The position numbers were made by a program, and so were the translations under genes. Below the pieces are notes generated by a model. That model did no database searches. It was not told the DNA's origin and saw only the letters and a list, made by a program, of their open reading frames with translations. Below, piece by piece: positions 1 through 64,000 of a stretch of DNA of 64,000 nucleotides. The DNA comes from Pseudomonas viridiflava (lineage in GTDB: Bacteria > Pseudomonadota > Gammaproteobacteria > Pseudomonadales > Pseudomonadaceae): positions 310,001 to 374,000 of the forward strand of contig NZ_RBTP01000012.1 of NCBI RefSeq assembly GCF_003702045.1, in the 5' to 3' direction. Numbering within the stretch: position 1 is the stretch's first letter; each line of letters opens with the position of its first letter.

Positions 1-824
1 CAACCAATATCCAGAGTGCGGACCAATTGCTGCGAATGAACGCTGTGCAATTGCGTGAAGTGTTCGCCCTGGCGCTGGCCGGTGGCGGTCGTATCTGCGT
101 CGTAGGTGGCTCACACAGTGCGTTTTCGATGCTGGAAAATCTGGCGGACGCCCTGGAGTTCGCAGGGCTTGAAGAGTTGACCCTGATTCATCGAACCCGA
201 ATCAGACTGTTTTATGAAAGCGCCGGGCATGCCGAGGCAGCGGGCTACGCGTTCGATTCGCAGCTGGATGTATGCCCGGTGTCGGGGCGCATCAATCGCT
301 CCGGTGGCTTGCGTTATCGGGCGTTGGACATCGGTCGCGAAGCGTTGAAGAACGGTCGTATTGGCAAAACAGGCGTGCGCATTCAGATGTTACAGACCAA
401 GGACGGTCCGGCCGGTGCGCTTGAAAAGGCGAAGCTCGCCTTGGCGCAGTCTTGCGTGGTGGTGCAATGCTCCGGGTATCAGCCACGATTGCCCACCCTG
501 CGCTACAGCGATGGCAGCTTGATCACGCTGCGTGAAACCAAGGGTGGACTGGATTCGGACCAGGCAGGTTGCCCGTTGGATCAGAACGGACGACGACTCA
601 AAGGGCTCTATCTATTTGGCTTGGGGGCCGGTCTGGGAGCCGATCCGCAGTTGGGCAGCGAACCCTCGTTTGACGGCAAGATCTACGGTGTCTGGCAATT
701 TCACCATGATGCCAGTCGAGCGGTCATTCAGGCCGTCACCGCACGATTGCATCACAAGGCATCTGCATTCGATACTTCATGCCTGACCGGTTTCATGCAG
801 TTGGAACCCCGTTTCCAGGCCTGA
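1..824 (+). CDS. FAD/NAD(P)-binding oxidoreductase, C-terminal part (5' end outside window)
   Basis: The reading frame is open from base 3 with no stop upstream, so the gene begins before the window and about 274 codons are visible. A hydrophobic strand followed by the glycine-rich VVGGSHSAFSMLENL resembles the second dinucleotide-binding motif of flavoprotein monooxygenases. The later VVQCSGYQPRLP is like the strand that ends the NAD(P)H domain in that group, and GLYLFGLGAGLG resembles the C-terminal FAD contact region. The fold class is therefore likely, but the substrate cannot be told; an amino-acid or siderophore-type N-monooxygenase relative is one possibility. The stop directly abuts the panE-like relic that follows. 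Confidence 0.6.
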   Translation, partial: TNIQSADQLLRMNAVQLREVFALALAGGGRICVVGGSHSAFSMLENLADALEFAGLEELTLIHRTRIRLFYESAGHAEAAGYAFDSQLDVCPVSGRINRSGGLRYRALDIGREALKNGRIGKTGVRIQMLQTKDGPAGALEKAKLALAQSCVVVQCSGYQPRLPTLRYSDGSLITLRETKGGLDSDQAGCPLDQNGRRLKGLYLFGLGAGLGADPQLGSEPSFDGKIYGVWQFHHDASRAVIQAVTARLHHKASAFDTSCLTGFMQLEPRFQA

Positions 825-1130
825 TTGCAGGTGCCGGGCAATTCCCCGCCGCGAGGGGGCCGGGCAGCGCTTGAGGCCGCCAACTATCCGCTGTACGCGA
901 AAGTAAGCCGTCGGTACTACGAGCTGCCGACTGCGAAAGCCTCGACGCTCACGGCATCCATGATGAGAGATATCGAACGGGGTGCACCCACCGAGGTCGA
1001 ACAGATTCTGGGCGATATGCTGGTGAGGCGTAACGCTCTGGGTGTCGTTTCAGGTGATCTGTCCGTGCTGAAATTTGCCTGCACACATGTCAGGGCCTAT
1101 GAAGCGCGCCGCGTTCGGGGTCCGCTGTGA
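825..1130 (+). pseudogene. Relic of a 2-dehydropantoate 2-reductase-like (PanE/ApbA) gene, C-terminal part only
   Basis: The frame reads through about 100 codons. Residues around ASTLTASMMRDIERGAPTEVEQ match the signature of the C-terminal helical domain of ketopantoate reductases, where a Ser-Ser-Met-x-x-Asp-x-x-x-Gly-x-x-x-Glu pattern lines the substrate pocket. The N-terminal Rossmann domain (about 180 residues, GxGxxG) is missing. No ATG with a ribosome binding site precedes the conserved part; the frame opens right at the stop of the upstream oxidoreductase. A full-length protein would be near 300 residues, so this is read as a truncated gene remnant. Confidence 0.6.
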
Positions 1131-1187
1131 GGTATCGATTCATCGCGGCTGCCCTTGCATTCAAGTAGTCATTTGGAGGTGCTACTC

Positions 1188-1430
1188 ATGCCAGTCAAAC
1201 ACGATTTATTCGCGGACCTGAACTTGACCCGAGACGAGGTGGTCGAGCGCAGCCGAAAGGATGCCAGATTGCAGCAATTGCTCAGTGACTACGACAGTGC
1301 GGATGTTGAGGTTCTGGCTGCGGAAAAAGGACCGGCCGGCGGCATCGGCGATGATGAGCTGAGAAAACTCAAGGAAAAGCGCCTGCTGGTAAAAGACCGG
1401 ATCGTGCAGCGTCTTTCCGAGATGCAGTGA
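1188..1430 (+). CDS. YdcH/DUF465-like small coiled-coil protein
   Basis: An 80-residue acidic and basic helical protein. The start is the ATG at 1188 because GGAGGT lies 7 bases before it; an upstream in-frame start at 1155 has no such site. Residues 12-40 and 55-78 (DDELRKLKEKRLLVKDRIVQRL) form the two charged helices typical of the DUF465/YdcH family, whose members are 70-80 residues and of unknown function. A strong bidirectional terminator follows 35 bases after the stop, so it seems to be transcribed alone. Confidence 0.75.
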   Translation: MPVKHDLFADLNLTRDEVVERSRKDARLQQLLSDYDSADVEVLAAEKGPAGGIGDDELRKLKEKRLLVKDRIVQRLSEMQ

Positions 1431-1464
1431 CGTCGCAGCGTTTGTTTGAGTTTTTAAGTTAATA

Positions 1465-1495
1465 AAAAACGGCCCCGCACAGGGGCCGTTTTCGT
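1465..1495. terminator. Bidirectional rho-independent terminator
   Basis: AAAAAACGGCCCC, a short loop, then GGGGCCGTTTT. The stem is flanked by A-runs on the left and T-runs on the right, so it can stop both the YdcH-like gene (plus) and the three-gene minus-strand cassette that ends at 1524. Confidence 0.85.
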
Positions 1496-1523
1496 TGAGG
1501 GACATTTCAGAATACGGTGACGT

Positions 1524-2399
1524 TCAACCCAGTCCCGGCGAAGTCGGGCGTTCGGCCGCAGAAGCATCCCTCGTGCTGCCATCCTGCGCAGTGCCCTGCT
1601 GATTGCTGTAGCTGCCGGACGTCGAACCGGACGCCGTTGCAGACCCCAAACCTGTGCCTGACGCAGGCGATGCAGACGAAGAACCGCCGGCGCCTCGCAG
1701 TTTTCCCCGTGCCTGATCGACGATACGTTTCTCGGGTTCCGTCGCTGGCAACACTGCGCCTATCACAGCGCCTACGGCAATGCCCAATGCTGCAAGCGTC
1801 AGTGGCTGCTCATGAATCATCTGGCTGGCGCTGGACTTGATCCGCAGTTGTGTTTCCTGAAGTGACTGGCCCACATGATGAGCTGATCCGGAATTGCCGG
1901 AGAATGTATCGCCAACGCTGCCCGTCAGGTGCGTCGTCTTGTCTTTCACATGGCTGGCCTTGTCTTTCATGTGGGAAACGGTTTCCGCGACCCGTGCCTT
2001 GGCGCTGCCCAGGCTGTCGCCGACCGAGCCGGCTACGCTGCCGACCCGTTCACTGACACTGCCCAATACCGATGAGCCGGAAGACGAAGTCGAAGATGAA
2101 TAGGGCGTGCGATTGCTGCCCATCATCATCCAGAGCACACCCACCGTGGTCAGCACAGCAGGCACCGGATTGGCCTTGACGTTATTGCCCAGATTGCCGA
2201 AGAACTCCCCGCCGTTGTCCTTGACGTAAGCCAGTGCCTGATCGACCAATTGGCCAGGCGACATTTTTTTTTCGAGCGCATCGACGATATTGCCAATGCT
2301 GGAGCGCTGCTGGTCGATTTCCCGCTCAAGGGTTTCCGGGCTTTTTTGGGACTCTTCTTCAAAATGTTCGGGTGTGTCGAAGCTGCTGTCGATGCTCAT
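1524..2399 (-). CDS. DUF3618 domain membrane-associated protein
   Basis: A 291-residue protein. The N-terminal third (residues 20-60, SPETLEREIDQQRSSIGNIVDALEKK and the following ALAYVKDN) matches the DUF3618 pattern; a short hydrophobic stretch (about 75-95, NPVPAVLTTVGVLWMMMG) follows. The middle is a repeat-rich VSHMKDKASHVKDK type helix, then a second hydrophobic segment (LTLAALGIAVGAVIGAVLPAT), and the tail is Ser/Gly/Ala low complexity. The start at 2399 was chosen because ATG overlaps the stop of the upstream gene (ATGA). Last gene of a coupled three-gene cassette. Function unknown; related cassettes are linked to envelope stress. Confidence 0.75.
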   Translation of the reverse strand: MSIDSSFDTPEHFEEESQKSPETLEREIDQQRSSIGNIVDALEKKMSPGQLVDQALAYVKDNGGEFFGNLGNNVKANPVPAVLTTVGVLWMMMGSNRTPYSSSTSSSGSSVLGSVSERVGSVAGSVGDSLGSAKARVAETVSHMKDKASHVKDKTTHLTGSVGDTFSGNSGSAHHVGQSLQETQLRIKSSASQMIHEQPLTLAALGIAVGAVIGAVLPATEPEKRIVDQARGKLRGAGGSSSASPASGTGLGSATASGSTSGSYSNQQGTAQDGSTRDASAAERPTSPGLG

Positions 2400-2815
2400 G
2401 AGACTTTCCTCTGAATGGCGTCCTTGTCTTTTTGCAGGGTGCTTGCGGTGCGCTCGGGAACCAGATTCGAAGGTTCCAGCTTCTTGTTGCCGGCCTGAAC
2501 CATGAAGAAGCCGATGACCATCGCGGCGACACCGACAATCAATGCTGCCAGCCACGGATCCATCACGTAACTGAGCGCATATACGCCGGCCAACAGGACC
2601 ATGATCAGCCCGCCGAGCATGATGATCGCGCCAATACCTACCGTCGTGGCACCTTGTTTAGTGGAACGAATGGATTCGCGAAATTCCGCTTTGACCAGCG
2701 CCATCTCCTTGGTGACGAGCGCTGGCACTTCATGGGCCAACTGGCGTATCAGACTCAGCACCGAGGTTTCGTTTTCGGGATTTGAACCCTGCCGAGTATT
2801 GGGTGGTGTACTCAT
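2396..2815 (-). CDS. Phage-holin-superfamily (YqjE-like) inner membrane protein
   Basis: 139 residues. An amphipathic N-terminal region (LIRQLAHEVPALVTKEMALVKAEF) is followed by two closely spaced membrane helices (about 57-77, IGAIIMLGGLIMVLLAGVYAL, and 85-107). This is the arrangement of the YqjE/Phage_holin_3_6 family. It overlaps both neighbours by a few bases (TAATG at its start, ATGA at its stop), which predicts translational coupling. In enterobacteria the yqjD-yqjE-yqjK genes form a stationary-phase set of inner-membrane proteins; a similar role is inferred here. Confidence 0.8.
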   Translation of the reverse strand: MSTPPNTRQGSNPENETSVLSLIRQLAHEVPALVTKEMALVKAEFRESIRSTKQGATTVGIGAIIMLGGLIMVLLAGVYALSYVMDPWLAALIVGVAAMVIGFFMVQAGNKKLEPSNLVPERTASTLQKDKDAIQRKVS

Positions 2816-3546
2816 TACACGCCTCCTTTGGGCAGACCGGAGCTTGAGCCATCTCTGGAAACGTCGCCGTCCAGATCATCGTTGAATTCGGTCATAGCCG
2901 GACTGTCAGGAATGCCGGTTCCGGGTCGCGCGCTGTGCAGAACGTCGTTGTCTTGGGGATGGGTCGCGACCATTTCTTCAGCAGCCAGCGCCGAAGGGCT
3001 GATGGGGTCATAGGGCGCTGAAGAGTCGACATCCGTCAGATCGCTTTGCGTCGATGTGTCCATAGACAAAGGTCCGGAGGCGCGGGTGCCGCTTGAAGTG
3101 TCGGTCGACGCACTGGACGCGGTAGAGGAGGTGGTCGCCTTTAACAGCCGCGACAAACCCAGCCCCAACGCTACGCTGGCACTGATGAACAGCGCCGGAT
3201 TTTCCTTGGCCAGCCTGCGCGCATCCTGCAACAGCTGTTCGGCGTTTTTGTGCCGCAGGTTCTCTGCCAGGCGTGTCATGCTCTGCGCCACATCGGTGAC
3301 GTAGCCAGAGATTCCCAATGTATCGCTGCCCTCCATCTGCCGGGCGGCAGACTCGGCGTTCTGCGCAAGGTTCTCTATCTGTTGCGCAGCGCTGTCGCGG
3401 TACTGTTCAAACTGTGCGCCTCCCTGTTGGGTGACGTTTTCTGCGTTGCCGTGGCTATCGTCGTGCAACCCTTGCAGGTGGTCTTGACCTGCGGTGCTGC
3501 TGGTATGGGCGTTGCCGCTCATGGAGGTTTCGTTGGTAGTCACCAT
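2815..3546 (-). CDS. ElaB/YqjD-like protein with acidic low-complexity tail
   Basis: 243 residues from the ATG at 3546, which has GGTGA 6 bases upstream; an ATG two codons earlier (3552) is a weaker alternative. A helical, Gln/Ala-rich region (about 40-110) is followed by a single glycine-rich hydrophobic stretch (NPALFISASVALGLGLSRLL, about 118-137), as in ElaB/YqjD proteins that tether ribosomes to the inner membrane. The last 100 residues are rich in Ser, Thr, Asp and Pro and look disordered. First gene of the cassette with the YqjE-like and DUF3618 genes. The family link is by layout more than by clear motif. Confidence 0.6.
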   Translation of the reverse strand: MVTTNETSMSGNAHTSSTAGQDHLQGLHDDSHGNAENVTQQGGAQFEQYRDSAAQQIENLAQNAESAARQMEGSDTLGISGYVTDVAQSMTRLAENLRHKNAEQLLQDARRLAKENPALFISASVALGLGLSRLLKATTSSTASSASTDTSSGTRASGPLSMDTSTQSDLTDVDSSAPYDPISPSALAAEEMVATHPQDNDVLHSARPGTGIPDSPAMTEFNDDLDGDVSRDGSSSGLPKGGV

Positions 3547-3712
3547 TATCATTCACCGTTTCCGTCGCCAGATAAGAGAATGCTCGGCTCACTGCTTACT
3601 ACGGGCTGGCATTGTTATGCGTACTTGCAAAGTGTCGACCGGTCATTTTTCGACGACGTTCCGAGCGGGTGACAAATGGTCGTATCGCGATAGGGCGGGT
3701 AAACGGCGGGCA

Positions 3713-3740
3713 TAAAAAACGGCGTCTAGAGAGACGCCGT
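3713..3740 (-). terminator. Rho-independent terminator of csrA
   Basis: Read on the minus strand, GGCGTCT-CTCT-AGACGCC is followed by a run of T residues. It lies 60 bases after the csrA stop codon. Confidence 0.85.
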
Positions 3741-3799
3741 ACGGCTGATGATCCGCCACAGGAGCAGATCAGCATGAATAAGGGGGGGGCGCGAGGGAC

Positions 3800-3988
3800 T
3801 TATTGTGGGTCCTGGTTGGGAGCCAATTCCGCCTGGATACGTTTGTAGATTTCTTCGCGGTGTACAGACACATTTTTGGGTGCGTTGATGCCCAGACGGA
3901 CTTGAAGCCCTTGAACGCCAAGAATTGTCACGGTGATTTCGTCACCGATATTTATGCTTTCGCCAACTTTGCGAGTGAGTATCAACAT
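3800..3988 (-). CDS. csrA: CsrA/RsmA-family RNA-binding post-transcriptional regulator
   Basis: 62 residues that open with [18 protein letters not shown] and keep the RNA-contact residues Leu4, Val42, Arg44 and the VHREEIY helix start. CsrA dimers bind GGA-containing loops in mRNA leaders and repress or stabilise transcripts. The SINIGDE segment resembles the RsmE type of fluorescent pseudomonads more than RsmA (TLMVGDD). Pseudomonas genomes carry several paralogues, so the gene number cannot be assigned. Its own ribosome binding site (AAGGAAAAG) contains GGA, so autoregulation is possible. It is monocistronic, with its own terminator. Confidence 0.95.
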
Positions 3989-4013
3989 AATCTTTTCCTT
4001 GATGGCCTCTTGA

Positions 4014-4041
4014 AAACGCCTCTCTCAAGAGGCTGGCGTTT
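4014..4041 (-). promoter_or_regulatory. Nested inverted repeat in the csrA leader
   Basis: AAACGCC (4014-4020) pairs with GGCGTTT (4035-4041), and inside it GCCTCT pairs with AGAGGC. It lies 26-53 bases upstream of the csrA start, so it would be in the mRNA leader if transcription starts farther upstream. Role unknown; a structured leader for autoregulation is one option. Confidence 0.4.
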
Positions 4042-4495
4042 GCCTTTGCGTGGTGATTGTTGCCGAGTGCATCCAAATGCATCCGTCACTAAGACGTTGC
4101 GGTGGTGAATTTAATTCCCTCGGTTCATTTTCTTGTCATCGAGATTTGCATCTCCGATACGACGAGCGCGCCAATTCTGCCCGTTTTGGCCTGAAAATGC
4201 CCGTATTTACTGGCCTAACCTAAAAAGTAACGTGACGCGGTGCGCAAATCGGGTGTGCCATGACTGTGCTGGAGACGATCAAGCGCGCTGATTTCAGGTT
4301 GTTCCTAAGCGTAGGCATGACTTTAAGACATTGCCCGAGCTTTCTGAAAATTCAAATGAAAGAGATGTAATCATGCGTAGGAAACAGCGCGCAGACAGGT
4401 TCTCAAGTCAACATGATGGGCGTCATATCAGGTTGTCGGCCGCGGGGGCAAAGGCTTGAATGGCTAAAAAGGGAGGTGACTGCAAGAGGGGAGTG
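4042..4495. other. Gene-free region between csrA and gntP
   Basis: About 450 bases with no credible reading frame. It must hold the csrA promoter on the minus strand, but no clear promoter elements were identified. The bases around 4040-4130 and 4200-4400 are richer in A+T than the coding neighbours. No repeat or RNA gene was recognised. Confidence 0.4.
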
Positions 4496-4527
4496 CACCT
4501 TCGCGGGTCTGGTCACCCGCGAAGGTG
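4496..4527 (-). terminator. Perfect 13-bp hairpin after gntP
   Basis: CACCTTCGCGGGT, a 6-base loop CTGGTC, and ACCCGCGAAGGTG. It sits 18 bases past the gntP stop. No T-run follows on the minus strand, so it may act with Rho or protect the 3' end. Confidence 0.65.
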
Positions 4528-4544
4528 TTGAGGAATGTTGACGC

Positions 4545-5897
4545 TTACAGCGCCATCGACAGCAGCATGATGAAAATCAGGCCCACCACCGACAGGATCG
4601 TTTCCATCACGGTCCAGGTTTTGAAGGTTTCGGCAACGGTCATATTGAAGTACTGCTTCACCAGCCAGAAACCTGCATCGTTGACGTGCGACAGAATCAG
4701 CGAGCCGGCGCCAGTGGCCAGCACCAGCAATTCACGGTTCACGCCTGGAATCAGACCCACCACTGGAGCCACGATGCCTGCGCCCGTGATGGTCGCAACG
4801 GTCGCTGAACCGGTTGCGACACGAATGACCGCCGCCACCAGCCAGGCGAGCATGATCGGGTTGATCTGCGCCTGCACCGCCATATGGCCAATCACGTCAC
4901 CTACGCCGCTGGCGACCAGCATCTGCTTGAAGCCACCGCCCGCGCCCACGATCAGCACGATGGCCGCGACCGGAGCCAGGCTTTGATCCAGGAGTTTCAT
5001 GATTTTGGAACGATCGAAGCCACGCGCCGCGCCGAAGGTGTAGAACGCCAGCAGCAACGCCGCAAGCAGCGCGGTGATCGGGTGACCGATCAGGTCCATC
5101 CAGATGCGGAACAGGTTGCCTTCCGGCAACGCAACGTCAGCGAAGGTCTTGAGCAGCATCAGAAAGACCGGCAGCAGAATCGTCACCAGGGTAATGCCGA
5201 AGCCAGGCAAGTTCTCGGTGCTCGATTCCTTGGCGATCTGATCCATCAATTCCTGCGAGGGGGTGCCTGGAATGTATTTGGAAATCCACTTGCCGTAGAT
5301 CGGGCCTGCAATGATGGCGGTCGGCAGCGCAACGATCAGACCGTAAAAAATGGTCTTGCCGATGTCCGCGTTAAAAATACCGATCGCCAACAACGGACCC
5401 GGGTGCGGCGGAACCAGGCCGTGTACAGCCGACAGGCCAGCCAGCAGTGGGATACCGATCTTCACGATCGACACGCCGGTGCGACGCGCTACGATGAATA
5501 CCAGCGGAATCAGTAGCACGAAGCCAATCTCGAAGAACAGCGGGATGCCCACCAGAAAGGCCGAGAACATCATGGCCCAGTGGACTTTCTGCTTGCCGAA
5601 CGTACGGATCAGCGTCTGTGCGATCTGGTCCGCACCGCCCGAATCGGCCATCAATTTGCCGAGCATGGTGCCCAGGCCAAGAATGATACCGACGAAACCC
5701 AGTACGCCGCCGAAGCCGTCCTGGAAGGATTTCATGACTTTTTCCACCGGCATCCCGGAGGTCAGCCCGAGGAAGCCGGCCGCCAGGGTCAGCGCGATGA
5801 AAGGGTGAACCTTGAACTGGGTGATCAGCAGCACAAGGCCGACAATGGTCACTAACGCATCGACGAGCAGGAACGTCTCATGGGTCATACCGAACAT
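4545..5897 (-). CDS. gntP: Gluconate:H+ symporter, GntP family
   Basis: 450 residues, very hydrophobic, with about 12-14 membrane helices, the usual length for GntP/GntT. Typical family segments are FLGLTSGMPVEKVMKSFQDGFG (N-terminal), FFEIGFVLLIPLVF, GLVPPHPGPLLA and the C-terminal ILSHVNDAGFW. It imports gluconate, which the upstream gntK phosphorylates to 6-phosphogluconate for the Entner-Doudoroff pathway. It lies 97 bases downstream of gntK with its own AGACAGCGCTGTCT dyad (5962-5975), so it can be transcribed separately under GntR control. A role for other sugar acids cannot be excluded. Confidence 0.92.
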   Translation of the reverse strand: MFGMTHETFLLVDALVTIVGLVLLITQFKVHPFIALTLAAGFLGLTSGMPVEKVMKSFQDGFGGVLGFVGIILGLGTMLGKLMADSGGADQIAQTLIRTFGKQKVHWAMMFSAFLVGIPLFFEIGFVLLIPLVFIVARRTGVSIVKIGIPLLAGLSAVHGLVPPHPGPLLAIGIFNADIGKTIFYGLIVALPTAIIAGPIYGKWISKYIPGTPSQELMDQIAKESSTENLPGFGITLVTILLPVFLMLLKTFADVALPEGNLFRIWMDLIGHPITALLAALLLAFYTFGAARGFDRSKIMKLLDQSLAPVAAIVLIVGAGGGFKQMLVASGVGDVIGHMAVQAQINPIMLAWLVAAVIRVATGSATVATITGAGIVAPVVGLIPGVNRELLVLATGAGSLILSHVNDAGFWLVKQYFNMTVAETFKTWTVMETILSVVGLIFIMLLSMAL

Positions 5898-5961
5898 GGG
5901 TGTCTCTCCGGTTATTATTCTAAGGTGCTGCTACCAGCGCCATCCTTACTGAGTGTGTGAA

Positions 5962-5975
5962 AGACAGCGCTGTCT
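5962..5975. promoter_or_regulatory. Putative GntR operator upstream of gntP
   Basis: AGACAGCGCTGTCT is a perfect 14-base palindrome, 65 bases before the gntP start. The AGCGCT core is the same as in the GntR operator known from P. aeruginosa. The same 14-mer recurs upstream of gntK and a half-conserved copy upstream of gntR. Confidence 0.75.
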
Positions 5976-5993
5976 TTTGCACTCACTCCTTTA

Positions 5994-6521
5994 TCAGGCG
6001 TGGGAGTCTTTCCACCAGGCTGCCGCTTGCGTACCAATCTCTTCGATCGATTGAGTCGCATCGACCACCAGCGTCAGCGGTTCGCCGTACGGTGCTTCAA
6101 GCGTTGCAAACTGGCTGTCTACCAGACTGGCAGGCATGAAATGGCCCGGACGGTGTGAGCAGCGTTCGGCAGCGAGTTCTTTGGTGAGTTCCAGAAAAAC
6201 GAAGCCCAGCCCCGGAACGGCGTCGCGCAGGCGCTGGCGGTAGATCAGCTTGAGGGCAGAGCAGGTCAGCACAGGGTGCTCGCCTCGGGCGAGGGCGGCG
6301 GCGAGTTCTTCACCCAGGCGGGTGAGCCAGCCGGCACGGTCCTGATCGTTGAGCGGGGTTCCTGCGCTCATCTTTTCGATGTTGGCGGGCGGGTGGAAGG
6401 CATCACCTTCGATCAGACGACCTCCGCTCTTGAGTGCGATTTCGGCACCCACAGCGCTCTTGCCGCAGCCCGAAACACCCATCACTACAAGGGAAGAAAT
6501 AGCAGTAGTCGCAGTTGTCAC
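5994..6521 (-). CDS. gntK: Gluconokinase
   Basis: 175 residues, the normal size. The P-loop GVSGCGKS lies at residues 15-22, followed by GDAFHPPANIEKMSAGTPLNDQDR, the substrate-binding segment of gluconokinases, and CSALKLIYRQRLR and HFMPASLVDSQ later. It makes 6-phosphogluconate from gluconate and ATP. The start is set at the GTG at 6521 because GAGG lies 8 bases upstream; the frame stays open to 6701, but a longer protein would include the operator at 6540-6553 and a non-conserved 60-residue tail. First gene of the minus-strand gluconate genes, divergent from gntR. Confidence 0.9.
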   Translation of the reverse strand: MTTATTAISSLVVMGVSGCGKSAVGAEIALKSGGRLIEGDAFHPPANIEKMSAGTPLNDQDRAGWLTRLGEELAAALARGEHPVLTCSALKLIYRQRLRDAVPGLGFVFLELTKELAAERCSHRPGHFMPASLVDSQFATLEAPYGEPLTLVVDATQSIEEIGTQAAAWWKDSHA

Positions 6522-6539
6522 AGTAGGCACCTCGTCTGG

Positions 6540-6553
6540 AGACAGCGCTGTCT
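6540..6553. promoter_or_regulatory. Putative GntR operator upstream of gntK
   Basis: Perfect palindrome AGACAGCGCTGTCT, identical to the site before gntP, 19 bases upstream of the chosen gntK start. Confidence 0.75.
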
Positions 6554-6702
6554 TTGATCGGAGGGCGTCATGCCCAGCCGTGGCTGTTCCAGTTCTTGTC
6601 GTTGTTTTGGGTTCAACAATTAACATCGGAGGCTGTTCTCCGTGCAACCCGGTGCGGGTGGCTAAATGCGAAACCAGCGATAAAGCATTGTCACGGTCCA
6701 TG

Positions 6703-6716
6703 AGACAGCGCTACCT
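6703..6716. promoter_or_regulatory. Putative GntR operator upstream of gntR
   Basis: AGACAGCGCTACCT keeps the left arm and the AGCGCT core of the other two sites but has lost the right arm. It lies 49 bases before the gntR start and suggests weak autoregulation. Confidence 0.6.
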
Positions 6717-6764
6717 TATGGGGCATTCGACACATTTGGCAACCCCTATGTTAGTTGGCAGCGC

Positions 6765-7781
6765 ATGATACGCATCGGTTCCCGCTCTACCGGTCGTCCG
6801 ACCCTTAACGAAGTTGCCCGTCTGGCTGCGGTTTCCCCCATTACAGCGTCCCGCGCATTGCGCGGCGTCAGTACGGTGGCACCGGAATTGGTGGAAAAGG
6901 TCAGGGCTGCGGCCCAGAGCCTGGGGTACGTCGCCAACGCCGCGGCCCGTGCGCTGGCTTCGTCCTGCAGCCAGACCGTCGTGGTGTTGGTGCCCTCGCT
7001 TTCCAACCAGTTATTCATCGAGACGCTGGAGGCCATTCAGGACGTCTTGCGTCCTCGTGGCCTGGATGTGGTGATCGGCAACTACCACTATTCCCCCGAT
7101 GAAGAAGAAAAGCTGCTGCGCAACCATTTGGTCAACCGCCCACGCGGCATCCTGCTGACCGGCTTCGACCGCACGCAGGCGTCACGCCAGATGCTGGAAG
7201 CCAGCGGCGTCCCCTGTGTGCACATGATGGAGCTGGATGCGTCGCAAGGGGCTTACAGCGTAGGCTTCTCTCAAGAGCAGGCCGGCGCGCAGGCAGCCGC
7301 CCATTTGCTGGGCCGCGGTCGCAAACGATTGGCCTACATGGCCGCCCAGCTCGACACCCGTGTACTACAGCGTGGCGCAGGGTTTCGGCAGGTGCTGGAA
7401 AACGCCGGTCTGTTCGACGCCGCACTGCAAGTCACCACACCGCTGCCGTCCTCCATCGGCCTGGGTGGCGAATTGTTCGCGCAACTGCTGGATGAACATC
7501 CCGATGTCGACGGCGTGTTCTTCTGTAACGACGACCTTGCCCAAGGCGCCGCGCTGGAAGCCTTGCGTCTCGGTGTTGCGATCCCGCAGCGGGTATCGCT
7601 GGTCGGTTTCAACGACTTGCCAGGCTCGGCCCACATGGTGCCGCGCCTGACGTCCATTCGTACCCCGCGTCAGGAGGTGGGGCAGCGAGCCGCCCAGGTG
7701 CTGCTGGGTCTGCTGGACGGCGTCACCCAGCAAGCCCGGGTGGATCTGGGCTTTGAGCTGGTTATTCGTGAGAGTTCGTGA
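6765..7781 (+). CDS. gntR: LacI-family gluconate repressor GntR
   Basis: 338 residues. The N-terminal helix-turn-helix PTLNEVARLAAVSPITASRALRG (about 10-32) and the hinge helix VANAAARALAS are those of the LacI family. The periplasmic-binding-protein-like domain follows (VVLVPSLSNQLFIETLEAIQD, then GVFFCNDDLAQGAALEALRLG and VGFNDLPGS). It is expected to repress gntK and gntP and release DNA when gluconate or 6-phosphogluconate binds. It is transcribed away from gntK and has a partial copy of the operator in its own leader. The ATG at 6765 gives the normal family length. Confidence 0.93.
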   Translation: MIRIGSRSTGRPTLNEVARLAAVSPITASRALRGVSTVAPELVEKVRAAAQSLGYVANAAARALASSCSQTVVVLVPSLSNQLFIETLEAIQDVLRPRGLDVVIGNYHYSPDEEEKLLRNHLVNRPRGILLTGFDRTQASRQMLEASGVPCVHMMELDASQGAYSVGFSQEQAGAQAAAHLLGRGRKRLAYMAAQLDTRVLQRGAGFRQVLENAGLFDAALQVTTPLPSSIGLGGELFAQLLDEHPDVDGVFFCNDDLAQGAALEALRLGVAIPQRVSLVGFNDLPGSAHMVPRLTSIRTPRQEVGQRAAQVLLGLLDGVTQQARVDLGFELVIRESS

Positions 7782-8082
7782 GTCGGTCATGAGACAGAGG
7801 CTGACCAATGGCGTCACTGCTCAAAGCCGCCTCTGACCTATCCGCCAGCCCCCGGCGGGGTTGACTCTCAGCCCCGAAACGCTCTTTCGCCACCGGTTTC
7901 AGTGCGCCGGTGACTGTCATTTCTGTCAGTACCCAAGCCGTCTTGGTGAGTATTCAATGACTTCAGGTTTTTGGATCCGAGCGGCATCAGTGCAGTCGCT
8001 GCATCGTGTGTTTGATGGGGCTCTACCTTGTTATCTGTGCCCCATTTTGGCGGTCTATCGAGACCTGTACAGGGTGAATGAC

Positions 8083-9054
8083 ATGCACAAAAAAGCATCC
8101 CAGGAAATACACGCATTGACTCAGATGGCAGATCCGTCGGGTATAGGAATACCGCTGGATATTGCATGGCTGACCGGCATCATCCCGCTGGGCTTCGTGC
8201 CCAGGGAGATGGTACTGAGCCCCGATGAAAAAACACTCTACGTGTCGAACGAAAATGGCCGGGAAATCAGCGTCATCGATGTCCAGACATCGAGCGTGGT
8301 GAATTGTATCAAGGGGGCAGGGGCGGGAAATCTCACACTGAGCCCCGATGGCAAACACCTTTACACGATCGGCTACAACAAGTGCTTTGTGATCAATACC
8401 CAGACGCATGAAGTGATCAGGGTTATGGGATCGGGCAGCGTTAACCGAATCGTTTGCAGCCTGGATGGCCGGTTCATCTACCTGTCTTTTCGTTACGCAC
8501 CCGGCGGGCTGATTCGCCAGATCGAAACGCAACACTACAGCGTCGTGAACGATTTCGATCTGGGCACGCTGTCCAACGGCTCGCTGGCGCTGGGTGTCAG
8601 CCCTGAAAACGACTGCGTGTATGCCTCGGCTCCTGCGGAAGGCTCAGGCACGAGCGCTGTGTCCGCCATCGGTACGATTGATTACCTGCAGCACGATATT
8701 GCAGGCTTCACCGACCCGCGATCCCTGGCGGTGAGCACTGATGGCACTCGGCTGTACGTGGGGGGAATCGATGAGGTCTACATCGTCGACACAACGACTC
8801 GCCGCATGTTCTACCGGGAAAAAATCGGCTCGCAGGGTTATCCCGTCACAGTGATTGGCATCACGCCGGATGATCGCTATGTGTACGCGGTGTATACCTG
8901 CAACTTCGACGTGTACAGGATCGATACGATCAAAGGGACGGTCACCTGTGTTGCCTTCTTCCCGTCGCTGGGCAGTTCGGTGCTGAACAAGGCGGGGACT
9001 CATCTGTATAGCACGCACACCGACATGAACTGGGTGTCCATCTACAAGCTGTAG
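8083..9054 (+). CDS. YVTN/YncE-like beta-propeller protein
   Basis: 323 residues from the ATG at 8083, which has AGGG 8 bases upstream; the frame is open to 7861 but the added residues are unlike the family. Repeats of the form LSPDEKTLYVSNENGREISVIDV, LSPDGKHLYTIGYN, VSTDGTRLYVGGIDEVYIVDT and ITPDDRYVYAVYT occur every 40-45 residues, giving about seven blades. No signal peptide is visible. Such propellers bind proteins, DNA or small ligands; no specific role can be given. It is isolated between gntR and the convergent glcB. Confidence 0.7.
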   Translation: MHKKASQEIHALTQMADPSGIGIPLDIAWLTGIIPLGFVPREMVLSPDEKTLYVSNENGREISVIDVQTSSVVNCIKGAGAGNLTLSPDGKHLYTIGYNKCFVINTQTHEVIRVMGSGSVNRIVCSLDGRFIYLSFRYAPGGLIRQIETQHYSVVNDFDLGTLSNGSLALGVSPENDCVYASAPAEGSGTSAVSAIGTIDYLQHDIAGFTDPRSLAVSTDGTRLYVGGIDEVYIVDTTTRRMFYREKIGSQGYPVTVIGITPDDRYVYAVYTCNFDVYRIDTIKGTVTCVAFFPSLGSSVLNKAGTHLYSTHTDMNWVSIYKL

Positions 9055-9178
9055 CGTCACCTGCACTGATCTCTGCGCTGTGAGCGGTTCGATCATTTTT
9101 CCGTCAGATGAAGGCCGAATGTTTCTCTGGGCACCGTCCGTGGTGCGCGAGAAGTATTCGGCTCTCAGCAGTGGGATG

Positions 9179-11356
9179 TCATTGCGGGTGCTTGAAGGCC
9201 AGTCTGGATTCATGCAGCAACGGTTCGGTGTACCCGGCAGGCTGCTCGCAGCCCTTGAATACCAGGTCGCAGGCGGCTTTGAAGGCGACGGACTGTTTGA
9301 AGTCCTTGGCCATTGCGCGGTAGTGCGAGTCACCGGCGTTCTGCTTGTCCACCACCTTGGCCATGCGCTCCAGCACACTTTGCACGTACTCCTTGTCGAC
9401 CACCTTATGCAGCAGCCAGTTGGCCATGTGCTGGCTGGAAATGCGCAGCGTTGCCCGGTCCTCCATCAGCCCGACGTTATGAATGTCCGGCACCTTGGAA
9501 CAGCCCACGCCTTGCTCCACCCAACGCACCACGTAACCGAGCAGGCCTTGCGCGTTGTTCTCCAGCTCTTCGCGAATCTGTTCGAGGGTCCACTGCGGTT
9601 CGGCCACCACCGGAATTGTCAGCAGGTCGTCGAGCAACTGTGAACGGGCTTCGGCCAGGCTGACTTGCTCAAGTGTCTGCTGAACAGCGCGCACATCGAC
9701 CCGATGGTAATGCAGGGCATGCAACGTGGCTGCGGTCGGCGAGGGCACCCATGCGGTGGTCGCACCGGACTGTGGGTGGGCGATCTTCTGCTCCAGCATG
9801 TCGGCCATCCGGTCAGGCATCGCCCACATGCCTTTGCCGATCTGCGCCCGGCCTCGCAGGCCGCAGGCCAGTCCGACCAGCACGTTGCTGCGCTCGTAAG
9901 CCTTGATCCAGGGCGCATGCTTCATTTCGCCCTTGCGCAGCACGGGGCCTGCCTGCATCGCGCTGTGGATCTCGTCGCCGGTGCGGTCCAGAAACCCCGT
10001 GTTGATGAACGCCACGCGTGCCGAAGCGGCTGCAATGCAGGCCTTGAGGTTGACGCTGGTGCGGCGCTCCTCGTCCATGATGCCCATTTTCAGCGTATGG
10101 CGTGGCAGCGTCAGAAGGTCCTCGATGCGGCTGAACAACTGATCGGCAAAGGCGACCTCGTCCGGTCCGTGCATCTTGGGTTTGACGATGTAGACGCTGC
10201 CTGCGCGTGAGTTGCCGCGCCGCTTGAGGTCATGCAGGGCAATCAGGCTGGTCATGACGCCGTCGAGAATGCCCTCGGGAATTTCATGCCCGTCGTGATC
10301 GACAATTGCCGGGTTGGTCATCAAGTGGCCGACGTTGCGGATGAACAGCAGCGAGCGCCCGCGCAGTTTCAGCTCGCCGCCGTGGGCAGCGGTGTAGCTG
10401 CGGTCCGGGTTGAGACGACGCGTGAGCGCCTTGCCGCCTTTGTCGATCGTTTCGGTCAGGTCGCCCTTCATCAGGCCCAGCCAGTTGCGATACACCAGAA
10501 CCTTGTCATCGGCATCCACGGCGGCGACCGAGTCCTCGCAATCAATGATGGTCGACAAGGCAGACTCCAGCAGCAGGTCCTTGATCCCAGCCACGTCGCT
10601 GCTGCCGACCGGATGACGCGGGTCGATCTGAATCTCGATATGCAGCCCGTTGTTCTTGAGCAAAATCGCGTCCGGCTTGTCGGGCTGACCCTGAAACCCT
10701 ACGTATTTCTCCGGGTGTTGCAGCACGGTATGAGTCCCATCGGCCAGTGTGATGCGCAGTTGACCGTCTTCGATGCGGTAGCTGCGGGCGTTGATGTGGC
10801 TGCCATTGGCGAGGGGGGTGCTGGCGTCGAGCAGTTCGCGGGCGTAGGCGATGACTTTGGCACCGCGCAACGGGTTGTAGCCGGCGCTGACCTCAGCACC
10901 GTTGGAGGTCGAAATGGCGTCAGTGCCATAAAGCGCGTCATACAGCGAGCCCCAGCGCGCGTTGGCGGCGTTGAGCGCATAGCGCGCGTTGCTGGCAGGA
11001 ACCACCAGTTGCGGACCGGCCTGTTCGCTGATCTCCAGGTCGACGTTGGCCGTGGTCGCCGTGACCTGTTCAGGCTCCGGGCGCAGATAGCCGATGGAGT
11101 GCAGAAACTCGCGGTAGGCAGGCATGTCGGCTATCGGGCCGGGGTGCTTCTTGTGCCACGTGTCCAGCTCGGCCTGCAAGCGCTCGCGCTCTGCCAGCAA
11201 CTCGCGGTTGCGGGGAGCCAGTTCATGGATCAGCGCATCGAAGCCTTCCCAGAACGTTGTCGGGGTCAGGTCGGTGCCGGGCAGAACCTCTTCATCGACG
11301 AAACGTTGCAAGTTGACGGCGACCTTGAGGCGTTGGCATTTGATGAAGTCGGTCAT
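9179..11356 (-). CDS. glcB: Malate synthase G
   Basis: 725 residues, the length of the G isoform. It condenses glyoxylate and acetyl-CoA to malate. Family segments seen are [22 protein letters not shown] (Mg2+ and glyoxylate site), [38 protein letters not shown] (catalytic Arg and Glu), and [22 protein letters not shown] with the redox-active Cys and catalytic Asp region. The start at 11356 ([10 protein letters not shown]) is preceded by AGGAGC; the frame extends 18 codons more without a ribosome binding site. It is the last gene of the glc run and completes glycolate use by removing glyoxylate. Confidence 0.96.
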
Positions 11357-11443
11357 GGGCGCGGGCTCCTTAGGTCCCTGGTGAGTCAATGTATGAGCGT
11401 CGCTGCACATAGTGGGTGAGAGTGAGCGTGCGTTGATCAGCCA

Positions 11444-11851
11444 TCAATCCGCATTCAGCGCCGCAACCCCCGCCTTGGCGACCTGTGCATCCTGATCGGC
11501 CTTCACACCCGAGACGCCGACGGCGCCAATCACCTGGCCATCGACGATCACCGGCACGCCGCCTTCCAGGGAGGTCAGCAGCGGGGCGCTGAGGAACGCG
11601 GTACGACCGCCGTTGACCATCTCTTCGTAGCCTTTTGATTCGCGCTTGCCCAGCGCCGAGGTACGGGCCTTTTCGATCGAGATGTAGCTGCTGATCGGCG
11701 AAGCGTCGTCCAGGCGTTCAAAGGCCAGCAGGTGGCCGCCGTCGTCGACGATGGCGATGGCCACTGCCCATCCATTGGTGTGGGCTTCATCGCGGGCGGC
11801 GATGAGCATCTGGCTGACTTCGTTCTGGGTCAAAACGGCTTTGATTTTCAT
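11444..11851 (-). CDS. glcG: GlcG/HbpS-family protein of the glycolate operon
   Basis: 135 residues, start ATG at 11851 with GGAGA 5 bases upstream. It has the GlcG/DUF336 pattern: AVAIAIVDDGGHLLAFERLDDASPIS, KARTSALGKRES, GGVPVIVDGQVIGAVGVSG. The family binds haem or small ligands in some actinobacteria, but the role in glycolate oxidation is not settled. It lies 32 bases after glcF and 87 bases before glcB on the same strand, as in the E. coli glcDEFGB order. Confidence 0.9.
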   Translation of the reverse strand: MKIKAVLTQNEVSQMLIAARDEAHTNGWAVAIAIVDDGGHLLAFERLDDASPISSYISIEKARTSALGKRESKGYEEMVNGGRTAFLSAPLLTSLEGGVPVIVDGQVIGAVGVSGVKADQDAQVAKAGVAALNAD

Positions 11852-11883
11852 GCGTTCTCCTGAGAATGCTGTTGTAAAAATGT

Positions 11884-13110
11884 TCAGTGGTGAGCGTTGA
11901 GTGCCTGGTCGACCAACTCGATCCAGTGCCGCACCGGTGTTCGATTGGCGCTCGCCAGATGCGTCTGACAACCTATGTTCGCGGTTGCGATGACCTGCGG
12001 CTTGCCGTTTTCCAGCGCGTTCATGCGGTTGTCGCGTAGCTGGCGGGCCAGGTCGGGCTGCGTAATGGAATAGGTGCCTGCCGAGCCGCAGCACAGATGC
12101 CCATCCGGTACGGCCGTCAGGTTGAAGCCTAGACGAGTCAACACCCGTTCGACCTCACCGCCGAGCCTTTGCGCGTGTTGCAAGGTGCAGGGGCAATGGA
12201 ACGCCAGCCGCGTGTCGGTTTTGATGCCCAGCGTCTCCAGAGGTTCGTCGCGCAGGACCTCCACCAGATCCCGGGCCTTGGCGCTGACCTGTGCGGCCTT
12301 GTCGGCATAGGCCGGATCGTGGCGCAACAGATGGCCGTAATCCTTGACGAATGCACCGCAGCCACTGGCTGTCTGAAGGATGTGTTCAGCGCCGCCTTCA
12401 AGTGCGGGCCACCACGCATCGATGTTGCGCCTGGCGCGATCCAGTCCGGCGTCCTGCGCATTGAGGTGGTAATCCACGGCGCCGCAACAGCCCGCTTCGC
12501 TGATCGGCGTAACGCTGATGCCGAGTCGGTCCAGCACCCGTGCAGTCGCAGCGTTGGTGTTGGGCGACAGTGTCGGCTGTACGCACCCTTCGAGCATCAG
12601 CACCTGGCGCGGGTGACGGGTGACGGGGCGCATGCCTGCGGAGTGAATTTCGGTCGGCAGCTTGTCTTTGAGCGCGCCCGGCAGCAGTGGGCGGAAGGTG
12701 GTGCCGATGCGCGTCAATGCCTTGAACACGCCCGCGTTGGGCACCACATTGCGCAGGCTTTCGCGCAACATTCGCTGGCCCAGCGGGCGCGGCACGGCGG
12801 CCTCGACGGCAGCCCGGCCAATGTCCAGCAGGTTGTGGTAGTCGACCCCTGACGGGCAGGTGGTTTCGCAATTGCGACAGCTGAGGCAGCGGTCCAGATG
12901 CAACTGGGTTTTTTCGGTGACTTCATTGCCCTCCAGCACCTGTTTGATGAGGTAGATCCGTCCGCGCGGGCCGTCCAGTTCATCGCCCAACAACTGATAG
13001 GTGGGGCAGGTAGCATTGCAGAAACCGCAATGCACGCAGCTGCGCAGAATGCGCTCGGCCTCTTCGGCACGGGGGAGTTGCCGGGCCTGTTCACTCAAGG
13101 TGGTCTGCAT
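11884..13110 (-). CDS. glcF: Glycolate oxidase iron-sulfur subunit
   Basis: 408 residues. Two ferredoxin-type clusters are encoded near the N-terminus: CVHCGFCNATCP (about 26-37) and CLSCRNCETTCP (about 75-86). Two CCG domains follow (EAGCCGAVDYH and HLCCGSAGTYS), typical of quinone-linked redox subunits. It passes electrons from GlcD/GlcE to the membrane quinone pool. It starts 3 bases after the glcE stop, so it is translated in the same message. Confidence 0.95.
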   Translation of the reverse strand: MQTTLSEQARQLPRAEEAERILRSCVHCGFCNATCPTYQLLGDELDGPRGRIYLIKQVLEGNEVTEKTQLHLDRCLSCRNCETTCPSGVDYHNLLDIGRAAVEAAVPRPLGQRMLRESLRNVVPNAGVFKALTRIGTTFRPLLPGALKDKLPTEIHSAGMRPVTRHPRQVLMLEGCVQPTLSPNTNAATARVLDRLGISVTPISEAGCCGAVDYHLNAQDAGLDRARRNIDAWWPALEGGAEHILQTASGCGAFVKDYGHLLRHDPAYADKAAQVSAKARDLVEVLRDEPLETLGIKTDTRLAFHCPCTLQHAQRLGGEVERVLTRLGFNLTAVPDGHLCCGSAGTYSITQPDLARQLRDNRMNALENGKPQVIATANIGCQTHLASANRTPVRHWIELVDQALNAHH

Positions 13111-13113
13111 GGT

Positions 13114-14172
13114 TCAGAACTCCGCGTACAGTCGGCCGGGGTTGAAGATCCCCTGAGGATCGAGTCGGGTCTTGAGTTGATGGTGGTAGCGCAGCAAGGG
13201 CGTGGCCAGCGGCTGGAACGGGCTGTCGTGGTGGCCTGGGGTGTAGCAGGTCGCGTGCCCGCCGACGGCACTGGCACGAGCGCGAATGGTTTCCCCGCTG
13301 GCATCGGACTTCAGCCAGCGTTGCGCGCCAGCCCAGTCGATCAGTTGTTCGCCCGGCAGGTCCAGCACACCGGTATCGGCAGGTACGCAGACCCGCCAGA
13401 GCGGACGCGGATCGTCGAAGAATGGCAGGCGCTGTTCATTGAGCGCCTGCCAGTAAGCGGGCTCCAGCTTTTCGCCGCCCAGCCTGTCGTGTGCGGCGGC
13501 CACCGAGCCTTCGCCCCCTTCAAAGCGCAAGTGCAGGCGTTGTCCGTCATGGCTGGCGGCGCTGATCGGGATCGGCTGTTGGCCCCATTGCGTCAGGCTC
13601 GCCAGCGCTCGGGTACTGTCCATTTCCAGCGCAATGCTGCTGCACAGGCGCGGTCTGGGCAGGACCTTGAGCGAGACTTCAGTCAGCACGCCCAAGCAAC
13701 CCAGGCTGCCCGCCATCAAGCGCGAGACGTCATAGCCCGCCACGTTTTTCATCACCTCGCCGCCAAATCGCAGGTGCTTGCCGTGGCCGGTGATCACGCG
13801 GGTGCCCAACACAAAATCGCGCACCGAACCGCTCCACGGGCGACGCGGCCCCGACAGTCCGGCCGCGACCATGCCGCCCAGCGTGGCGTTGCCGAAGGTG
13901 GGTGGCTCGCAGGGCAGCATCTGCTCGGCATCGTCCAGTGCCAGTATTAGCTCGCTCAACGGCGTGCCGGCACGAGCGGTAATGACCAGCTCGGTGGGGT
14001 CATAGCTGACGATGCCGCAATGGCTGCGCATATCCAGCACCTGGCCTGAGACTTCACGACCGAGAAACGCCTTGCTGTTGCCACCCTGGATTCGCAGCGG
14101 CGTCGCCTCATGCAGTGCCTGGTTGACCTGTTCCAGCAGCGCCTCACTGGTGTCTCTGTCTTCGCGGATCAT
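13114..14172 (-). CDS. glcE: Glycolate oxidase FAD-binding subunit
   Basis: 352 residues, with a short FAD-binding PCMH domain. IQGGNSKAFLGREVSG and the PPTFGNATLGGMVAAGLSGPRRPWSGSVRDFVLG segment are the FAD pyrophosphate-binding parts shared with GlcD, and EVMKNVAGYDVSRLMAGSLGCLGVLTEV is the conserved PCMH end. It pairs with GlcD in the glycolate dehydrogenase complex. Its ATG overlaps the glcD stop by one base (TGATG). Confidence 0.94.
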   Translation of the reverse strand: MIREDRDTSEALLEQVNQALHEATPLRIQGGNSKAFLGREVSGQVLDMRSHCGIVSYDPTELVITARAGTPLSELILALDDAEQMLPCEPPTFGNATLGGMVAAGLSGPRRPWSGSVRDFVLGTRVITGHGKHLRFGGEVMKNVAGYDVSRLMAGSLGCLGVLTEVSLKVLPRPRLCSSIALEMDSTRALASLTQWGQQPIPISAASHDGQRLHLRFEGGEGSVAAAHDRLGGEKLEPAYWQALNEQRLPFFDDPRPLWRVCVPADTGVLDLPGEQLIDWAGAQRWLKSDASGETIRARASAVGGHATCYTPGHHDSPFQPLATPLLRYHHQLKTRLDPQGIFNPGRLYAEF

Positions 14173-15671
14173 CAGAAGCGCTCCAGGTCAGGGAAGGGCA
14201 GTTGGCCGGCATGTACATGCATGGCACCGAACTCCGCACAGCGGTGCAGCGTCGGGATGTTCTTGCCGGGGTTGAGCAAACCGCTGGCGTCGAACGCGGC
14301 CTTGATGGCGTGGAACAGGGTCAGTTCGTCGCTATTGAATTGCGCGCACATCTGGTTGATTTTCTCCCGCCCGACGCCGTGCTCGCCGGTAATGCTGCCG
14401 CCGACCTTCACGCACAGTTCAAGAATCTTGCCGCCCAGTTCCTCGGCGCGCGCAAGCTCGCCGGGTTGATTGGCATCGAACAGAATCAACGGGTGCATGT
14501 TGCCGTCTCCGGCATGGAATACGTTGGCCACGCGCAGGCCATACTGCTCGGACAGCTCGGTAATGCCGCGCAGGACACCGGGCAGTTCACGGCGCGGAAT
14601 GGTGCCGTCCATGCAGTAGTAGTCTGGTGACAGGCGGCCTACTGCGGGAAAGGCATTTTTGCGACCGGCCCAGAAACGCGCGCGCTCAGCTTCGTCCTTT
14701 GCCTGGCGCACTTCTGTAGCACCCGCGAGGGTCAGGACCTCACGCACCCGTTCGCAGTCATCGTGGACATCGGCTTCGACGCCATCCAGCTCGCAGAGCA
14801 GAATGGCTTCGGCCTCGACCGGGTAGCCTGCGTGGATAAAATCTTCGGCTGCGCGGATCGCCAGGTTATCCATCATTTCCAGCCCGCCGGGAATGATCCC
14901 CGCGGCGATGATATCGCCCACCGCACGACCGGCTTTCTCCACCGAATCGAACGCCGCCAGCAGCACTTTGGCGACCTGAGGCCGGGGCAGCAGCTTGACG
15001 GTTACCTCGGTGATGATGCCCAGCATGCCCTCCGATCCGGTAAACAGCGCGAGCAGGTCGAAACCGGGAGAGTCCAGCGCATCGCTGCCCAGCGTCATGT
15101 ATTCGCCTTCGACCGTGAGGATTTCGACCTTGAGCAGGTTATGCACGGTCAGGCCGTATTTGAGGCAGTGCACACCGCCGGCGTTTTCAGCGACGTTGCC
15201 GCCAATCGAACACGCGATCTGCGACGACGGGTCGGGTGCGTAATACAAACCGTGCGGCGCTGCCGCTTGAGAAATGGCCAGATTGCGCACGCCAGGCTGT
15301 ACACGCGCCAGACGTGCGGCAGGGTTGATCTCCAGAATCCGATTGAAGCGTGCCATCACCAGCAGCACGCCTTGCTCCAGCGGCAACGCGCCCCCCGAAA
15401 GCCCTGTGCCCGCGCCGCGAGCGACCACAGGCACGTGCCGCTCATGGCACAGTTTAAGGAGCGTCTGCACTTCCTCTATGTGCCGGGGCAAGACCACCAA
15501 CATCGGCGTGGTGCGGTAGGCGGACAACCCGTCGCACTCATAAGGCCGCAGCTCTTCTTCGCGGTGCAGGATGTCCAGGTCGGGTAATTGCTGCTTGAGG
15601 TCGTGCAACAGGCGCTGCTTGTCGACAACAGGCAGCACGCCATCAAGACGTTCGTCGTAGAGAATGTTCAT
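14172..15671 (-). CDS. glcD: Glycolate oxidase FAD-linked catalytic subunit
   Basis: 499 residues, the family length. FAD-binding PCMH domain at about 55-235, with PVVARGAGTGLSGGALP and CSIGGNVAENAGGVHCLKYG; FAD-linked oxidase C-terminal domain at about 270-470 with ANVFHAGDGNMHP and GGSITGEHGVGREK, which hold the metal-binding His residues of D-2-hydroxyacid dehydrogenases. It oxidises glycolate to glyoxylate. First gene of the glc operon, divergent from glcC, with two palindromic sites in the shared intergenic region. Confidence 0.96.
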   Translation of the reverse strand: MNILYDERLDGVLPVVDKQRLLHDLKQQLPDLDILHREEELRPYECDGLSAYRTTPMLVVLPRHIEEVQTLLKLCHERHVPVVARGAGTGLSGGALPLEQGVLLVMARFNRILEINPAARLARVQPGVRNLAISQAAAPHGLYYAPDPSSQIACSIGGNVAENAGGVHCLKYGLTVHNLLKVEILTVEGEYMTLGSDALDSPGFDLLALFTGSEGMLGIITEVTVKLLPRPQVAKVLLAAFDSVEKAGRAVGDIIAAGIIPGGLEMMDNLAIRAAEDFIHAGYPVEAEAILLCELDGVEADVHDDCERVREVLTLAGATEVRQAKDEAERARFWAGRKNAFPAVGRLSPDYYCMDGTIPRRELPGVLRGITELSEQYGLRVANVFHAGDGNMHPLILFDANQPGELARAEELGGKILELCVKVGGSITGEHGVGREKINQMCAQFNSDELTLFHAIKAAFDASGLLNPGKNIPTLHRCAEFGAMHVHAGQLPFPDLERF

Positions 15672-15755
15672 CAGGCAACCCAGGATTGTTTTTATTGGGC
15701 TAACGGTTGAGTTGCATCATTAGGGGCGCGGGACGTAGTGTCTACGGGTGGAGTG

Positions 15756-15770
15756 ACTGGTCGAACCAGT
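15756..15770. promoter_or_regulatory. Putative GlcC operator, proximal to glcD
   Basis: ACTGGTCGAACCAGT: perfect 6-base arms around a 3-base centre, 85 bases before the glcD start. TGGTnnnACCA is the core recognised by FadR-group regulators such as PdhR and LldR, the family of GlcC. Confidence 0.75.
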
Positions 15771-15861
15771 TTTTAAATAATAAGTTGGGTAAAATTATTT
15801 ATTACTGCTTATAAATCAGTTGGTTAAGTTTTTTAATTTTGCGCCTTGTTTTAGCGTTATC

Positions 15862-15878
15862 AACTGGTCATACCAGTT
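15862..15878. promoter_or_regulatory. Putative GlcC operator, distal
   Basis: AACTGGTCATACCAGTT: perfect 7-base arms around a 3-base centre. Centre-to-centre distance to the proximal site is about 107 bases, close to ten helical turns, and the stretch between them is A+T rich. Confidence 0.75.
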
Positions 15879-15890
15879 TTATCAAGCGCA

Positions 15891-15977
15891 GTGGGAGCAA
15901 GCTTGCTCGCGAAAACAGGTTCGACCCATCGAGATCAATGCCTGAAATAGCATTTTCGTGAGCACGCTCACTCCCAC
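15891..15977. repeat. Pair of inverted Pseudomonas REP elements
   Basis: GTGGGAGCAAGCTTGCTCGCGAA at 15891-15913 is a common pseudomonad extragenic palindrome; an inverted diverged copy ending in GCTCACTCCCAC lies at about 15952-15977. Together they form a small two-element unit between the GlcC operators and glcC. Confidence 0.75.
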
Positions 15978-16044
15978 ACTGGAAGTGTTTTTCCCCGTTG
16001 GCAGGATATGCACTGCTTGATGCCCGCGTCATCCAGGAGAATTC

Positions 16045-16812
16045 ATGAACAACGATTCCACCCCAAGACCTCCCCAAGTCGCCGATGTGGTGTGCGAGCG
16101 GATCGAGCGGCTGATCGTTGATGGCGTGCTGAAGGTCGGGCAACTGCTGCCTTCCGAGCGGCGTCTGACGGAAAAGCTCGGCGTGTCGCGCACGGCTTTG
16201 CGCGAAGGCCTCAAGTTGCTGCGGGCGCGGGGCATCATTGAAACGAGACAGGGCAAGGGTTCGTTCGTCGCACGGATGAACGCCGATCAACACACCTCGC
16301 CGCTGATGCACCTGTTCGGCTCTCAGCCTCGCACGCTCTACGACCTGTTTGAAGTGCGCAGCCTGCTGGAGGGCGAGTCGGCGCGGCTGGCGGCCCTGCG
16401 TGGCACGGATGCGGACTTCGTGTTGATTACCCGCAGCTACGACGCGCTGGTCGCCGCGCAAGGCAGTGAGCTGTCGGCCAGCGAACATGCGCGCCTGGAT
16501 CATGCTTTTCACTTGGCCATCTGCGAGGCCTCGCACAACCCGGTGCTGGTGCAAACCCTGCGCTCGCTGACCGACCTGTTGCTCAATACCGTGTTCGCCT
16601 CGGTCAACAACCTCTATCACCGCGAGCCACACAAACGCCAGATCGACCGCCAACATGCCCGCCTGTACAACGCAGTCACCGGCCGCCTGCCGGAGCAGGC
16701 GCGCAAAGCCGCGCTGGCGCACATTCACAGTGTCAGCGACAACCTGCGCGAGATCGAAAACGAGGAGCAACGGCTGGTCCGTGCGACCTTGCGGCTGGAA
16801 GGCTGGACCTGA
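16045..16812 (+). CDS. glcC: GntR/FadR-family regulator of glycolate use
   Basis: 255 residues. N-terminal winged helix at about 10-75 (QLLPSERRLTEKLGVSRTALREGLKLLRARGIIETRQGKGSFVA), then an all-helical FCD ligand domain (LYDLFEVRSLLEGESARLAA, HARLDHAFHLAICEASHN), whose Asp and His residues bind a metal. AGGAGA lies just before the ATG at 16045. It is divergent from glcDEFGB and probably activates that operon with glycolate and lowers its own expression. Confidence 0.93.
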   Translation: MNNDSTPRPPQVADVVCERIERLIVDGVLKVGQLLPSERRLTEKLGVSRTALREGLKLLRARGIIETRQGKGSFVARMNADQHTSPLMHLFGSQPRTLYDLFEVRSLLEGESARLAALRGTDADFVLITRSYDALVAAQGSELSASEHARLDHAFHLAICEASHNPVLVQTLRSLTDLLLNTVFASVNNLYHREPHKRQIDRQHARLYNAVTGRLPEQARKAALAHIHSVSDNLREIENEEQRLVRATLRLEGWT

Positions 16813-16857
16813 GTGGCGTGCAGAGGTGAGTTGACAGGTGACCGGCAATCCCTCAAT

Positions 16858-16872
16858 TTACGCATTACGTAA
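16858..16872. promoter_or_regulatory. Putative HmgR operator upstream of maiA
   Basis: TTACGCATTACGTAA. Its reverse complement differs at a single base from TTACGTTATGCGTAA in the hmgR-hmgA intergenic region. It lies 80 bases before the maiA start. Confidence 0.6.
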
Positions 16873-16952
16873 CATGATTACGACGCAGTGCCGGTCTCGA
16901 CAAGAATAAGCAAAAACAGGCAACGCCAGGTGCGTTCCCGCGGGTGACTTCT

Positions 16953-17588
16953 GTGGATCTATTCACGTACTACCGTTCGACATCCAGTTACCGGGTGCGC
17001 ATTGCGCTGGCCCTCAAGGGGATTGAGCCCGCAGCGATCCCGGTCAACCTGTTACGCGACGGCGGCGAGCAGCTCAAGCCCGAGTTTCGCATGGTCAATC
17101 CGCAGGGCAGGGTGCCTACGCTGCGGCTCGACAGCGGCGAGGTCATCACCCAGTCGCCTGCCATCATCGAATACCTCGAAGAACGCTACCCGACTCCGCC
17201 CTTACTGGCGCGGGATCTGACACTGCGCGCCCGTCAGCGGGCGGTCGCTGCGCTCATCGGGTGCGACATCCATCCACTGCACAACGTGGCAGTGCTCAAC
17301 CGGTTGCGTAGCCTGGGCCATGAAGAACAGGTCGTTTCAAGCTGGATCGACCACTGGATCAGCGAAGGCCTGAAAGCCGTCGAGCAATTGATCGACGATG
17401 ACCGCTTTTGTTTTGGTGACACACCCAGCGTTGCCGATGTGTACCTGCTGCCTCAGCTCTATGCGGCGCACCGCTTCAATGTCGATCTCGATGCCTGTCC
17501 GCGTATTCGACAGGTGGAGCAGCAAGCCTTGCAACATCCGGCCTTTTTGCAGGCGCACCCGGATGCACAATCGGACAAGCCGGAGTAG
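16953..17588 (+). CDS. maiA: Maleylacetoacetate isomerase (zeta-class glutathione transferase)
   Basis: 211 residues from the GTG at 16953; a GTG three codons earlier (16944) is an alternative, but GGGTGA lies 5 bases before the later one and the family starts with DLFTYYRS. The motif SSYRVRIALALKG holds the catalytic Ser of zeta-class enzymes, TQSPAIIEYLEERYP is the glutathione-binding Ser-Pro-Ala turn, and the C-terminal helical domain has FGDTPSVADVYLLPQ. It converts maleylacetoacetate to fumarylacetoacetate with glutathione. It is separated from hmgA-fahA by hppD and hmgR but shares a dyad with their control region. Confidence 0.93.
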   Translation: MDLFTYYRSTSSYRVRIALALKGIEPAAIPVNLLRDGGEQLKPEFRMVNPQGRVPTLRLDSGEVITQSPAIIEYLEERYPTPPLLARDLTLRARQRAVAALIGCDIHPLHNVAVLNRLRSLGHEEQVVSSWIDHWISEGLKAVEQLIDDDRFCFGDTPSVADVYLLPQLYAAHRFNVDLDACPRIRQVEQQALQHPAFLQAHPDAQSDKPE

Positions 17589-17731
17589 GCTGCACGTATG
17601 AAGATTCTTGGGCTGCAACTGATTTTTGGTGATTTCCTCGCCCGCAGTGTGCGAGGGATTCCGTGTGCGCCACCCGCAGGGTTGTGACGGTATTTGTTCT
17701 CGCTTACCCACTTTCCTGCAAGGAGCCAGAC

Positions 17732-18811
17732 ATGGCTGATCTCTACGAAAACCCGATGGGCCTGATGGGCTTTGAATTCATCGAATTCGCTTCGCCGACA
17801 CCCAACACCCTTGAGCCCGTGTTCGAAATCATGGGCTTCACCAAGGTAGCGACCCACCGGTCCAAGGACGTGACCCTCTACCGCCAGGGCGCGATCAACA
17901 TCATCCTCAACAACGAGCCCCACAGCCTGGCTTCGTATTTCGCGGCCGAGCACGGTCCCTCCGTGTGTGGCATGGCGTTCCGGGTCAAGGATGCGCAGAA
18001 GGCCTACAACCGTGCACTGGAACTGGGCGCGCAACCGCTGGAAATCGCCACGGGGCCTATGGAGTTGCGTCTGCCGGCCATCAAGGGTATAGGCGGGGCC
18101 CCGCTGTACCTGATCGACCGTTTTGGCGAAGGCACCTCGATCTATGACATCGACTTCAATTTCATTGAGGGCGTGGATCGTCATCCGGTCGGTGCGGGCC
18201 TTAAATTCATCGACCATTTGACGCACAACGTCTATCGCGGGCGTATGGCGTACTGGGCGAACTTCTACGAGAAGCTGTTCAACTTCCGCGAAATCCGCTA
18301 TTTCGACATCAAGGGCGAATACACCGGACTGACGTCAAAAGCCATGACCGCGCCGGATGGCATGATCCGCATTCCGCTGAACGAGGAGTCTTCCAAGGGG
18401 GCGGGGCAGATCGAAGAATTCCTGATGCAGTTCAACGGCGAAGGCATCCAGCACGTGGCGTTCTTCACCGACGACCTGATCAAGACCTGGGACGCGCTGA
18501 CGTCCATCGGCATGCGCTTCATGACCGCCCCACCGGACACCTATTACGAGATGCTCCAGGGCCGTCTGCCGAATCATGGCGAGCCTGAAGGGGAATTGAA
18601 ATCCCGAGGCATTCTGCTCGACGGTTCTTCCGACAGTGGGGAGCGCCGTCTGCTGTTGCAGATATTCTCGGAAACCCTGATGGGGCCGGTGTTCTTCGAG
18701 TTCATCCAGCGCAAGGGCGATGACGGGTTCGGCGAGGGCAATTTCAAGGCCCTGTTCGAATCCATTGAGCGGGACCAGATCAAGCGTGGCGTACTGACCG
18801 CCGACTGCTGA
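17732..18811 (+). CDS. hppD: 4-Hydroxyphenylpyruvate dioxygenase
   Basis: 359 residues, start ATG at 17732 behind AGGAG. Iron ligands of the family are visible: His162 ([11 protein letters not shown]), His241 ([10 protein letters not shown]) and Glu323 ([11 protein letters not shown]). It turns 4-hydroxyphenylpyruvate, from tyrosine, into homogentisate, the substrate of HmgA. The frame extends to 17663 but those residues are not family-like. A 143-base gap separates it from maiA, so it may have its own promoter; no PhhR-type site was found there. Confidence 0.97.
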
Positions 18812-18814
18812 CGT

Positions 18815-18845
18815 CGATGCCCGGCGCTTTCGGCGCCGGGCATCG
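18815..18845 (+). terminator. Strong hairpin after hppD
   Basis: CGATGCCCGGCGC, loop TTTCG, GCGCCGGGCATCG: 13 perfect base pairs, immediately after the hppD stop and 12 bases before the convergent hmgR stop. There is no T-run, but it can serve both directions. Confidence 0.7.
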
Positions 18846-18856
18846 CTTGCCAGCCT

Positions 18857-19645
18857 TCAGGCGGGCATGACGCCGCCCATGCGTTCGCTGATGGCGATTG
18901 CCGTTTCCAGCAGGCGCGTCGCAGCCTTGCTGTGGACCTGGTCGGTCAACACCGAGCCTGGACCTACCACCGTAATCACCCCCACCAGCTTGTTGCCCAT
19001 CGCAAACAGCGGGCAGGACGCCGCGTTGATACCAGGCATCAGCAGGCCCTGAATCTGATGCACACCCATCGTGCGGATCTGTTGCAGGTGGCGTTCCACT
19101 TCCTTCAATTGAGCCGCGTTCAGCTGTGGCGCTTCCTGTTCACGCAGGGGTGCCGTTTCGGCAGCGGTCAGGAAGCTTTCGAACACCATGCCGGTCGATG
19201 AACTGAGCAACGGCAGTACCGAGCCGACCTGCGTGACCAGCGTCACAGCCCCCAACGAGGGCTCGACGTACACCACGGTTGGGCCCTTGTTGCCCCACAC
19301 CGCGAGAAAGCAGGTCTGATTCAACTCGTCGCGCAGGTTGGCCAACCAAGGGGCAGACACCTTCAGTACGTCCAGTTTGCCCAGCGAAGCCAGTCCGACC
19401 TGTAGTGCTTCGCGGCCCAGCCCGTAATGGCTGGTCACCAGGTCCTGCTCGGCAAAGCCGCTGGCGACCAGCGCCTGCAGATAGCGATGAACTTTGGCTG
19501 CCGGCATGCCCAAATGCTCGGCCAGTTTTGACAGGGAGGTGGCGGGTGACAGTTCTGCCAATGCCTTGAGCACGCCCAGGCCTACTTCGGCGGCCTGGAC
19601 CTTCTGTTGGCGTCCGTTTGCCGGACTTTCAGTCGCTTGGGTCAT
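18857..19645 (-). CDS. hmgR: IclR-family regulator of homogentisate catabolism
   Basis: 262 residues. N-terminal winged helix (LSKLAEHLGMPAAKVHRYLQALVASGFAEQD, about 38-68), then the IclR effector domain (VVYVEPSLGAVTLVTQVGSVLPLLSSSTGMVFESF and ending in the CPLFAMGNKLVGVITVVGPG loop). In P. putida HmgR represses the hmgABC genes and responds to homogentisate. Here it is divergent from hmgA-fahA, and the 130-base gap holds two overlapping dyads that suit an IclR dimer. Confidence 0.88.
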   Translation of the reverse strand: MTQATESPANGRQQKVQAAEVGLGVLKALAELSPATSLSKLAEHLGMPAAKVHRYLQALVASGFAEQDLVTSHYGLGREALQVGLASLGKLDVLKVSAPWLANLRDELNQTCFLAVWGNKGPTVVYVEPSLGAVTLVTQVGSVLPLLSSSTGMVFESFLTAAETAPLREQEAPQLNAAQLKEVERHLQQIRTMGVHQIQGLLMPGINAASCPLFAMGNKLVGVITVVGPGSVLTDQVHSKAATRLLETAIAISERMGGVMPA

Positions 19646-19704
19646 GGGGGAGTGCGCCGGTCTCGAAAGGCAGCTTTATAGCTTGACCGACCCACAAACT
19701 CAAA

Positions 19705-19729
19705 TTACGTTATGCGTAAACGTTTTACG
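19705..19729. promoter_or_regulatory. Putative HmgR operator between hmgR and hmgA
   Basis: TTACGTTATGCGTAA (19705-19719) overlaps CGTAAACGTTTTACG (19715-19729), which has perfect 6-base arms around a 3-base centre. The first dyad is almost the same as the one upstream of maiA. No other repeated dyad is present in this gap. Confidence 0.65.
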
Positions 19730-19776
19730 TTAAACACAATAAATCCTACGCTGTGCCCTATAACAATGAGGTCGTG

Positions 19777-21099
19777 ATGCCTGCACACTTCCCACAACAG
19801 CCGCCAGCCCCGCAACATCTCCTGGCTTATCAGACCGGTTTTGGCAATCAGTTCAGCAGTGAAGCATTGCCTGGCGCGCTGCCCATCGGCCAGAACTCGC
19901 CGCAGAAGCATCCGTTAGGCCTTTACGCCGAGCAGTTGTCCGGTACTGCGTTTACGGTGTCGCGCGATGAGGCACGACGCAGTTGGCTGTATCGAATCAA
20001 ACCTTCTGCCGCACACCCGGCGTACCAACGCATGGCGCAACAGATCATCGGAACCGGGCAGGGGCCGATCACGCCCAACCGTTTGCGCTGGAATGCGTTC
20101 GACATTCCAGCAGACCCGACGGACTTTCTGGACGGTTTGATTGCACTGGCGAGCACCTGCGCGGCGGATCAGGCTGAAGGCGTGAGCGTGTACGTGTACG
20201 CGGCCAACCGGTCGATGCAGCGGGCGTTCTTCAATGCTGACGGGGAATGGCTGATTGTGCCGCAGCAGGGGCGTCTGCGACTGGTGACCGAGCTGGGGCT
20301 GCTGGACATCGAGCCGCAGGAAATCGCCGTATTGCCGCGCGGCATGAAGTTCAGCGTCCAACTGCTCGACAGCGATGCGCGCGGTTACGTCTGCGAAAAC
20401 CACGGCTGTGCCTTGCGCCTGCCCGAGCTGGGACCGATCGGCAGCAACGGCCTGGCCAATCCGAGAGACTTCTTGGCGCCGGTCGCCTGGTTCGAAGAAC
20501 GTGATGAACCCGTGCAACTGGTGCAGAAATTTCTTGGAGAACTGTGGGCCACGCAACTGGACCACTCGCCGTTCGACGTGGTCGGCTGGCATGGCAATAA
20601 CGTGCCTTACAAGTACGACCTGCGCCGTTTCAACACCATCGGCACGGTCAGCTTCGATCATCCCGACCCGTCGATCTTCACCGTACTGACCTCGCCGAGC
20701 GCGCATCATGGTCAGGCCAACGTCGACTTCGTGATCTTCCCACCGCGCTGGATGGTGGCGGAAAATACCTTCCGGCCGCCCTGGTTCCATCGCAACCTGA
20801 TGAACGAATTCATGGGCCTGATCGACGGTGCCTACGACGCCAAGGCCGAGGGTTTCATGCCCGGTGGTTCGTCGTTGCACAACTGCATGAGCGCTCACGG
20901 CCCCGACAACGTCACCGCCCAGAAAGCGTCCATCGTCGAGCTCAAACCGCACAAGATCGAGAACACGATGGCGTTCATGTTCGAAACCGGCAAAGTGCTG
21001 CGTCCGAGTCGCCATGCGCTGGACTGCCCGCAATTGCAGACCGATTACGACGCCTGCTGGAACGGCATGGCCAAGACGTTCAACAAGGAACTGCCCTGA
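19777..21099 (+). CDS. hmgA: Homogentisate 1,2-dioxygenase
   Basis: 440 residues from the ATG at 19777, which has GAGG 5 bases upstream; GTG starts at 19753 and 19774 are less likely. Family segments: [28 protein letters not shown] at the N-terminus, and the iron-site region [16 protein letters not shown], then [13 protein letters not shown]. It opens the ring of homogentisate to give maleylacetoacetate. Its stop overlaps the fahA start (TGATG), so the two are translationally coupled. Confidence 0.97.
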
Positions 21100-22388
21100 T
21101 GACTAACGTTTCTTCCCCTCGCAGCTGGGTGGCCTCTGCCAATGGTCACGCTGATTTCCCTTTGCAAAACCTCCCGCTGGGGATCTTCAGTCACGGCGGC
21201 TCAGGCCCGCGGGGCGGGGTGGCCATCGGTGAGGTTATTCTGGATCTGCGCGCTGCCGTGCAGGCCGGTGTGTTCGACGGCGCTGCTGCCAAGGCCGCAG
21301 ACGTCGCCAGTCGCGATCAGCTCAACGATTTCTTTGCGCTCGGCGCGGATGCCCGCCGAACCCTGCGCGCTGCGCTGCTGCGCTGGCTGGACGAAGCGAA
21401 CCCGCCTCCACAGTCGGTTGTCGAGCACCTGCTGCTGCCCATGAGCGACTGCCAGATGCACATGCCTGCCAGGGTGGGCGATTACACTGACTTTTATGTC
21501 GGAATTCATCATGCGCTGAACGTCGGCAAACTGTTCAGGCCCGACAATCCGCTGCTGCCCAACTACAAGTATGTGCCCATCGGTTACCACGGCCGGGCGT
21601 CGACTCTGTGTACGTCGGGCACGCCGATCAAACGCCCCACCGGCCAGACGCTCCCGGCGGGCCAGGAGGTTCCCGCTTTCGGGCCGTGCAAGCGGCTGGA
21701 CTACGAGCTGGAACTGGGGGTCTGGATCGGACCGGGTAACGCGCAAGGCGAAGCCATCGAGATCGGCCGGGCGGCCGAGCACATTGCCGGTTTCTGCCTG
21801 CTCAATGACTGGTCGGCACGGGATATCCAGGCGTGGGAATACCAGCCGCTGGGTCCGTTCCTCTCCAAGAGTTTCGCGACCACGATTTCGGCCTGGGTGG
21901 TAACCGCCGAAGCGCTGGAGCCTTTCCGCAGCCCTCAGCCGGCACGCCCGGAAGGTGATCCGCAACCGTTGCCGTACCTGCTTGATCAGGCGGATCAACA
22001 GGGCGGTGCGCTGGACATCGAGCTTGAGGTCCTGCTGCTGACCGAAAAGATGAAAGCTGATAGCGCACCTGCCCATCGTCTGGCCTTGAGCAACGCCCTC
22101 AACATGTACTGGACCGTCGCACAGATGGTCGCGCATCACAGCGTCAACGGTTGCAGATTACAGCCGGGCGACCTGTTCGGCACAGGCACCTTGTCCGGCC
22201 CGCAGGCAGGGCAGTTCGGCAGCCTGCTGGAGATGACCGAGGGCGGCAAACAGGCGGTGACTTTGCCCAATGGCGAGGAGCGACGCTTTCTGGAGCATGG
22301 GGACGAGGTCATCCTGCGTGCCCGTTGTCACCGTGAAGGGCAGGTGTCGATTGGCTTTGGCGAGTGCCGGGGTACGGTGGTCGGCTGA
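21099..22388 (+). CDS. fahA: Fumarylacetoacetase
   Basis: 429 residues. An N-terminal SH3-like domain (residues 1-120) is followed by the FAH catalytic domain: DYTDFYVGIHHALNVGKLF (metal and catalytic His), PIGYHGRASTLC, LDYELELGVWIG, LLNDWSARDIQAWEY and SGPQAGQFGSLLE. It splits fumarylacetoacetate into fumarate and acetoacetate, the last step of tyrosine breakdown. The one-base overlap with hmgA shows a shared message. Confidence 0.96.
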   Translation: MTNVSSPRSWVASANGHADFPLQNLPLGIFSHGGSGPRGGVAIGEVILDLRAAVQAGVFDGAAAKAADVASRDQLNDFFALGADARRTLRAALLRWLDEANPPPQSVVEHLLLPMSDCQMHMPARVGDYTDFYVGIHHALNVGKLFRPDNPLLPNYKYVPIGYHGRASTLCTSGTPIKRPTGQTLPAGQEVPAFGPCKRLDYELELGVWIGPGNAQGEAIEIGRAAEHIAGFCLLNDWSARDIQAWEYQPLGPFLSKSFATTISAWVVTAEALEPFRSPQPARPEGDPQPLPYLLDQADQQGGALDIELEVLLLTEKMKADSAPAHRLALSNALNMYWTVAQMVAHHSVNGCRLQPGDLFGTGTLSGPQAGQFGSLLEMTEGGKQAVTLPNGEERRFLEHGDEVILRARCHREGQVSIGFGECRGTVVG

Positions 22389-22403
22389 TCCCTCTTGTGC
22401 GGG

Positions 22404-23867
22404 TCAGCCTGTCGCGAACCCTTCCCTCAGCGAACCCGAGCGGGGCAGAAATTGCCCCCCTCGTTCGGCCTGACCCCGGCCTTCGGCGTAGCTCAGGCGG
22501 CCATTGACCCACACGCCGTCAATCCCCTCGGCGGCGCGTTGCGGCACCTTGAAATCGGCGATGTCCTTGATGCGTTGTGGGTCGAACAGCACCAGGTCCG
22601 CCCAATAACCCTCACGCACCAGACCGCGCTGATGCAGGCCGAAGCGTGAGGCCGAAAGCCCGGTCATCTTGTGGACGGCGGTGTGCAGCTCGAACAGTTT
22701 GCGGTCGCGACTGAAATGCCCCAACACCCGTGGAAACGCGCCCCACAGACGCGGATGAGGGAACGGGTCTTCGGGCAGCCCGTCAGAACCGATCATGGTC
22801 AGCGGGTGGCTGAGGATGCGCTCTACGTCGGCTTCGTCCATCCCGTAATACACCGCACCGGCAGGCTGCAAGCGGCGTGCGGCTTCCTGCAAGGACAGGT
22901 TCCAGTCGGCGGCAATCTTAGCCAGATCGCGTCCGCCCTGATCGGGGTGCGGGGTCGACCAGGTGATGGTTATTCTGAATGCGTCGGTCACCTGCTTGAG
23001 GTCCAGGGTCGAGGAACTGGCGGCGTAGGGGTAACAGTCGCAGCCCACCGGATGCCTCGATGCGGCATCTTCCAGCGCTGCCAGCAACTGCGGACTGCGG
23101 CCCCAGTTGCCCGCACCTGCGCATTTGAGGTGTGAGATGACCACCGGCACCCGTGCATGGCTGCCGATGCGAAACGCTTCGTCCATCGCCTCCAGCACCG
23201 GCTCGAATTCGCTGCGCAGGTGAGTGGTGTACACCGCGCCGAACTCGGTCAGTTCTTCGGCCAGTTGCATGACTTCGTCCGTTTCGGCGTTGAAAGCCGA
23301 GGCATAGGCCAGCCCGGTGGAAAGCCCCAGCGCGCCGTCCGCCAGGCTGTCGCGCAGTTGCTCGCGCATGGCGGCGATCTCGCGTGCGCTGGCGGTGCGC
23401 AGCAGGTCGTTCATGTGATTGCTGCGCAGGGCGGTGTGGCCGATCAACGCCGCGACATTGACCGCAGGCCGGGCGGCCTCAACGGCGGCGCGATAATCGG
23501 CAAAACGTGGATAGATGAAATCACGGGCTGATCCGAGCAGGTTCATCGGATCGGGTGGGGCGCCTGCCAGGCTGACCGGTGAAGCGCTGATGCCGCAATT
23601 GCCGACGATGACCGTGGTCACGCCCTGGCTGATTTTGGGCAGCATGTCGGGTCTGCGAATCACCACGGTGTCGTCATGGGTGTGCACGTCGATGAACCCG
23701 GGTGCCAATACCCGCTCGTGGGCGTCGACCTCTTCGGTTGCAGTGGCATCCTGCAACGCGCCGATGCGCACGATACGGCCCTCATGGATCGCCACGTCAG
23801 CCCGGTAACCGGGTGTGTTGCTGCCATCGATCACCCACGCGTTGCGAATCAGCAGGTCGTACAGCAT
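22404..23867 (-). CDS. N-acyl-D-amino-acid deacylase (D-aminoacylase), amidohydrolase family
   Basis: 487 residues; the ATG at 23867 has GGAG 6 bases upstream and is preferred to the GTG one codon before. The amidohydrolase metal motif is at residues 60-66 (DVHTHDD, His62 and His64), followed by ISQGVTTVIVGNCGISASP, which has the conserved Cys ligand of D-aminoacylases, and IGSDGLPEDPFPHPRLWG near the end. It should hydrolyse N-acyl-D-amino acids. It is convergent with fahA and its start lies close to the stop of the TetR-family gene; no partner transporter is adjacent. Confidence 0.88.
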   Translation of the reverse strand: MLYDLLIRNAWVIDGSNTPGYRADVAIHEGRIVRIGALQDATATEEVDAHERVLAPGFIDVHTHDDTVVIRRPDMLPKISQGVTTVIVGNCGISASPVSLAGAPPDPMNLLGSARDFIYPRFADYRAAVEAARPAVNVAALIGHTALRSNHMNDLLRTASAREIAAMREQLRDSLADGALGLSTGLAYASAFNAETDEVMQLAEELTEFGAVYTTHLRSEFEPVLEAMDEAFRIGSHARVPVVISHLKCAGAGNWGRSPQLLAALEDAASRHPVGCDCYPYAASSSTLDLKQVTDAFRITITWSTPHPDQGGRDLAKIAADWNLSLQEAARRLQPAGAVYYGMDEADVERILSHPLTMIGSDGLPEDPFPHPRLWGAFPRVLGHFSRDRKLFELHTAVHKMTGLSASRFGLHQRGLVREGYWADLVLFDPQRIKDIADFKVPQRAAEGIDGVWVNGRLSYAEGRGQAERGGQFLPRSGSLREGFATG

Positions 23868-23895
23868 CACGGACTCCTTAACGCTGGGGGACGGG

Positions 23896-24516
23896 TCAGG
23901 CCTCGGTCGGTTTTTCGTACCAGCCCAGAAACAGGTTCACTGCCGATTCCACCACTTCATGTTGTTTTTCGGCGCTGAGCAGTTCGGCGCTGAAGGTCAC
24001 CTGTGGCCAGAACGCGAAGGATTTGAGCAGGGCGTGCATCTGTGTGGCGGCAAAGCCCGGGTCGACGGGCTTGAGCCGTCCGTCCTTCTGCGCGGCACGG
24101 ATCCAGGCGCTGAAGGTTTCCTCACGTTCGTTGATGCGGGCCAGCCAGACCTGAGCGCGCTCAGGTGAGTGGATGGTTGCGCCGACCACGACCCGTGCGA
24201 GGTCCAGGAAACTGCTGTCATTGAGGGTGCGCATTTTGCCCCACAGCAGGTCCCGTAGCTGTTCGCGCAGGCCGATGTCGGCGTGATACACAACGTCCGA
24301 CTGTGGGGGAGAGCAGTTCCACAGGCGCTGAAGGATCTCGGCGAAGAGTTCTTCCTTGCTGGGAAAGTGATTGTAAACCGTGCGTTTGGACACCTCGGCC
24401 CGTGCGGCAATCCGATCCATGCTGGTGACTTCGAACCCACGGTCACCGAACTCGGCGATGGCTGCCAGGACGATGGCTTCACGTTTCTGATCGGTAAGGC
24501 GCATGGGGGCTGTCAT
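23896..24516 (-). CDS. TetR/AcrR-family transcriptional regulator
   Basis: 206 residues. The N-terminal helix-turn-helix is seen at about 10-55 (REAIVLAAIAEFGDRGFEVTSMDRIAARAEVSKRTVYNHFPSKEELF); a helical TetR_C-type ligand domain follows. It is divergent from the metallo-hydrolase gene, with palindromes between them, and lies 28 bases upstream of the D-aminoacylase on the same strand, so it could control either or both. The inducer is unknown. Confidence 0.9.
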   Translation of the reverse strand: MTAPMRLTDQKREAIVLAAIAEFGDRGFEVTSMDRIAARAEVSKRTVYNHFPSKEELFAEILQRLWNCSPPQSDVVYHADIGLREQLRDLLWGKMRTLNDSSFLDLARVVVGATIHSPERAQVWLARINEREETFSAWIRAAQKDGRLKPVDPGFAATQMHALLKSFAFWPQVTFSAELLSAEKQHEVVESAVNLFLGWYEKPTEA

Positions 24517-24607
24517 AGGTTCGCTTCAAGGGTCCGGTTCAAACGTGCGTTTAGAGAAAAAGTACACTCGGCAGTTTACTTGTCGCCACGGATCATGCAA
24601 GCTTAAA

Positions 24608-24639
24608 ACTACACCGTGTAGTGTAATACACTGTTACAC
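24608..24639. promoter_or_regulatory. Putative TetR-family operator
   Basis: ACTACACCGTGTAGT (perfect 7-1-7 dyad, 24608-24622) runs straight into GTGTAATACACTGTTACAC (6-base arms, 24621-24639). Both share the TACAC half-site. They lie in the gap between the divergent TetR gene and the metallo-hydrolase gene. Confidence 0.6.
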
Positions 24640-24735
24640 ATTTGATGCCTTACGCGTTGGCGTCAACATCCTGCAACGGGATCGAGTACAGAATGCACGG
24701 CTGGAGCCCAACCTGTTTCCAGGAGTCAGCACATC

Positions 24736-25827
24736 ATGTCAACACAGCACCAGAAAGCGGACCTCTCTTCACTGCCCGTATTGTCTCGTCATGAAGGGCG
24801 TTACCGTAACCACGCGCCGATGAAGCCCTTCAGCCTGGTGCGAACCCTGGGCATCTTCTGGGATCAAGCGTTCAACAAGCCCAAACATACACGTCCGGCG
24901 GGCGAGGTGCCGGTGCAGCCTCTGTCGCGACAGCAATTGCTCGCTGCGCCCAATAACACGGTGTATCGCCTGGGGCATTCAACCGTGTTGTTGAAACTGC
25001 GCAACCGCTTCTGGCTGACTGATCCGGTGTTTGCCGAGCGCGCATCGCCCGTGCAATGGGCCGGGCCGCAGCGCTTTCATCAACCGCCCATCAGCCTGCA
25101 AGACCTGCCACCGATCACGGCAGTGATCCTCTCGCACAATCATTACGATCACCTGGACCGCATGGCGATCAAGGCGCTGATGGCCAAGACCGAGCATTTC
25201 ATCGCACCGTTGGGCGTCGGCGATACGCTGATCGAGTGGGGCGTGCCTGCACACAAGGTGCGTCAGCTGGACTGGTGGCAATCGACTGACGTAGAAGGCA
25301 TTGAATTCGTCGCGACACCGTCACAGCATTTCTCGGGGCGCACGTTGCGCGACAGCAACCAGACCCTGTGGGCGTCGTGGGTGATGATCAACGATCAACA
25401 GCGGATTTTCTTCAGTGGCGACAGCGGTTATTTCGACGGCTTCAAGACCATTGGCGAGCAGTACGGCCCGTTCGATCTGACGCTGATGGAAACCGGTGCC
25501 TACAACGTGGAGTGGCCGCAGGTGCACATGCAGCCGGAAGAGACGCTGCAGGCGCATCTGGATCTGCGCGGTCGCTGGCTGTTGCCGATCCACAACGGCA
25601 CGTTCGACCTGTCGATGCATGCCTGGTATGAACCGTTCGACCGGATTCTGGCCTTGGCCTGGGAGCAGAACGTGACCATCACCACGCCCATGATGGGCCA
25701 GCCGTTTTATATGGATTATCCCTGCCGCGGGATGACCTGGTGGATGACGGTGGATGAGCAGGCGGCGCCAGAAATCGAGCCTGAAACCCACAGCGCCGCC
25801 TGCACGTGCCGTCGTCAAAACGCCTGA
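24736..25827 (+). CDS. MBL-fold metal-dependent hydrolase
   Basis: 363 residues. The zinc motif SHNHYDHLD lies at residues 133-141 (His134, His136, Asp138, His139), in the order of the UlaG/NAPE-phospholipase D-like branch. Other family parts are YRLGHSTVLLKL, TPSQHFSGR, FFSGDSGYFDGF and LLPIHNGTFDLS. The C-terminus ends in a His/Cys-rich stretch. Substrate unknown; possible roles are lipid or organic ester cleavage. The divergent TetR gene is its likely regulator. No signal peptide is clear. Confidence 0.85.
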   Translation: MSTQHQKADLSSLPVLSRHEGRYRNHAPMKPFSLVRTLGIFWDQAFNKPKHTRPAGEVPVQPLSRQQLLAAPNNTVYRLGHSTVLLKLRNRFWLTDPVFAERASPVQWAGPQRFHQPPISLQDLPPITAVILSHNHYDHLDRMAIKALMAKTEHFIAPLGVGDTLIEWGVPAHKVRQLDWWQSTDVEGIEFVATPSQHFSGRTLRDSNQTLWASWVMINDQQRIFFSGDSGYFDGFKTIGEQYGPFDLTLMETGAYNVEWPQVHMQPEETLQAHLDLRGRWLLPIHNGTFDLSMHAWYEPFDRILALAWEQNVTITTPMMGQPFYMDYPCRGMTWWMTVDEQAAPEIEPETHSAACTCRRQNA

Positions 25828-25918
25828 CCCGATTTCTCGATAACACCCTGCATTTTTTGATTTGCCGCCTGACAGAACGACCGGCCTAATTGTTGCCTCG
25901 ATGGATCAAGGTGATGAT

Positions 25919-27148
25919 ATGCAAGGCGTTCGCGGTTCTGCTTTTCAAGGTTTCTGGCTCATGGTTGGCGTGGTGCTGGTCGCCCTGAATCTGCGCCCCT
26001 CAATGGCAGCGGTAGGTCCGTTGCTGGCGGCGATCCGTGTGGATATTGCGTTGGGGTTCTCCACCGCATCGCTGCTGACCATGCTGCCCGTCATGACGAT
26101 GGGGCTGGCAATGTTCACCGGCATGGGCATTGCCCGTCGAGTGGGTTCCTATCGCACGGTCATGCTTGCCCTGGGGCTTATCGGCCTGGCGACACTGGCC
26201 CGCGGGTTCCTCGATTCTGCCGCCGAGCTGATCGTCAGCGCCGTGCTGGCAGGGCTGGGCATCGCGATGATCCAGGCGTTGATGCCCGCGCTGATCAAGT
26301 CCCGCTTCAAGGCCAATGTTTCGCTGTGCATGGGGCTGTACGTGACAGCAATCATGGGCGGCGCTGCGATTGCCGCCTCATTCAGTCCGCTGGTGGTCGC
26401 GCGCAGTGGCAGTTGGCGTTTGGGGCTGGCGGTCTGGGCCGCGCTGGCCGTGCTGGCGCTGTGTGTCTGGGTTGCCCAGCGTAGCGCCCTCACCGGGCAT
26501 GCCCCGTCGGCTGCGCCGCGCAGACAAACGTTCTCGCGTATGCCAAGAGCCTGGACACTGGGCATTTTCTTCGGTTTGGGCACGGCGTCTTATACCTGCG
26601 TGCTGGCCTGGCTGGCGCCGTATTACCTGGAGAATGGCTGGAGTGAACAACAGGCCGGTCTGTTGCTGGGCTTCTTGACACTGATGGAGGTGGTGTCCGG
26701 TCTGCTCGCCCCGGCACTGGCCAACCGCAGCCGGGACAAGCGCCGGGTGCTGGCGGTTCTGCTGGGCCTGATCATGGCCGGTTTTGCAGGGCTTATCCTG
26801 ATGCCTCAACACATGAGCCTGTTGTGGACCGCGCTGCTGGGGCTGGGGATCGGCGGCTTGTTCCCCATGAGCCTGATCGTGTCGATGGATCACTATGAAG
26901 ACCCTCAACAAGCGGGTGGCCTGACGGCCTTCGTGCAGGGGGTGGGTTATCTGATCGCTGGCCTGTCACCGCTGCTGGCGGGTGTGATCCGTGACGTGAC
27001 GGGCAGTTTTGCAGGCGCATGGTGGTCGCTGACCGGGCTGGTTGCCGTCATGCTGTTGATCGTCATGCGGCTCGACCCGCGACAGTACGCGATGAGCCTG
27101 CAGGCAGGCGATGCGCCGCGTGATATCAGCGAACGGAGAACAGTGTGA
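25919..27148 (+). CDS. CynX/NimT-family MFS transporter
   Basis: 409 residues with about 12 membrane helices. The N-terminus LVALNLRPSMAAVGPLL is the mark of the CynX/NimT (cyanate/nitroimidazole) branch of the MFS, and GIARRVGSYRTVM is the loop 2-3 motif. The ATG at 25919 has AAGGTGA 5-6 bases upstream; an open frame to 25862 adds 19 residues without support. The transported compound cannot be told. It is followed by a same-strand LysR-family gene. Confidence 0.87.
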   Translation: MQGVRGSAFQGFWLMVGVVLVALNLRPSMAAVGPLLAAIRVDIALGFSTASLLTMLPVMTMGLAMFTGMGIARRVGSYRTVMLALGLIGLATLARGFLDSAAELIVSAVLAGLGIAMIQALMPALIKSRFKANVSLCMGLYVTAIMGGAAIAASFSPLVVARSGSWRLGLAVWAALAVLALCVWVAQRSALTGHAPSAAPRRQTFSRMPRAWTLGIFFGLGTASYTCVLAWLAPYYLENGWSEQQAGLLLGFLTLMEVVSGLLAPALANRSRDKRRVLAVLLGLIMAGFAGLILMPQHMSLLWTALLGLGIGGLFPMSLIVSMDHYEDPQQAGGLTAFVQGVGYLIAGLSPLLAGVIRDVTGSFAGAWWSLTGLVAVMLLIVMRLDPRQYAMSLQAGDAPRDISERRTV

Positions 27149-27216
27149 TTTCGTTTTGATGTTATCTTGCGGGGGCTGACCTGATCGTCCGGTCGCAGTG
27201 CCCACGAGAACATTCG

Positions 27217-28152
27217 ATGCTTAACAGCAATGCCCTCAGAAAGCTGGACATGCAGGACCTGATGGTCTTCGTGGCGGTATACGATCAGCGCAACCTGACC
27301 TTGGTGTCGGAAGCGTTGCACGTCAGCCAGTCAACGGTCAGCTACTGCCTCAAGAAGCTGCGGGCCAACTTCGACGACGACCTGTTTATCAGTACCCGCA
27401 ACGGTATGCGCCCCACGCGCAAGGCCATCGCGATGCACAGCCATGTGCAGCAGATTCTGCAAAAGGTCAACGTGTGCCACGACGGGCTGGCACTGTTCAA
27501 CCCCAGTAGCGGGCAGACGACCTTCACTGTCTGCGCCCCGGAATATTTCGAACTGCTGGTGTTGCCCCATGTATTGCGCGGGTTCACGGCGGCAGGCTTC
27601 TCGGTGGCGGTCAACGTTCAGAAACTCGACAAACAGTTGCCCGTCGATCAGCTCAATGGCGGTCATTTCGATCTGGCGCTGTGTTTCGGCCCAGGATTCC
27701 ATCAAGTCCCGGACAGCCTGATCGCTCAGGTTTTGCTCGAAGACGATCTGGTCTGCGTGATGGACAGTCAGTCGGCGCCGCTAACCGCGTCGATAGACGT
27801 CGAGACATTCACCCGGCGGCAGCACATCTACCCGACCCCCTGGACATCGGACACCAACATGATCGACGGCTGGCTGCAGCGCCAGGGCCTTAGGCGCCAG
27901 ATCGTGGCGCGGGCCAACAGCTACCGCGCTGCGTTGCAGTTGCTGGAAGGCACGGATTTCATACTGGTGTTGCCACGGCGTATCCAGACCCTGCTGTGCA
28001 ATGAGCCTTGGGTCTGCGTTTACGAGTTGCCACCGGATCTGCACGGCTTCAGCCTGGACATGGTATGGAGTGCCCAGGCCGATCAGGACGAGGCCAATGG
28101 CTGGTTTCGCGAGCAGGTCGTCAAAGTGTGTGCCGAGCAGGGGCTGCTCTGA
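27217..28152 (+). CDS. LysR-family transcriptional regulator
   Basis: 311 residues. Helix-turn-helix at about 10-68 (LMVFVAVYDQRNLTLVSEALHVSQSTVSYCLKKLRANFDDDLFI), which is closer to the NodD/LeuO-like group than to the typical CysB group; the substrate-binding domain follows. It is downstream of the MFS transporter on the same strand with a 68-base gap. Its targets are unknown; it may control the transporter. Confidence 0.9.
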   Translation: MLNSNALRKLDMQDLMVFVAVYDQRNLTLVSEALHVSQSTVSYCLKKLRANFDDDLFISTRNGMRPTRKAIAMHSHVQQILQKVNVCHDGLALFNPSSGQTTFTVCAPEYFELLVLPHVLRGFTAAGFSVAVNVQKLDKQLPVDQLNGGHFDLALCFGPGFHQVPDSLIAQVLLEDDLVCVMDSQSAPLTASIDVETFTRRQHIYPTPWTSDTNMIDGWLQRQGLRRQIVARANSYRAALQLLEGTDFILVLPRRIQTLLCNEPWVCVYELPPDLHGFSLDMVWSAQADQDEANGWFREQVVKVCAEQGLL

Positions 28153-28293
28153 TCAGCGGTCTTTTTGCGGATCCGGTTCGGTGGCAGGCCTTGGCTGTTC
28201 GCCTTTCTCGTTGAGCTGTTTGTTTTTCTCGCCCACCTTGCCAGCGTTTTCCGGCTTGTGATCGAGGTCTTCGCGTTCCGATTCTTGGGTCAT
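28153..28293 (-). CDS. Small hydrophilic protein, 46 residues
   Basis: The minus-strand frame from ATG at 28293 to TGA at 28153 encodes 46 residues that begin MTQESEREDLDHKPENAGKV. GGAG lies 7 bases before the start. The product has no Cys or Trp and is about half charged or Gln/Asn/Pro, so it is probably disordered. Its stop meets the stop of the LysR gene with no gap. Function unknown; the good start site and codon pattern make it likely real. Confidence 0.55.
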   Translation of the reverse strand: MTQESEREDLDHKPENAGKVGEKNKQLNEKGEQPRPATEPDPQKDR

Positions 28294-28409
28294 GACCAAT
28301 CTCCAGATGAAGGGGCTGTCCCTGTATTGGTCAGCATAGCGTGAGCAAGATTCGATTTATCTGAAGCGCGACCCGGCTGCAAGGCGTGTGAAGCCGGGTC
28401 GGTGGCCGA

Positions 28410-29087
28410 TCAGCTTAACAGGGTAATCAGGTCCTTGGCGGCCTGCGCGGAGCTGGCAGGGTTCTGGCCGGTGACCAGCTTGCCGTCGGTCAGCACATGA
28501 ACGCCCCAGTCATCGGTCTTGGAGTAGTCGCCGCCCAGATCCTTGAGCATGTCTTCAACCAGAAACGGCACAACATCGGTCAGGCCGACGGCTTCTTCTT
28601 CGGTGTTGGTAAAACCGGTCACGCGACGGCCTTTGACCAGCGGCTCACCGTTCTGCGCACGAACCTTGCGCAACACGCCCGGGGCATGGCACACCAGACC
28701 GTGCGGCTTGTCGGCCTTGGCGAAGGCCTCGATCAGTGCGATCGATTTCGGGTCTTCGGCCAGGTCCCACAGCGGGCCGTGGCCGCCCGGGTAGAACACG
28801 GCATCGAAATCATCGGCCTTCACATCCGCCAGGCGACCGGTCGTGGCCAGTGCCTGCTGCGCAGCCGAATCTTCGCGGAAACGCTGGGTTTCGGCGGTCT
28901 GTGCGTCTTCTTCATCGCTTTTGGGGTCCAGAGGCGGCTGGCCACCTGCGGGCGAAACCAGGGTGATCTCGGCGCCGGCATCCTTGAACACGTAATAAGG
29001 CGCAGCAAATTCCTCGAGCCAGAAACCGGTTTTCTTGCCGGTGTCGCCCAGTTGGTCGTGCGAAGTCAGAACCATCAGGATTTTCAT
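28410..29087 (-). CDS. DJ-1/PfpI-family type 1 glutamine amidotransferase-like protein
   Basis: 225 residues. The nucleophile elbow GLVCHAPGVLR places Cys133 as the reactive Cys, and Glu26 (WLEEF) is the partner Glu of the Hsp31/YajL-like group. The N-terminal MKILMVLTSHDQ and GGHGPLWDLAEDP match the same group. These proteins act as chaperones, glyoxalase III or deglycases on damaged proteins; which applies here is not clear. Monocistronic by position. Confidence 0.88.
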   Translation of the reverse strand: MKILMVLTSHDQLGDTGKKTGFWLEEFAAPYYVFKDAGAEITLVSPAGGQPPLDPKSDEEDAQTAETQRFREDSAAQQALATTGRLADVKADDFDAVFYPGGHGPLWDLAEDPKSIALIEAFAKADKPHGLVCHAPGVLRKVRAQNGEPLVKGRRVTGFTNTEEEAVGLTDVVPFLVEDMLKDLGGDYSKTDDWGVHVLTDGKLVTGQNPASSAQAAKDLITLLS

Positions 29088-29162
29088 AGTCGCGCTCTTC
29101 GTTGAAGGGTTGAACGGGTGTAGACAGACGAAAGCGGCAAGTGTTGTGCGCGCATAACGAAA

Positions 29163-29197
29163 AGGCCGGATTCGACGTCTCGTGTCGAATCCGGCCT
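29163..29197 (-). terminator. Rho-independent terminator
   Basis: AGGCCGGATTCGAC, loop GTCTCGT, GTCGAATCCGGCCT: 14 perfect base pairs. On the minus strand it runs into TTTTCGTT. It ends the DUF4432 gene, 42 bases after the stop. Confidence 0.85.
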
Positions 29198-29238
29198 AGG
29201 GGTGCAGCGGCGTCGTTGTCGACGTCAGTGAGCGATGA

Positions 29239-30453
29239 TCACTCTTTGGTCAGGTCCACCAGGGGTTCCTGACGGACTTCAGTGTCGCGGCCTGCCTGAA
29301 TGGTCCTGATCTGGCCCAGCACCTTATCGACCGCGCCCTTGTCGGCCAGCAGGCTGTAGCTGATCTGGAACTGACGCTGCTCTTTCGGTGCGATGGTCGG
29401 CACCAGATTCAGCGGACGCTGGAAGCGGCGGTTGTAGGAGAAGCTGGTGCCAGGCTCCAGGCCGGTCACATAGCCCTGGCCCTTGGTGTCGGTGTTTTTC
29501 CACAGCGAGAACACCGGCAATTGCTGGGTGTTGAAGCCTACCGCCACGCCCAGGCTACCGGCCTTGTTATGCAGCACGGTGACGGTGTCGCCCTTGGCAT
29601 CGCCGTACGGCACGATGTTGTAGACGGTTTCGTCATAGTCCGGGGTCGGCCCGCGGTAAGTCTGCCAGTCGCCGAGATCACCCTTGGCCTTTTCATTGAA
29701 GGGCGACACCTGCTTGACCGGCGCTTCGAAACGCGCGCCCTGTTCCAGGAACGGTGTACTGAAATTGCTGTGGTACAGCGCCTGATATTCCTTCGGATAG
29801 TCGCCGTTATTGGTCAGCGTGTCGTTCAGCGAGAAGCTCGTGCTGCCAGGTTCGGTGACCAGTTCGGTCTGCACCGAGAAGTCGACCTTCTTGAACGCCT
29901 GCTCCTTGAGTTCGCCTTTCAGACGAATCGCGTAAGGCGGCTTCTCGTCGATGTGCAGCGTGACTTTGCTGGCCGGAATGTTGGCCGCACGGCCGTGCAG
30001 GGTCAGCAGCTCGCCGTTGTCCATGCCCGGATGGCCGACCCATTCGTAGCCGCAACGCACGACCAGCTCGTTGAACCCTTCCAGCCAGCCCAGGCCGCCA
30101 CGGCCGTTCAATTCGATGAACGCCGGATTGACCACTTCCTTGACGGGCGAATCCCAGCCCATGCGCACATCACCCACCGACGCCTGCAACACGTTCATGC
30201 CACGTGTCGGTACCACTGAGAGTTTCAGGGTGCCGTTGTCGATGTCGATGATGCTCACGCCTTCCTGGCGACCGCCATGCAGGGTGCGCAAGGTAATGGT
30301 GAACGGCTTGTCGGTCTTGACGCCCAGTTGTTTGCTGGTGATCTGTTGGTTCTGCGCAGCCTTGTCGGTGTCGAGCAGAACGTAGTCCCAGGCAAAAGCG
30401 CTTGAAGCGAGGGTCAGGGCGCTGAGGCCCACCAGCAGGGGAAGGGTTTTCAT
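29239..30453 (-). CDS. Exported DUF4432/aldose-epimerase-like protein
   Basis: 404 residues. A signal peptide is clear: MKTLPLLVGLSALTLASSAFAW, with cleavage likely after AFA at residue 21. The rest has the galactose-mutarotase-like beta pattern of the DUF4432 family (VSIIDIDNGTLKLSVVPTRGMNVLQA, LLTLHGRAANIPA, YQALYHSNFSTPFLEQGARF, GLEPGTSFSYNRRFQ), whose members are predicted to act on sugars. Periplasmic location is inferred. It has its own terminator. Enzyme activity is not known. Confidence 0.78.
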   Translation of the reverse strand: MKTLPLLVGLSALTLASSAFAWDYVLLDTDKAAQNQQITSKQLGVKTDKPFTITLRTLHGGRQEGVSIIDIDNGTLKLSVVPTRGMNVLQASVGDVRMGWDSPVKEVVNPAFIELNGRGGLGWLEGFNELVVRCGYEWVGHPGMDNGELLTLHGRAANIPASKVTLHIDEKPPYAIRLKGELKEQAFKKVDFSVQTELVTEPGSTSFSLNDTLTNNGDYPKEYQALYHSNFSTPFLEQGARFEAPVKQVSPFNEKAKGDLGDWQTYRGPTPDYDETVYNIVPYGDAKGDTVTVLHNKAGSLGVAVGFNTQQLPVFSLWKNTDTKGQGYVTGLEPGTSFSYNRRFQRPLNLVPTIAPKEQRQFQISYSLLADKGAVDKVLGQIRTIQAGRDTEVRQEPLVDLTKE

Positions 30454-30663
30454 GAACGGTGGTCCTTCTGAATTATTGGAATTATGGGCATGCTGGACTG
30501 GATTAAACGTTTCAGCAGTCGGTTGAGTCTAGCCAAACTCGCGGTCGCTGTGGAGCAGAATTTATGTAAGCTTGCGCGGGCAGCGCAGGTTTCATCGGCA
30601 AGCGCTGTTTTGCGGTATCAGGATTTACGATAGTGCCAACTGTCGATCATAAGGAGATTCATC

Positions 30664-31257
30664 GTGCACGCGCTTATCATCGTTGCTCATTACGACCCTC
30701 GGTCGCTTACCCAGAGCGTTGCCCACCAGGTTGCAGCGGGAATATCACAGACAGGTACAGGGAACAGCGCCGAGATCGTCGATCTGGTGGCCGAAGGCTT
30801 CAATCCAGTGTTCACCGCCGCCGATCATGACGTCCACCGCCAAAAGGCCGGACCGCCTGCCGATATTCTCGCCGAACACGCCCGGATCGAGGGTGCCGAT
30901 GCGCTGGTGCTGGTTTACCCGATCTACTGGTGGTCTATGCCTGCGCTCATGAAAGGCTGGATCGACCGGGTCTTCGTCAACGGCTGGGCATTTGACTTCA
31001 GCCCGAATGAAGGACTGGTGAAGAAGCTGGGGCACATGAAGATTCATCTGGTCGGGGTAGGCGGTGCCGACGCAGGCACTTACCAACGACACGGCTACGA
31101 ACAGGCCATCAAGACCCAGATCGATCACGGCATCTTTGGCTATTGCGGCGCGCCTGTCTTGCAGTCAGCGTTGTTGCTGGATTCCGAGACTGCAGACCCT
31201 GCCGTCACGCTGGCGACGGCATTTGAGCTGGGGCGTGGGGTGTTTTCGCAGGCTTGA
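30664..31257 (+). CDS. Flavodoxin-fold NAD(P)H:quinone oxidoreductase
   Basis: 197 residues from the GTG at 30664 with AAGGAG 7 bases upstream. It has the NQO1/KefF-like fold parts: HALIIVAHYDPRSLTQSV (FMN phosphate loop), DALVLVYPIYWWSMPALMKGWIDRVF (the family signature) and GVGGADAGTYQRHGYEQA. It should reduce quinones or nitro-compounds with NAD(P)H by two electrons in the cytoplasm. It stands alone, and converges on the small gene that follows. Confidence 0.9.
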   Translation: MHALIIVAHYDPRSLTQSVAHQVAAGISQTGTGNSAEIVDLVAEGFNPVFTAADHDVHRQKAGPPADILAEHARIEGADALVLVYPIYWWSMPALMKGWIDRVFVNGWAFDFSPNEGLVKKLGHMKIHLVGVGGADAGTYQRHGYEQAIKTQIDHGIFGYCGAPVLQSALLLDSETADPAVTLATAFELGRGVFSQA

Positions 31258-31272
31258 AGCTGCAGGTCGTGA

Positions 31273-31572
31273 TCAGTCGATCTGCCCTACCAATCGCTCG
31301 ATCTGAGCCTGCTCCCACCCGCTGAGCAGGCTCACCGGGTCGGTGCGTGGCCAGTCTTCGGTGGAACCTTGTTGCCCCTCCGCATTCAGGCAGTGCAGGC
31401 AGCCTGTCACGCGGTTGCCTGAGATTTCCAGCGTCAGGCGCCAGTCTTCGATGTCGACCCTGATCAGGTTCGACTCGTAATCATAAAGGCGGCGCAACGA
31501 GCGAACGCCCAGCGCGGCTTCTTTCAAGCGCTGATAGACCTCGCGGGCGCTCAGGGTCGCAGTGGTTGTCAT
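31273..31572 (-). CDS. DUF7693-like small protein
   Basis: 99 residues, no signal or membrane segment. It has the layout of a Pseudomonas-restricted family I know as DUF7693: an N-terminal SAREVYQRLKEAALGVRSLRRL helix, a beta-rich core (RVDIEDWRLTLEISGN, a Cys pair in GCLHCLNAEG) and the C-terminal DPVSLLSGWEQAQIERL helix. Function unknown. Family assignment is from memory and should be treated as tentative. Confidence 0.6.
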   Translation of the reverse strand: MTTTATLSAREVYQRLKEAALGVRSLRRLYDYESNLIRVDIEDWRLTLEISGNRVTGCLHCLNAEGQQGSTEDWPRTDPVSLLSGWEQAQIERLVGQID

Positions 31573-31626
31573 GGCATCGTTGATCAGGTTGAAGGACGAC
31601 CAGCATAAAAGCCGGTTGTCCTGCTG

Positions 31627-32559
31627 TCACTCGGCGGGTGTTTCATCGGGCTGAGATGCACCGAACAGGGTCTCGACTTCAGGCTCTGTCTGGTTGATTG
31701 CGCCCAGTTGGCAAATCAGTTGGGCCTGACGACTGCCGCGAATACCGGCCGTGGTCATGACCCCGTCGCGCACGTAGGTGTAGACGCCGCTGACGCCGAA
31801 GGGCGTGATATGGCTGACGTGGGCGCTGATGCCGTGGGTGATCGACTTGAAACGTTCACTGGCGTAGCAGGTGCGTCGGGTCCAGGCCGATTCGAAGGTC
31901 AGCTCCATGAACACGATATTCAGGCGCGGTTCGCTGGCGTAATGGGCGACATCCGGTGCAGGTGGCGCGGGCTGATTGTTATCGTAAGGTTCGGCCAGAT
32001 GCAGGCGCAGCTTCAGCACCTCATCCAGACCGGCCAGTTCCCGGGCCAGCGTGTCGAGGGCGTTGCGGGCGGCTGCCGGATTGTTGCGGTTCAAGTGAAA
32101 ATGCAGATGCAGGCGGTCCAGCGTCGAGGTTTCATTGGGCGATGGGTCGGGCAGGCGATCCATCAGCGTGTTGGAGCCGTCCGGCACGTCATAGGCCAAT
32201 GTCTCCTTGAACATGTTCTGCTCATCGGAGAACAGAATGGCGCTGGCCTTCTCAAAGCGTCGCTGATCGTCGGCAGACAGAAAACCGATCTCCACATCGC
32301 CGTCCAGCACGTAGCCTTCCAGCGGCTTGACGCCTTCGATAATGGGCCACAAGTGGGCGTCCTGTTCGCGGGCCAGGTGGTGTTGCACGTACCAGCCAAG
32401 CCCGTCGAGGCGGGCGCACAGCGGGCCGTGTACGTCGCGCCAGTACGTGGCGAAGAGTTCGTGGGGCACGCCGGGTCTGCGCAATACCGTGGTGTAGGTA
32501 TTGATGACGATGCGCTGGTCGCGTGCGCCGTGGTTGTCGGCAAACGTTGAGGTGGGCAT
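31627..32559 (-). CDS. EthD-domain protein
   Basis: 310 residues from the ATG at 32559; the frame continues upstream to 32619 without a good start. Residues about 18-65 (NTYTTVLRRPGVPHELFATYWRDVHGPLCARL) match the EthD ferredoxin-like domain (fold of antibiotic/aromatic monooxygenase helpers). The second half (about 140-300) has another alpha-beta layout (LDRLHLHFHLNRNN and INPFGV-like SHITPFGVSGVY) that may be a degenerate second domain. The LysR gene at 32709 is divergent and may control it. Substrate unknown. Confidence 0.65.
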   Translation of the reverse strand: MPTSTFADNHGARDQRIVINTYTTVLRRPGVPHELFATYWRDVHGPLCARLDGLGWYVQHHLAREQDAHLWPIIEGVKPLEGYVLDGDVEIGFLSADDQRRFEKASAILFSDEQNMFKETLAYDVPDGSNTLMDRLPDPSPNETSTLDRLHLHFHLNRNNPAAARNALDTLARELAGLDEVLKLRLHLAEPYDNNQPAPPAPDVAHYASEPRLNIVFMELTFESAWTRRTCYASERFKSITHGISAHVSHITPFGVSGVYTYVRDGVMTTAGIRGSRQAQLICQLGAINQTEPEVETLFGASQPDETPAE

Positions 32560-32708
32560 GGAGGGCTCTCTGCGCTGAAGGTGTCTGAGTGAGGCGTTTA
32601 CAGGGCTGCTTAAGTTCAAGGCATTTGCCGGCCGGGTCGAAATATCCAGATCCGTTGCAATGGCCCGCTCGCGTTATGATCTGCACGACGTTGCCAATGG
32701 ATGACCTT

Positions 32709-33623
32709 ATGCAGTTGCCCGACCTGAACCTGTTGATCGCTCTGGATGCTTTGCTCGACGAAGGCAGTGTGGTGGGCGCAGCGCGGCGCATGCACTTGAG
32801 CCCGGCGGCCATGAGCCGCACGCTGACACGCATTCGCGAAGCCACCGGTGATCCGGTGCTGGTACGTGCCGGTCGCGGGCTGGTCCCGACGCCCCGTGCG
32901 CTGGCCATGCAGGCGCAAGTGCGCGAGCTGGTCGAGCAGGCGGCTCAAGTGTTCCAGGCGCGTGATGAAGTGGACATGAGTACGCTGGAGCGCTGTTTCA
33001 ATGTGCGCTCCAATGACGTGTTCTTCGGCTCGTTCGGGGCGCGTGTGCTGGAGGCGATCCGCGTCGGGGCGCCCGGTTGCACCCTGCGTTTCGTGCCCGA
33101 AGGCGCAGACGACGATGACGCACTGCGCGAGGGCAGGATCGACCTGTACATCTCGTCACGGCTCAATTTCGGTCCGGAGATCAAGATTCAGAACCTGTTC
33201 AATACGCGCTTCTGTGGACTGGCGCGGGAGGGGCATCCGATTTTCGACGAACCGATCACGCCCGAGCGCTTCGCCGCGTTCGATCACGTCAGCGTGTCAC
33301 GCAGAGGACTTGCCCGCGGACCGATCGATCCGGCGCTGGCAGAGCTGGGGCTGGAACGGCGCATTGCGCTGATCACGCCGCATTTTCACTCGGCGATTTT
33401 TGGTGTGGCCGAATCTGACCTGGTTCTGTCGTTGCCCGAACCGGTGCTCTGGGGGCTGAAGCAGCTGGGCCTGAAGATGCGGGCCTTCGCGATTCCGCTG
33501 GCGCTGGAAACCGTCTCGGTCAACCAAGCCTGGCACCCGCGTTTCGACAAGGATCCGGCGCATCGCTGGCTGCGCCAGACCCTCAAGCAGGTGTGTTCGG
33601 TGCCCCGGCGAATCGTCCTTTAA
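32709..33623 (+). CDS. LysR-family transcriptional regulator
   Basis: 304 residues from the ATG at 32709 (GGATGA 5 bases upstream); an in-frame ATG at 32697 has no such site. Helix-turn-helix at about 5-60 (LPDLNLLIALDALLDEGSVVGAARRMHLSPAAMSRTLTRIREATGDPVLVRAGRGL), then a substrate-binding domain of the NodD/NahR type. It is divergent from the EthD gene and its stop overlaps that of the TDT transporter at the other end. Confidence 0.9.
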   Translation: MQLPDLNLLIALDALLDEGSVVGAARRMHLSPAAMSRTLTRIREATGDPVLVRAGRGLVPTPRALAMQAQVRELVEQAAQVFQARDEVDMSTLERCFNVRSNDVFFGSFGARVLEAIRVGAPGCTLRFVPEGADDDDALREGRIDLYISSRLNFGPEIKIQNLFNTRFCGLAREGHPIFDEPITPERFAAFDHVSVSRRGLARGPIDPALAELGLERRIALITPHFHSAIFGVAESDLVLSLPEPVLWGLKQLGLKMRAFAIPLALETVSVNQAWHPRFDKDPAHRWLRQTLKQVCSVPRRIVL

Positions 33624-34780
33624 CGCGGGCCATTCGGGCACTTCGCAATGCAAGGTGAAACAAACAGGTGGCCCTGCCATGCGCCTGCTATCGTCCGGGT
33701 CGCTACCAGTGTCCACATCAGCACCAGCAGGGCGACCAGCGCCATGCCGAAGCTGTCGAAAAAGTCCAGTTGCAGGGTCGAGCCCAGCTTCAGTGTGGCC
33801 AGCGCATACACGCCAAGCGGAAAGGTGAAGGCCCACCAGCCCAGATTGAATTCGATACCCGCCTTGAAATAACGCAGCGTGATCAGCGCAGCCAGCGCCA
33901 TCCACCACAGGCCAAGGCCCCAGAACAGCGTACCGACGATCACGCCGACACCTGCGGCCACCTCGCCGACCGACGCCAGCCCGTGCGCGGCGAACACCTG
34001 AGAGGCGTCGCTGCCCATCACCAGCATGCCCAGCGCGCCGGTGCCGATCGGCCCCAGTGCCAGCCAGCTCGAGGCGGCCATGCTTTCGTGGGGCAGTTTG
34101 TGCAAGGCCAGACGCAGCAGCAGGATCACCAGAATGCTCAGCGCCACCGGCACCGAGTAGGCCCACAACACGTAGCTGGTGATCAGCACAGTGAATTGAG
34201 ACGCCGTGTCGATCAGGTGCGGTGTCAGCAGGCCGCCGCAGGCAGCGGCAACTTCGGCGGCCACCACGGGTAACAGCCAGACAGCCGTCATCTTTTCGAT
34301 GCTGTGTTCCTGGCGTGTGAACATCATGAACGGGATCAGCACACCACATGCCAGCGCCATCGCCACATCCAGCCACCAAAGTGCCTCGGCCACGGGAATC
34401 ACGCCATCGCCCCAGCGCGCGGGTCCGAACACCAGCAGGCCACTGATGATCGTCGCCAGGCCCATGGGAATGGTGCCGAAGAACATCGATACGGTGGAAT
34501 GCCCGAACACCTGCTGTGCTTCGTCAAAGAACAGCAGCCAGCGGGCGGCGTACATCACACTGAACAACACGAACAGGCCAATATTGAACATCCACAATGC
34601 TTCGCCCACATCGCGCAGTAACGTGATGTCTCCTGGCAGTTGCGCCAGCGCGAGGGAAAGGATACCGGTACCCATTGTCACGGCGAACCAATTGGGGGTG
34701 AATTGCCTGACAGCTTCGCGGGGGCTCGACAGCGAGGCGAGGGGGGCGATGCCCTCTATAAAGGTTACAAGCCGGCTCAT
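33620..34780 (-). CDS. TDT-family (tellurite-resistance/dicarboxylate/sulfite exporter) membrane protein
   Basis: 386 residues and about ten membrane helices. The N-terminal FTPNWFAVTMGTGILSLAL is the mark of the TDT/SLAC1 family (TehA, Mae1, Ssu1), and GWWAFTFPLGVYALATLKLG near the end is the second conserved part. The start at 34780 has GGAG upstream. Known members move C4-dicarboxylates, sulfite or chloride; sulfite export is a fair guess given a divergent LysR gene, but it is not shown. Confidence 0.85.
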   Translation of the reverse strand: MSRLVTFIEGIAPLASLSSPREAVRQFTPNWFAVTMGTGILSLALAQLPGDITLLRDVGEALWMFNIGLFVLFSVMYAARWLLFFDEAQQVFGHSTVSMFFGTIPMGLATIISGLLVFGPARWGDGVIPVAEALWWLDVAMALACGVLIPFMMFTRQEHSIEKMTAVWLLPVVAAEVAAACGGLLTPHLIDTASQFTVLITSYVLWAYSVPVALSILVILLLRLALHKLPHESMAASSWLALGPIGTGALGMLVMGSDASQVFAAHGLASVGEVAAGVGVIVGTLFWGLGLWWMALAALITLRYFKAGIEFNLGWWAFTFPLGVYALATLKLGSTLQLDFFDSFGMALVALLVLMWTLVATRTIAGAWQGHLFVSPCIAKCPNGPR

Positions 34781-34867
34781 GATGCTCTCCTGCTGACGGC
34801 TAAAAGGAACAGGCGTCATTGTATAGGCGAGCAATCGATTCTCTAAACGGGTAATCTCGGTTCTAGT

Positions 34868-34884
34868 TACCTGTTTTTCAGGTA
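34868..34884. promoter_or_regulatory. Dyad between the TDT gene and its divergent LysR gene
   Basis: TACCTGTTTTTCAGGTA is a perfect 6-5-6 dyad. A second pair, GGTAA...TTACC (34850-34871), overlaps it. The 128-base gap is the expected place for LysR control of the exporter and of the regulator itself. Confidence 0.5.
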
Positions 34885-34908
34885 GGTTTGCCAGTCGGGA
34901 GTGACCGC

Positions 34909-35805
34909 TTGAAACTCAGCCTGCGTCAGTTACAAATCTTCTGCGCCATCACCCGGCAAGGCAGTACAACCGGTGCAGGCCAACTGGTATCGCTTTCACA
35001 ATCGGCCGCCAGCGCAGCGCTCAACGAGCTGGAAAACGCGTTGGGTACACGCTTGTTCGACCGGGTCGGTAAACGGCTGGTCCTGAACGACAATGGGCAT
35101 GCCTTGCTGCCGCAGGCCATGAAAATGCTGGAAAGCGCACAACAGATTGAAGACAGCTTTTTACTGCCCGACGCAGGCTTGACCACCCGATTACAGATCG
35201 GTTGCAGCAGCACCATCGGCAACTACGTGCTACCGCACATCATTGCAGCCCTGCGGGCGTCGGCCCCCTCATTGCGGGTGGACATGGACATCGGCAACAG
35301 CGCGATGATTGCTCGCAAGGTCGCGCAATTCGAGATCGACATGGGGTTGATCGAGGCGCCGTGTCATCTGCCCGAGTTGATTTCCGAGCCTTGGTTGGTG
35401 GACGAGATGGTCATTGTGGCCGGGCGAAGTCATCCGCTTGCCTCGCAGACAGAGGTTTCCTTGAGTGACCTTCAGCACGCCGAGTGGCTGCTGCGCGAGC
35501 CGGGTTCCGGGACGCGCGGCGAGGTCGAGCACCTGCTGCTCAGGCATCTTCATGACTTGGCGGACATGCGTCAGATGGGCAGCTCCGAAGCGATCAAACG
35601 TACCCTGGCTCAAGGCATCGGCATCAGTTGCCTGTCTCGCCGTGTGGTGGCTGATCTGTTGGCGAGCGGGGAGTTGCAGGTGCTCAGCAGTCCCTTGCCA
35701 CCGCTGACTCGCCGGTTCTTCCTGATTCGGCACCGCGACAAATTTGTTTCGACCAGTTTGCAGCGATTCGGTGAACAGTGCAGGGAATCGGTGGGTGGAG
35801 CGTGA
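34909..35805 (+). CDS. LysR-family transcriptional regulator
   Basis: 298 residues from the TTG at 34909, chosen because GGGAGTGA lies 4-5 bases upstream; an open frame to 34888 has no such site. Helix-turn-helix at about 5-60 (LRQLQIFCAITRQGSTTGAGQLVSLSQSAASAALNELENALGTRLFDR), then a type 2 periplasmic-binding domain with LREPGSGTRGEVEHLL. This CbbR/CysL-like layout is common in regulators of sulfite or sulfur genes. It is divergent from the TDT exporter, its likely target. Confidence 0.9.
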   Translation: MKLSLRQLQIFCAITRQGSTTGAGQLVSLSQSAASAALNELENALGTRLFDRVGKRLVLNDNGHALLPQAMKMLESAQQIEDSFLLPDAGLTTRLQIGCSSTIGNYVLPHIIAALRASAPSLRVDMDIGNSAMIARKVAQFEIDMGLIEAPCHLPELISEPWLVDEMVIVAGRSHPLASQTEVSLSDLQHAEWLLREPGSGTRGEVEHLLLRHLHDLADMRQMGSSEAIKRTLAQGIGISCLSRRVVADLLASGELQVLSSPLPPLTRRFFLIRHRDKFVSTSLQRFGEQCRESVGGA

Positions 35806-35923
35806 TCTGAGCAACACCCACTGTCTTCTGCGCAAAAATGTAACCTACTGAATAAAAGCAGTTTTTGTGGGATGCCTTACCACGTCTTCGACGTAGCGCT
35901 GTCGCGCAGCAAACATCGGCCGT

Positions 35924-36077
35924 CGTGGGAGCGGACCGGGCGGCGTTGCGCTTGTCCGCGAAAGGGCAGCACAGCCGATGAAGGCTCAGCGACTTAAATA
36001 GAGCATTCGCGGACAAGTTCGCTCCCACGGTTTTTGAACTTTGCACGAATCATGTGGGAGCGAGCTTGCTCGCGAAT
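35924..36077. repeat. Cluster of three Pseudomonas REP elements
   Basis: GTGGGAGCGGACC... to CTTGTCCGCGAA (35924-35961), the inverted copy TTCGCGGACAAGTTCGCTCCCAC (36007-36029) and GTGGGAGCGAGCTTGCTCGCGAA (36053-36075). This fills the 356-base gap between the LysR gene and the end of the psl-like cluster, and no other feature is seen there. Confidence 0.75.
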
Positions 36078-36161
36078 AGGCCGCCAACTTCACACTGATC
36101 CCTGACTTGAAATCCGTCTCTGCCGAACAGCGAGACATCGACTGCTCATTCTTTTGATGAA

Positions 36162-37571
36162 TTACTCAGCCCGCCACGGCTTCAGCCACAGCGCCAACCC
36201 CGCCAGCAACACCGCACCATATGCACTGCTAAGCCCCAGTTGCAGCCAAGTATTGTGCAATGGATGCAGCACCAGCGCAGCGAGTGTCATCAACCCTGCG
36301 GCGATCAGCCAGTGGCTGCGCCACGGCAGCACCGCTAGCAGTGACTGGCGACGCATCAGCAGCACCCCGGTCACCAGTGCGCCGCCCAGTGCGGCGATGG
36401 CGATGCCGGTCAGGCCGAACAGGAAGGGCAGCAGGGCAAGCAGTACGGCATTGCACAGGCTGCCGATCAGCTCACAGTTGAGTGGCAACCGCGTGTCCCC
36501 GGCCGCATAGGCATAACGGGCCAGCAAGGCATTCCAGGCACCGAACATCAGCGGTACGGCGAACCAGGCCAGCAATCCGGGCAGCGGACCGTCGTGGGTC
36601 TGGCTGGGTAATAACAAAACGACCAAGGCGCCTGCTGCGCCGATCAGGCCCGCCACGGCAGGCAGCGTCAGCAGGGTTGCGCTGCCCAGTCCCCGTTTCA
36701 GCAGGCTCAGACGTTGGTCACCTGCGCTGCCGCTCATCAGCCCCAGCAGCACCTGATTCAGGCTCATCAGGGCAATCAAGGGCAGGTTAATGAGCTTGCG
36801 CGCCAGATTGACCCAGGTCACCGCCCCTTCTCCCAGCAACGAGGCGACCATTCGCTCCAGCAAGGCGAGGCCTTGGCTGGCCAGATTACTGCTCAACAGC
36901 GGTCCGATGCGTTGCAACAGTTCACGTACCACGCCCGCTTCGGCCTGCCACTGCCAAGGTCGCCAGCCGCAGTGATACAGGCTCGGCAGCAGCACGCCCG
37001 GCATCAGCACGCTCCCCAGCACGCAGGCGCTGGCCAGTCCCGTGGGCGTGGCTGCATGACCAAGCACCGCGAGATAGGCTACCGGCGGCAGGTTGAACAG
37101 AAGAGAACCCAACCCGGCCAGTACAAAGCGCGAGCGCGCCTGCAACGGAATGCAGAGCAGACCGTGCAGCATGAAGCCGGGCGCGCACCAGGCCAGCCAG
37201 CGCAAGCCGCTGGCAGCCTGCGCATAACCCTGCGCATCCAGACCCGGTCCGATCAGGCGCACCAGCAGCCCGGCCCCCAGCGCCAACAGGACCGCCAGCA
37301 GCACACCGGTCAACGCCAGCCGCGGCACCATCGCACCCAGCCAGCGCTGTTGTCTGTCAGCCGAGCGCTGCTGGTAAAGGGGCAGTGCGGCGGCGCTGAG
37401 CAGCCCGGCAGCCAGTGACATACGCAGCGCTTCAGGCAAAAACATCGACACCAGAAACGCATCGCTCTGACCGCCCGCGCCCCAGGCGGCGACCAGTAGC
37501 CATTCGCGGGCAAAGCCTGCGGCCAGCCCGGTGAGCGTGGCCAGCGTCAGCCACAGTGTCGAACCCAGCAT
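36162..37571 (-). CDS. pslK: MurJ/MVF-family flippase-like membrane protein of the exopolysaccharide cluster
   Basis: 469 residues with 12-14 membrane helices. The N-terminal SDAFLVSMFLPEALRMSLAAGLLSAAALPLYQQ is the marker of the MurJ/MviN family, and EGAVTWVNLARKLINLPL is the family's middle loop. In this position, last in a psl-type cluster, it is the PslK counterpart and is expected to flip a lipid-linked repeat unit across the inner membrane. It begins 14 bases after the acetyltransferase stop. It is not the cell-wall murJ, which lies elsewhere in pseudomonads. Confidence 0.82.
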   Translation of the reverse strand: MLGSTLWLTLATLTGLAAGFAREWLLVAAWGAGGQSDAFLVSMFLPEALRMSLAAGLLSAAALPLYQQRSADRQQRWLGAMVPRLALTGVLLAVLLALGAGLLVRLIGPGLDAQGYAQAASGLRWLAWCAPGFMLHGLLCIPLQARSRFVLAGLGSLLFNLPPVAYLAVLGHAATPTGLASACVLGSVLMPGVLLPSLYHCGWRPWQWQAEAGVVRELLQRIGPLLSSNLASQGLALLERMVASLLGEGAVTWVNLARKLINLPLIALMSLNQVLLGLMSGSAGDQRLSLLKRGLGSATLLTLPAVAGLIGAAGALVVLLLPSQTHDGPLPGLLAWFAVPLMFGAWNALLARYAYAAGDTRLPLNCELIGSLCNAVLLALLPFLFGLTGIAIAALGGALVTGVLLMRRQSLLAVLPWRSHWLIAAGLMTLAALVLHPLHNTWLQLGLSSAYGAVLLAGLALWLKPWRAE

Positions 37572-37585
37572 GGCCTTCGTTTCCG

Positions 37586-38407
37586 TCAGTGAAACAGGGT
37601 GAACAGGCCTTTGCCGCCCACCTTGTAATTGAGGTGGCGGGCGCGCTCGCCTTTGATTTCGGCATTGGGGCCGCTGACGATGGCGTAAGGCGGCACCGGT
37701 TTGGAAACCACGCTGTTGCCGCCGACCACCGCGCCTTCGCCGATATCGGCGCCAAACGAGAGCAGCGCGCGGCTGCAGATCCAGGCGTAGTCACCGATGA
37801 ACACCGGACCGCCGACGGCCCAGAACTCGGGCTCGCCCAGGTCATGTCCGCCGGCGATGATCAGCACATGAGAAGCGATGGTGACGTGATCGCCGATCAC
37901 CAATCCGCCACGGGCGTCCAGTTGGCAATGCCAGCCCACCGTGGTGTCGTTGCCGATGCGCAGGCTGTCCACGCCCAGTACTTCGGTGTTGCGCCACACC
38001 GTCGAGCCCTTGCCGATCTTCGCGCCGCCCATGCGTAACCAGAGTAAACGCAGTGTATGACTGGGGATCTTGCAAATCAGGATGTTGTACACCTGTTCCC
38101 AGGTGCGCAACATTCGGTCACGCAGCGTGGGCCAGTTGATGCCATACAGCGGGATCAGCGCGCCCAGGGTTTCGCTGGCCAGCAAGCGATAGAAACGTCG
38201 GGCCAGCGGTGGCTCGATCCGGGGCTCGATGTTCAGGTAGCAAATGAACGACAGGGTGGTGTCTTTGATGCGTGTTTCGAAACACACTTCGTTGTCCAGC
38301 ATCCATTGGTAGGTGGCCTGCAACTCTTCGAGCGGCACAGCCATCTTGCGAGCGTAATCAGGCAATGCGTCGCGCAGATTGTGCGAATGCATCATGCGAT
38401 GTTTCAT
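37586..38407 (-). CDS. Hexapeptide-repeat acyltransferase of the exopolysaccharide cluster
   Basis: 273 residues. The C-terminal half (about 130-250) has left-handed beta-helix repeats (LRMGGAKIGKGSTVWRNTEVLGVDSLRIGNDTTVGWHCQLDARGG, then IASHVLIIAGGHDLG, VIGDYAWICSRALL, ADIGEGAVVGGNSVV), as in sugar O-acetyltransferases. It starts inside the end of pslJ (ATGA overlap), so it belongs to the operon. P. aeruginosa psl has no such gene between pslJ and pslK, so the product may be an acetylated variant. Substrate unknown. Confidence 0.85.
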   Translation of the reverse strand: MKHRMMHSHNLRDALPDYARKMAVPLEELQATYQWMLDNEVCFETRIKDTTLSFICYLNIEPRIEPPLARRFYRLLASETLGALIPLYGINWPTLRDRMLRTWEQVYNILICKIPSHTLRLLWLRMGGAKIGKGSTVWRNTEVLGVDSLRIGNDTTVGWHCQLDARGGLVIGDHVTIASHVLIIAGGHDLGEPEFWAVGGPVFIGDYAWICSRALLSFGADIGEGAVVGGNSVVSKPVPPYAIVSGPNAEIKGERARHLNYKVGGKGLFTLFH

Positions 38408-39819
38408 GTGGCGGCTCCCTGCTCGGGTAAGTCGACGGGGGAAGAATACGGTCTGGCTGCGACGGCACGCAGTCGTCTGCTCTCATGCAGGCTGATGCCG
38501 ATCAGCAACCAGAACAACGCGATCAATACACTGGTGAAGCTGAAATAGTGGTCAAACAGGCCGCTGCACAGGGCTGCCAGCACGCCGCTGATACAGCCCA
38601 GGTTGATGGCGTTTTCCGGCGTCAACACAATGCGGCCTGCGGCTGGGCGGACTTCCTTCCACCAGCTTATCGTCACCGCAATGAATAACAGCATCCCTGG
38701 CAGCCCCATCTTGTAGATGAAGTTCAGCCACAGGTTGGAGATCCCGAAGTCGGTATAACCCGACACCGGCGGATCGGTCTTGAAGCCGATGCCGAAGGGG
38801 AACGTGGCCATCGCATCCGGGAAATGGGTGTACTCCAGAAAGCGGATCGCGGTGCTGGTGTCGTCATCGGAAAACAGTCCCATCAGACGTTCCTGAAGCG
38901 GCGGATAGAACATCATCAACACCACGCCCGCCGCTGCGCCACCCATCAACAGTCGACCCAGGTGCGGGATGCGTCGGCGGGTCATCCACAGCATGACGAT
39001 GACCAGACTGACCAATGCGCCCCGCGATCCGGTCAGCAAAAGGCCGAGCGCCCCCAGCACCGCCACCGTCAGGCCCAATGTGCGGGCAGCGCCGGTGCGG
39101 GTCATGCCGAAACAGAAGGCCAGCGGCAACAGCATCGCCAACGCACCCCCCGCCACGTTCGGGTGCATCCAGGGTGAGCCCATGCGGCTGGACAGCGATA
39201 ACAAGGCTTCGCCCAACACATCCGCACCGCTGTAACCCATCACCCTGAGGATGGGCGTGATGGTCAGCGCCGAGCCGCTGATCACGTAGACCGGAATCGA
39301 TAGCAGCAACAGCATCAATGTACCGCCCAGCAGCGCGATGACCAGTTTTTCCAGGGTTTGCAGGTCCAGCAGCAGGCGCGGCACCAGAAACAGGATCGAC
39401 AGGTTGAATAGCCACCGTACCCAGTTGACCGGGCCGTTGCCTTCGGCGACCACGGTCAATTCGCCGACGAGAAACGGGAACGCGCTGAACATCATGAGCG
39501 CCACCAGCAGCCGTTCGGTGCGCAGCATTTTAGGAATTCTGGCCTGTTGCTGGATCACCGCTTGAAGCAGGTAACTGCCCCAGGTCAGCATGATCAAGGC
39601 TTCGGACACGGTGGTGCGGATACCGATTTGTACGGTGGAGTAGGGGATGAACGTACCGATCACACAAAACAGCAAAAGCCCGCGCACCGGTTTACGGATG
39701 ATCGTAATGACCGAGGCGGCTCCGACAGCCGCCAGCAGCACGAATGGCACCGGCAGCACCCAGATCATCACGCCGAACAGCAGACCGAAAAACAGTCCTA
39801 TGGGCATGGCCATCGGCAT
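38404..39819 (-). CDS. pslJ: O-antigen ligase/polymerase-like membrane protein
   Basis: 471 residues with about 12 membrane helices and a large loop in the last third. The central segment VLGALGLLLTGSRGALVSLVIVMLW has the SRGA element that marks Wzy_C/WaaL-type proteins. As the PslJ counterpart it should polymerise lipid-linked repeats in the periplasm. The start overlaps the pslI stop (TGATG); the first, third and fifth codons are all Met, so the exact start is uncertain by a few residues. Confidence 0.82.
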   Translation of the reverse strand: MPMAMPIGLFFGLLFGVMIWVLPVPFVLLAAVGAASVITIIRKPVRGLLLFCVIGTFIPYSTVQIGIRTTVSEALIMLTWGSYLLQAVIQQQARIPKMLRTERLLVALMMFSAFPFLVGELTVVAEGNGPVNWVRWLFNLSILFLVPRLLLDLQTLEKLVIALLGGTLMLLLLSIPVYVISGSALTITPILRVMGYSGADVLGEALLSLSSRMGSPWMHPNVAGGALAMLLPLAFCFGMTRTGAARTLGLTVAVLGALGLLLTGSRGALVSLVIVMLWMTRRRIPHLGRLLMGGAAAGVVLMMFYPPLQERLMGLFSDDDTSTAIRFLEYTHFPDAMATFPFGIGFKTDPPVSGYTDFGISNLWLNFIYKMGLPGMLLFIAVTISWWKEVRPAAGRIVLTPENAINLGCISGVLAALCSGLFDHYFSFTSVLIALFWLLIGISLHESRRLRAVAARPYSSPVDLPEQGAAT

Positions 39820-40919
39820 CAGCGAAGCTCCTCCAGCGTGGCATGCACCTGCTTGCAGAAGGCCTCAAGGTTGTAGCGTGCCGCCCAAGCCTTTGCCACG
39901 GCCGGATCTTCTTCCGGCGCGTTCGACAGGGTGCCCATCAAGTGAATCAGAGCGGCGCTGTCAGTGGGCGAGAAGTGTGGGCTGTCGGGCGGCGCGATTT
40001 CATCCAGTGACGAGCCGGTAGCCACGGCGACACGGGTGCCGACGCTCAGTGCCTCAATGACCGGCAGGCCGAACCCTTCGCACAGCGAGGGTTGCCAAAG
40101 ACGGTCGGCGTCGCGGTAGACGGCATGCAGTTCTGCATCACTCAGGCCGGTGAGCACGTGCAGGCCCGGCAACTGGCGCTGGGCTTCGGTCAGCGGTTCG
40201 TCGCCACCGACCAGCACCAGGTCCGGCGTGTCGACGAATTGCATGCGTGCCGTTTGCCAGGCATCGACGAACCATCTGATGTTCTTGCGTGGCTCGCGCG
40301 TGCCTACACACAGCCAGTAGCGCAGCGGCAGCTTCAGTTCGCTGATGTCGGCCGCCTCACCTTTGAAGCCTTCGACCAACAGCGGCACGATGCGAATTTT
40401 GTCCCGCGCCTTGGGAAACAGGCGCAGCACCTCGCTCGCCGTGTACTGCGACGGCAGCCAGACCTGATCGGCTACCCGGATCGAGTGGGCAATCGAGAGG
40501 TGGTCCGTCAGGCGGTAAATACGCGCCTTGAGACGCGAGCCGTGATTATTCTGCTGGGTGATCTGAAACACATCGTGCAACTGCAACACATAGCGCATGT
40601 CAGCAGGTTTGCGGCCCAGCGGCAGCCCCATGTTGATGTTGGCAAAATAGACCTGAATATCTGCATCGCGCAGCGCATGAGGCAGGAAAAGACCCTCGAA
40701 CCGCAGCCGGTCCGGGATCCGGTGCACCGAGTTCAGCGGTATGGCCCACCTGGGCGCATGGATAAGGCGGCGGATCGGATGGCCGTAAGGGGCCACGCCG
40801 AACAGCTGTAATTGAACATCGGGATGTGCGCGAAACGCTTCTTCGAGCGCAAAATTCTGGCGGCCGATACCGCTGACGGGGTAACCGGCTGCTGCGCGGT
40901 AATCAAGTCCTATACGCAT
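39819..40919 (-). CDS. pslI: Glycosyltransferase family 4-like (Psl cluster)
   Basis: 366 residues from the ATG at 40919, which lies inside the last codons of pslH. The N-terminal MRIGLDYRAAAGYPVSGIGRQ and the C-terminal YWLCVGTREPRKNIRWFVDAW and SLCEGFGLPVIEALSVGTRVAVATGSSLDEIA (GT-B nucleotide-sugar site with the Glu motif) are those of GT4 enzymes. It is cytoplasmic and should add one sugar to the Psl repeat unit; which sugar is not visible. A longer frame reaching 41030 is not supported. Confidence 0.88.
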   Translation of the reverse strand: MRIGLDYRAAAGYPVSGIGRQNFALEEAFRAHPDVQLQLFGVAPYGHPIRRLIHAPRWAIPLNSVHRIPDRLRFEGLFLPHALRDADIQVYFANINMGLPLGRKPADMRYVLQLHDVFQITQQNNHGSRLKARIYRLTDHLSIAHSIRVADQVWLPSQYTASEVLRLFPKARDKIRIVPLLVEGFKGEAADISELKLPLRYWLCVGTREPRKNIRWFVDAWQTARMQFVDTPDLVLVGGDEPLTEAQRQLPGLHVLTGLSDAELHAVYRDADRLWQPSLCEGFGLPVIEALSVGTRVAVATGSSLDEIAPPDSPHFSPTDSAALIHLMGTLSNAPEEDPAVAKAWAARYNLEAFCKQVHATLEELR

Positions 40920-42126
40920 GAGCGCGATCCTTGCCTGGTTGCGTGAGTCGGGTGTAGATGACTTCCAGTTGTGATGCCGAAACCGACCAGTCGTGTCGGG
41001 AGCGAACATAGGCGCGCCCGGCTTCGCCAATCTTGTCCAGAAGCACCGGCTTGTCGATATTGTCGATGATCAAGGCTGCCAGTCCTGCGGCTTCTTCGCT
41101 GCCCAGATAGTGTTCGCCATGAGTGACCGCCAGCCCGGAAACACCCTGGCTTGTGGTGATAATCGGCAGTCCGGCGGCCATTGATTCCAGTGTCTTGAGT
41201 TTCGAGCCGCCGCCCTGGCGCAGCGGGGCGAAAAAAATCGCCGTGGTGGTCTGCAAGGCGCGCAGGTCCGGCACGAACCCCAGCCATTCGATGCGTGGAT
41301 CCGGCCAGCGCTCGCGCCACGACTCAGGCATCGCGAAGCCGCCGATGGCAAAGCGCACGTCGGGCGACCGGGCCCAGACCTGCGGCATGATCTCGTCCAG
41401 CGCCCATTCGATGGCGTCGATGTTGGGGCCGTATTCATAGTTGCCGATGTACAGCAGGCGAAGGCTCGTGCGGTCGGCATGGACGCTGGCGTAGTAGCCA
41501 CAATCGACACTGTTGACCACGAAAGACGTTGCTTTGCCGCTCAGGCGCGAAAGCACCTTGGCATCGTCCTCGGTCACCGCGACCAATTCGCCAGCCTGCC
41601 TGAACACCCGCGTTTCCCAACGGCGGTAACGCCAGCGGTCGTACATTGTGAAGGCGCGGGCCCAGCGCGGTATGCGCTCGTAGCTGGCGGCTCCCAAGTC
41701 CGATTCGACGTTATGTTCGGTGAGCACGAACGGTTTGCCCGAGCGCCTGAGCGCCTGCTCGAACGGCTGAAAGGCATAGGTGTGCTGAAGCTGGATCACG
41801 TCCCAGTCTTCGAGCAACAGTTCTTCAAAGACTTTTTCCAGCTTCGGTGCATAGCCATTGACGCTGGCCAGCATCGGCGGCGGTGCCAGTGCAACGGCCA
41901 GCAAGGTCTTTACGCTGTGCAGTGGCCGTCGTTCGACGACGATCAGGCGTTCAAGCCAGGGCTCCAGCGCCGAGCGGCAGCTGTCGTTGAGCGGCGTCTT
42001 GGATTGCACCAGCAGGGTGATGCGATGGCCGCGAGCGGCCAGGTTGCGCAACAGATGATACTCCCGCGTCTTGCCACCACTGGTGGTGGGCCAAGGCAGG
42101 TACGGGAGTGTCCACAGTATCCGCAT
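40903..42126 (-). CDS. pslH: Glycosyltransferase family 4 (Psl cluster)
   Basis: 407 residues from the ATG at 42126, two bases after the pslG stop. MRILWTLPYLPWPTTSGGKTREYHLL is the N-terminal GT-B donor region with a Gly-Gly-x-x-Arg loop, and FFAPLRQGGGSKLKTLESMAAGLPIITTSQGVSGL is the conserved acidic site. It overlaps the start of pslI by 17 bases. It is taken as the PslH counterpart of the mannose, glucose and rhamnose assembly line. Confidence 0.88.
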   Translation of the reverse strand: MRILWTLPYLPWPTTSGGKTREYHLLRNLAARGHRITLLVQSKTPLNDSCRSALEPWLERLIVVERRPLHSVKTLLAVALAPPPMLASVNGYAPKLEKVFEELLLEDWDVIQLQHTYAFQPFEQALRRSGKPFVLTEHNVESDLGAASYERIPRWARAFTMYDRWRYRRWETRVFRQAGELVAVTEDDAKVLSRLSGKATSFVVNSVDCGYYASVHADRTSLRLLYIGNYEYGPNIDAIEWALDEIMPQVWARSPDVRFAIGGFAMPESWRERWPDPRIEWLGFVPDLRALQTTTAIFFAPLRQGGGSKLKTLESMAAGLPIITTSQGVSGLAVTHGEHYLGSEEAAGLAALIIDNIDKPVLLDKIGEAGRAYVRSRHDWSVSASQLEVIYTRLTQPGKDRAHAYRT

Positions 42127-42128
42127 GA

Positions 42129-43442
42129 TCAGGGCTTCCATTCCAGAATTTGCAGGGTCGGCTTCAACGCCAGGGTGATGCCTTGGCTGGCGGACAACGG
42201 CACTCGGCTTCCGCTCAGCGGATCGTGCACGATGGCGTTATTGATGGCTGGAAAATTCAGTGTGACGCCGGTGGCGCTCCAGAACATCAGCAGACGCTTG
42301 CCGTCTTCGCGATTCCACGTGACCGCGTACAGGTCATCCGGCACCTTGCTGACCGCAGGTGGATCGGCCGGAGAAAGGCGCTGCCCGGTCACGTTGAGAA
42401 AGTTCTTCAGTGCGGTGTAGACCGGCTTCGGGTTGGCTTGCAGGTCCAGCAGTCCATAGCCCTGATCGCGTGCCGAGGCCCGTTCGTCCAGGTCGCTGAG
42501 GTTGAACAGAAAGATGCGTTGGAAACCCAGTGCGCTCATCAGGGCCAGACGACGCAGGGTGTAGTCGGCCTGACCGGACGTGCCGATCAGTCTCTGCATT
42601 TCGACCGGACCGTCGTAGCTTGACCAGCCCCATTCGGTGGCCCACACCTGACTGACGCCATTGCTGTGCAGTAACTGGTTCATGGCATTGGCTCGCACCA
42701 GAAAGTCCCGGTCCGGGACCGAGTCGCCCTCTGGGTATTCGGAATACGGGTGATACGCCGCAACGATATTCTGACTGCCCAGGCCATTGTCGAGCAGGCT
42801 CTGCAGCATGTAGCCGGGTGTGCTGTGCATTTGGCTGTAATAGGCCATGCCAGCGGTCACGATGGTTTTGTCCGGCAGTGCGGCGCGCAGGGCATCAGCG
42901 GTGGTTTTCAGTAATCGGCCATAGGCCGCCGGGTCTTCCTTGGGCAGCCAGACAATGTTCGGTTCGTTCCAGACCTGCCAATTGTCCACCTGCGGGTAGC
43001 GCTGGGCCAGGGTGACCATGCGGGCTGCGAATGCAGTGAAGTCCTTGGGCGGATACTGATCACGACTCTGTGCATCGGCCGGGGCGCTGCTGGCAAACGG
43101 GGCCGAGCCCACCAGGTAGGCCAGCGTGTTGTAATGGTGCGCCTTGATGGCCTCCATCGCCGCGTCCAGCTCCGTCAACGCCAGTTTGTTCTTCTGCGGT
43201 TCGATGATAGGCCAGTGAATGGTCAGGCGTACCCAGTTCAGACCCAGTTCGTCCAGGCGAGCCATCTGCTGCTGATAGATATCCGGCGCAAAATACTGGA
43301 ACTGGACGTTAACGCCGAGAAAGTCCTGCCAGACCACCGGACGGGGGGCTTTCAACACGGTGGCTGCGTGGCTGGCAGAGGCCAGTGTTGCGGTGACCAG
43401 GGCAGCGGCAACGGACCGCCAGAGGGTTGAACGGAGCGACAT
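42129..43442 (-). CDS. pslG: Exported glycoside hydrolase PslG
   Basis: 437 residues. A signal peptide (MSLRSTLWRSVAAALVTATLAS, cleaved about residue 26) is present. WNEPN has Glu160 as the acid/base, and ATEWGW has Glu270 as the nucleophile, both at the spacing of clan-A (GH39-like) hydrolases such as P. aeruginosa PslG. It can cut Psl in the periplasm and affects biofilm. The start was set at 43442, one base past the pslF stop; an extra 13 codons upstream are not needed. Confidence 0.87.
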   Translation of the reverse strand: MSLRSTLWRSVAAALVTATLASASHAATVLKAPRPVVWQDFLGVNVQFQYFAPDIYQQQMARLDELGLNWVRLTIHWPIIEPQKNKLALTELDAAMEAIKAHHYNTLAYLVGSAPFASSAPADAQSRDQYPPKDFTAFAARMVTLAQRYPQVDNWQVWNEPNIVWLPKEDPAAYGRLLKTTADALRAALPDKTIVTAGMAYYSQMHSTPGYMLQSLLDNGLGSQNIVAAYHPYSEYPEGDSVPDRDFLVRANAMNQLLHSNGVSQVWATEWGWSSYDGPVEMQRLIGTSGQADYTLRRLALMSALGFQRIFLFNLSDLDERASARDQGYGLLDLQANPKPVYTALKNFLNVTGQRLSPADPPAVSKVPDDLYAVTWNREDGKRLLMFWSATGVTLNFPAINNAIVHDPLSGSRVPLSASQGITLALKPTLQILEWKP

Positions 43443-43443
43443 T

Positions 43444-44622
43444 TCAATGCACCTCGCAGGCTTGCCGGAACACCATCTCAAACCGCTCTGCGGTGTGGCT
43501 CCAGACTCTGGCGCGTCCCATCAATGAAGCCTGTTCTGCCCATTGCCCGATTCGTTCCGGATGGGTGCAGACATTGACCAATGCATCGGCAAGCGCCTGC
43601 ACATCGCCCTGCGGATAAATCATGCCATTGCCGTGGGATACCTCTTCGGCGAACGAGCGCGCATCGGACGTGATCACACCGCGACCGCAAGCGACGGCCC
43701 AGGACAACGCACCGCTGGTGCCGCGCAACTTGCCCAGGACTTTGAGCTTGCTCGACTCGCGGTACGGCAGCACCATCACATGGTGCGCCTGAATCACCTG
43801 AGGAATCTGTTCGGCGGGCAGGTCGAGTTGCCAGTCGATCAGGTCCGTCAGCCCCAGTTGCCGGATACGCAGGCGCAGTTGGTCCAGGTAGCTGCCGGAT
43901 GGGCCGAACGCCATTTCCGGCTCGCTGCCACCGGCCAGGGTCAGGCGCACCGTCGAGCGCAGCGCCGGCTTTTCAGTGAACACGTTGGCCAGCGCATCGA
44001 GCAGGTCTTCAATGCCCTTGCCGCGATAGATGAAGCCGAAGTACAGCAGGCGTAGGGGTTTCATGGGGGGCAATGGCACAGGATCGATAGCCACGTTGCC
44101 GTGGTTGATAACCTCCATTTGCCCAGGCTTGAGCCCCATGCGCTGGCGCAGGCTCTGGCTGCCCGCTTGGGTCAGTGTCACCAGACGCGTCATATGACGG
44201 GCCAGATGACGCTCTTCATGCAGGCACAGCGGGTCGGCCAGTACCGTTGCGATCTCCGGCAGCGGTGAGCGCAGGGTGCTGGCGATCGATAGCGGCCAGG
44301 GCAGTTTTTCCCTGCGCCAGACCAGGCGCTCGGGATCATGCACGGTGGCCGTCAACGGCAGTTTGGGAAAGCGGCGTTGTAAGGCACGCAACGCCTGGAA
44401 TTCTGCCAGTCGACCGCCACCCAGTTCGGCATGCACCATGTCGATCCCGCTCCAGTCGGCGTCTGCCACACGTTGCGTGGCGGCCCGTGGATCGTTGCCG
44501 ACGCCTTGCAACGGCGTCATGACCTGCACGCCCAATTCCTCCAGGGCATGTTTGAGATGCCCCGCGTAGTCGGCAATGCCGTTCTGTTCCGGCGGCAAGG
44601 GCGCGAGCAAGGCGATTCGCAT
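43444..44622 (-). CDS. pslF: Glycosyltransferase family 4 (Psl cluster)
   Basis: 392 residues. MRIALLAPLPPEQNGIADYAGHL is the donor-site start of GT4 enzymes; LLYFGFIYRGKGIEDLLDALANV and VLPYRESSKLKVLGKLRGTSGALSWAVACGRGVITSDARSFAEEV make up the C-terminal nucleotide-sugar domain. Its ATG overlaps the pslE stop (TGATG). It is the PslF counterpart and acts in the cytoplasm on the lipid-linked repeat. Confidence 0.87.
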   Translation of the reverse strand: MRIALLAPLPPEQNGIADYAGHLKHALEELGVQVMTPLQGVGNDPRAATQRVADADWSGIDMVHAELGGGRLAEFQALRALQRRFPKLPLTATVHDPERLVWRREKLPWPLSIASTLRSPLPEIATVLADPLCLHEERHLARHMTRLVTLTQAGSQSLRQRMGLKPGQMEVINHGNVAIDPVPLPPMKPLRLLYFGFIYRGKGIEDLLDALANVFTEKPALRSTVRLTLAGGSEPEMAFGPSGSYLDQLRLRIRQLGLTDLIDWQLDLPAEQIPQVIQAHHVMVLPYRESSKLKVLGKLRGTSGALSWAVACGRGVITSDARSFAEEVSHGNGMIYPQGDVQALADALVNVCTHPERIGQWAEQASLMGRARVWSHTAERFEMVFRQACEVH

Positions 44623-46613
44623 CAGACACGGCTCCCGATACGTTTGAGAAACTTGAGCACGCCCTCGGGCACTTCGAAGCGACGGCGGTTGATGATGACG
44701 CCGTCCACTTTCTTGAATGCGGTATTGAGGTTGTGCAGCGTGTCTTCAAGCATCGGCACGGTGGTGTCCTTGGCCCGCACCACCAGCAGGATCAGGTCGG
44801 CATTGCGCAACAGCACGAACGCTTCCTGGTTGGTGGAAACCCCTGAAGCGTTGATCAGTACGATTTCGCCGGGTCGGGCAGGGGCGCGGTTTTCAGTGCG
44901 CACCTGATGACCCTGTTCAATCAGCAGCGCAGCCAGGCGCTCGATGACGAACGACACTCCGGCGCCAGCTTTAACGGAGGTGAAACCGAGCGTCAGGCCT
45001 TTTTCGTCCACCTGATCCAGCGGCAGGATGCCGTACACCCGGTGCAGGTTGGAGATAAACGCTGCGCTGCGTTCCTGAGCGTGTTCCAGGTCGGGGAGGG
45101 TGGTCCAGACCGGCACCTTGAACGTGCTTTCGATCTTGTCGCCGTCGTGGATGCGCTGATCCAGCAGATAGAAGAAGTACAGCGCCAGGGCTCCCACCAC
45201 CAGACTGAGCGGGAAGGCAAGCAGCACCATCATCAGACTTTTCGGGAACACCCGGCTTGGGTTGTAGGTGGCTTCTTCGATGGTTGCGATGTTGCTGATC
45301 TGACTGTTATCCAGCTCCCGGTCGATGCGGGCCTTTTCCAGGCTGTCGGTGTACAGCGCATAGCTTTTTTCCGCCGCATCCAACTCGTTTTGCAGGCGGG
45401 AAAGCTCCGGCTCCAGATTCAAGGCCTGCTGGCGGTCGGCTTCCAGTTGCGCAATTTGCGTATTCTGCTGGGCCAATTGCGTCTGTAGGCGCGCATAACT
45501 GGTCTGCTGATCGGCATACACGTTCTGCATCCGGTTGTAGATCGGATTGGGCGTGATGCTTTCCGAGCGCTGGACCGTGGCGTCCTGCTCGTTGAGCAGT
45601 TTCTTCAGGTTGTTGATTTCCTCGTTAACCGCGCGGATCGGTGGTGCCTGTTCCTTGAATGAGCGCAGCAGTTCCTGACGCTCGACTTCCTTGCCGTTGA
45701 TGCGGTTCTGCAGGTCTTGGCGGTTGGGGTTGAGGGTCAGTTCACGTCCGGCGGAAACCGTCTTGGGCTGCGCGGCCAGTTGCTTCTTCAGCAGGTCCAG
45801 GCCAGCCTTGGTCGAGGCAATAGCGCGGGTGGTGTTGTTGCGCTCGGTACGCAGGTCATTCAGCCCCTGAGAAGTGTCCGCCAGACGCTGAGAAATGCTC
45901 ACTGCGCTGAGCTGGTTCAGGTAATTCTGAATCTGCTTCTTGTACGAAATGATGTTGTCGCCAGTGTTCTTGACCTCCGATTCATAGAACGTATACAGGC
46001 TGACGCGGCCCAGGGTCTTGGTGCGTTGCACCTGATATTCCTCGATCCACGTCTTGAGCACGGTCTGTGCGGTGGTCGGGTCGTTCCAGGTGAACGTGAG
46101 CTCCATGACCGAGGAGCCGGGCTCGTGACGGACCTTGAAATTCTTTTCCAAGTCTTCGGCCATGCGTTCGGCCTGGGTGCGTTTTTCGACCAGGCCGATG
46201 AATTGCAGAACACCGCGTCCGGCGTCCACGACCGCCCCAAGCGTACTTTTGATGACTTGCTTGACCGAGGCCATGACGCCGGTTTCAGGCTCTGCCCGTG
46301 ACAGTTCGGCCAGGTATTTCTCGGACACTTTGCGCATGATCGGACGTCCCGTCAGCATGCGCTCTTCATCCAGCAGCGGGTCGCGCAGAGCGCTCGGCAC
46401 CACGATGGCCTGGCGGTTGGACAGTTCGATAGGCACGGTGCTGCTGTCACGGCCTGGCTTGACCAACAGCAGCGCGGTAGATTCATAGCGGTTGGGCAGC
46501 AGCAATGCCCCTAGCAGTACGACGATGAAGGTCGCCAGCACAGTGATCTTGACTTCGCGCCTGAAAATGAAGAGCAGGCGCAGCAGATCGCGAAATGAGC
46601 GGATATTGATCAT
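44622..46613 (-). CDS. pslE: Wzz/BY-kinase-like polysaccharide copolymerase
   Basis: 663 residues. An N-terminal membrane helix (about 20-40, VTILATFIVVLLGALLLPNRYESTALLLV) starts the Wzz domain; a long coiled coil (about 200-430) and a second membrane helix (about 470-495) follow. The C-terminal domain (537-663) looks like a BY-kinase, but its Walker A position reads SVKAGAGVS (546-554) and has no Lys-Ser/Thr, so catalytic activity is doubtful. It should set chain length and contact PslD for export. Confidence 0.85.
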   Translation of the reverse strand: MINIRSFRDLLRLLFIFRREVKITVLATFIVVLLGALLLPNRYESTALLLVKPGRDSSTVPIELSNRQAIVVPSALRDPLLDEERMLTGRPIMRKVSEKYLAELSRAEPETGVMASVKQVIKSTLGAVVDAGRGVLQFIGLVEKRTQAERMAEDLEKNFKVRHEPGSSVMELTFTWNDPTTAQTVLKTWIEEYQVQRTKTLGRVSLYTFYESEVKNTGDNIISYKKQIQNYLNQLSAVSISQRLADTSQGLNDLRTERNNTTRAIASTKAGLDLLKKQLAAQPKTVSAGRELTLNPNRQDLQNRINGKEVERQELLRSFKEQAPPIRAVNEEINNLKKLLNEQDATVQRSESITPNPIYNRMQNVYADQQTSYARLQTQLAQQNTQIAQLEADRQQALNLEPELSRLQNELDAAEKSYALYTDSLEKARIDRELDNSQISNIATIEEATYNPSRVFPKSLMMVLLAFPLSLVVGALALYFFYLLDQRIHDGDKIESTFKVPVWTTLPDLEHAQERSAAFISNLHRVYGILPLDQVDEKGLTLGFTSVKAGAGVSFVIERLAALLIEQGHQVRTENRAPARPGEIVLINASGVSTNQEAFVLLRNADLILLVVRAKDTTVPMLEDTLHNLNTAFKKVDGVIINRRRFEVPEGVLKFLKRIGSRV

Positions 46614-46630
46614 GTCTGTTTCCCTGACAA

Positions 46631-47407
46631 TTAATTGCTGTTGCGCAACTCGTAGTTCAAGCCCAGGCCGATCGACTTCGCGAACGGAATCAACTGGTTG
46701 AAATACAAGGTGACACCGTCAACTTTGTTGCCGACCGTGGATTTGGGAACGAACACGATGTCGCCGCGCTTGAGCAGGACCGGCCCGGTGGGGCCGCCTG
46801 CGCTTGCCCAGAGAAACTTGCTGTAATCGAAGAAATAGGTCTTGTAGAGCCCGTCGTCTTCCTGTCGCAGCAGGGCCACCTGAGACGCATCGGCGTCGAG
46901 CGCGACACCGCCAGCGCCAACAATGGCCTGGGCCAGACTGGTGGCTACATTGATGGGCAGGGTCACCGAATTGCGCACCGCACCGCCCACGAACACCGTG
47001 TTGCCGGGTGACTGTGCGATGTTGATGGTCAGTGCGGTTTCGCGATAGACGCTCTGCAACTTGCTTTCCAACAGGTCGTTGAGTTGCTGGAGTGTCAGAC
47101 CGGCCGCCTTGATCGTACCGATGTACGGATAGGAAAAGGTCCCGTCGTTGAGCACCTGGAACAGGGTCAATTCGTAAATGGAGTTGGCGGTAAACGCCGA
47201 GATCGACGGCGACTCACCGGTATTGCGCACGATGCGCAAGGTGTCCCCGGCACGGATGCGCTCCGGTGGCAATGGCTTGCCCGCCAATGCGCGCCCGGCA
47301 GCCTGGCCTGCTTCGATCTGCGCGGGGTCATCGGGCAGACCCACCCTTGATGGGGTGTTGCAAGCGCTTAGCAGCAATACGCTGGCGATCAGCATCACGC
47401 TCTTCAT
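46631..47407 (-). CDS. pslD: Polysaccharide export lipoprotein (Wza-like)
   Basis: 258 residues. A lipoprotein signal with the lipobox LLSAC ends at Cys16. Poly_export domain follows (PERIRAGDTLRIVRNTG, YPYIGTIKAAGLTLQQLNDLLESKLQSVYRE, VFVGGAVRNSVTLPI), as in Wza/PslD. It should form the outer-membrane or periplasmic part of the export channel. It starts 17 bases before pslE and 150 bases after the pslB stop; a pslC gene would sit in that gap in P. aeruginosa but is absent here. Confidence 0.88.
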   Translation of the reverse strand: MKSVMLIASVLLLSACNTPSRVGLPDDPAQIEAGQAAGRALAGKPLPPERIRAGDTLRIVRNTGESPSISAFTANSIYELTLFQVLNDGTFSYPYIGTIKAAGLTLQQLNDLLESKLQSVYRETALTINIAQSPGNTVFVGGAVRNSVTLPINVATSLAQAIVGAGGVALDADASQVALLRQEDDGLYKTYFFDYSKFLWASAGGPTGPVLLKRGDIVFVPKSTVGNKVDGVTLYFNQLIPFAKSIGLGLNYELRNSN

Positions 47408-47556
47408 TTATCCTGAACTCCTGTCATGCACGAATACGGCTCCCTTTCGGGTAATAAAAACATGGTTTAGGGGTACGGCCAGGTGCATTTATGTGCGCTC
47501 ATCCCTCAATGTGGGGACCCGGGGGCGGTTTCATCGGCCCCGAGCATTTTCCCGTT

Positions 47557-49014
47557 TCAGACCTTTACAGCTTGCTCCGGCACGCGCCCGTAGACATCGG
47601 TGAAGCGCACGATGTCGTCTTCACCCAAGTATTCGCCGCTCTGCACTTCGATCATCACCAGGTCAATCACGCCGGGATTGACCAGACGGTGGGTGAAACC
47701 GGGTTTGATGAACGTCGATTCGTTGGTGTCGAGCATGAATTCGCGTTCGCCGTTGGTGACGCGGGCCATGCCGCTGACCACGATCCAGTGCTCGCTACGG
47801 TGGTGGTGCATCTGCAACGAAAGCGAGGCTTGCGGACGGACCACGATGCGCTTGATCTTGAAACGCTTGCCTTCCTCCAGAACGGTGTACGTGCCCCAAG
47901 GGCGGGTGACCGTGCGGTGCAGGCGATAGGCATCATGACCCTGGCGCTTGAGTTCCTGGGCAATGACCTTGACGTCCTGCGTGCGTGTGCCATCGGCGAT
48001 CAGCAAGGCGTCGGGGGTGTCGATGATAATCAGATTGTCCAGGCCGATACCGCCGACCAGCCGCTTGGGCGAGTCGATGTAGCAGTTGGTCACGTCATGC
48101 AGCACGGTCTGGCCGTTGCACTGATTGCCCTGAGGGTCGGCACCGCTCAGTTCGCGCACCGCTTCCCAGGAGCCGATGTCGCTCCAGCCAAGCTCGCACG
48201 GCACGACGGCGACTTTGTCGGAGTGCTCCATTAACGCGTAATCGATCGAAATGTCCGGCACCAGGCCGAACGTTTCGCTGTCCAGCTCGACTTGCAACTC
48301 GCGATTGCCTTCCTTGCTCAGGCTCAGTTCCAGGCAAGCATTGACGGCGCTCACGACTTCGGGAGCATGGGTCTGGAGTTCACGCAACACGGCATCGGCG
48401 CGCATGCAGAACATGCCAGCGTTCCACAAGTGCAGACCGCCATCCAGATAGCCCTTAGCCGTGGCGGCATCGGGTTTTTCGACAAAGCGGGCGACTTGCC
48501 AGGCATCGGGGGTGAGCGATTGGCCTTTCTCGATGTAACCAAAGCCGGTTTCAGGTTTGGTCGGCACGATGCCGAAAGTGACCAGCCATCCTTGCGCTGC
48601 CAGGTCCTGCGCAGCCGTCACGGCGCGAGAAAAGGCCTCGACGTCGGTGATCAGATGGTCGGCAGGCAACACCAGCAATTGTGCGTCGCCACCGTACAGC
48701 CGGGTGACGTGCAAGGCAGCGGCCGCGATGGCGGCTGCCGTGTTGCGACCGAACGGTTCCAGAATGAAATCCAGCCGGACCTTGGTTTTGTTCAACTGAC
48801 GATAGTCATCGACCGTGCGGAAATAGACTTCGCGATTGGTCACGGTCAACAGGCGTTCGACGTGGGGCAGGGTCGCCGCGCGCTTGAAGGTTTTTTGCAG
48901 CAAACTTTCCCCGTCGGGAAGGCGCATGAACGGCTTGGGCATGGCCTCCCGGGAAACGGGCCACAAACGGGTGCCGGAGCCGCCGGCGATGATGCAGGGA
49001 ATGAGGGAGCTCAT
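47557..49014 (-). CDS. pslB: Mannose-1-phosphate guanylyltransferase/mannose-6-phosphate isomerase
   Basis: 485 residues from the ATG at 49014, which overlaps the pslA stop; a TTG one codon earlier is less likely. The N-terminal GGSGTRLWPVSREAMPKPF is the GDP-mannose pyrophosphorylase signature, FVEKPD and the NAGMF-like ground fit, and the C-terminal cupin (HHHRSEHWIVVSGMARVTNGE) is the isomerase domain. It makes GDP-mannose for the exopolysaccharide. It is an AlgA/PslB-type enzyme. Confidence 0.93.
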   Translation of the reverse strand: MSSLIPCIIAGGSGTRLWPVSREAMPKPFMRLPDGESLLQKTFKRAATLPHVERLLTVTNREVYFRTVDDYRQLNKTKVRLDFILEPFGRNTAAAIAAAALHVTRLYGGDAQLLVLPADHLITDVEAFSRAVTAAQDLAAQGWLVTFGIVPTKPETGFGYIEKGQSLTPDAWQVARFVEKPDAATAKGYLDGGLHLWNAGMFCMRADAVLRELQTHAPEVVSAVNACLELSLSKEGNRELQVELDSETFGLVPDISIDYALMEHSDKVAVVPCELGWSDIGSWEAVRELSGADPQGNQCNGQTVLHDVTNCYIDSPKRLVGGIGLDNLIIIDTPDALLIADGTRTQDVKVIAQELKRQGHDAYRLHRTVTRPWGTYTVLEEGKRFKIKRIVVRPQASLSLQMHHHRSEHWIVVSGMARVTNGEREFMLDTNESTFIKPGFTHRLVNPGVIDLVMIEVQSGEYLGEDDIVRFTDVYGRVPEQAVKV

Positions 49015-50450
49015 CAATAAGCCTCACGAGTGAAGAGCACTGCCGGAACAGTGCGCATAAGGATGTAGAGGTCGAACCAGACGGACCAGTTTTCTATGTA
49101 CTCAAGATCGAATTCGACGCGTTTTTCGATTTTTTCCACGGTGTCTGTTTCCCCACGATAGCCGTTGATCTGAGCCAGCCCGGTGATGCCGGGTTTGACT
49201 CGATGTCGCGACGTGTACTCCTTCACCGCCTGCTCGAAAAGAATGCCGGCCGCTTTCGTTGCCGTTGCATGGGGGCGCGGGCCCACCATCGACATGCTGC
49301 CTGCCACTACATTGAACAGCTGTGGCAGTTCATCCAGGCTGGTCTTGCGGATGAAGCGCCCGACCCGGGTGATCCTGGCATCGCCCCGGGTGGTCTGTTT
49401 TTCCGCCGTTGCATCGGCCTGGTGCTGATGCATTGAACGAAACTTGAATACCTCAATGAGGCGATTGTTGTAGCCATAGCGCTTTTGTTTGAAGAACACC
49501 GGTCCCGGCGAGTCGAGCTTGATGGCCAGTGCGACCAGCGCCATGAGGGGAGAGAGCACCAGCAATGCCAACGAGGACAGCACGATGTCCTCTGCGCGTT
49601 TGATAAAAGGGGACCAGCCGCTGAGCGGCATGTCCGAGGCATTGAACATCGGCAGCTTCGCCACTTCGGTGATGCGGTTATGGCTGTGACGAAAGGCAAC
49701 CATGTCCGGCACCAGCAACACGTTGACCGGGAACCGGCGCAGCTCGTGAATGATGTGGTCCATTCGGTTTTCCGCCGTCCAGGGCAAGGCAACCAGCACC
49801 TGAGTGACTTTTTCCTCGCGGATCAACCGCTCCAGGTCGCTGGTGTTGCCCAGCAATGGCAGGTTGGCAACGGTCTTGGGCATACGGCCGATGCGGTCAT
49901 CGATAAAACCGGTCACGCCGGAACGAATATCCTGATGCTGGAGCAGGTATTCGGCCAGGCGCAGGCCGTTTTCGGTCGCCCCCAGAATCACCGAGTTCTG
50001 CAGGAAAACACCTTTGCGCATCTGATGTTTGAACAGCGCCAGCAGGATCAGCCGAACGACGAAGAACAGTACGAGGCTGGCCAGGTACCAGATCACCAGT
50101 TGCTCGTTGGAGAAATAGCTGAATAGCCCCAGGGTGCGCTGCATGAACAGCAGGAGCCCGAAAGACGCCGACCAGGCGATGACGATCGAGCGCAGTCGCA
50201 GCGCGTTGCTGAACAGTGCCTCCGAGTACACGCCCATCGCCTGGAAAATCAGCACCACGACAATGCCGAAGAACAGCTGCATCGCCACATAACTCTGCGG
50301 TTTATCCACCCCTCCGTCCTGCACGAAGGCAGCGAGCAGCAGGCCGGGCAGCATGCAGGCCAGGCCATGCACAATGCGTATCCCGAACAAAAGGTACTCC
50401 ACCAGGCTGGTGCGAGTGAGCGACAGGCTGTCTACCGGTTGCAACCTCAT
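49014..50450 (-). CDS. pslA: Undecaprenyl-phosphate sugar phosphotransferase
   Basis: 478 residues. Four to five N-terminal membrane helices (about 15-120) and a CoA-binding-like middle are followed by a further membrane segment near 290 ([21 protein letters not shown]). The C-terminal bacterial sugar transferase domain has [35 protein letters not shown] and SMVGPRPH, with the catalytic Asp-Glu pair. It loads the first sugar phosphate on undecaprenyl phosphate. First gene of the operon, with AAGGGAG before the ATG. Confidence 0.92.
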
Positions 50451-50970
50451 AAGGCTCCCTTACTTCCTGTAAACCCACGGCGTTGTGGCCGACTGTTCAT
50501 ATGAGCTGTGGGGGTGTCGTGCAGAGTCAAAAAAACGCCTTTTCCCGATAGTTGGCTCAAGCGTAGCCAATAATTTGTCGAGTCGAGGAGTTTTGGCACC
50601 GTTATTTGTGGCTAACCCTTTGTGTATATCGGCCGACCCCTGCGTTAACGTGAGAAATTTCAACCATTTGTGAGTGAAAGCACTCAAACGAATGTTCTGG
50701 CCTTAGTAAAGCCCATGAAACAGGAGAGCGGAGGAAGAAAAATCCGTCAGTGAGTACAGGCCGAGTGCCGGTAGACGGGGGGTGGGCCATTTGCCTCAGG
50801 TTTTACGGAGCGATGGGTGGCCAGAGGGTCTGAAAAAATATTCATAAGGAAGGGGTTTTTTTGAGTTCGGCGGGGTCACAACCATGCGCTGTGCCAACTG
50901 CAGTCAGGCGCTGGCCAACACAGGCGTCACTCATACGGGGTACTCGTACCGGTCACCAGAGGGAGTTTTC
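50451..50970. other. Gene-free leader region between pslA and the lipid kinase
   Basis: About 520 bases. It must hold the psl promoter on the minus strand and the promoter of the lipid kinase on the plus strand, but I see no clear sigma-70, sigma-54 or AlgT box. On the minus strand, ACAGGAAGTAAGGGAG next to the pslA ATG has GGA motifs that CsrA/RsmA could bind. Short reading frames here lack start sites. Confidence 0.4.
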
Positions 50971-51891
50971 ATGACACAACGCAGGGCTATGCTCATTCTT
51001 CATGGCAAGCAATCGCTCAACGAAGACGTGAGAAACGGCGTCGCCGAAAAACGCAGGCAGGGCTGGGAGCTGGAGGTACGCCTGACCTGGGAGGCGGGCG
51101 ACGCACAGAGACTGGTTGCCGAGGCGCTGGCAGCCGGGCATCGGCATATCGTGGCGGGAGGTGGAGACGGCACGCTGCGTGACATCGCCGAAGCGCTGGC
51201 GCAGGCGTCGACGCCCGATACCAGCCTCACCATTCTGCCGCTGGGCACCGCCAATGATTTTGCACGGGCGGCGGGTGTGCCGCTTGAGGTTGATCAGGCG
51301 TTGGAGCTGATGGACGTCACGCCTCGGGCTGTGGATCTGGGGGAGGTGGGCGGCAAGCTCTTCCTGAACATGGCCACGGGCGGCTTCGGTAGTCAGGTGA
51401 CGGCTAACACGTCGGAAGACCTCAAGAAAGTGCTTGGCGGCGCGGCCTATCTGTTCACCGGTCTGACACGGTTCAGCGAGCTGCACGCTGCGTATGGCGA
51501 ACTGACGGGACCTGATTTTCACTGGCGTGGCGATCTTCTCGCGCTGGGCATCGGCAACGGTCGCCAGGCGGGTGGCGGGCATGTGCTTTGCCCGACTGCG
51601 CTGGCCGACGATGGCTTGCTCGATATCAGTATCCTGCCCGCGCCTCAAGAGGTCGTCGGCACGTTGAAAAGCTTGCTGGAGGGTGGTTTGGGCTTGGACA
51701 ATATGTTCGTTCGTGCACGCCTGCCCTGGGTCGAACTCAAGTCTGCGAAAGGGCTGGAAATCAACCTGGATGGGGAGCCGTTGTCGGGTGAAGATCTGCG
51801 GTTCGTCGCACGTCCGGGTGCGCTGAACGTGCACCTGCCCGAAGACTCGGCGGTGTTGGGACGTGTGGCGCAGCTCAATCGTCCAGGCTGA
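50971..51891 (+). CDS. YegS/BmrU-like lipid kinase
   Basis: 306 residues from the ATG at 50971 with GGAG 6 bases before it. The diacylglycerol-kinase catalytic motif GGGDGTL is at 63-69, followed by LPLGTANDFARAAGVP and LFLNMATGGFGSQVT, the ATP- and metal-binding elements, and a C-terminal DGLLDISILP region. It matches YegS (phosphatidylglycerol kinase in vitro). The frame extends upstream to 50884 with no support. Its end overlaps the response regulator (opposite strand) by 17 bases. Confidence 0.9.
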   Translation: MTQRRAMLILHGKQSLNEDVRNGVAEKRRQGWELEVRLTWEAGDAQRLVAEALAAGHRHIVAGGGDGTLRDIAEALAQASTPDTSLTILPLGTANDFARAAGVPLEVDQALELMDVTPRAVDLGEVGGKLFLNMATGGFGSQVTANTSEDLKKVLGGAAYLFTGLTRFSELHAAYGELTGPDFHWRGDLLALGIGNGRQAGGGHVLCPTALADDGLLDISILPAPQEVVGTLKSLLEGGLGLDNMFVRARLPWVELKSAKGLEINLDGEPLSGEDLRFVARPGALNVHLPEDSAVLGRVAQLNRPG

Positions 51892-52537
51892 TAATTCGCT
51901 CTCTGACGCAGAACAGTACAAGACCGGCCACATCGAAGATCTGCAGGCGCTTCATTATTTGCGAACGGTGCGTTTCGACGGTCTTGATGCTCAGGTTCAA
52001 ACCCGTGGCGATTTCGCGCGTGGATTTGCCTCGCACGATCAGCCGCAGGATTTCCAGCTGGCGAGCCGTGAGGTTGTATTTTTCCTGCGGCAGTTCGGGT
52101 TTTGTCGCACGCTGTCCCAGCAGGGCGCGCTTGATGACGGTATGCGCAATCGCCGGGCTCAGGTAGCGTTCACCGTTGCGCAGCGCCTTGAGGGCCTGTT
52201 CCAGTTCTGTCGCGGTCGCATCCTTGAGTAGATAGCCGTGAGCACCGGCTTCCAGTGCGCGCATGATGACATCCGGTTCGGTGTGCATCGACAGAATCAG
52301 CACTTTGCAATCGGGCTGGACCTCAAGCAGCTGCGCCAGGGCGTCGAGACCGTCGATGTCCTTCATGCTGATATCCAGCAGAATGATGTCAGGCCTCAAG
52401 CGTTGTGCAAGGCTCGTTAACTGGCTGCCGTCGCAGGCTTCTCCCACGATGGCGTAACCGGGGATGTCCGACACTAGCGCACGGACGCCAGCTCTGATCA
52501 GTGAATGGTCGTCGACCAGTAACAGGTTGCAGGTCAT
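51875..52537 (-). CDS. NarL/LuxR-family response regulator
   Basis: 220 residues from the ATG at 52537. Receiver domain with Asp9-Asp10, phospho-acceptor Asp55 (PDIILLDISMKDIDG) and Lys105-region (YLLKDA); C-terminal LuxR helix-turn-helix (LTARQLEILRLIVRGKSTREIATGLNLSIKTVETHRSQIMKRL). It overlaps the stop of the sensor kinase upstream (ATGA), so the two are translated together. The frame continues to 52585 without a start signal. Targets unknown. Confidence 0.92.
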   Translation of the reverse strand: MTCNLLLVDDHSLIRAGVRALVSDIPGYAIVGEACDGSQLTSLAQRLRPDIILLDISMKDIDGLDALAQLLEVQPDCKVLILSMHTEPDVIMRALEAGAHGYLLKDATATELEQALKALRNGERYLSPAIAHTVIKRALLGQRATKPELPQEKYNLTARQLEILRLIVRGKSTREIATGLNLSIKTVETHRSQIMKRLQIFDVAGLVLFCVRERIISLDD

Positions 52538-53427
52538 GTGGGTTTCTTGTGCAAACGGGCGCGCTCGTTGGAACGGGGTGCCCAAGGAAACGATACCTCG
52601 ATTCGGGTGCCCAGCCCCGGACTGCTCTGCAACGACCAGGAACCGCCCAGCAGCATCACACGTTCGCGCATGCCGGCCAGGCCTCGTTGCCCCTCGTTGA
52701 GCGGATGGACAGCCGGGTCGAAGCCTTTTCCGTCATCGGCGATGAATAGAGACAAACCGCCCGGTTGACGCTCCAGGCGTATCAACAGGTTTTTCGCCTC
52801 TGCGTAGCGCAGCATGTTGGTCGCGGCTTCCTGGCAAATTCGATACGCAGCGACGGCCATCTCGTCAGGAACACCGTTCAGACTTTGCCGACACTCCAGG
52901 CTCCAACTGATCGGGCTGCCCGCCAGGGCGGTGACCAAGTGGGCGCGCAACCCGTCTTCAAGCCCCAGGCTCGCCAATTGACGAGGATTGAGAATGGTCG
53001 AGAGGTCGCGGACTTTGTCCAACGTCTGCGCAAGCGTTGCATCCAGTTGCTCGGCGTGGGTATCGAGCTCGGCAGGCATTCGACGCTGCAGCCAGGCGAG
53101 TTGCAACTGCGCACTGGTCAGCATCTGGCCGATATCGTCATGAAGTTCACGACTGAGGTGATGTCGCTCGGTTTCCTGCACCGCCAGCATCCGCTCCGCC
53201 AGTTCCTGTGGCCGCAGCTGGATCAACCTGCTGGCGCGCCATTGGTAGAGGCCAACGCTGGCAAACGTTGCGAGATTGAGGGTCAGTAGCAGGGCGGGGA
53301 ATTCTGCAGAGCGGGCGAACAGCACAAGATTGCCGAGTGCTGCGCTGGCGCACAGTGCGGCAGTGCCCCACTGGACCGTCTTGGTCGTGTTGGGCCAGTA
53401 CCTGAAAGACCGGAGGATGGCATTCAT
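52534..53427 (-). CDS. HisKA_3-type sensor histidine kinase
   Basis: 297 residues. Two N-terminal membrane helices (about 20-38 and 44-62) with almost no periplasmic loop are followed by the dimerisation helix with ETERHHLSRELHDDIGQML (His96), the N box ATNMLRYAEAKN and the G box DDGKGF. This is the UhpB/NarX-type fold. With no sensory domain outside the membrane it may sense membrane state or act with a partner. It is the first gene of a two-gene unit with the NarL-type regulator. Confidence 0.9.
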   Translation of the reverse strand: MNAILRSFRYWPNTTKTVQWGTAALCASAALGNLVLFARSAEFPALLLTLNLATFASVGLYQWRASRLIQLRPQELAERMLAVQETERHHLSRELHDDIGQMLTSAQLQLAWLQRRMPAELDTHAEQLDATLAQTLDKVRDLSTILNPRQLASLGLEDGLRAHLVTALAGSPISWSLECRQSLNGVPDEMAVAAYRICQEAATNMLRYAEAKNLLIRLERQPGGLSLFIADDGKGFDPAVHPLNEGQRGLAGMRERVMLLGGSWSLQSSPGLGTRIEVSFPWAPRSNERARLHKKPT

Positions 53428-53821
53428 GTCGATCAGCGCCGTTAATCGTCATCGCCGTTAATGTGACTGGGTGATATCAAATTGATGTCGCTCGACGTAT
53501 TAATGAACAGACTCAGTATATTCATGAAAACAGAACTCGACACTTTTGATTCCTTTCCGGTCACGCCTGAGAACGATAAGTCACAGGCACCGGGCAATCT
53601 TACCTTAATGCGGCACTCGCCAAGCGTTTACCTGCGCCTTCCCGATAAAGTGAAGGCACTCAGGCCGATAATTGAAAGAGGGGGTAATGAACAGTTGGAA
53701 CGGCGGCGAGCGAGGCATAACAGTATTCGGACTCCAGCGCCGTCCCTTGCGAAAGTAAGTCAGGTCGGGCACGAAGAAGGCATGGGGTTTTCCGGTACAT
53801 TCCAATGTTTTTCGTTGCGCT
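53428..53821. other. Gene-free region upstream of the sensor kinase
   Basis: About 390 bases between the kinase and a small unknown gene. A plus-strand frame from 53482 to 53916 exists, but it has no ribosome binding site and its end lies antisense to the small gene at 53822. The promoter of the kinase must be here on the minus strand; no clear boxes seen. Confidence 0.35.
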
Positions 53822-54253
53822 TTATTCTCGAGCGGAGCCCGCTGCATGGTCTGCACACGCCGACAGGGAAGCGAGCTTGCCCAACAGTTCCTGCTGCTCC
53901 TCGTTGTCCATCGTAAGTTCTCCGGTCTTTGGATCCAGAAACTCCAGTTGCCAGGAAATCAATGCAAGGCAACTTTTAACCGTTGCCAGTGTTTCCTGTG
54001 ACAGTCGGGTCACAGGTTCGGCACCGTCGAGTAAACCCCGCAGTTGCCGCGAAAAGTCGGCGATGCATTTGACTGATGCGTTATCCGCCTTATCGGTGAG
54101 CGTCAGCAGTGACGCCAACAGACAACGAATGGCATCTTCGTCATCACCGATCAACTCAAGGTGCGACAGGCATTCTTCCGATTTATACAGAAGCGCCTGC
54201 GACTCGGTTAGAAACTGGTCACGTTTTTCGTGCCAATCGTTACTGCTCAGCAT
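53822..54253 (-). CDS. Unknown helical protein, 143 residues
   Basis: The product is rich in Leu, Glu, Ser and Asp, has no membrane segment, and looks all-helical (ESQALLYKSEECLSHLELIG, RCLLASLLTLTDKADNASVKCIADFSRQLRGLL, TLATVKSCLALISWQLEFLDPKTG). The length and helix pattern could suit a four-helix bundle such as an Hpt or a chaperone-like protein, but no conserved His is evident. It is next to the CheV gene, in the opposite orientation, and to the sensor kinase. Not recognised; codon use is like the neighbours. Confidence 0.55.
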   Translation of the reverse strand: MLSSNDWHEKRDQFLTESQALLYKSEECLSHLELIGDDEDAIRCLLASLLTLTDKADNASVKCIADFSRQLRGLLDGAEPVTRLSQETLATVKSCLALISWQLEFLDPKTGELTMDNEEQQELLGKLASLSACADHAAGSARE

Positions 54254-54760
54254 CCTTTATCTCCACGCATCATGGATAGCGAACTCGCGCCCGCCGCGAA
54301 TGGCTGACAGTTAATGTCGATTTCATTTGAAAGTCTGTAGGGCGTTTCGGAATGTATCTCCGCGATGTCGTATTGATATATGGGGGCTGGATCCTGGCGG
54401 ATTCAATCGAGTTACCAGTGCGCAAAAAACGCTCTGCTTCGTCTGCAATCACAACCCCGGCGAGCGAAACGGCGGCCGCTAAAGGGTTGGTTGATTGCAA
54501 GGACTGAAAAGCAAACACAAGCCTGACTCCATTCGTGCAATGAGAATGGCGTCACAATAGTGGCAATAAGATACCGATCATATCAGGCTGCCCCCGATAG
54601 ACATTCAGGCGTACCCCTAGGGTCGAAGCGATCGATCCTGTTTATGGGGATGCAGGCCCTGAGCGCGTTTGCTGGCGCGCAGGACTTCTTTTGAAGTGAG
54701 ACACCAGTAAAGCATGATGTTAATGTGATATCAATTATCGAAATTGGCCGTTCATCGCCA
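54254..54760. other. Gene-free region upstream of cheV
   Basis: About 500 bases. A minus-strand frame 54518-54270 (82 codons) has no ribosome binding site and no recognised family. The region is A+T richer than the genes and may be the leftover of a lost gene. Its right end is the cheV promoter. Confidence 0.35.
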
Positions 54761-54787
54761 TTAAGGTCCGGCTTTTTCAGCCGATAC
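54761..54787 (+). promoter_or_regulatory. FliA (sigma-28) promoter of cheV
   Basis: TTAAG, 14 bases, then GCCGATAC. This agrees with the Pseudomonas flagellar sigma-28 consensus (TCAAG/TAAA, 14-16 bases, GCCGATAA). It is 43 bases before the cheV ATG, so transcription would start about 30-35 bases upstream of the gene. Confidence 0.75.
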
Positions 54788-54829
54788 ACGGTAAGCAGAC
54801 TCATAGTGACCATCGCTTCAGGAGCTAAA

Positions 54830-55759
54830 ATGGCCGGCATTCTCGACACAGTAGATCAACGCACACAGCTGGTGGGCGAGAATCGCCTGGAAATCCTCAT
54901 GTTCCGCCTTGCCGGTCGGCAATTGTTCGCGATTAACGTGTTCAAGGTTCAGGAAGTGCTGCAGCTTCCCAAGTTGACACTCATGCCGCAACGCCACTCT
55001 TTTGTCTGCGGCGTCGTTAACCTGCGGGGCCAGACGCTTCCGGTCATCGACCTGTCCCAGGCCATCGGCATGCGGCCTTTGGTGCCGGGCCCTGGCAGCA
55101 CCATTATCGTGACTGAATACAACCGTTCGGTTCAGGCCTTCCTGGTGGGCGGTGTGGACCGCATCGTCAACATGAACTGGGACGCGATCATGCCGCCGCC
55201 TGCCAGCGCGGGTCGTCAACACTACCTGACGGCCATCAGTAAGGTTGACGACCAGTTGGTGGAAATCATAGACGTCGAAAAAGTGCTGGCCGAAATTGTG
55301 CCTTACAACGCCAAGGTTTCGCGCGAGAAACTCGAAGATCCGGTGCTTGAAGGCGCTCGTGGTCGTGAAGTGCTGCTGGTGGACGATTCCAAGGTGGCGC
55401 TGGCACAGCTGCGCGACACCCTGTCGCAACTGGGGCTCAAGCTGCATGTTGCCAGCGATGGTCTCAAAGCACTGAATATGCTCAAGGGCTGGGCGGATGC
55501 CGGTGAGGACGTGCATAAGAAGCTGCTGATGGTCTTTACCGACGCAGAAATGCCGGAAATGGATGGCTATCGCCTGACCACCGAGATCCGCAACGATCCG
55601 CGTCTGCGTGCCCTGTACATCGTGCTGCACACCTCGCTGTCCGGCAGCTTCAACGAGTCGATGGTCAAGAAAGTCGGCTGTGACAACTTCCTGTCCAAGT
55701 TCCAGCCCGACAAGCTGGTTGAAGTGGTGCGTGAACGTTTGATGATGCTCAATAACTGA
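54830..55759 (+). CDS. cheV: Chemotaxis coupling protein CheV
   Basis: 309 residues from the ATG at 54830 with GGAG 5 bases upstream. CheW-like domain at 20-160 (RLEILMFRLAGRQLFAINVFKVQEVLQLP, GVVNLRGQTLPVIDLSQAIG) and receiver domain at 178-305, with Asp185-Asp186 and the phospho-acceptor Asp238 (FTDAEMPEMDGY). CheV couples chemoreceptors to CheA and is itself phosphorylated, which tunes adaptation. Its sigma-28 promoter links it to late flagellar expression. Confidence 0.95.
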   Translation: MAGILDTVDQRTQLVGENRLEILMFRLAGRQLFAINVFKVQEVLQLPKLTLMPQRHSFVCGVVNLRGQTLPVIDLSQAIGMRPLVPGPGSTIIVTEYNRSVQAFLVGGVDRIVNMNWDAIMPPPASAGRQHYLTAISKVDDQLVEIIDVEKVLAEIVPYNAKVSREKLEDPVLEGARGREVLLVDDSKVALAQLRDTLSQLGLKLHVASDGLKALNMLKGWADAGEDVHKKLLMVFTDAEMPEMDGYRLTTEIRNDPRLRALYIVLHTSLSGSFNESMVKKVGCDNFLSKFQPDKLVEVVRERLMMLNN

Positions 55760-55852
55760 ACCGACGTTGTTCAGAGTCTGCCTGCCGGTTCCGTGTTCGT
55801 ATAAGCTTTGCCGTTCACGTCAAAGCTTGTCGAACAACCCAAGGAACAGGTC

Positions 55853-56662
55853 ATGTTACGTCTGCGCGCCCTCTATCGTTACCCTCTGAAGTCATGCAAG
55901 GCAGAAATCCTGCAACGGGCGTCGTTCGACGGCTTGGGACTGGCGGGTGACCGACGCTGGATGTTGGTCGATGAAAGCACAGGACGTTTTCTGACCCAGC
56001 GTGCGTTGCCACAGATGTCACAGTTATCGGTTTTGTGGAACGCCAGCGGTGGGGTGACCCTCAGCGCGCCTGGCATGGCGCCGCTGGATGTCGAGGTCCC
56101 GGTTGATGCACAAGACAGCCTGCGCGGTGTGACCGTGTGGCGCGATTCGCTGCAAGTGCCAGACGCAGGCGACGCGGCGGCCGAGTGGGTCAGCCGCTTC
56201 ATCGGCAAGCCGACCCGGATGGTCTACATGCCTGTCGAGCGTGCCCGCTGGTTGCCCGGCGGCTACGGATCGGTCGATCACCGCATCAACTTTGCCGACG
56301 GGTTTCCACTGCTGTTGATCGGCCAAGGCTCGCTGGACGACCTGTCAGCCAGGCTGGGCAAGTCTGTGGAGATGCTGCGCTTCAGACCCAATCTGGTGAT
56401 CGAAGGCGCTGGAGCCTTCGCTGAAGACACTTGGAAGCGCATTCGCATCGGCGACCTACAGTTCGAACTGCTCAAGCCCTGCGCCCGCTGCATCCTCACC
56501 ACGATCGACCCTGCGACCGGCGAACGCAGCCCGGACCGAGAACCTTTCGCTACCCTCAAGACTTATCGCGAAGTTGAAGGCGACGTCATGTTCGGGCAGA
56601 ACATGGTCAATGTCGGGCCGGGTGAGCTTGAAGTGGGGATGGATGTTGAAGTGTTGGAGTGA
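55853..56662 (+). CDS. MOSC-domain protein (YcbX-like)
   Basis: 269 residues from the ATG at 55853 (AGGAACAGGTC before it). The MOSC N-terminal barrel (RLRALYRYPLKSCKAEILQRASFDGLGLAGDRRWMLVDE) and the MOSC core with RFRPNLVIEG and LKPCARCILTTIDPATGE (the conserved Cys-x-x-Cys) are visible. Without the ferredoxin tail seen in E. coli YcbX, it is a short form. It probably takes part in molybdenum-dependent reduction of N-hydroxylated compounds. Its stop is followed by a repeat element. Confidence 0.85.
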   Translation: MLRLRALYRYPLKSCKAEILQRASFDGLGLAGDRRWMLVDESTGRFLTQRALPQMSQLSVLWNASGGVTLSAPGMAPLDVEVPVDAQDSLRGVTVWRDSLQVPDAGDAAAEWVSRFIGKPTRMVYMPVERARWLPGGYGSVDHRINFADGFPLLLIGQGSLDDLSARLGKSVEMLRFRPNLVIEGAGAFAEDTWKRIRIGDLQFELLKPCARCILTTIDPATGERSPDREPFATLKTYREVEGDVMFGQNMVNVGPGELEVGMDVEVLE

Positions 56663-56689
56663 TCGAGTTTGATCGCAATGTCACGCAAG

Positions 56690-56860
56690 TCAAACTTGCG
56701 CCGTCCATAAATGGCCCTTGCGTTGAAGCGCCCTTCGAAAATGAAGGAGCCCCGGCGAAGCCGGGGCCGGAATCGGAGTAGGGGACTTTGCCTGCTTTGG
56801 CCCCTTTAAAGTAGGGCGCCGTAAGGACGCAAAGGTGACCGGAGTCGAGCATTTGGTCAC
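56690..56860. repeat. Repeat-like element with a GC-rich hairpin and coding-like reading
   Basis: The minus strand reads as GHLCVLTAPYFKGAKAGKV..., a phrase I recall as recurring in many short Pseudomonas hypothetical proteins, which points to a dispersed non-coding repeat. It holds a strong hairpin, GCCCCGGC-GAA-GCCGGGGC (56749-56767), that can end transcription of the MOSC gene or of a minus-strand RNA. No start site with a ribosome binding site is seen. The rest of 56663-57004 shows no other feature. Confidence 0.5.
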
Positions 56861-57004
56861 TGAATCCTCAGTCCATGCCAGTTGAGACGCGGAGCGTTAT
56901 GGATGGCATATCCACGCGAAGCGGTAGCTATGATCACATCGATGTCTTATCCGCCATCGCGTGAGTAAAGCTGTTTCTTCGCCTCTAACCCTGCACAGTC
57001 AAAC

Positions 57005-58933
57005 TCACAAATCATCAAAAAACCGTTCATGCCAGTCCACCAGCGGCTGCGGCGAGTTGAGTTTCTGGCCGTAGATCACCGAATACGACAGAACGTTCTG
57101 CACGTATTGACGCGTCTCGTCGAACGGAATGCTTTCCACCCACACGTCGAAGGCCAGGTGATTGGCACCTTTGAGCCACTGACGTACGCGCCCGGGCCCG
57201 GCGTTATAGGCGGCCGAGGCGAGCACACGGTTGCCGTTGAACTGGCTGTGCACCGAACTCAGGTAAGCAGCGCCGAGCTGGATGTTGGTGTCCGGGTCGA
57301 GCACCTGCTGGGGCGACGCGAGCGGAATGCTGAACTTGCGAGCGGTTTCTTTGGCTGTAGCCGGCATCAACTGCATCAGGCCGCTGGCACCGACGCCCGA
57401 ACGCGCGTCGTCCATGAACGCACTTTCCTGACGAGTGATCGCAAACACCCAGCTGGAATGCAGGCCGCGGATCTTGGCTTCACGGACCAGCGTATCGCGG
57501 TGCGCCATCGGGAAACGGATATCCAGATCGTCCCAGTACTGCGCCTGACTGATAGTGCGGATGGCCGGGAAATACCATTTCAGGTCGTAGGCCAGCTTGG
57601 CCTGGGCAACCATCTCATCGCGGCTGAAATGGCGGCTGACGTGATACCACTCGCGACGCCCATCGACGATCTCGCCACGGTCATGAAACTCCAGTGCGCG
57701 GCGCACCCCTGGCGTATTGCGAACCTTGTTGATCAGTGCCTGACTCAGCACCAGCGGCTTGTTGTTGAGCTGGTAAGGGCTCTGGGTGCGGTCGGCAGCC
57801 AGAAAGCCGTAGAAATCGCGCTCCTTGGCCACGTCCTTGTACAGCGCGGCAATCAGAGGGCTGTTGGGTTGGGCCAGTTCGAGCGAGCGGGCCTCCCAGT
57901 AACGCCAGCGGTTGGTGTTAGCCAGATCCTTGGGCAGGCGGCGCGTCAGCTCGTAGGCATCTTCCCAGCGGCCCAGACGCAGCAGCAGGCGCAGGCGCCA
58001 TTCGGTCACCGTGTTGTCGCGCAGGTCCGGGTCATACTTGGTCATGACTTCAAGGGCGCGATCATCGTAGCGGCGCGCCAGGGTCAAGCCGATTTCCTTG
58101 GCGATTTCCACCTGTTCTTCCCGGGAGAAGTGCATGGTGATCGCGTAACTGTCCAGCATCGCAAGGGCTTTCTGCGGATCCTGACGAGCCAGTCGACGCA
58201 GGCCCAGGCCCACCACGTCAGACATGGCTTCGTCCACCGGCAGGAACTGCCCCGGGTTGTTGATCATTTCCGGTTTCTGGGCCACCGCAACCAGCAGTTT
58301 GCCTTGAGGTGCCAGCGAGTTGAGGCTGTTGACCAGCGTGTTGGCCAAGGTGTAGTTGCGGCCCTGAGCCGCCAGCTTGGCGCGCTGCCAACGTTTCTGC
58401 TCGGTCAACTGGCCTGCCGCAGCCCATTGAGCGAAGAACGCGTCGCAGGCCGCAGGCAGGGTTTTGCCGGTCATCCAGAGCTTCTCGGCACTGGCGAAAC
58501 CTTCCGCACGCTTGTTGTTGTTCAACTGATACTGGCCATACAGGCAGTCCAGTTCGACGAAATTCATTTTCGGGTCGTAGTATTTGACGAACGGCTGCCA
58601 GTCGCCGCGCTCGGCCAGCCAGCGCAACCAGCGCAACTTCATCCAGTTGGCCTGGGGAAGGTCACCATGCTCAGCGAGAAACTTTTCGATCTCGGCGTTG
58701 CTGGCGGTTTTCAGGCGCGCGGTCAGCTCGTCGTATTCCAGATAGGGTTCGAGCGGATAGTCGGCAAGTGCCGTGCTGTACATCTGGTAGGGACCCGAGT
58801 CGCCCTTGGCCAGCGCACGTTTTGCCTCGTCGTAATATTGGCGTTGTTGGGTAAGGTCTGCCGCGTGAGCAGTCTGGACGGCAGTAGCGGTGAGGAGCAG
58901 GCACGATAGAAAGCTGAACAAACGACTGCGCAT
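57005..58933 (-). CDS. slt: Soluble lytic murein transglycosylase
   Basis: 642 residues from the ATG at 58933; the frame is open to 58993 but the signal peptide begins at 58933 (MRSRLFSFLSCLLLTATAVQTAHA, cleaved about 24). A long helical superhelix domain (30-460) is followed by the SLT domain, with catalytic Glu503 in FAITRQESAF, GLMQLMPATA and ASAAYNAGPGRV. It is a periplasmic enzyme that cuts murein glycan strands. It is divergent from uup. Confidence 0.96.
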   Translation of the reverse strand: MRSRLFSFLSCLLLTATAVQTAHAADLTQQRQYYDEAKRALAKGDSGPYQMYSTALADYPLEPYLEYDELTARLKTASNAEIEKFLAEHGDLPQANWMKLRWLRWLAERGDWQPFVKYYDPKMNFVELDCLYGQYQLNNNKRAEGFASAEKLWMTGKTLPAACDAFFAQWAAAGQLTEQKRWQRAKLAAQGRNYTLANTLVNSLNSLAPQGKLLVAVAQKPEMINNPGQFLPVDEAMSDVVGLGLRRLARQDPQKALAMLDSYAITMHFSREEQVEIAKEIGLTLARRYDDRALEVMTKYDPDLRDNTVTEWRLRLLLRLGRWEDAYELTRRLPKDLANTNRWRYWEARSLELAQPNSPLIAALYKDVAKERDFYGFLAADRTQSPYQLNNKPLVLSQALINKVRNTPGVRRALEFHDRGEIVDGRREWYHVSRHFSRDEMVAQAKLAYDLKWYFPAIRTISQAQYWDDLDIRFPMAHRDTLVREAKIRGLHSSWVFAITRQESAFMDDARSGVGASGLMQLMPATAKETARKFSIPLASPQQVLDPDTNIQLGAAYLSSVHSQFNGNRVLASAAYNAGPGRVRQWLKGANHLAFDVWVESIPFDETRQYVQNVLSYSVIYGQKLNSPQPLVDWHERFFDDL

Positions 58934-59137
58934 GAGACTTCCGAGCAGATGAGTCGTGAAAAGTGTCGCTAGCTTAGCCTTTTGCCAGCTCATCGTGAAA
59001 GCACTGCCGACAAGCTTGACTCATGCAGAAATAATTGGCCGGTATAAAGAAGCACCGGTGCGGACCGTTCGTGTGACGAATCCCGACATCCACCGCCTAT
59101 CTCAGGTAGAATGCGCGCCCGGTTTTTGGAGAAGCTC

Positions 59138-61048
59138 ATGACCCTGCTCAAATTCAGCGATGTGTCCCTTGCTTTCGGCGCCATGCCGTTATTGGACAAG
59201 GTGTCCTGGCAGATCGCCCGTGGTGAGCGGGTGTGTATCATTGGCCGCAACGGCACTGGCAAGTCCAGCATGCTGAAGCTGGTCAAAGGCGTTCAGAAGC
59301 CCGATGAAGGCGCCGTGTGGCGCGCGCCCGGTCTGAAGATCGGCGAACTTCCACAGGAATTGCCGGTGGCCGACGGACGGACGGTGTTCGACGTGGTGGC
59401 CGAGGGTCTTGACGGTGTCGGCGCCTTGCTCGCCGAGTACCATCACCTGGCCCAGAACTGCGTGACCGAGGAAGACCTCAACAAGCTCATGCATGTGCAG
59501 CAGGATCTAGAAGCCCGTGATGGCTGGCGCTTGCAGCAGTTGGTCGACAGCACCCTGAGCCGCTTGCAGCTGCCTGCCGACAAAACGCTGGCCGAGCTGT
59601 CCGGCGGCTGGCGTCGCCGCGTTCTGCTGGCCCAGGCCCTGGTTTCCGAGCCAGATCTGCTGCTGCTTGACGAGCCAACCAACCACCTGGACATCGGCGC
59701 GATTGCCTGGCTTGAAGAAGCCCTCAAGGATTTCCAGGGTGCCGTGTTGTTCATCACGCACGACCGGGCATTCCTGCAAAACCTGGCCACGCGCATCCTG
59801 GAGCTGGATCGCGGCGGCCTGATCGACTGGAACGGCGACTACGCCAGCTTCCTCGTCCACAAGGAAGCGGCGCTGGCGGCCGAAGAAACGGCCAACGCGC
59901 TGTTCGACAAGCGTCTGGCGCAGGAAGAAGTCTGGATTCGTCAGGGTATCAAGGCCCGCCGTACCCGTAACGAAGGGCGCGTGCGTGCGCTCAAAGAGTT
60001 GCGTGTCGAACGCAGCGAGCGCCGCGAGCGTACCGGCAAGGCCAACATCCAGCTGGATACCGCAGAGAAATCCGGCAAGCAGGTCATGGTGCTGGACAAT
60101 GTCAGCTTCGCGCATCCGGGCGGTCCGATGCTGATCAAGGACTTCTCGATGGTCCTGCAGCGCGAAGACCGTATCGGTCTGCTCGGTGCCAACGGTACAG
60201 GCAAGACCACCTTGCTCAAGCTGATGCTCGACAACCTGCAGCCAACCGGCGGCAAGGTCGAGGTCGGTACGCGTCTGGACGTTGCCTACTTCGACCAGTT
60301 GCGTCACCAGCTCGATCTGGAAAAGACCGTGATCGACAACGTGGCCGAAGGCCGCGACTTTATCGATATCGATGGTCAGAGCCGCCATGTGCTGAGCTAC
60401 CTGGGCGACTTCCTGTTCAGTCCTCAGCGTGCACGTACGCCGGTAAAAGCATTGTCCGGTGGTGAGCGCGCCCGCCTTTTGCTGGCCAAGCTGTTCAGCA
60501 AGCCGGCCAATCTGCTGGTACTCGACGAGCCGACCAACGACCTGGACGTTGAAACCCTTGAGCTGCTCGAAGAGGTGTTGTTGACCTTCAAGGGCACCGT
60601 ACTGATGGTCAGCCACGACCGGGCATTTCTCGACAACGTCGTCACCAGCACGCTGGTGTTCGAAGGTGAAGGCAAGGTCCGCGAGTACGTGGGTGGTTAT
60701 CAGGACTGGCTGCGTCAGGGCGGTTCTCCGCGCCTGTTGGGCGTGGCTGATACCAAGTCGGGCAAGGCCGAGCTGGCCAGTGCCGTTGTTCAAGCCGCGC
60801 CGGTGGCTGCTCAGGACATGCCGGTCGCCAAGAAAAAACTCAGCTACAAGCATCAGCGTGAGCTGGAAGCCTTGCCAGGCCAGATCGACGAGGTTGAAGG
60901 CAAGATGGCAGCCCTGACGGCTGAAATGGCTGCACCAGGGTTTTATCAGCAGCCAGCCGAGCAGACCACTGCTGCATTGGCGCAGATGGAAAGCCTGCAG
61001 GGTGAGCTGGATGCCTTGCTGGAACGCTGGGCCGAACTGGACGAGTGA
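59138..61048 (+). CDS. uup: ABC-F ATPase Uup
   Basis: 636 residues from the ATG at 59138 with GGAG 7 bases before it. Two ABC domains are seen: GRNGTGKSS, LSGGWRRRVLLAQAL and LLLDEPTNHLD in the first; GANGTGKTT, LSGGERARLLLAKL and LVLDEPTNDLD in the second. There is no membrane domain. The C-terminal 90 residues form a coiled coil typical of Uup. It acts on ribosomes or on DNA transposition/replication intermediates. Length is normal. Confidence 0.95.
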   Translation: MTLLKFSDVSLAFGAMPLLDKVSWQIARGERVCIIGRNGTGKSSMLKLVKGVQKPDEGAVWRAPGLKIGELPQELPVADGRTVFDVVAEGLDGVGALLAEYHHLAQNCVTEEDLNKLMHVQQDLEARDGWRLQQLVDSTLSRLQLPADKTLAELSGGWRRRVLLAQALVSEPDLLLLDEPTNHLDIGAIAWLEEALKDFQGAVLFITHDRAFLQNLATRILELDRGGLIDWNGDYASFLVHKEAALAAEETANALFDKRLAQEEVWIRQGIKARRTRNEGRVRALKELRVERSERRERTGKANIQLDTAEKSGKQVMVLDNVSFAHPGGPMLIKDFSMVLQREDRIGLLGANGTGKTTLLKLMLDNLQPTGGKVEVGTRLDVAYFDQLRHQLDLEKTVIDNVAEGRDFIDIDGQSRHVLSYLGDFLFSPQRARTPVKALSGGERARLLLAKLFSKPANLLVLDEPTNDLDVETLELLEEVLLTFKGTVLMVSHDRAFLDNVVTSTLVFEGEGKVREYVGGYQDWLRQGGSPRLLGVADTKSGKAELASAVVQAAPVAAQDMPVAKKKLSYKHQRELEALPGQIDEVEGKMAALTAEMAAPGFYQQPAEQTTAALAQMESLQGELDALLERWAELDE

Positions 61049-61065
61049 TCGCCTGACGGCATCTG

Positions 61066-61097
61066 TAGAAAAGCCCGGACATGTCCGGGCTTTTCTC
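61066..61097. terminator. Bidirectional rho-independent terminator
   Basis: GAAAAGCCCGGACATGTCCGGGCTTTTC: perfect stem with A-run and T-run on the two sides. It ends uup (plus) and the convergent uspA-family gene (minus). Confidence 0.9.
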
Positions 61098-61109
61098 TGT
61101 TGCGCAGGG

Positions 61110-61550
61110 TTACTCGGGTTTTTTGAGGCGTACGGCCAGTACGTCGCACGGTGCGCCGTGCAGTACGTCATTGGCCGTAGAACCGAGCAGCAGCGCCAGA
61201 CCGTGACGTCCGTGACTGCCGACCACGATCAGGTCGCAGTTCTGGTTCTTGGCCAACTGGTGGATTTCCTGACGCGGCTGTCCATAAACCAGATGGCTTT
61301 CACCCGCTTTCATCTGCGGGTATTTCACTTTCAGCTTTTCCAGTTTTTCCTTGGCTTGGTCGAACTGCTGTTGTTGCAGTTGAGACAGGTCCATCGGAAC
61401 GTCGCCCCCGAAGGCCATCGCCATCGGTTCCACGATGTGCACCATCGAAAGCGTCGCGCCGCTGGCTTCAGCCAATACTCGAGCCCGGCGAATGACAGGG
61501 TCGCATTCGTCGGTGAGGTCAATGGCAACCAGAATATGTTGATACGACAT
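61110..61550 (-). CDS. Universal stress protein, UspA family
   Basis: 146 residues. MSYQHILVAIDLTDECDPVIRRA and the ATP-binding loop GSHGRHGLALLLGSTANDVLHGAPCDVLAV (Gly-x-x-Gly plus Ser/Thr) place it in the ATP-binding Usp group. It is cytoplasmic and linked to starvation or oxygen stress. It is monocistronic, with a shared terminator. Confidence 0.93.
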   Translation of the reverse strand: MSYQHILVAIDLTDECDPVIRRARVLAEASGATLSMVHIVEPMAMAFGGDVPMDLSQLQQQQFDQAKEKLEKLKVKYPQMKAGESHLVYGQPRQEIHQLAKNQNCDLIVVGSHGRHGLALLLGSTANDVLHGAPCDVLAVRLKKPE

Positions 61551-61675
61551 GAGGGTGTCCTCCGAGAGGGTTGCGATAGTGTGAGTATGGCTCTTTCGTT
61601 CGCATCTGGGCAGACCCCGTGCAAGCCACTGTTTTCAATTGTTGTAATAGCCTGAGTCGGGCGGGGGCAAGAAAT

Positions 61676-62113
61676 ATGACGGTCTGGATAGTCCTGTCAA
61701 TCATTTGTGTCATGTTGAGTCCACTTGTGTGGCTGCGTCCATCGCGTCATCAGAGCGGCCGGATGGCATTGCGCATGGAAGCCCGGCGTATTGGCATGGC
61801 CATGCAACTAGCACCGCAGGAGTGGCCGCACTGGCTTCCCAAAGAGCCGCCCAGCCCTTGCGCTCAGTACCATCGCCCTCGCAAGAGTTCCAATTCCGAT
61901 GCCTGGGTCTACTGGCAGCTCGAGCCCGGAGTCTGGGTCAATCGCTGGCGTGAGCCTTGCGAGGACGATGCGTTGCTCGCCCATTTCAGTACGCTTCCAG
62001 CCGATGTGTTCAAGGTTGAAGCGGACGCGCAGATGATTGCGGTGTACTGGGCCGAGCGGGGCGAGGCAGAAGTATTACAGCGTATTAACGCGGTGCTCAA
62101 GGCGTTGGCGTAA
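61676..62113 (+). CDS. Small single-span membrane protein of unknown function
   Basis: 145 residues from the ATG at 61676; the frame opens at 61619 but a membrane segment begins right at the chosen start (TVWIVLSIICVMLSPLVWLRP). The rest (25-145) is cytoplasmic and rich in Arg, Trp, Pro and Ala, with WPHWLPKEPPSPC and WVYWQLEPGVWVNRW. The layout (one helix, then a basic, Trp-rich region) recalls YajC-like proteins of pseudomonads, without firm support. It has no close same-strand neighbour. Confidence 0.65.
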   Translation: MTVWIVLSIICVMLSPLVWLRPSRHQSGRMALRMEARRIGMAMQLAPQEWPHWLPKEPPSPCAQYHRPRKSSNSDAWVYWQLEPGVWVNRWREPCEDDALLAHFSTLPADVFKVEADAQMIAVYWAERGEAEVLQRINAVLKALA

Positions 62114-62140
62114 AGCACTCGCCGGCAAATCGCAGGCAAT

Positions 62141-62166
62141 AAAAAGCCCGATAACAACATCGGGCC
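62141..62166 (-). terminator. Rho-independent terminator reading leftward
   Basis: On the minus strand, GCCCGAT-GTTGTT-ATCGGGC is followed by TTTTTATT. On the plus strand no T-run follows. There is no minus-strand protein gene upstream of it, which implies a non-coding transcript. Confidence 0.8.
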
Positions 62167-62380
62167 GGGGTTGGCCAGGCAGGCCGATAATTCCTTGGGC
62201 GCCGGCATCCAGTATCTGAATGCCGGTTATCACCGCTGCGCACCTGCGATCAACTTCATCTCAGGCCTCTTATGGCGCAGTGGCGTGACTCTAGTCCTTC
62301 TGCTCTCTTTTGTCGCGTTTTTCCCTACACTTCTTTCAAATGAGCCTCAACGGTGCAGAGTCTGCGGAGTTTGGCTTAGG
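62141..62380 (-). ncRNA. Candidate small RNA in the fadB leader, antisense orientation
   Basis: The minus-strand region before the terminator at 62141-62166 carries further hairpins: GGCC-AGGCA-GGCC (62173-62185) and CCGGCAT...ATGCCGG (62202-62226). A possible minus-strand promoter is TTGCCA, 16 bases, TAATGC near 62384-62413. No frame longer than about 10 codons has a start site. The 5' end is only a guess. Confidence 0.4.
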
Positions 62381-62414
62381 CTGTGCATTATCATTTCGTC
62401 GAATGATGGCAAAT

Positions 62415-62428
62415 CAAACATGGGTTTG
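62415..62428. promoter_or_regulatory. PsrA-type operator upstream of fadB
   Basis: CAAAC-ATGG-GTTTG fits the PsrA consensus (G/CAAAC, 2-4 bases, GTTTG/C) known for fatty-acid genes of P. aeruginosa. It is 280 bases before the fadB start. A looser pair (TCAAACG ... CGTTTGG) lies at 62530-62558. The rest of 62167-62707 has no convincing protein gene. Confidence 0.65.
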
Positions 62429-62707
62429 TTGGTCAGGAATCGCTTGTGCGTTCGGCAATCCGCCGTTTTTATGGGTGTTTTGGCGAATTGACAATTATCC
62501 GGTTTTGCCCGATGGTGTGCGTACCCAAATCAAACGGGCGTATGAAATGAGCGTTTGGTCGTCAGACGGCTCTGACAGAATCCTGGCTACCACGTCGCAG
62601 CGGATGTACGTGTGATTTGGCGTGTTCATCGACGGCGACGTCGTAGTCTCGCTGAGCGGTAATGTTCAGCGAGTATTGTTCAGCTTCCATATTGTGGAGA
62701 TCAGTTG

Positions 62708-64000
62708 ATGATTTACGAAGGTAAAGCCATCACGGTTAAGGCTCTTGAAAGTGGCATCGTCGAATTGAATTTCGACCTCAAGGGTGAGTCCGTCAACAAG
62801 TTCAACCGTCTCACCCTCAACGAGCTGCGTCAGGCCGTGGATGCCCTCAAGGCTGACGCGTCGGTTAAAGGTGTGGTTGTCACCAGCGGCAAGGACGCTT
62901 TTATCGTCGGCGCTGACATCACCGAGTTTGTCGACAACTTCAAGCTGCCCGAAGCCGAGCTGGTCGCCGGCAACCTGGAAGCCAACCGCATCTTCAGTGA
63001 TTTTGAAGACCTCGGCGTGCCGACAGTCGTGGCCATCAACGGCATCGCGCTGGGCGGCGGCCTGGAAATGTGCCTGGCGGCTGATTACCGTGTCATGTCC
63101 AGCAGTGCCAAAATTGGCCTGCCGGAAGTCAAACTGGGCCTGTACCCAGGCTTCGGCGGCACGGTTCGTCTGCCTCGCATCATCGGTGCCGACAACGCCA
63201 TCGAATGGATTGCATCCGGCAAGGAAAACGCCGCTGAAGACGCCCTGAAAGTGGGGGCTGTCGATGCGGTCGTCGCACCGGAAAAACTCCAGGCTGCGGC
63301 GCTGGACCTGATCAAGCGCGCCATCTCCGGCGAGTTCGATTTCAAGGCCAAGCGTCAGCCCAAGCTGGACAAGCTCAAGCTCAATGCCATCGAGCAGATG
63401 ATGGCATTCGAAACCGCCAAGGGTTTTGTTGCAGGTCAGGCCGGCCCGAACTATCCGGCTCCGGTCGAAGCGATCAAGACCATCCAGAAAGCCGCGAACT
63501 TTGGTCGTGACAAGGCGTTGGAAATCGAAGCCGCCGGCTTCGTGAAAATGGCCAAGACGTCTGCTGCACAGAGCCTGATCGGCCTGTTCCTGAACGATCA
63601 GGAGCTCAAAAAGAAAGCCAAGGGTTATGACGAAGTCGCCAAGGACGTGAAGCAGGCTGCCGTACTGGGTGCTGGCATCATGGGTGGCGGCATCGCCTAT
63701 CAGTCGGCCGTGAAGGGTACGCCGATTCTGATGAAGGACATTCGCGAAGAGGCCATTCAGTTGGGCCTCAACGAAGCTTCGAAACTGCTGGGTAACCGTG
63801 TCGAGAAGGGACGTCTGACGCCTGCGAAGATGGCTGAAGCGCTTAACGCGATTCGTCCTACGCTGTCTTACGGCGATTTCGGCAATGTCGATCTGGTGGT
63901 CGAAGCGGTTGTCGAGAACCCGAAAGTCAAACAGGCCGTTCTGGCCGAAGTCGAAGCGCAGGTGGGTGAAACTACCATTCTGGCGTCCAACACCTCGACC
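62708..64000 (+). CDS. fadB: Fatty acid oxidation complex subunit alpha, 5' part (continues past the window)
   Basis: The first 431 codons are present; the full protein is about 715-720 residues. The ATG at 62708 has GGAGA 7 bases upstream. An enoyl-CoA hydratase domain fills 1-190 ([33 protein letters not shown] with the first catalytic Glu, [21 protein letters not shown] with the second). The 3-hydroxyacyl-CoA dehydrogenase NAD domain begins near 315 ([21 protein letters not shown]). It does two steps of beta-oxidation together with FadA. Confidence 0.97.

Follow-up and report, generated by a model that had tools for sequence, protein, structure and literature searches.

CpxQ and DapZ are bacterial small RNAs derived from 3′UTRs. 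Within Pseudomonas, RgsA (P16) is an RpoS-dependent small RNA of 120 nt whose expression and RpoS dependence were established by Northern blot, as described in PMC2375449. The locus analyzed here lies upstream of fadB in Pseudomonas viridiflava (assembly GCF_003702045.1, contig NZ_RBTP01000012.1, positions 310,001–374,000 of the forward strand). This whole stretch of 64,000 nt is called the window below, and all coordinates refer to it. The RNA predicted from it resembles RgsA in its similar size, Rho-independent terminator, intergenic position and conservation in pseudomonads, and possibly in an RpoS-type −10; in contrast to RgsA, which has another sequence and is located near a tatD homologue (PMC2375449), the fadB-side RNA is a prediction from sequence.

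A description of this RNA was not found in open papers, though it may be listed in RNA-seq supplements, for example among the P. putida Pit RNAs. The locus treated in PMC7324555 is a different one. The 64-kb window had no matches to Rfam 15 at gathering thresholds. Below threshold, the minus strand matched Trp_leader (RF00513) at 62138–62238 with 21.9 bits against a gathering value of 41, and anti-hemB (RF02837) at 62138–62229 with 20.5 bits against 49.5. Both scores were at chance level, and neither a trp nor a hemB gene adjoins the locus. We consider it likely that the locus is a stress-induced, trans-acting RNA gene divergent from fadB, which would be driven by RpoS, stabilized by its terminator with the probable help of Hfq, and active through an invariant segment. 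The RNA gene itself is held to be more likely than either RpoS control or action in trans.

Results

The predicted RNA and its neighbors

According to an earlier sequence-only reading, a non-coding RNA ending in a terminator would be made leftward from this locus, divergently from fadB, and comparison across the genus agreed with it in both place and strand. The features of the locus were as follows:

62708–64000, plus strand: start of fadB, which runs off the window; divergent neighbor, with NCBIfam TIGR02437 (FadB) as best match over the first 400 aa
61676–62113, plus strand: unnamed 145-aa gene; convergent neighbor on the 3′ side of the RNA
62140–62281, minus strand: predicted small RNA of about 142 nt, delimited by a conserved −10/−35-like element and the terminator, the 5′ end being estimated from the −10 element
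62140–62197, minus strand: conserved 3′ core of 58 nt (covariance model R1), made up of an AU-rich patch, the invariant hairpin, a linker and the terminator
62173–62185, minus strand: invariant hairpin GGCC-UGCCU-GGCC, 13 letters, stem unchanged in 56/56 aligned copies
62140–62166, minus strand: Rho-independent terminator, with a covarying stem at 62166–62145 and a U run to 62140
62202–62226, minus strand: second stable hairpin CCGGCAUUCAG-AUA-CUGGAUGCCGG, found in close relatives only (window and L032)

The TIGR02437 score was below the whole-protein cut-off because the FadB protein is cut by the window end. The 145-aa gene was without a Pfam or NCBIfam match; among the 91 loci having both core and fadB, 85 carry it next to the core and in the same orientation as fadB. 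The terminator and the two further hairpins listed in the earlier reading were all recovered at the positions given above. Its statement that no protein gene lies upstream on the minus strand also held: the long minus-strand frame at 62666–64000 is the antisense of fadB, and shorter minus-strand frames, 48, 52 and 99 aa long, have their starts within the RNA and read on past its terminator. The extent of the RNA was revised: with a start near 62281, as judged from the conserved promoter-like element, it would probably span about 62281–62140.

The predicted 142-nt RNA folded better than 200/200 shuffled sequences (z −3.6), and the short member L121 folded no better than shuffles (z −0.17). Within 2.5 kb, four terminator-like sites were counted against an expected 2.5 (s.d. 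1.6), a pattern count not above chance; the terminator at 62166–62145 was taken as real because it is conserved, and not by pattern count. In the window genome, the core scored 88.3 bits with model R1. A multicopy family within this genome was rejected, as only one of the five exact copies of the 13-mer is accompanied by a terminator (the other four are not) and the next covariance match reached 19.5 bits.

Structure and covariation

Covariation was evaluated in alignment A3, which holds 56 model-aligned copies and excludes weak and unsyntenic matches, namely L117, L118 and L125 as well as those from other families. Two-sided changes were present in 7/8 pairs of the terminator stem, giving 44 cells compared with 4.5 in shuffles, and none of 500 shuffles scored as high. 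Sliding the partner strands, as a control, destroyed this signal. Because fitting to the model biases A3 in its favor, the terminator stems were also read directly from the sequences without a model. Among these stems, which were each matched by a partner strand, were GCCCGATG, GCCCGGTG, GCCCAGTG and GCCGCCC.

Helix 1, the stem of GGCC-UGCCU-GGCC, never varies, and hence covariation says nothing for it. A loop variant, UGUCU, was seen in one copy family only (L114/L115). The 5′ half of the RNA could not be aligned while the hairpin stayed unchanged, including at would-be codon third positions. Judged from this pattern, the invariant hairpin is a constraint on sequence beyond pairing, an invariance that is partly built in because the loci were fetched by similarity to the core. 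The second hairpin, CCGGCAUUCAG-AUA-CUGGAUGCCGG, was not alignable in distant species. The earlier reading had named covariance of the hairpins across Pseudomonas as a check: the terminator stem covaries and the hairpin preceding it is conserved, and the second hairpin is restricted to close relatives.

Distribution

A query spanning the entire intergenic region matched 298/298 genus genomes, mostly through the fadB-side part. At E ≤ 0.001, a BLAST query restricted to 62240–62120 on the minus strand gave matches in 221/298 genus genomes; these centered on 62193–62133, and the weakest are unverified. The covariance model R1, built from the 30 best loci, matched 150/348 family genomes at E ≤ 0.01, distributed over 10/19 genera, in a search whose filters lose weak matches and whose near-threshold hits are unverified. 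At the level of the order, 17/244 genomes matched, five of them from the family. Members outside the family were not accepted: the 12 remaining matches (E 5e-5 to 0.009) were taken as chance because their fetched loci lacked fadB, the 145-aa gene and the Usp gene. A phage origin was rejected as well, there being no match in the phage collection.

The core was present by pattern in 100/103 fetched loci and absent in L117, L118 and L125. Some genomes were fetched twice, and the 100 core loci correspond to 90 distinct sequences. In all 91 fetched loci showing both core and fadB, the core was on the strand opposite fadB. The distance from the core to the fadB start was 342–629 nt where no gene intervenes (76 loci) and 977–1355 nt where one does (15 loci). 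Three genomes (G092, G028 and G250) have fadB and no clear core.

Three genomic settings

The core was found in three settings. In the first it is free-standing, as in the window. In the second it directly follows an ORF of about 270 aa that is divergent from fadB, with stop codons 14–55 nt before the hairpin (12 measured); it forms the end of a protein gene in 15 loci. In the third it follows an unrelated DUF1329 gene at another locus (8 fetched loci), the domain assignment being based on a Pfam run on L106. The ORF of about 270 aa (e.g. L122:679–1503) had no Pfam or NCBIfam family above the curated cut-off. At E ≤ 1e-8 it matched 43/298 genus genomes, 34 of these at 49–100% identity, and the same threshold gave no match in the window genome. 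In four genomes of other genera (L189, L191, L192 and L195) it is present beside fadB without the core there. Among ten named records showing the pattern of the DUF1329 type, nine had DUF1329, including P. otitidis, P. resinovorans and P. boanensis; the fetched stretch of the tenth, P. kuykendallii, had none. In G041, G316 and G305, the orthologous DUF1329 gene is without the core.

In the ORF-end and DUF1329 relatives the core is therefore located in the 3′UTR of a protein gene, which is not so in the window, where the gene of about 270 aa is absent. These two settings are reminiscent of CpxQ and DapZ: the cores are right behind the stop codon, end in the terminator of the gene and have an AU-rich patch before the hairpin. 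The difference is that most fetched cores are free-standing with a promoter-like element of their own, and that the evidence here is genomic throughout. In a FadB tree of 52 rows the deep forks are open and the order of the settings is undecided, with four changes for a free-standing and four for an ORF-end origin. We tentatively suggest, as a possibility below our main reading, that a single regulatory RNA module is made in three ways. It would be released from the 3′ end of the gene of about 270 aa in some Pseudomonadaceae or, in the otitidis/resinovorans group, of the DUF1329 gene, or be made from its own RpoS-type promoter in relatives of the window, where the protein gene is gone, and the hairpin would do the same job in each case.

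Promoter-like element of the free-standing copies

The earlier reading had placed a possible promoter about 240 bases away. A consensus scan found none there, and the conserved element is nearer:

62288–62293, minus strand: −10-like element TAGAGT, with a C before it at 62294; a weak site in the window, reading CTACATT, CTACGCT or CTAGGCT in relatives
62311–62316, minus strand: −35-like element GCGACA, separated from the −10 by 17 nt; a GACAAA block is conserved in 25 grouped type A loci

Upstream of the core, CTANNNT was present in 70/71 free-standing copies (18 by shuffles) and KCTANNNT in 65/71 (9.2 by shuffles). KCTAYRCT, which is a wider form of the RpoS −10 element, was present in 28/71, compared with a shuffle mean of 0.6 and a maximum of 3 in 200 shuffles. 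For these counts single-letter shuffles were used, and L126, which is without the ORF of about 270 aa, was included among the free-standing copies. On the reverse strand KCTAYRCT was found in 1/70, and in the gene-end copies these numbers were 0/13 for the ORF-end and 0/8 for the DUF1329 setting. The RpoS −10 published as T/GCTATACT (PMC2375449) occurred in its exact form in 0/71 free-standing copies. The element of the window itself, ACTAGAGT, is a poor fit to KCTAYRCT, and the nearest relative has TCTACAGT; because of this poor fit the RpoS reading rests on the relatives. From these counts, the putative promoters of the free-standing copies look RpoS-like. The RNAs inferred for the free-standing copies measured 59–152 nt, with a median of 113. 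Inheritance of the putative free-standing promoter from that of a lost gene of about 270 aa was not supported: among 27 ORF loci, KCTAYRCT was found upstream in L122 and L242 only, and both are from the same genome, G064.

Terminator module or RNA gene

The most serious alternative is that the core is a terminator module only. It would stop leftward transcription from the fadB region before this becomes antisense into the gene at 61676–62113, and in relatives it would end the mRNA of the preceding gene, the RNA itself being inert. This would suit the position of the core between convergent transcripts, and also the 15 loci in which it ends a protein gene and the 8 in which it follows DUF1329. 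However, a terminator does not need the invariant GGCC-UGCCU-GGCC hairpin in front of it, and it is the terminator stem that changes freely and the hairpin that does not. Moreover, a nearby RpoS-like promoter element is found in free-standing copies and not in gene-end copies, and two genomes (G488 and G259) keep the hairpin and the promoter element, CTACACT, without a terminator-like T run. We consider the terminator-only explanation unlikely. Across the loci compared, the core is a structured and conserved non-coding element with a terminator, and it has a promoter-like element when free-standing.

PsrA-type sites

In its full form, the earlier reading amounts to an RNA about 270 nt long that would start from a promoter near 62413 and may be controlled by PsrA and fatty acids. 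Two sites are relevant:

62415–62428, unstranded: PsrA-type palindrome CAAACATGGGTTTG, with 10/10 letters in the window only; not conserved
62531–62544, unstranded: PsrA-like site CAAACGGGCGTATG in the upstream region of fadB; conserved in 73/73 loci

According to PMC13104628, the PsrA consensus is G/CAAAC(N2-4)GTTTG/C and PsrA represses fadBA5 in P. aeruginosa. The palindrome at 62415–62428, which the earlier reading had named, is a perfect sequence match to this consensus, but it is not conserved: at a comparable distance in 73 loci, 10/10 letters were found in one locus, 9/10 in three and fewer in 69. There is no promoter match near 62413, and about 135 bases separate the palindrome from the conserved start element of the RNA, which lies downstream of it. 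The PsrA-like site that is kept in 73/73 loci, CAAACGGNNGTATG, belongs to the fadB side: it precedes fadB by about 176 nt and is about 250 bases away from where the RNA would start, and the reported repression of fadBA5 fits a role of this site in serving fadB. PsrA control was therefore rejected as a conserved feature of the RNA, with the palindrome complete in 1/73 loci, and a longer RNA under fatty-acid control appears quite improbable to us.

Across the genus, the 218 bases 5′ of fadB at 62487–62704 share about 73% identity. Judged by this conservation and by the presence of CAAACGGNNGTATG in all 73 loci, the segment is a strongly kept control region or leader of fadB. A strong plus-strand hairpin of 11 pairs, scored as terminator-like, is located just 5′ of fadB at 62648–62673 and may be a leader structure of that gene.

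Coding potential

A small protein gene, with the core conserved through translation, is the least credible explanation and was rejected: a frame reading NYRPAWPTPAR is open with an upstream start in some inferred RNAs of fluorescens-like species, and the window frame MKLIAGAQR has a counterpart, MQLMAGAQR, in the nearest relative, but 33/63 inferred RNAs lack any ORF of at least 8 codons, no peptide is common to all of them, the 13-mer shows no variation at any third position, and a stop codon precedes the core in both the ORF-end and the DUF1329 setting.

Discussion

With a stress-induced, trans-acting RNA gene as the preferred reading, the following sequence of events is proposed. RpoS would switch the gene on in stationary phase or under stress, and the terminator would stabilize the resulting RNA, probably together with Hfq. 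The invariant CCGGCCUGCCUGGCC segment would be the active part, most simply through pairing with target mRNAs in trans. The RNA would be without a protein product and without a known effect on fadB.

If the locus is transcribed, it would represent a new small RNA family, outside Rfam 15, in a well-studied genus. The fixed hairpin amid changing surroundings would provide a sharp handle for target finding, and the three settings would make the family a testable case of a small RNA switching between an mRNA tail and an independent gene, with species amenable to laboratory work on either side.
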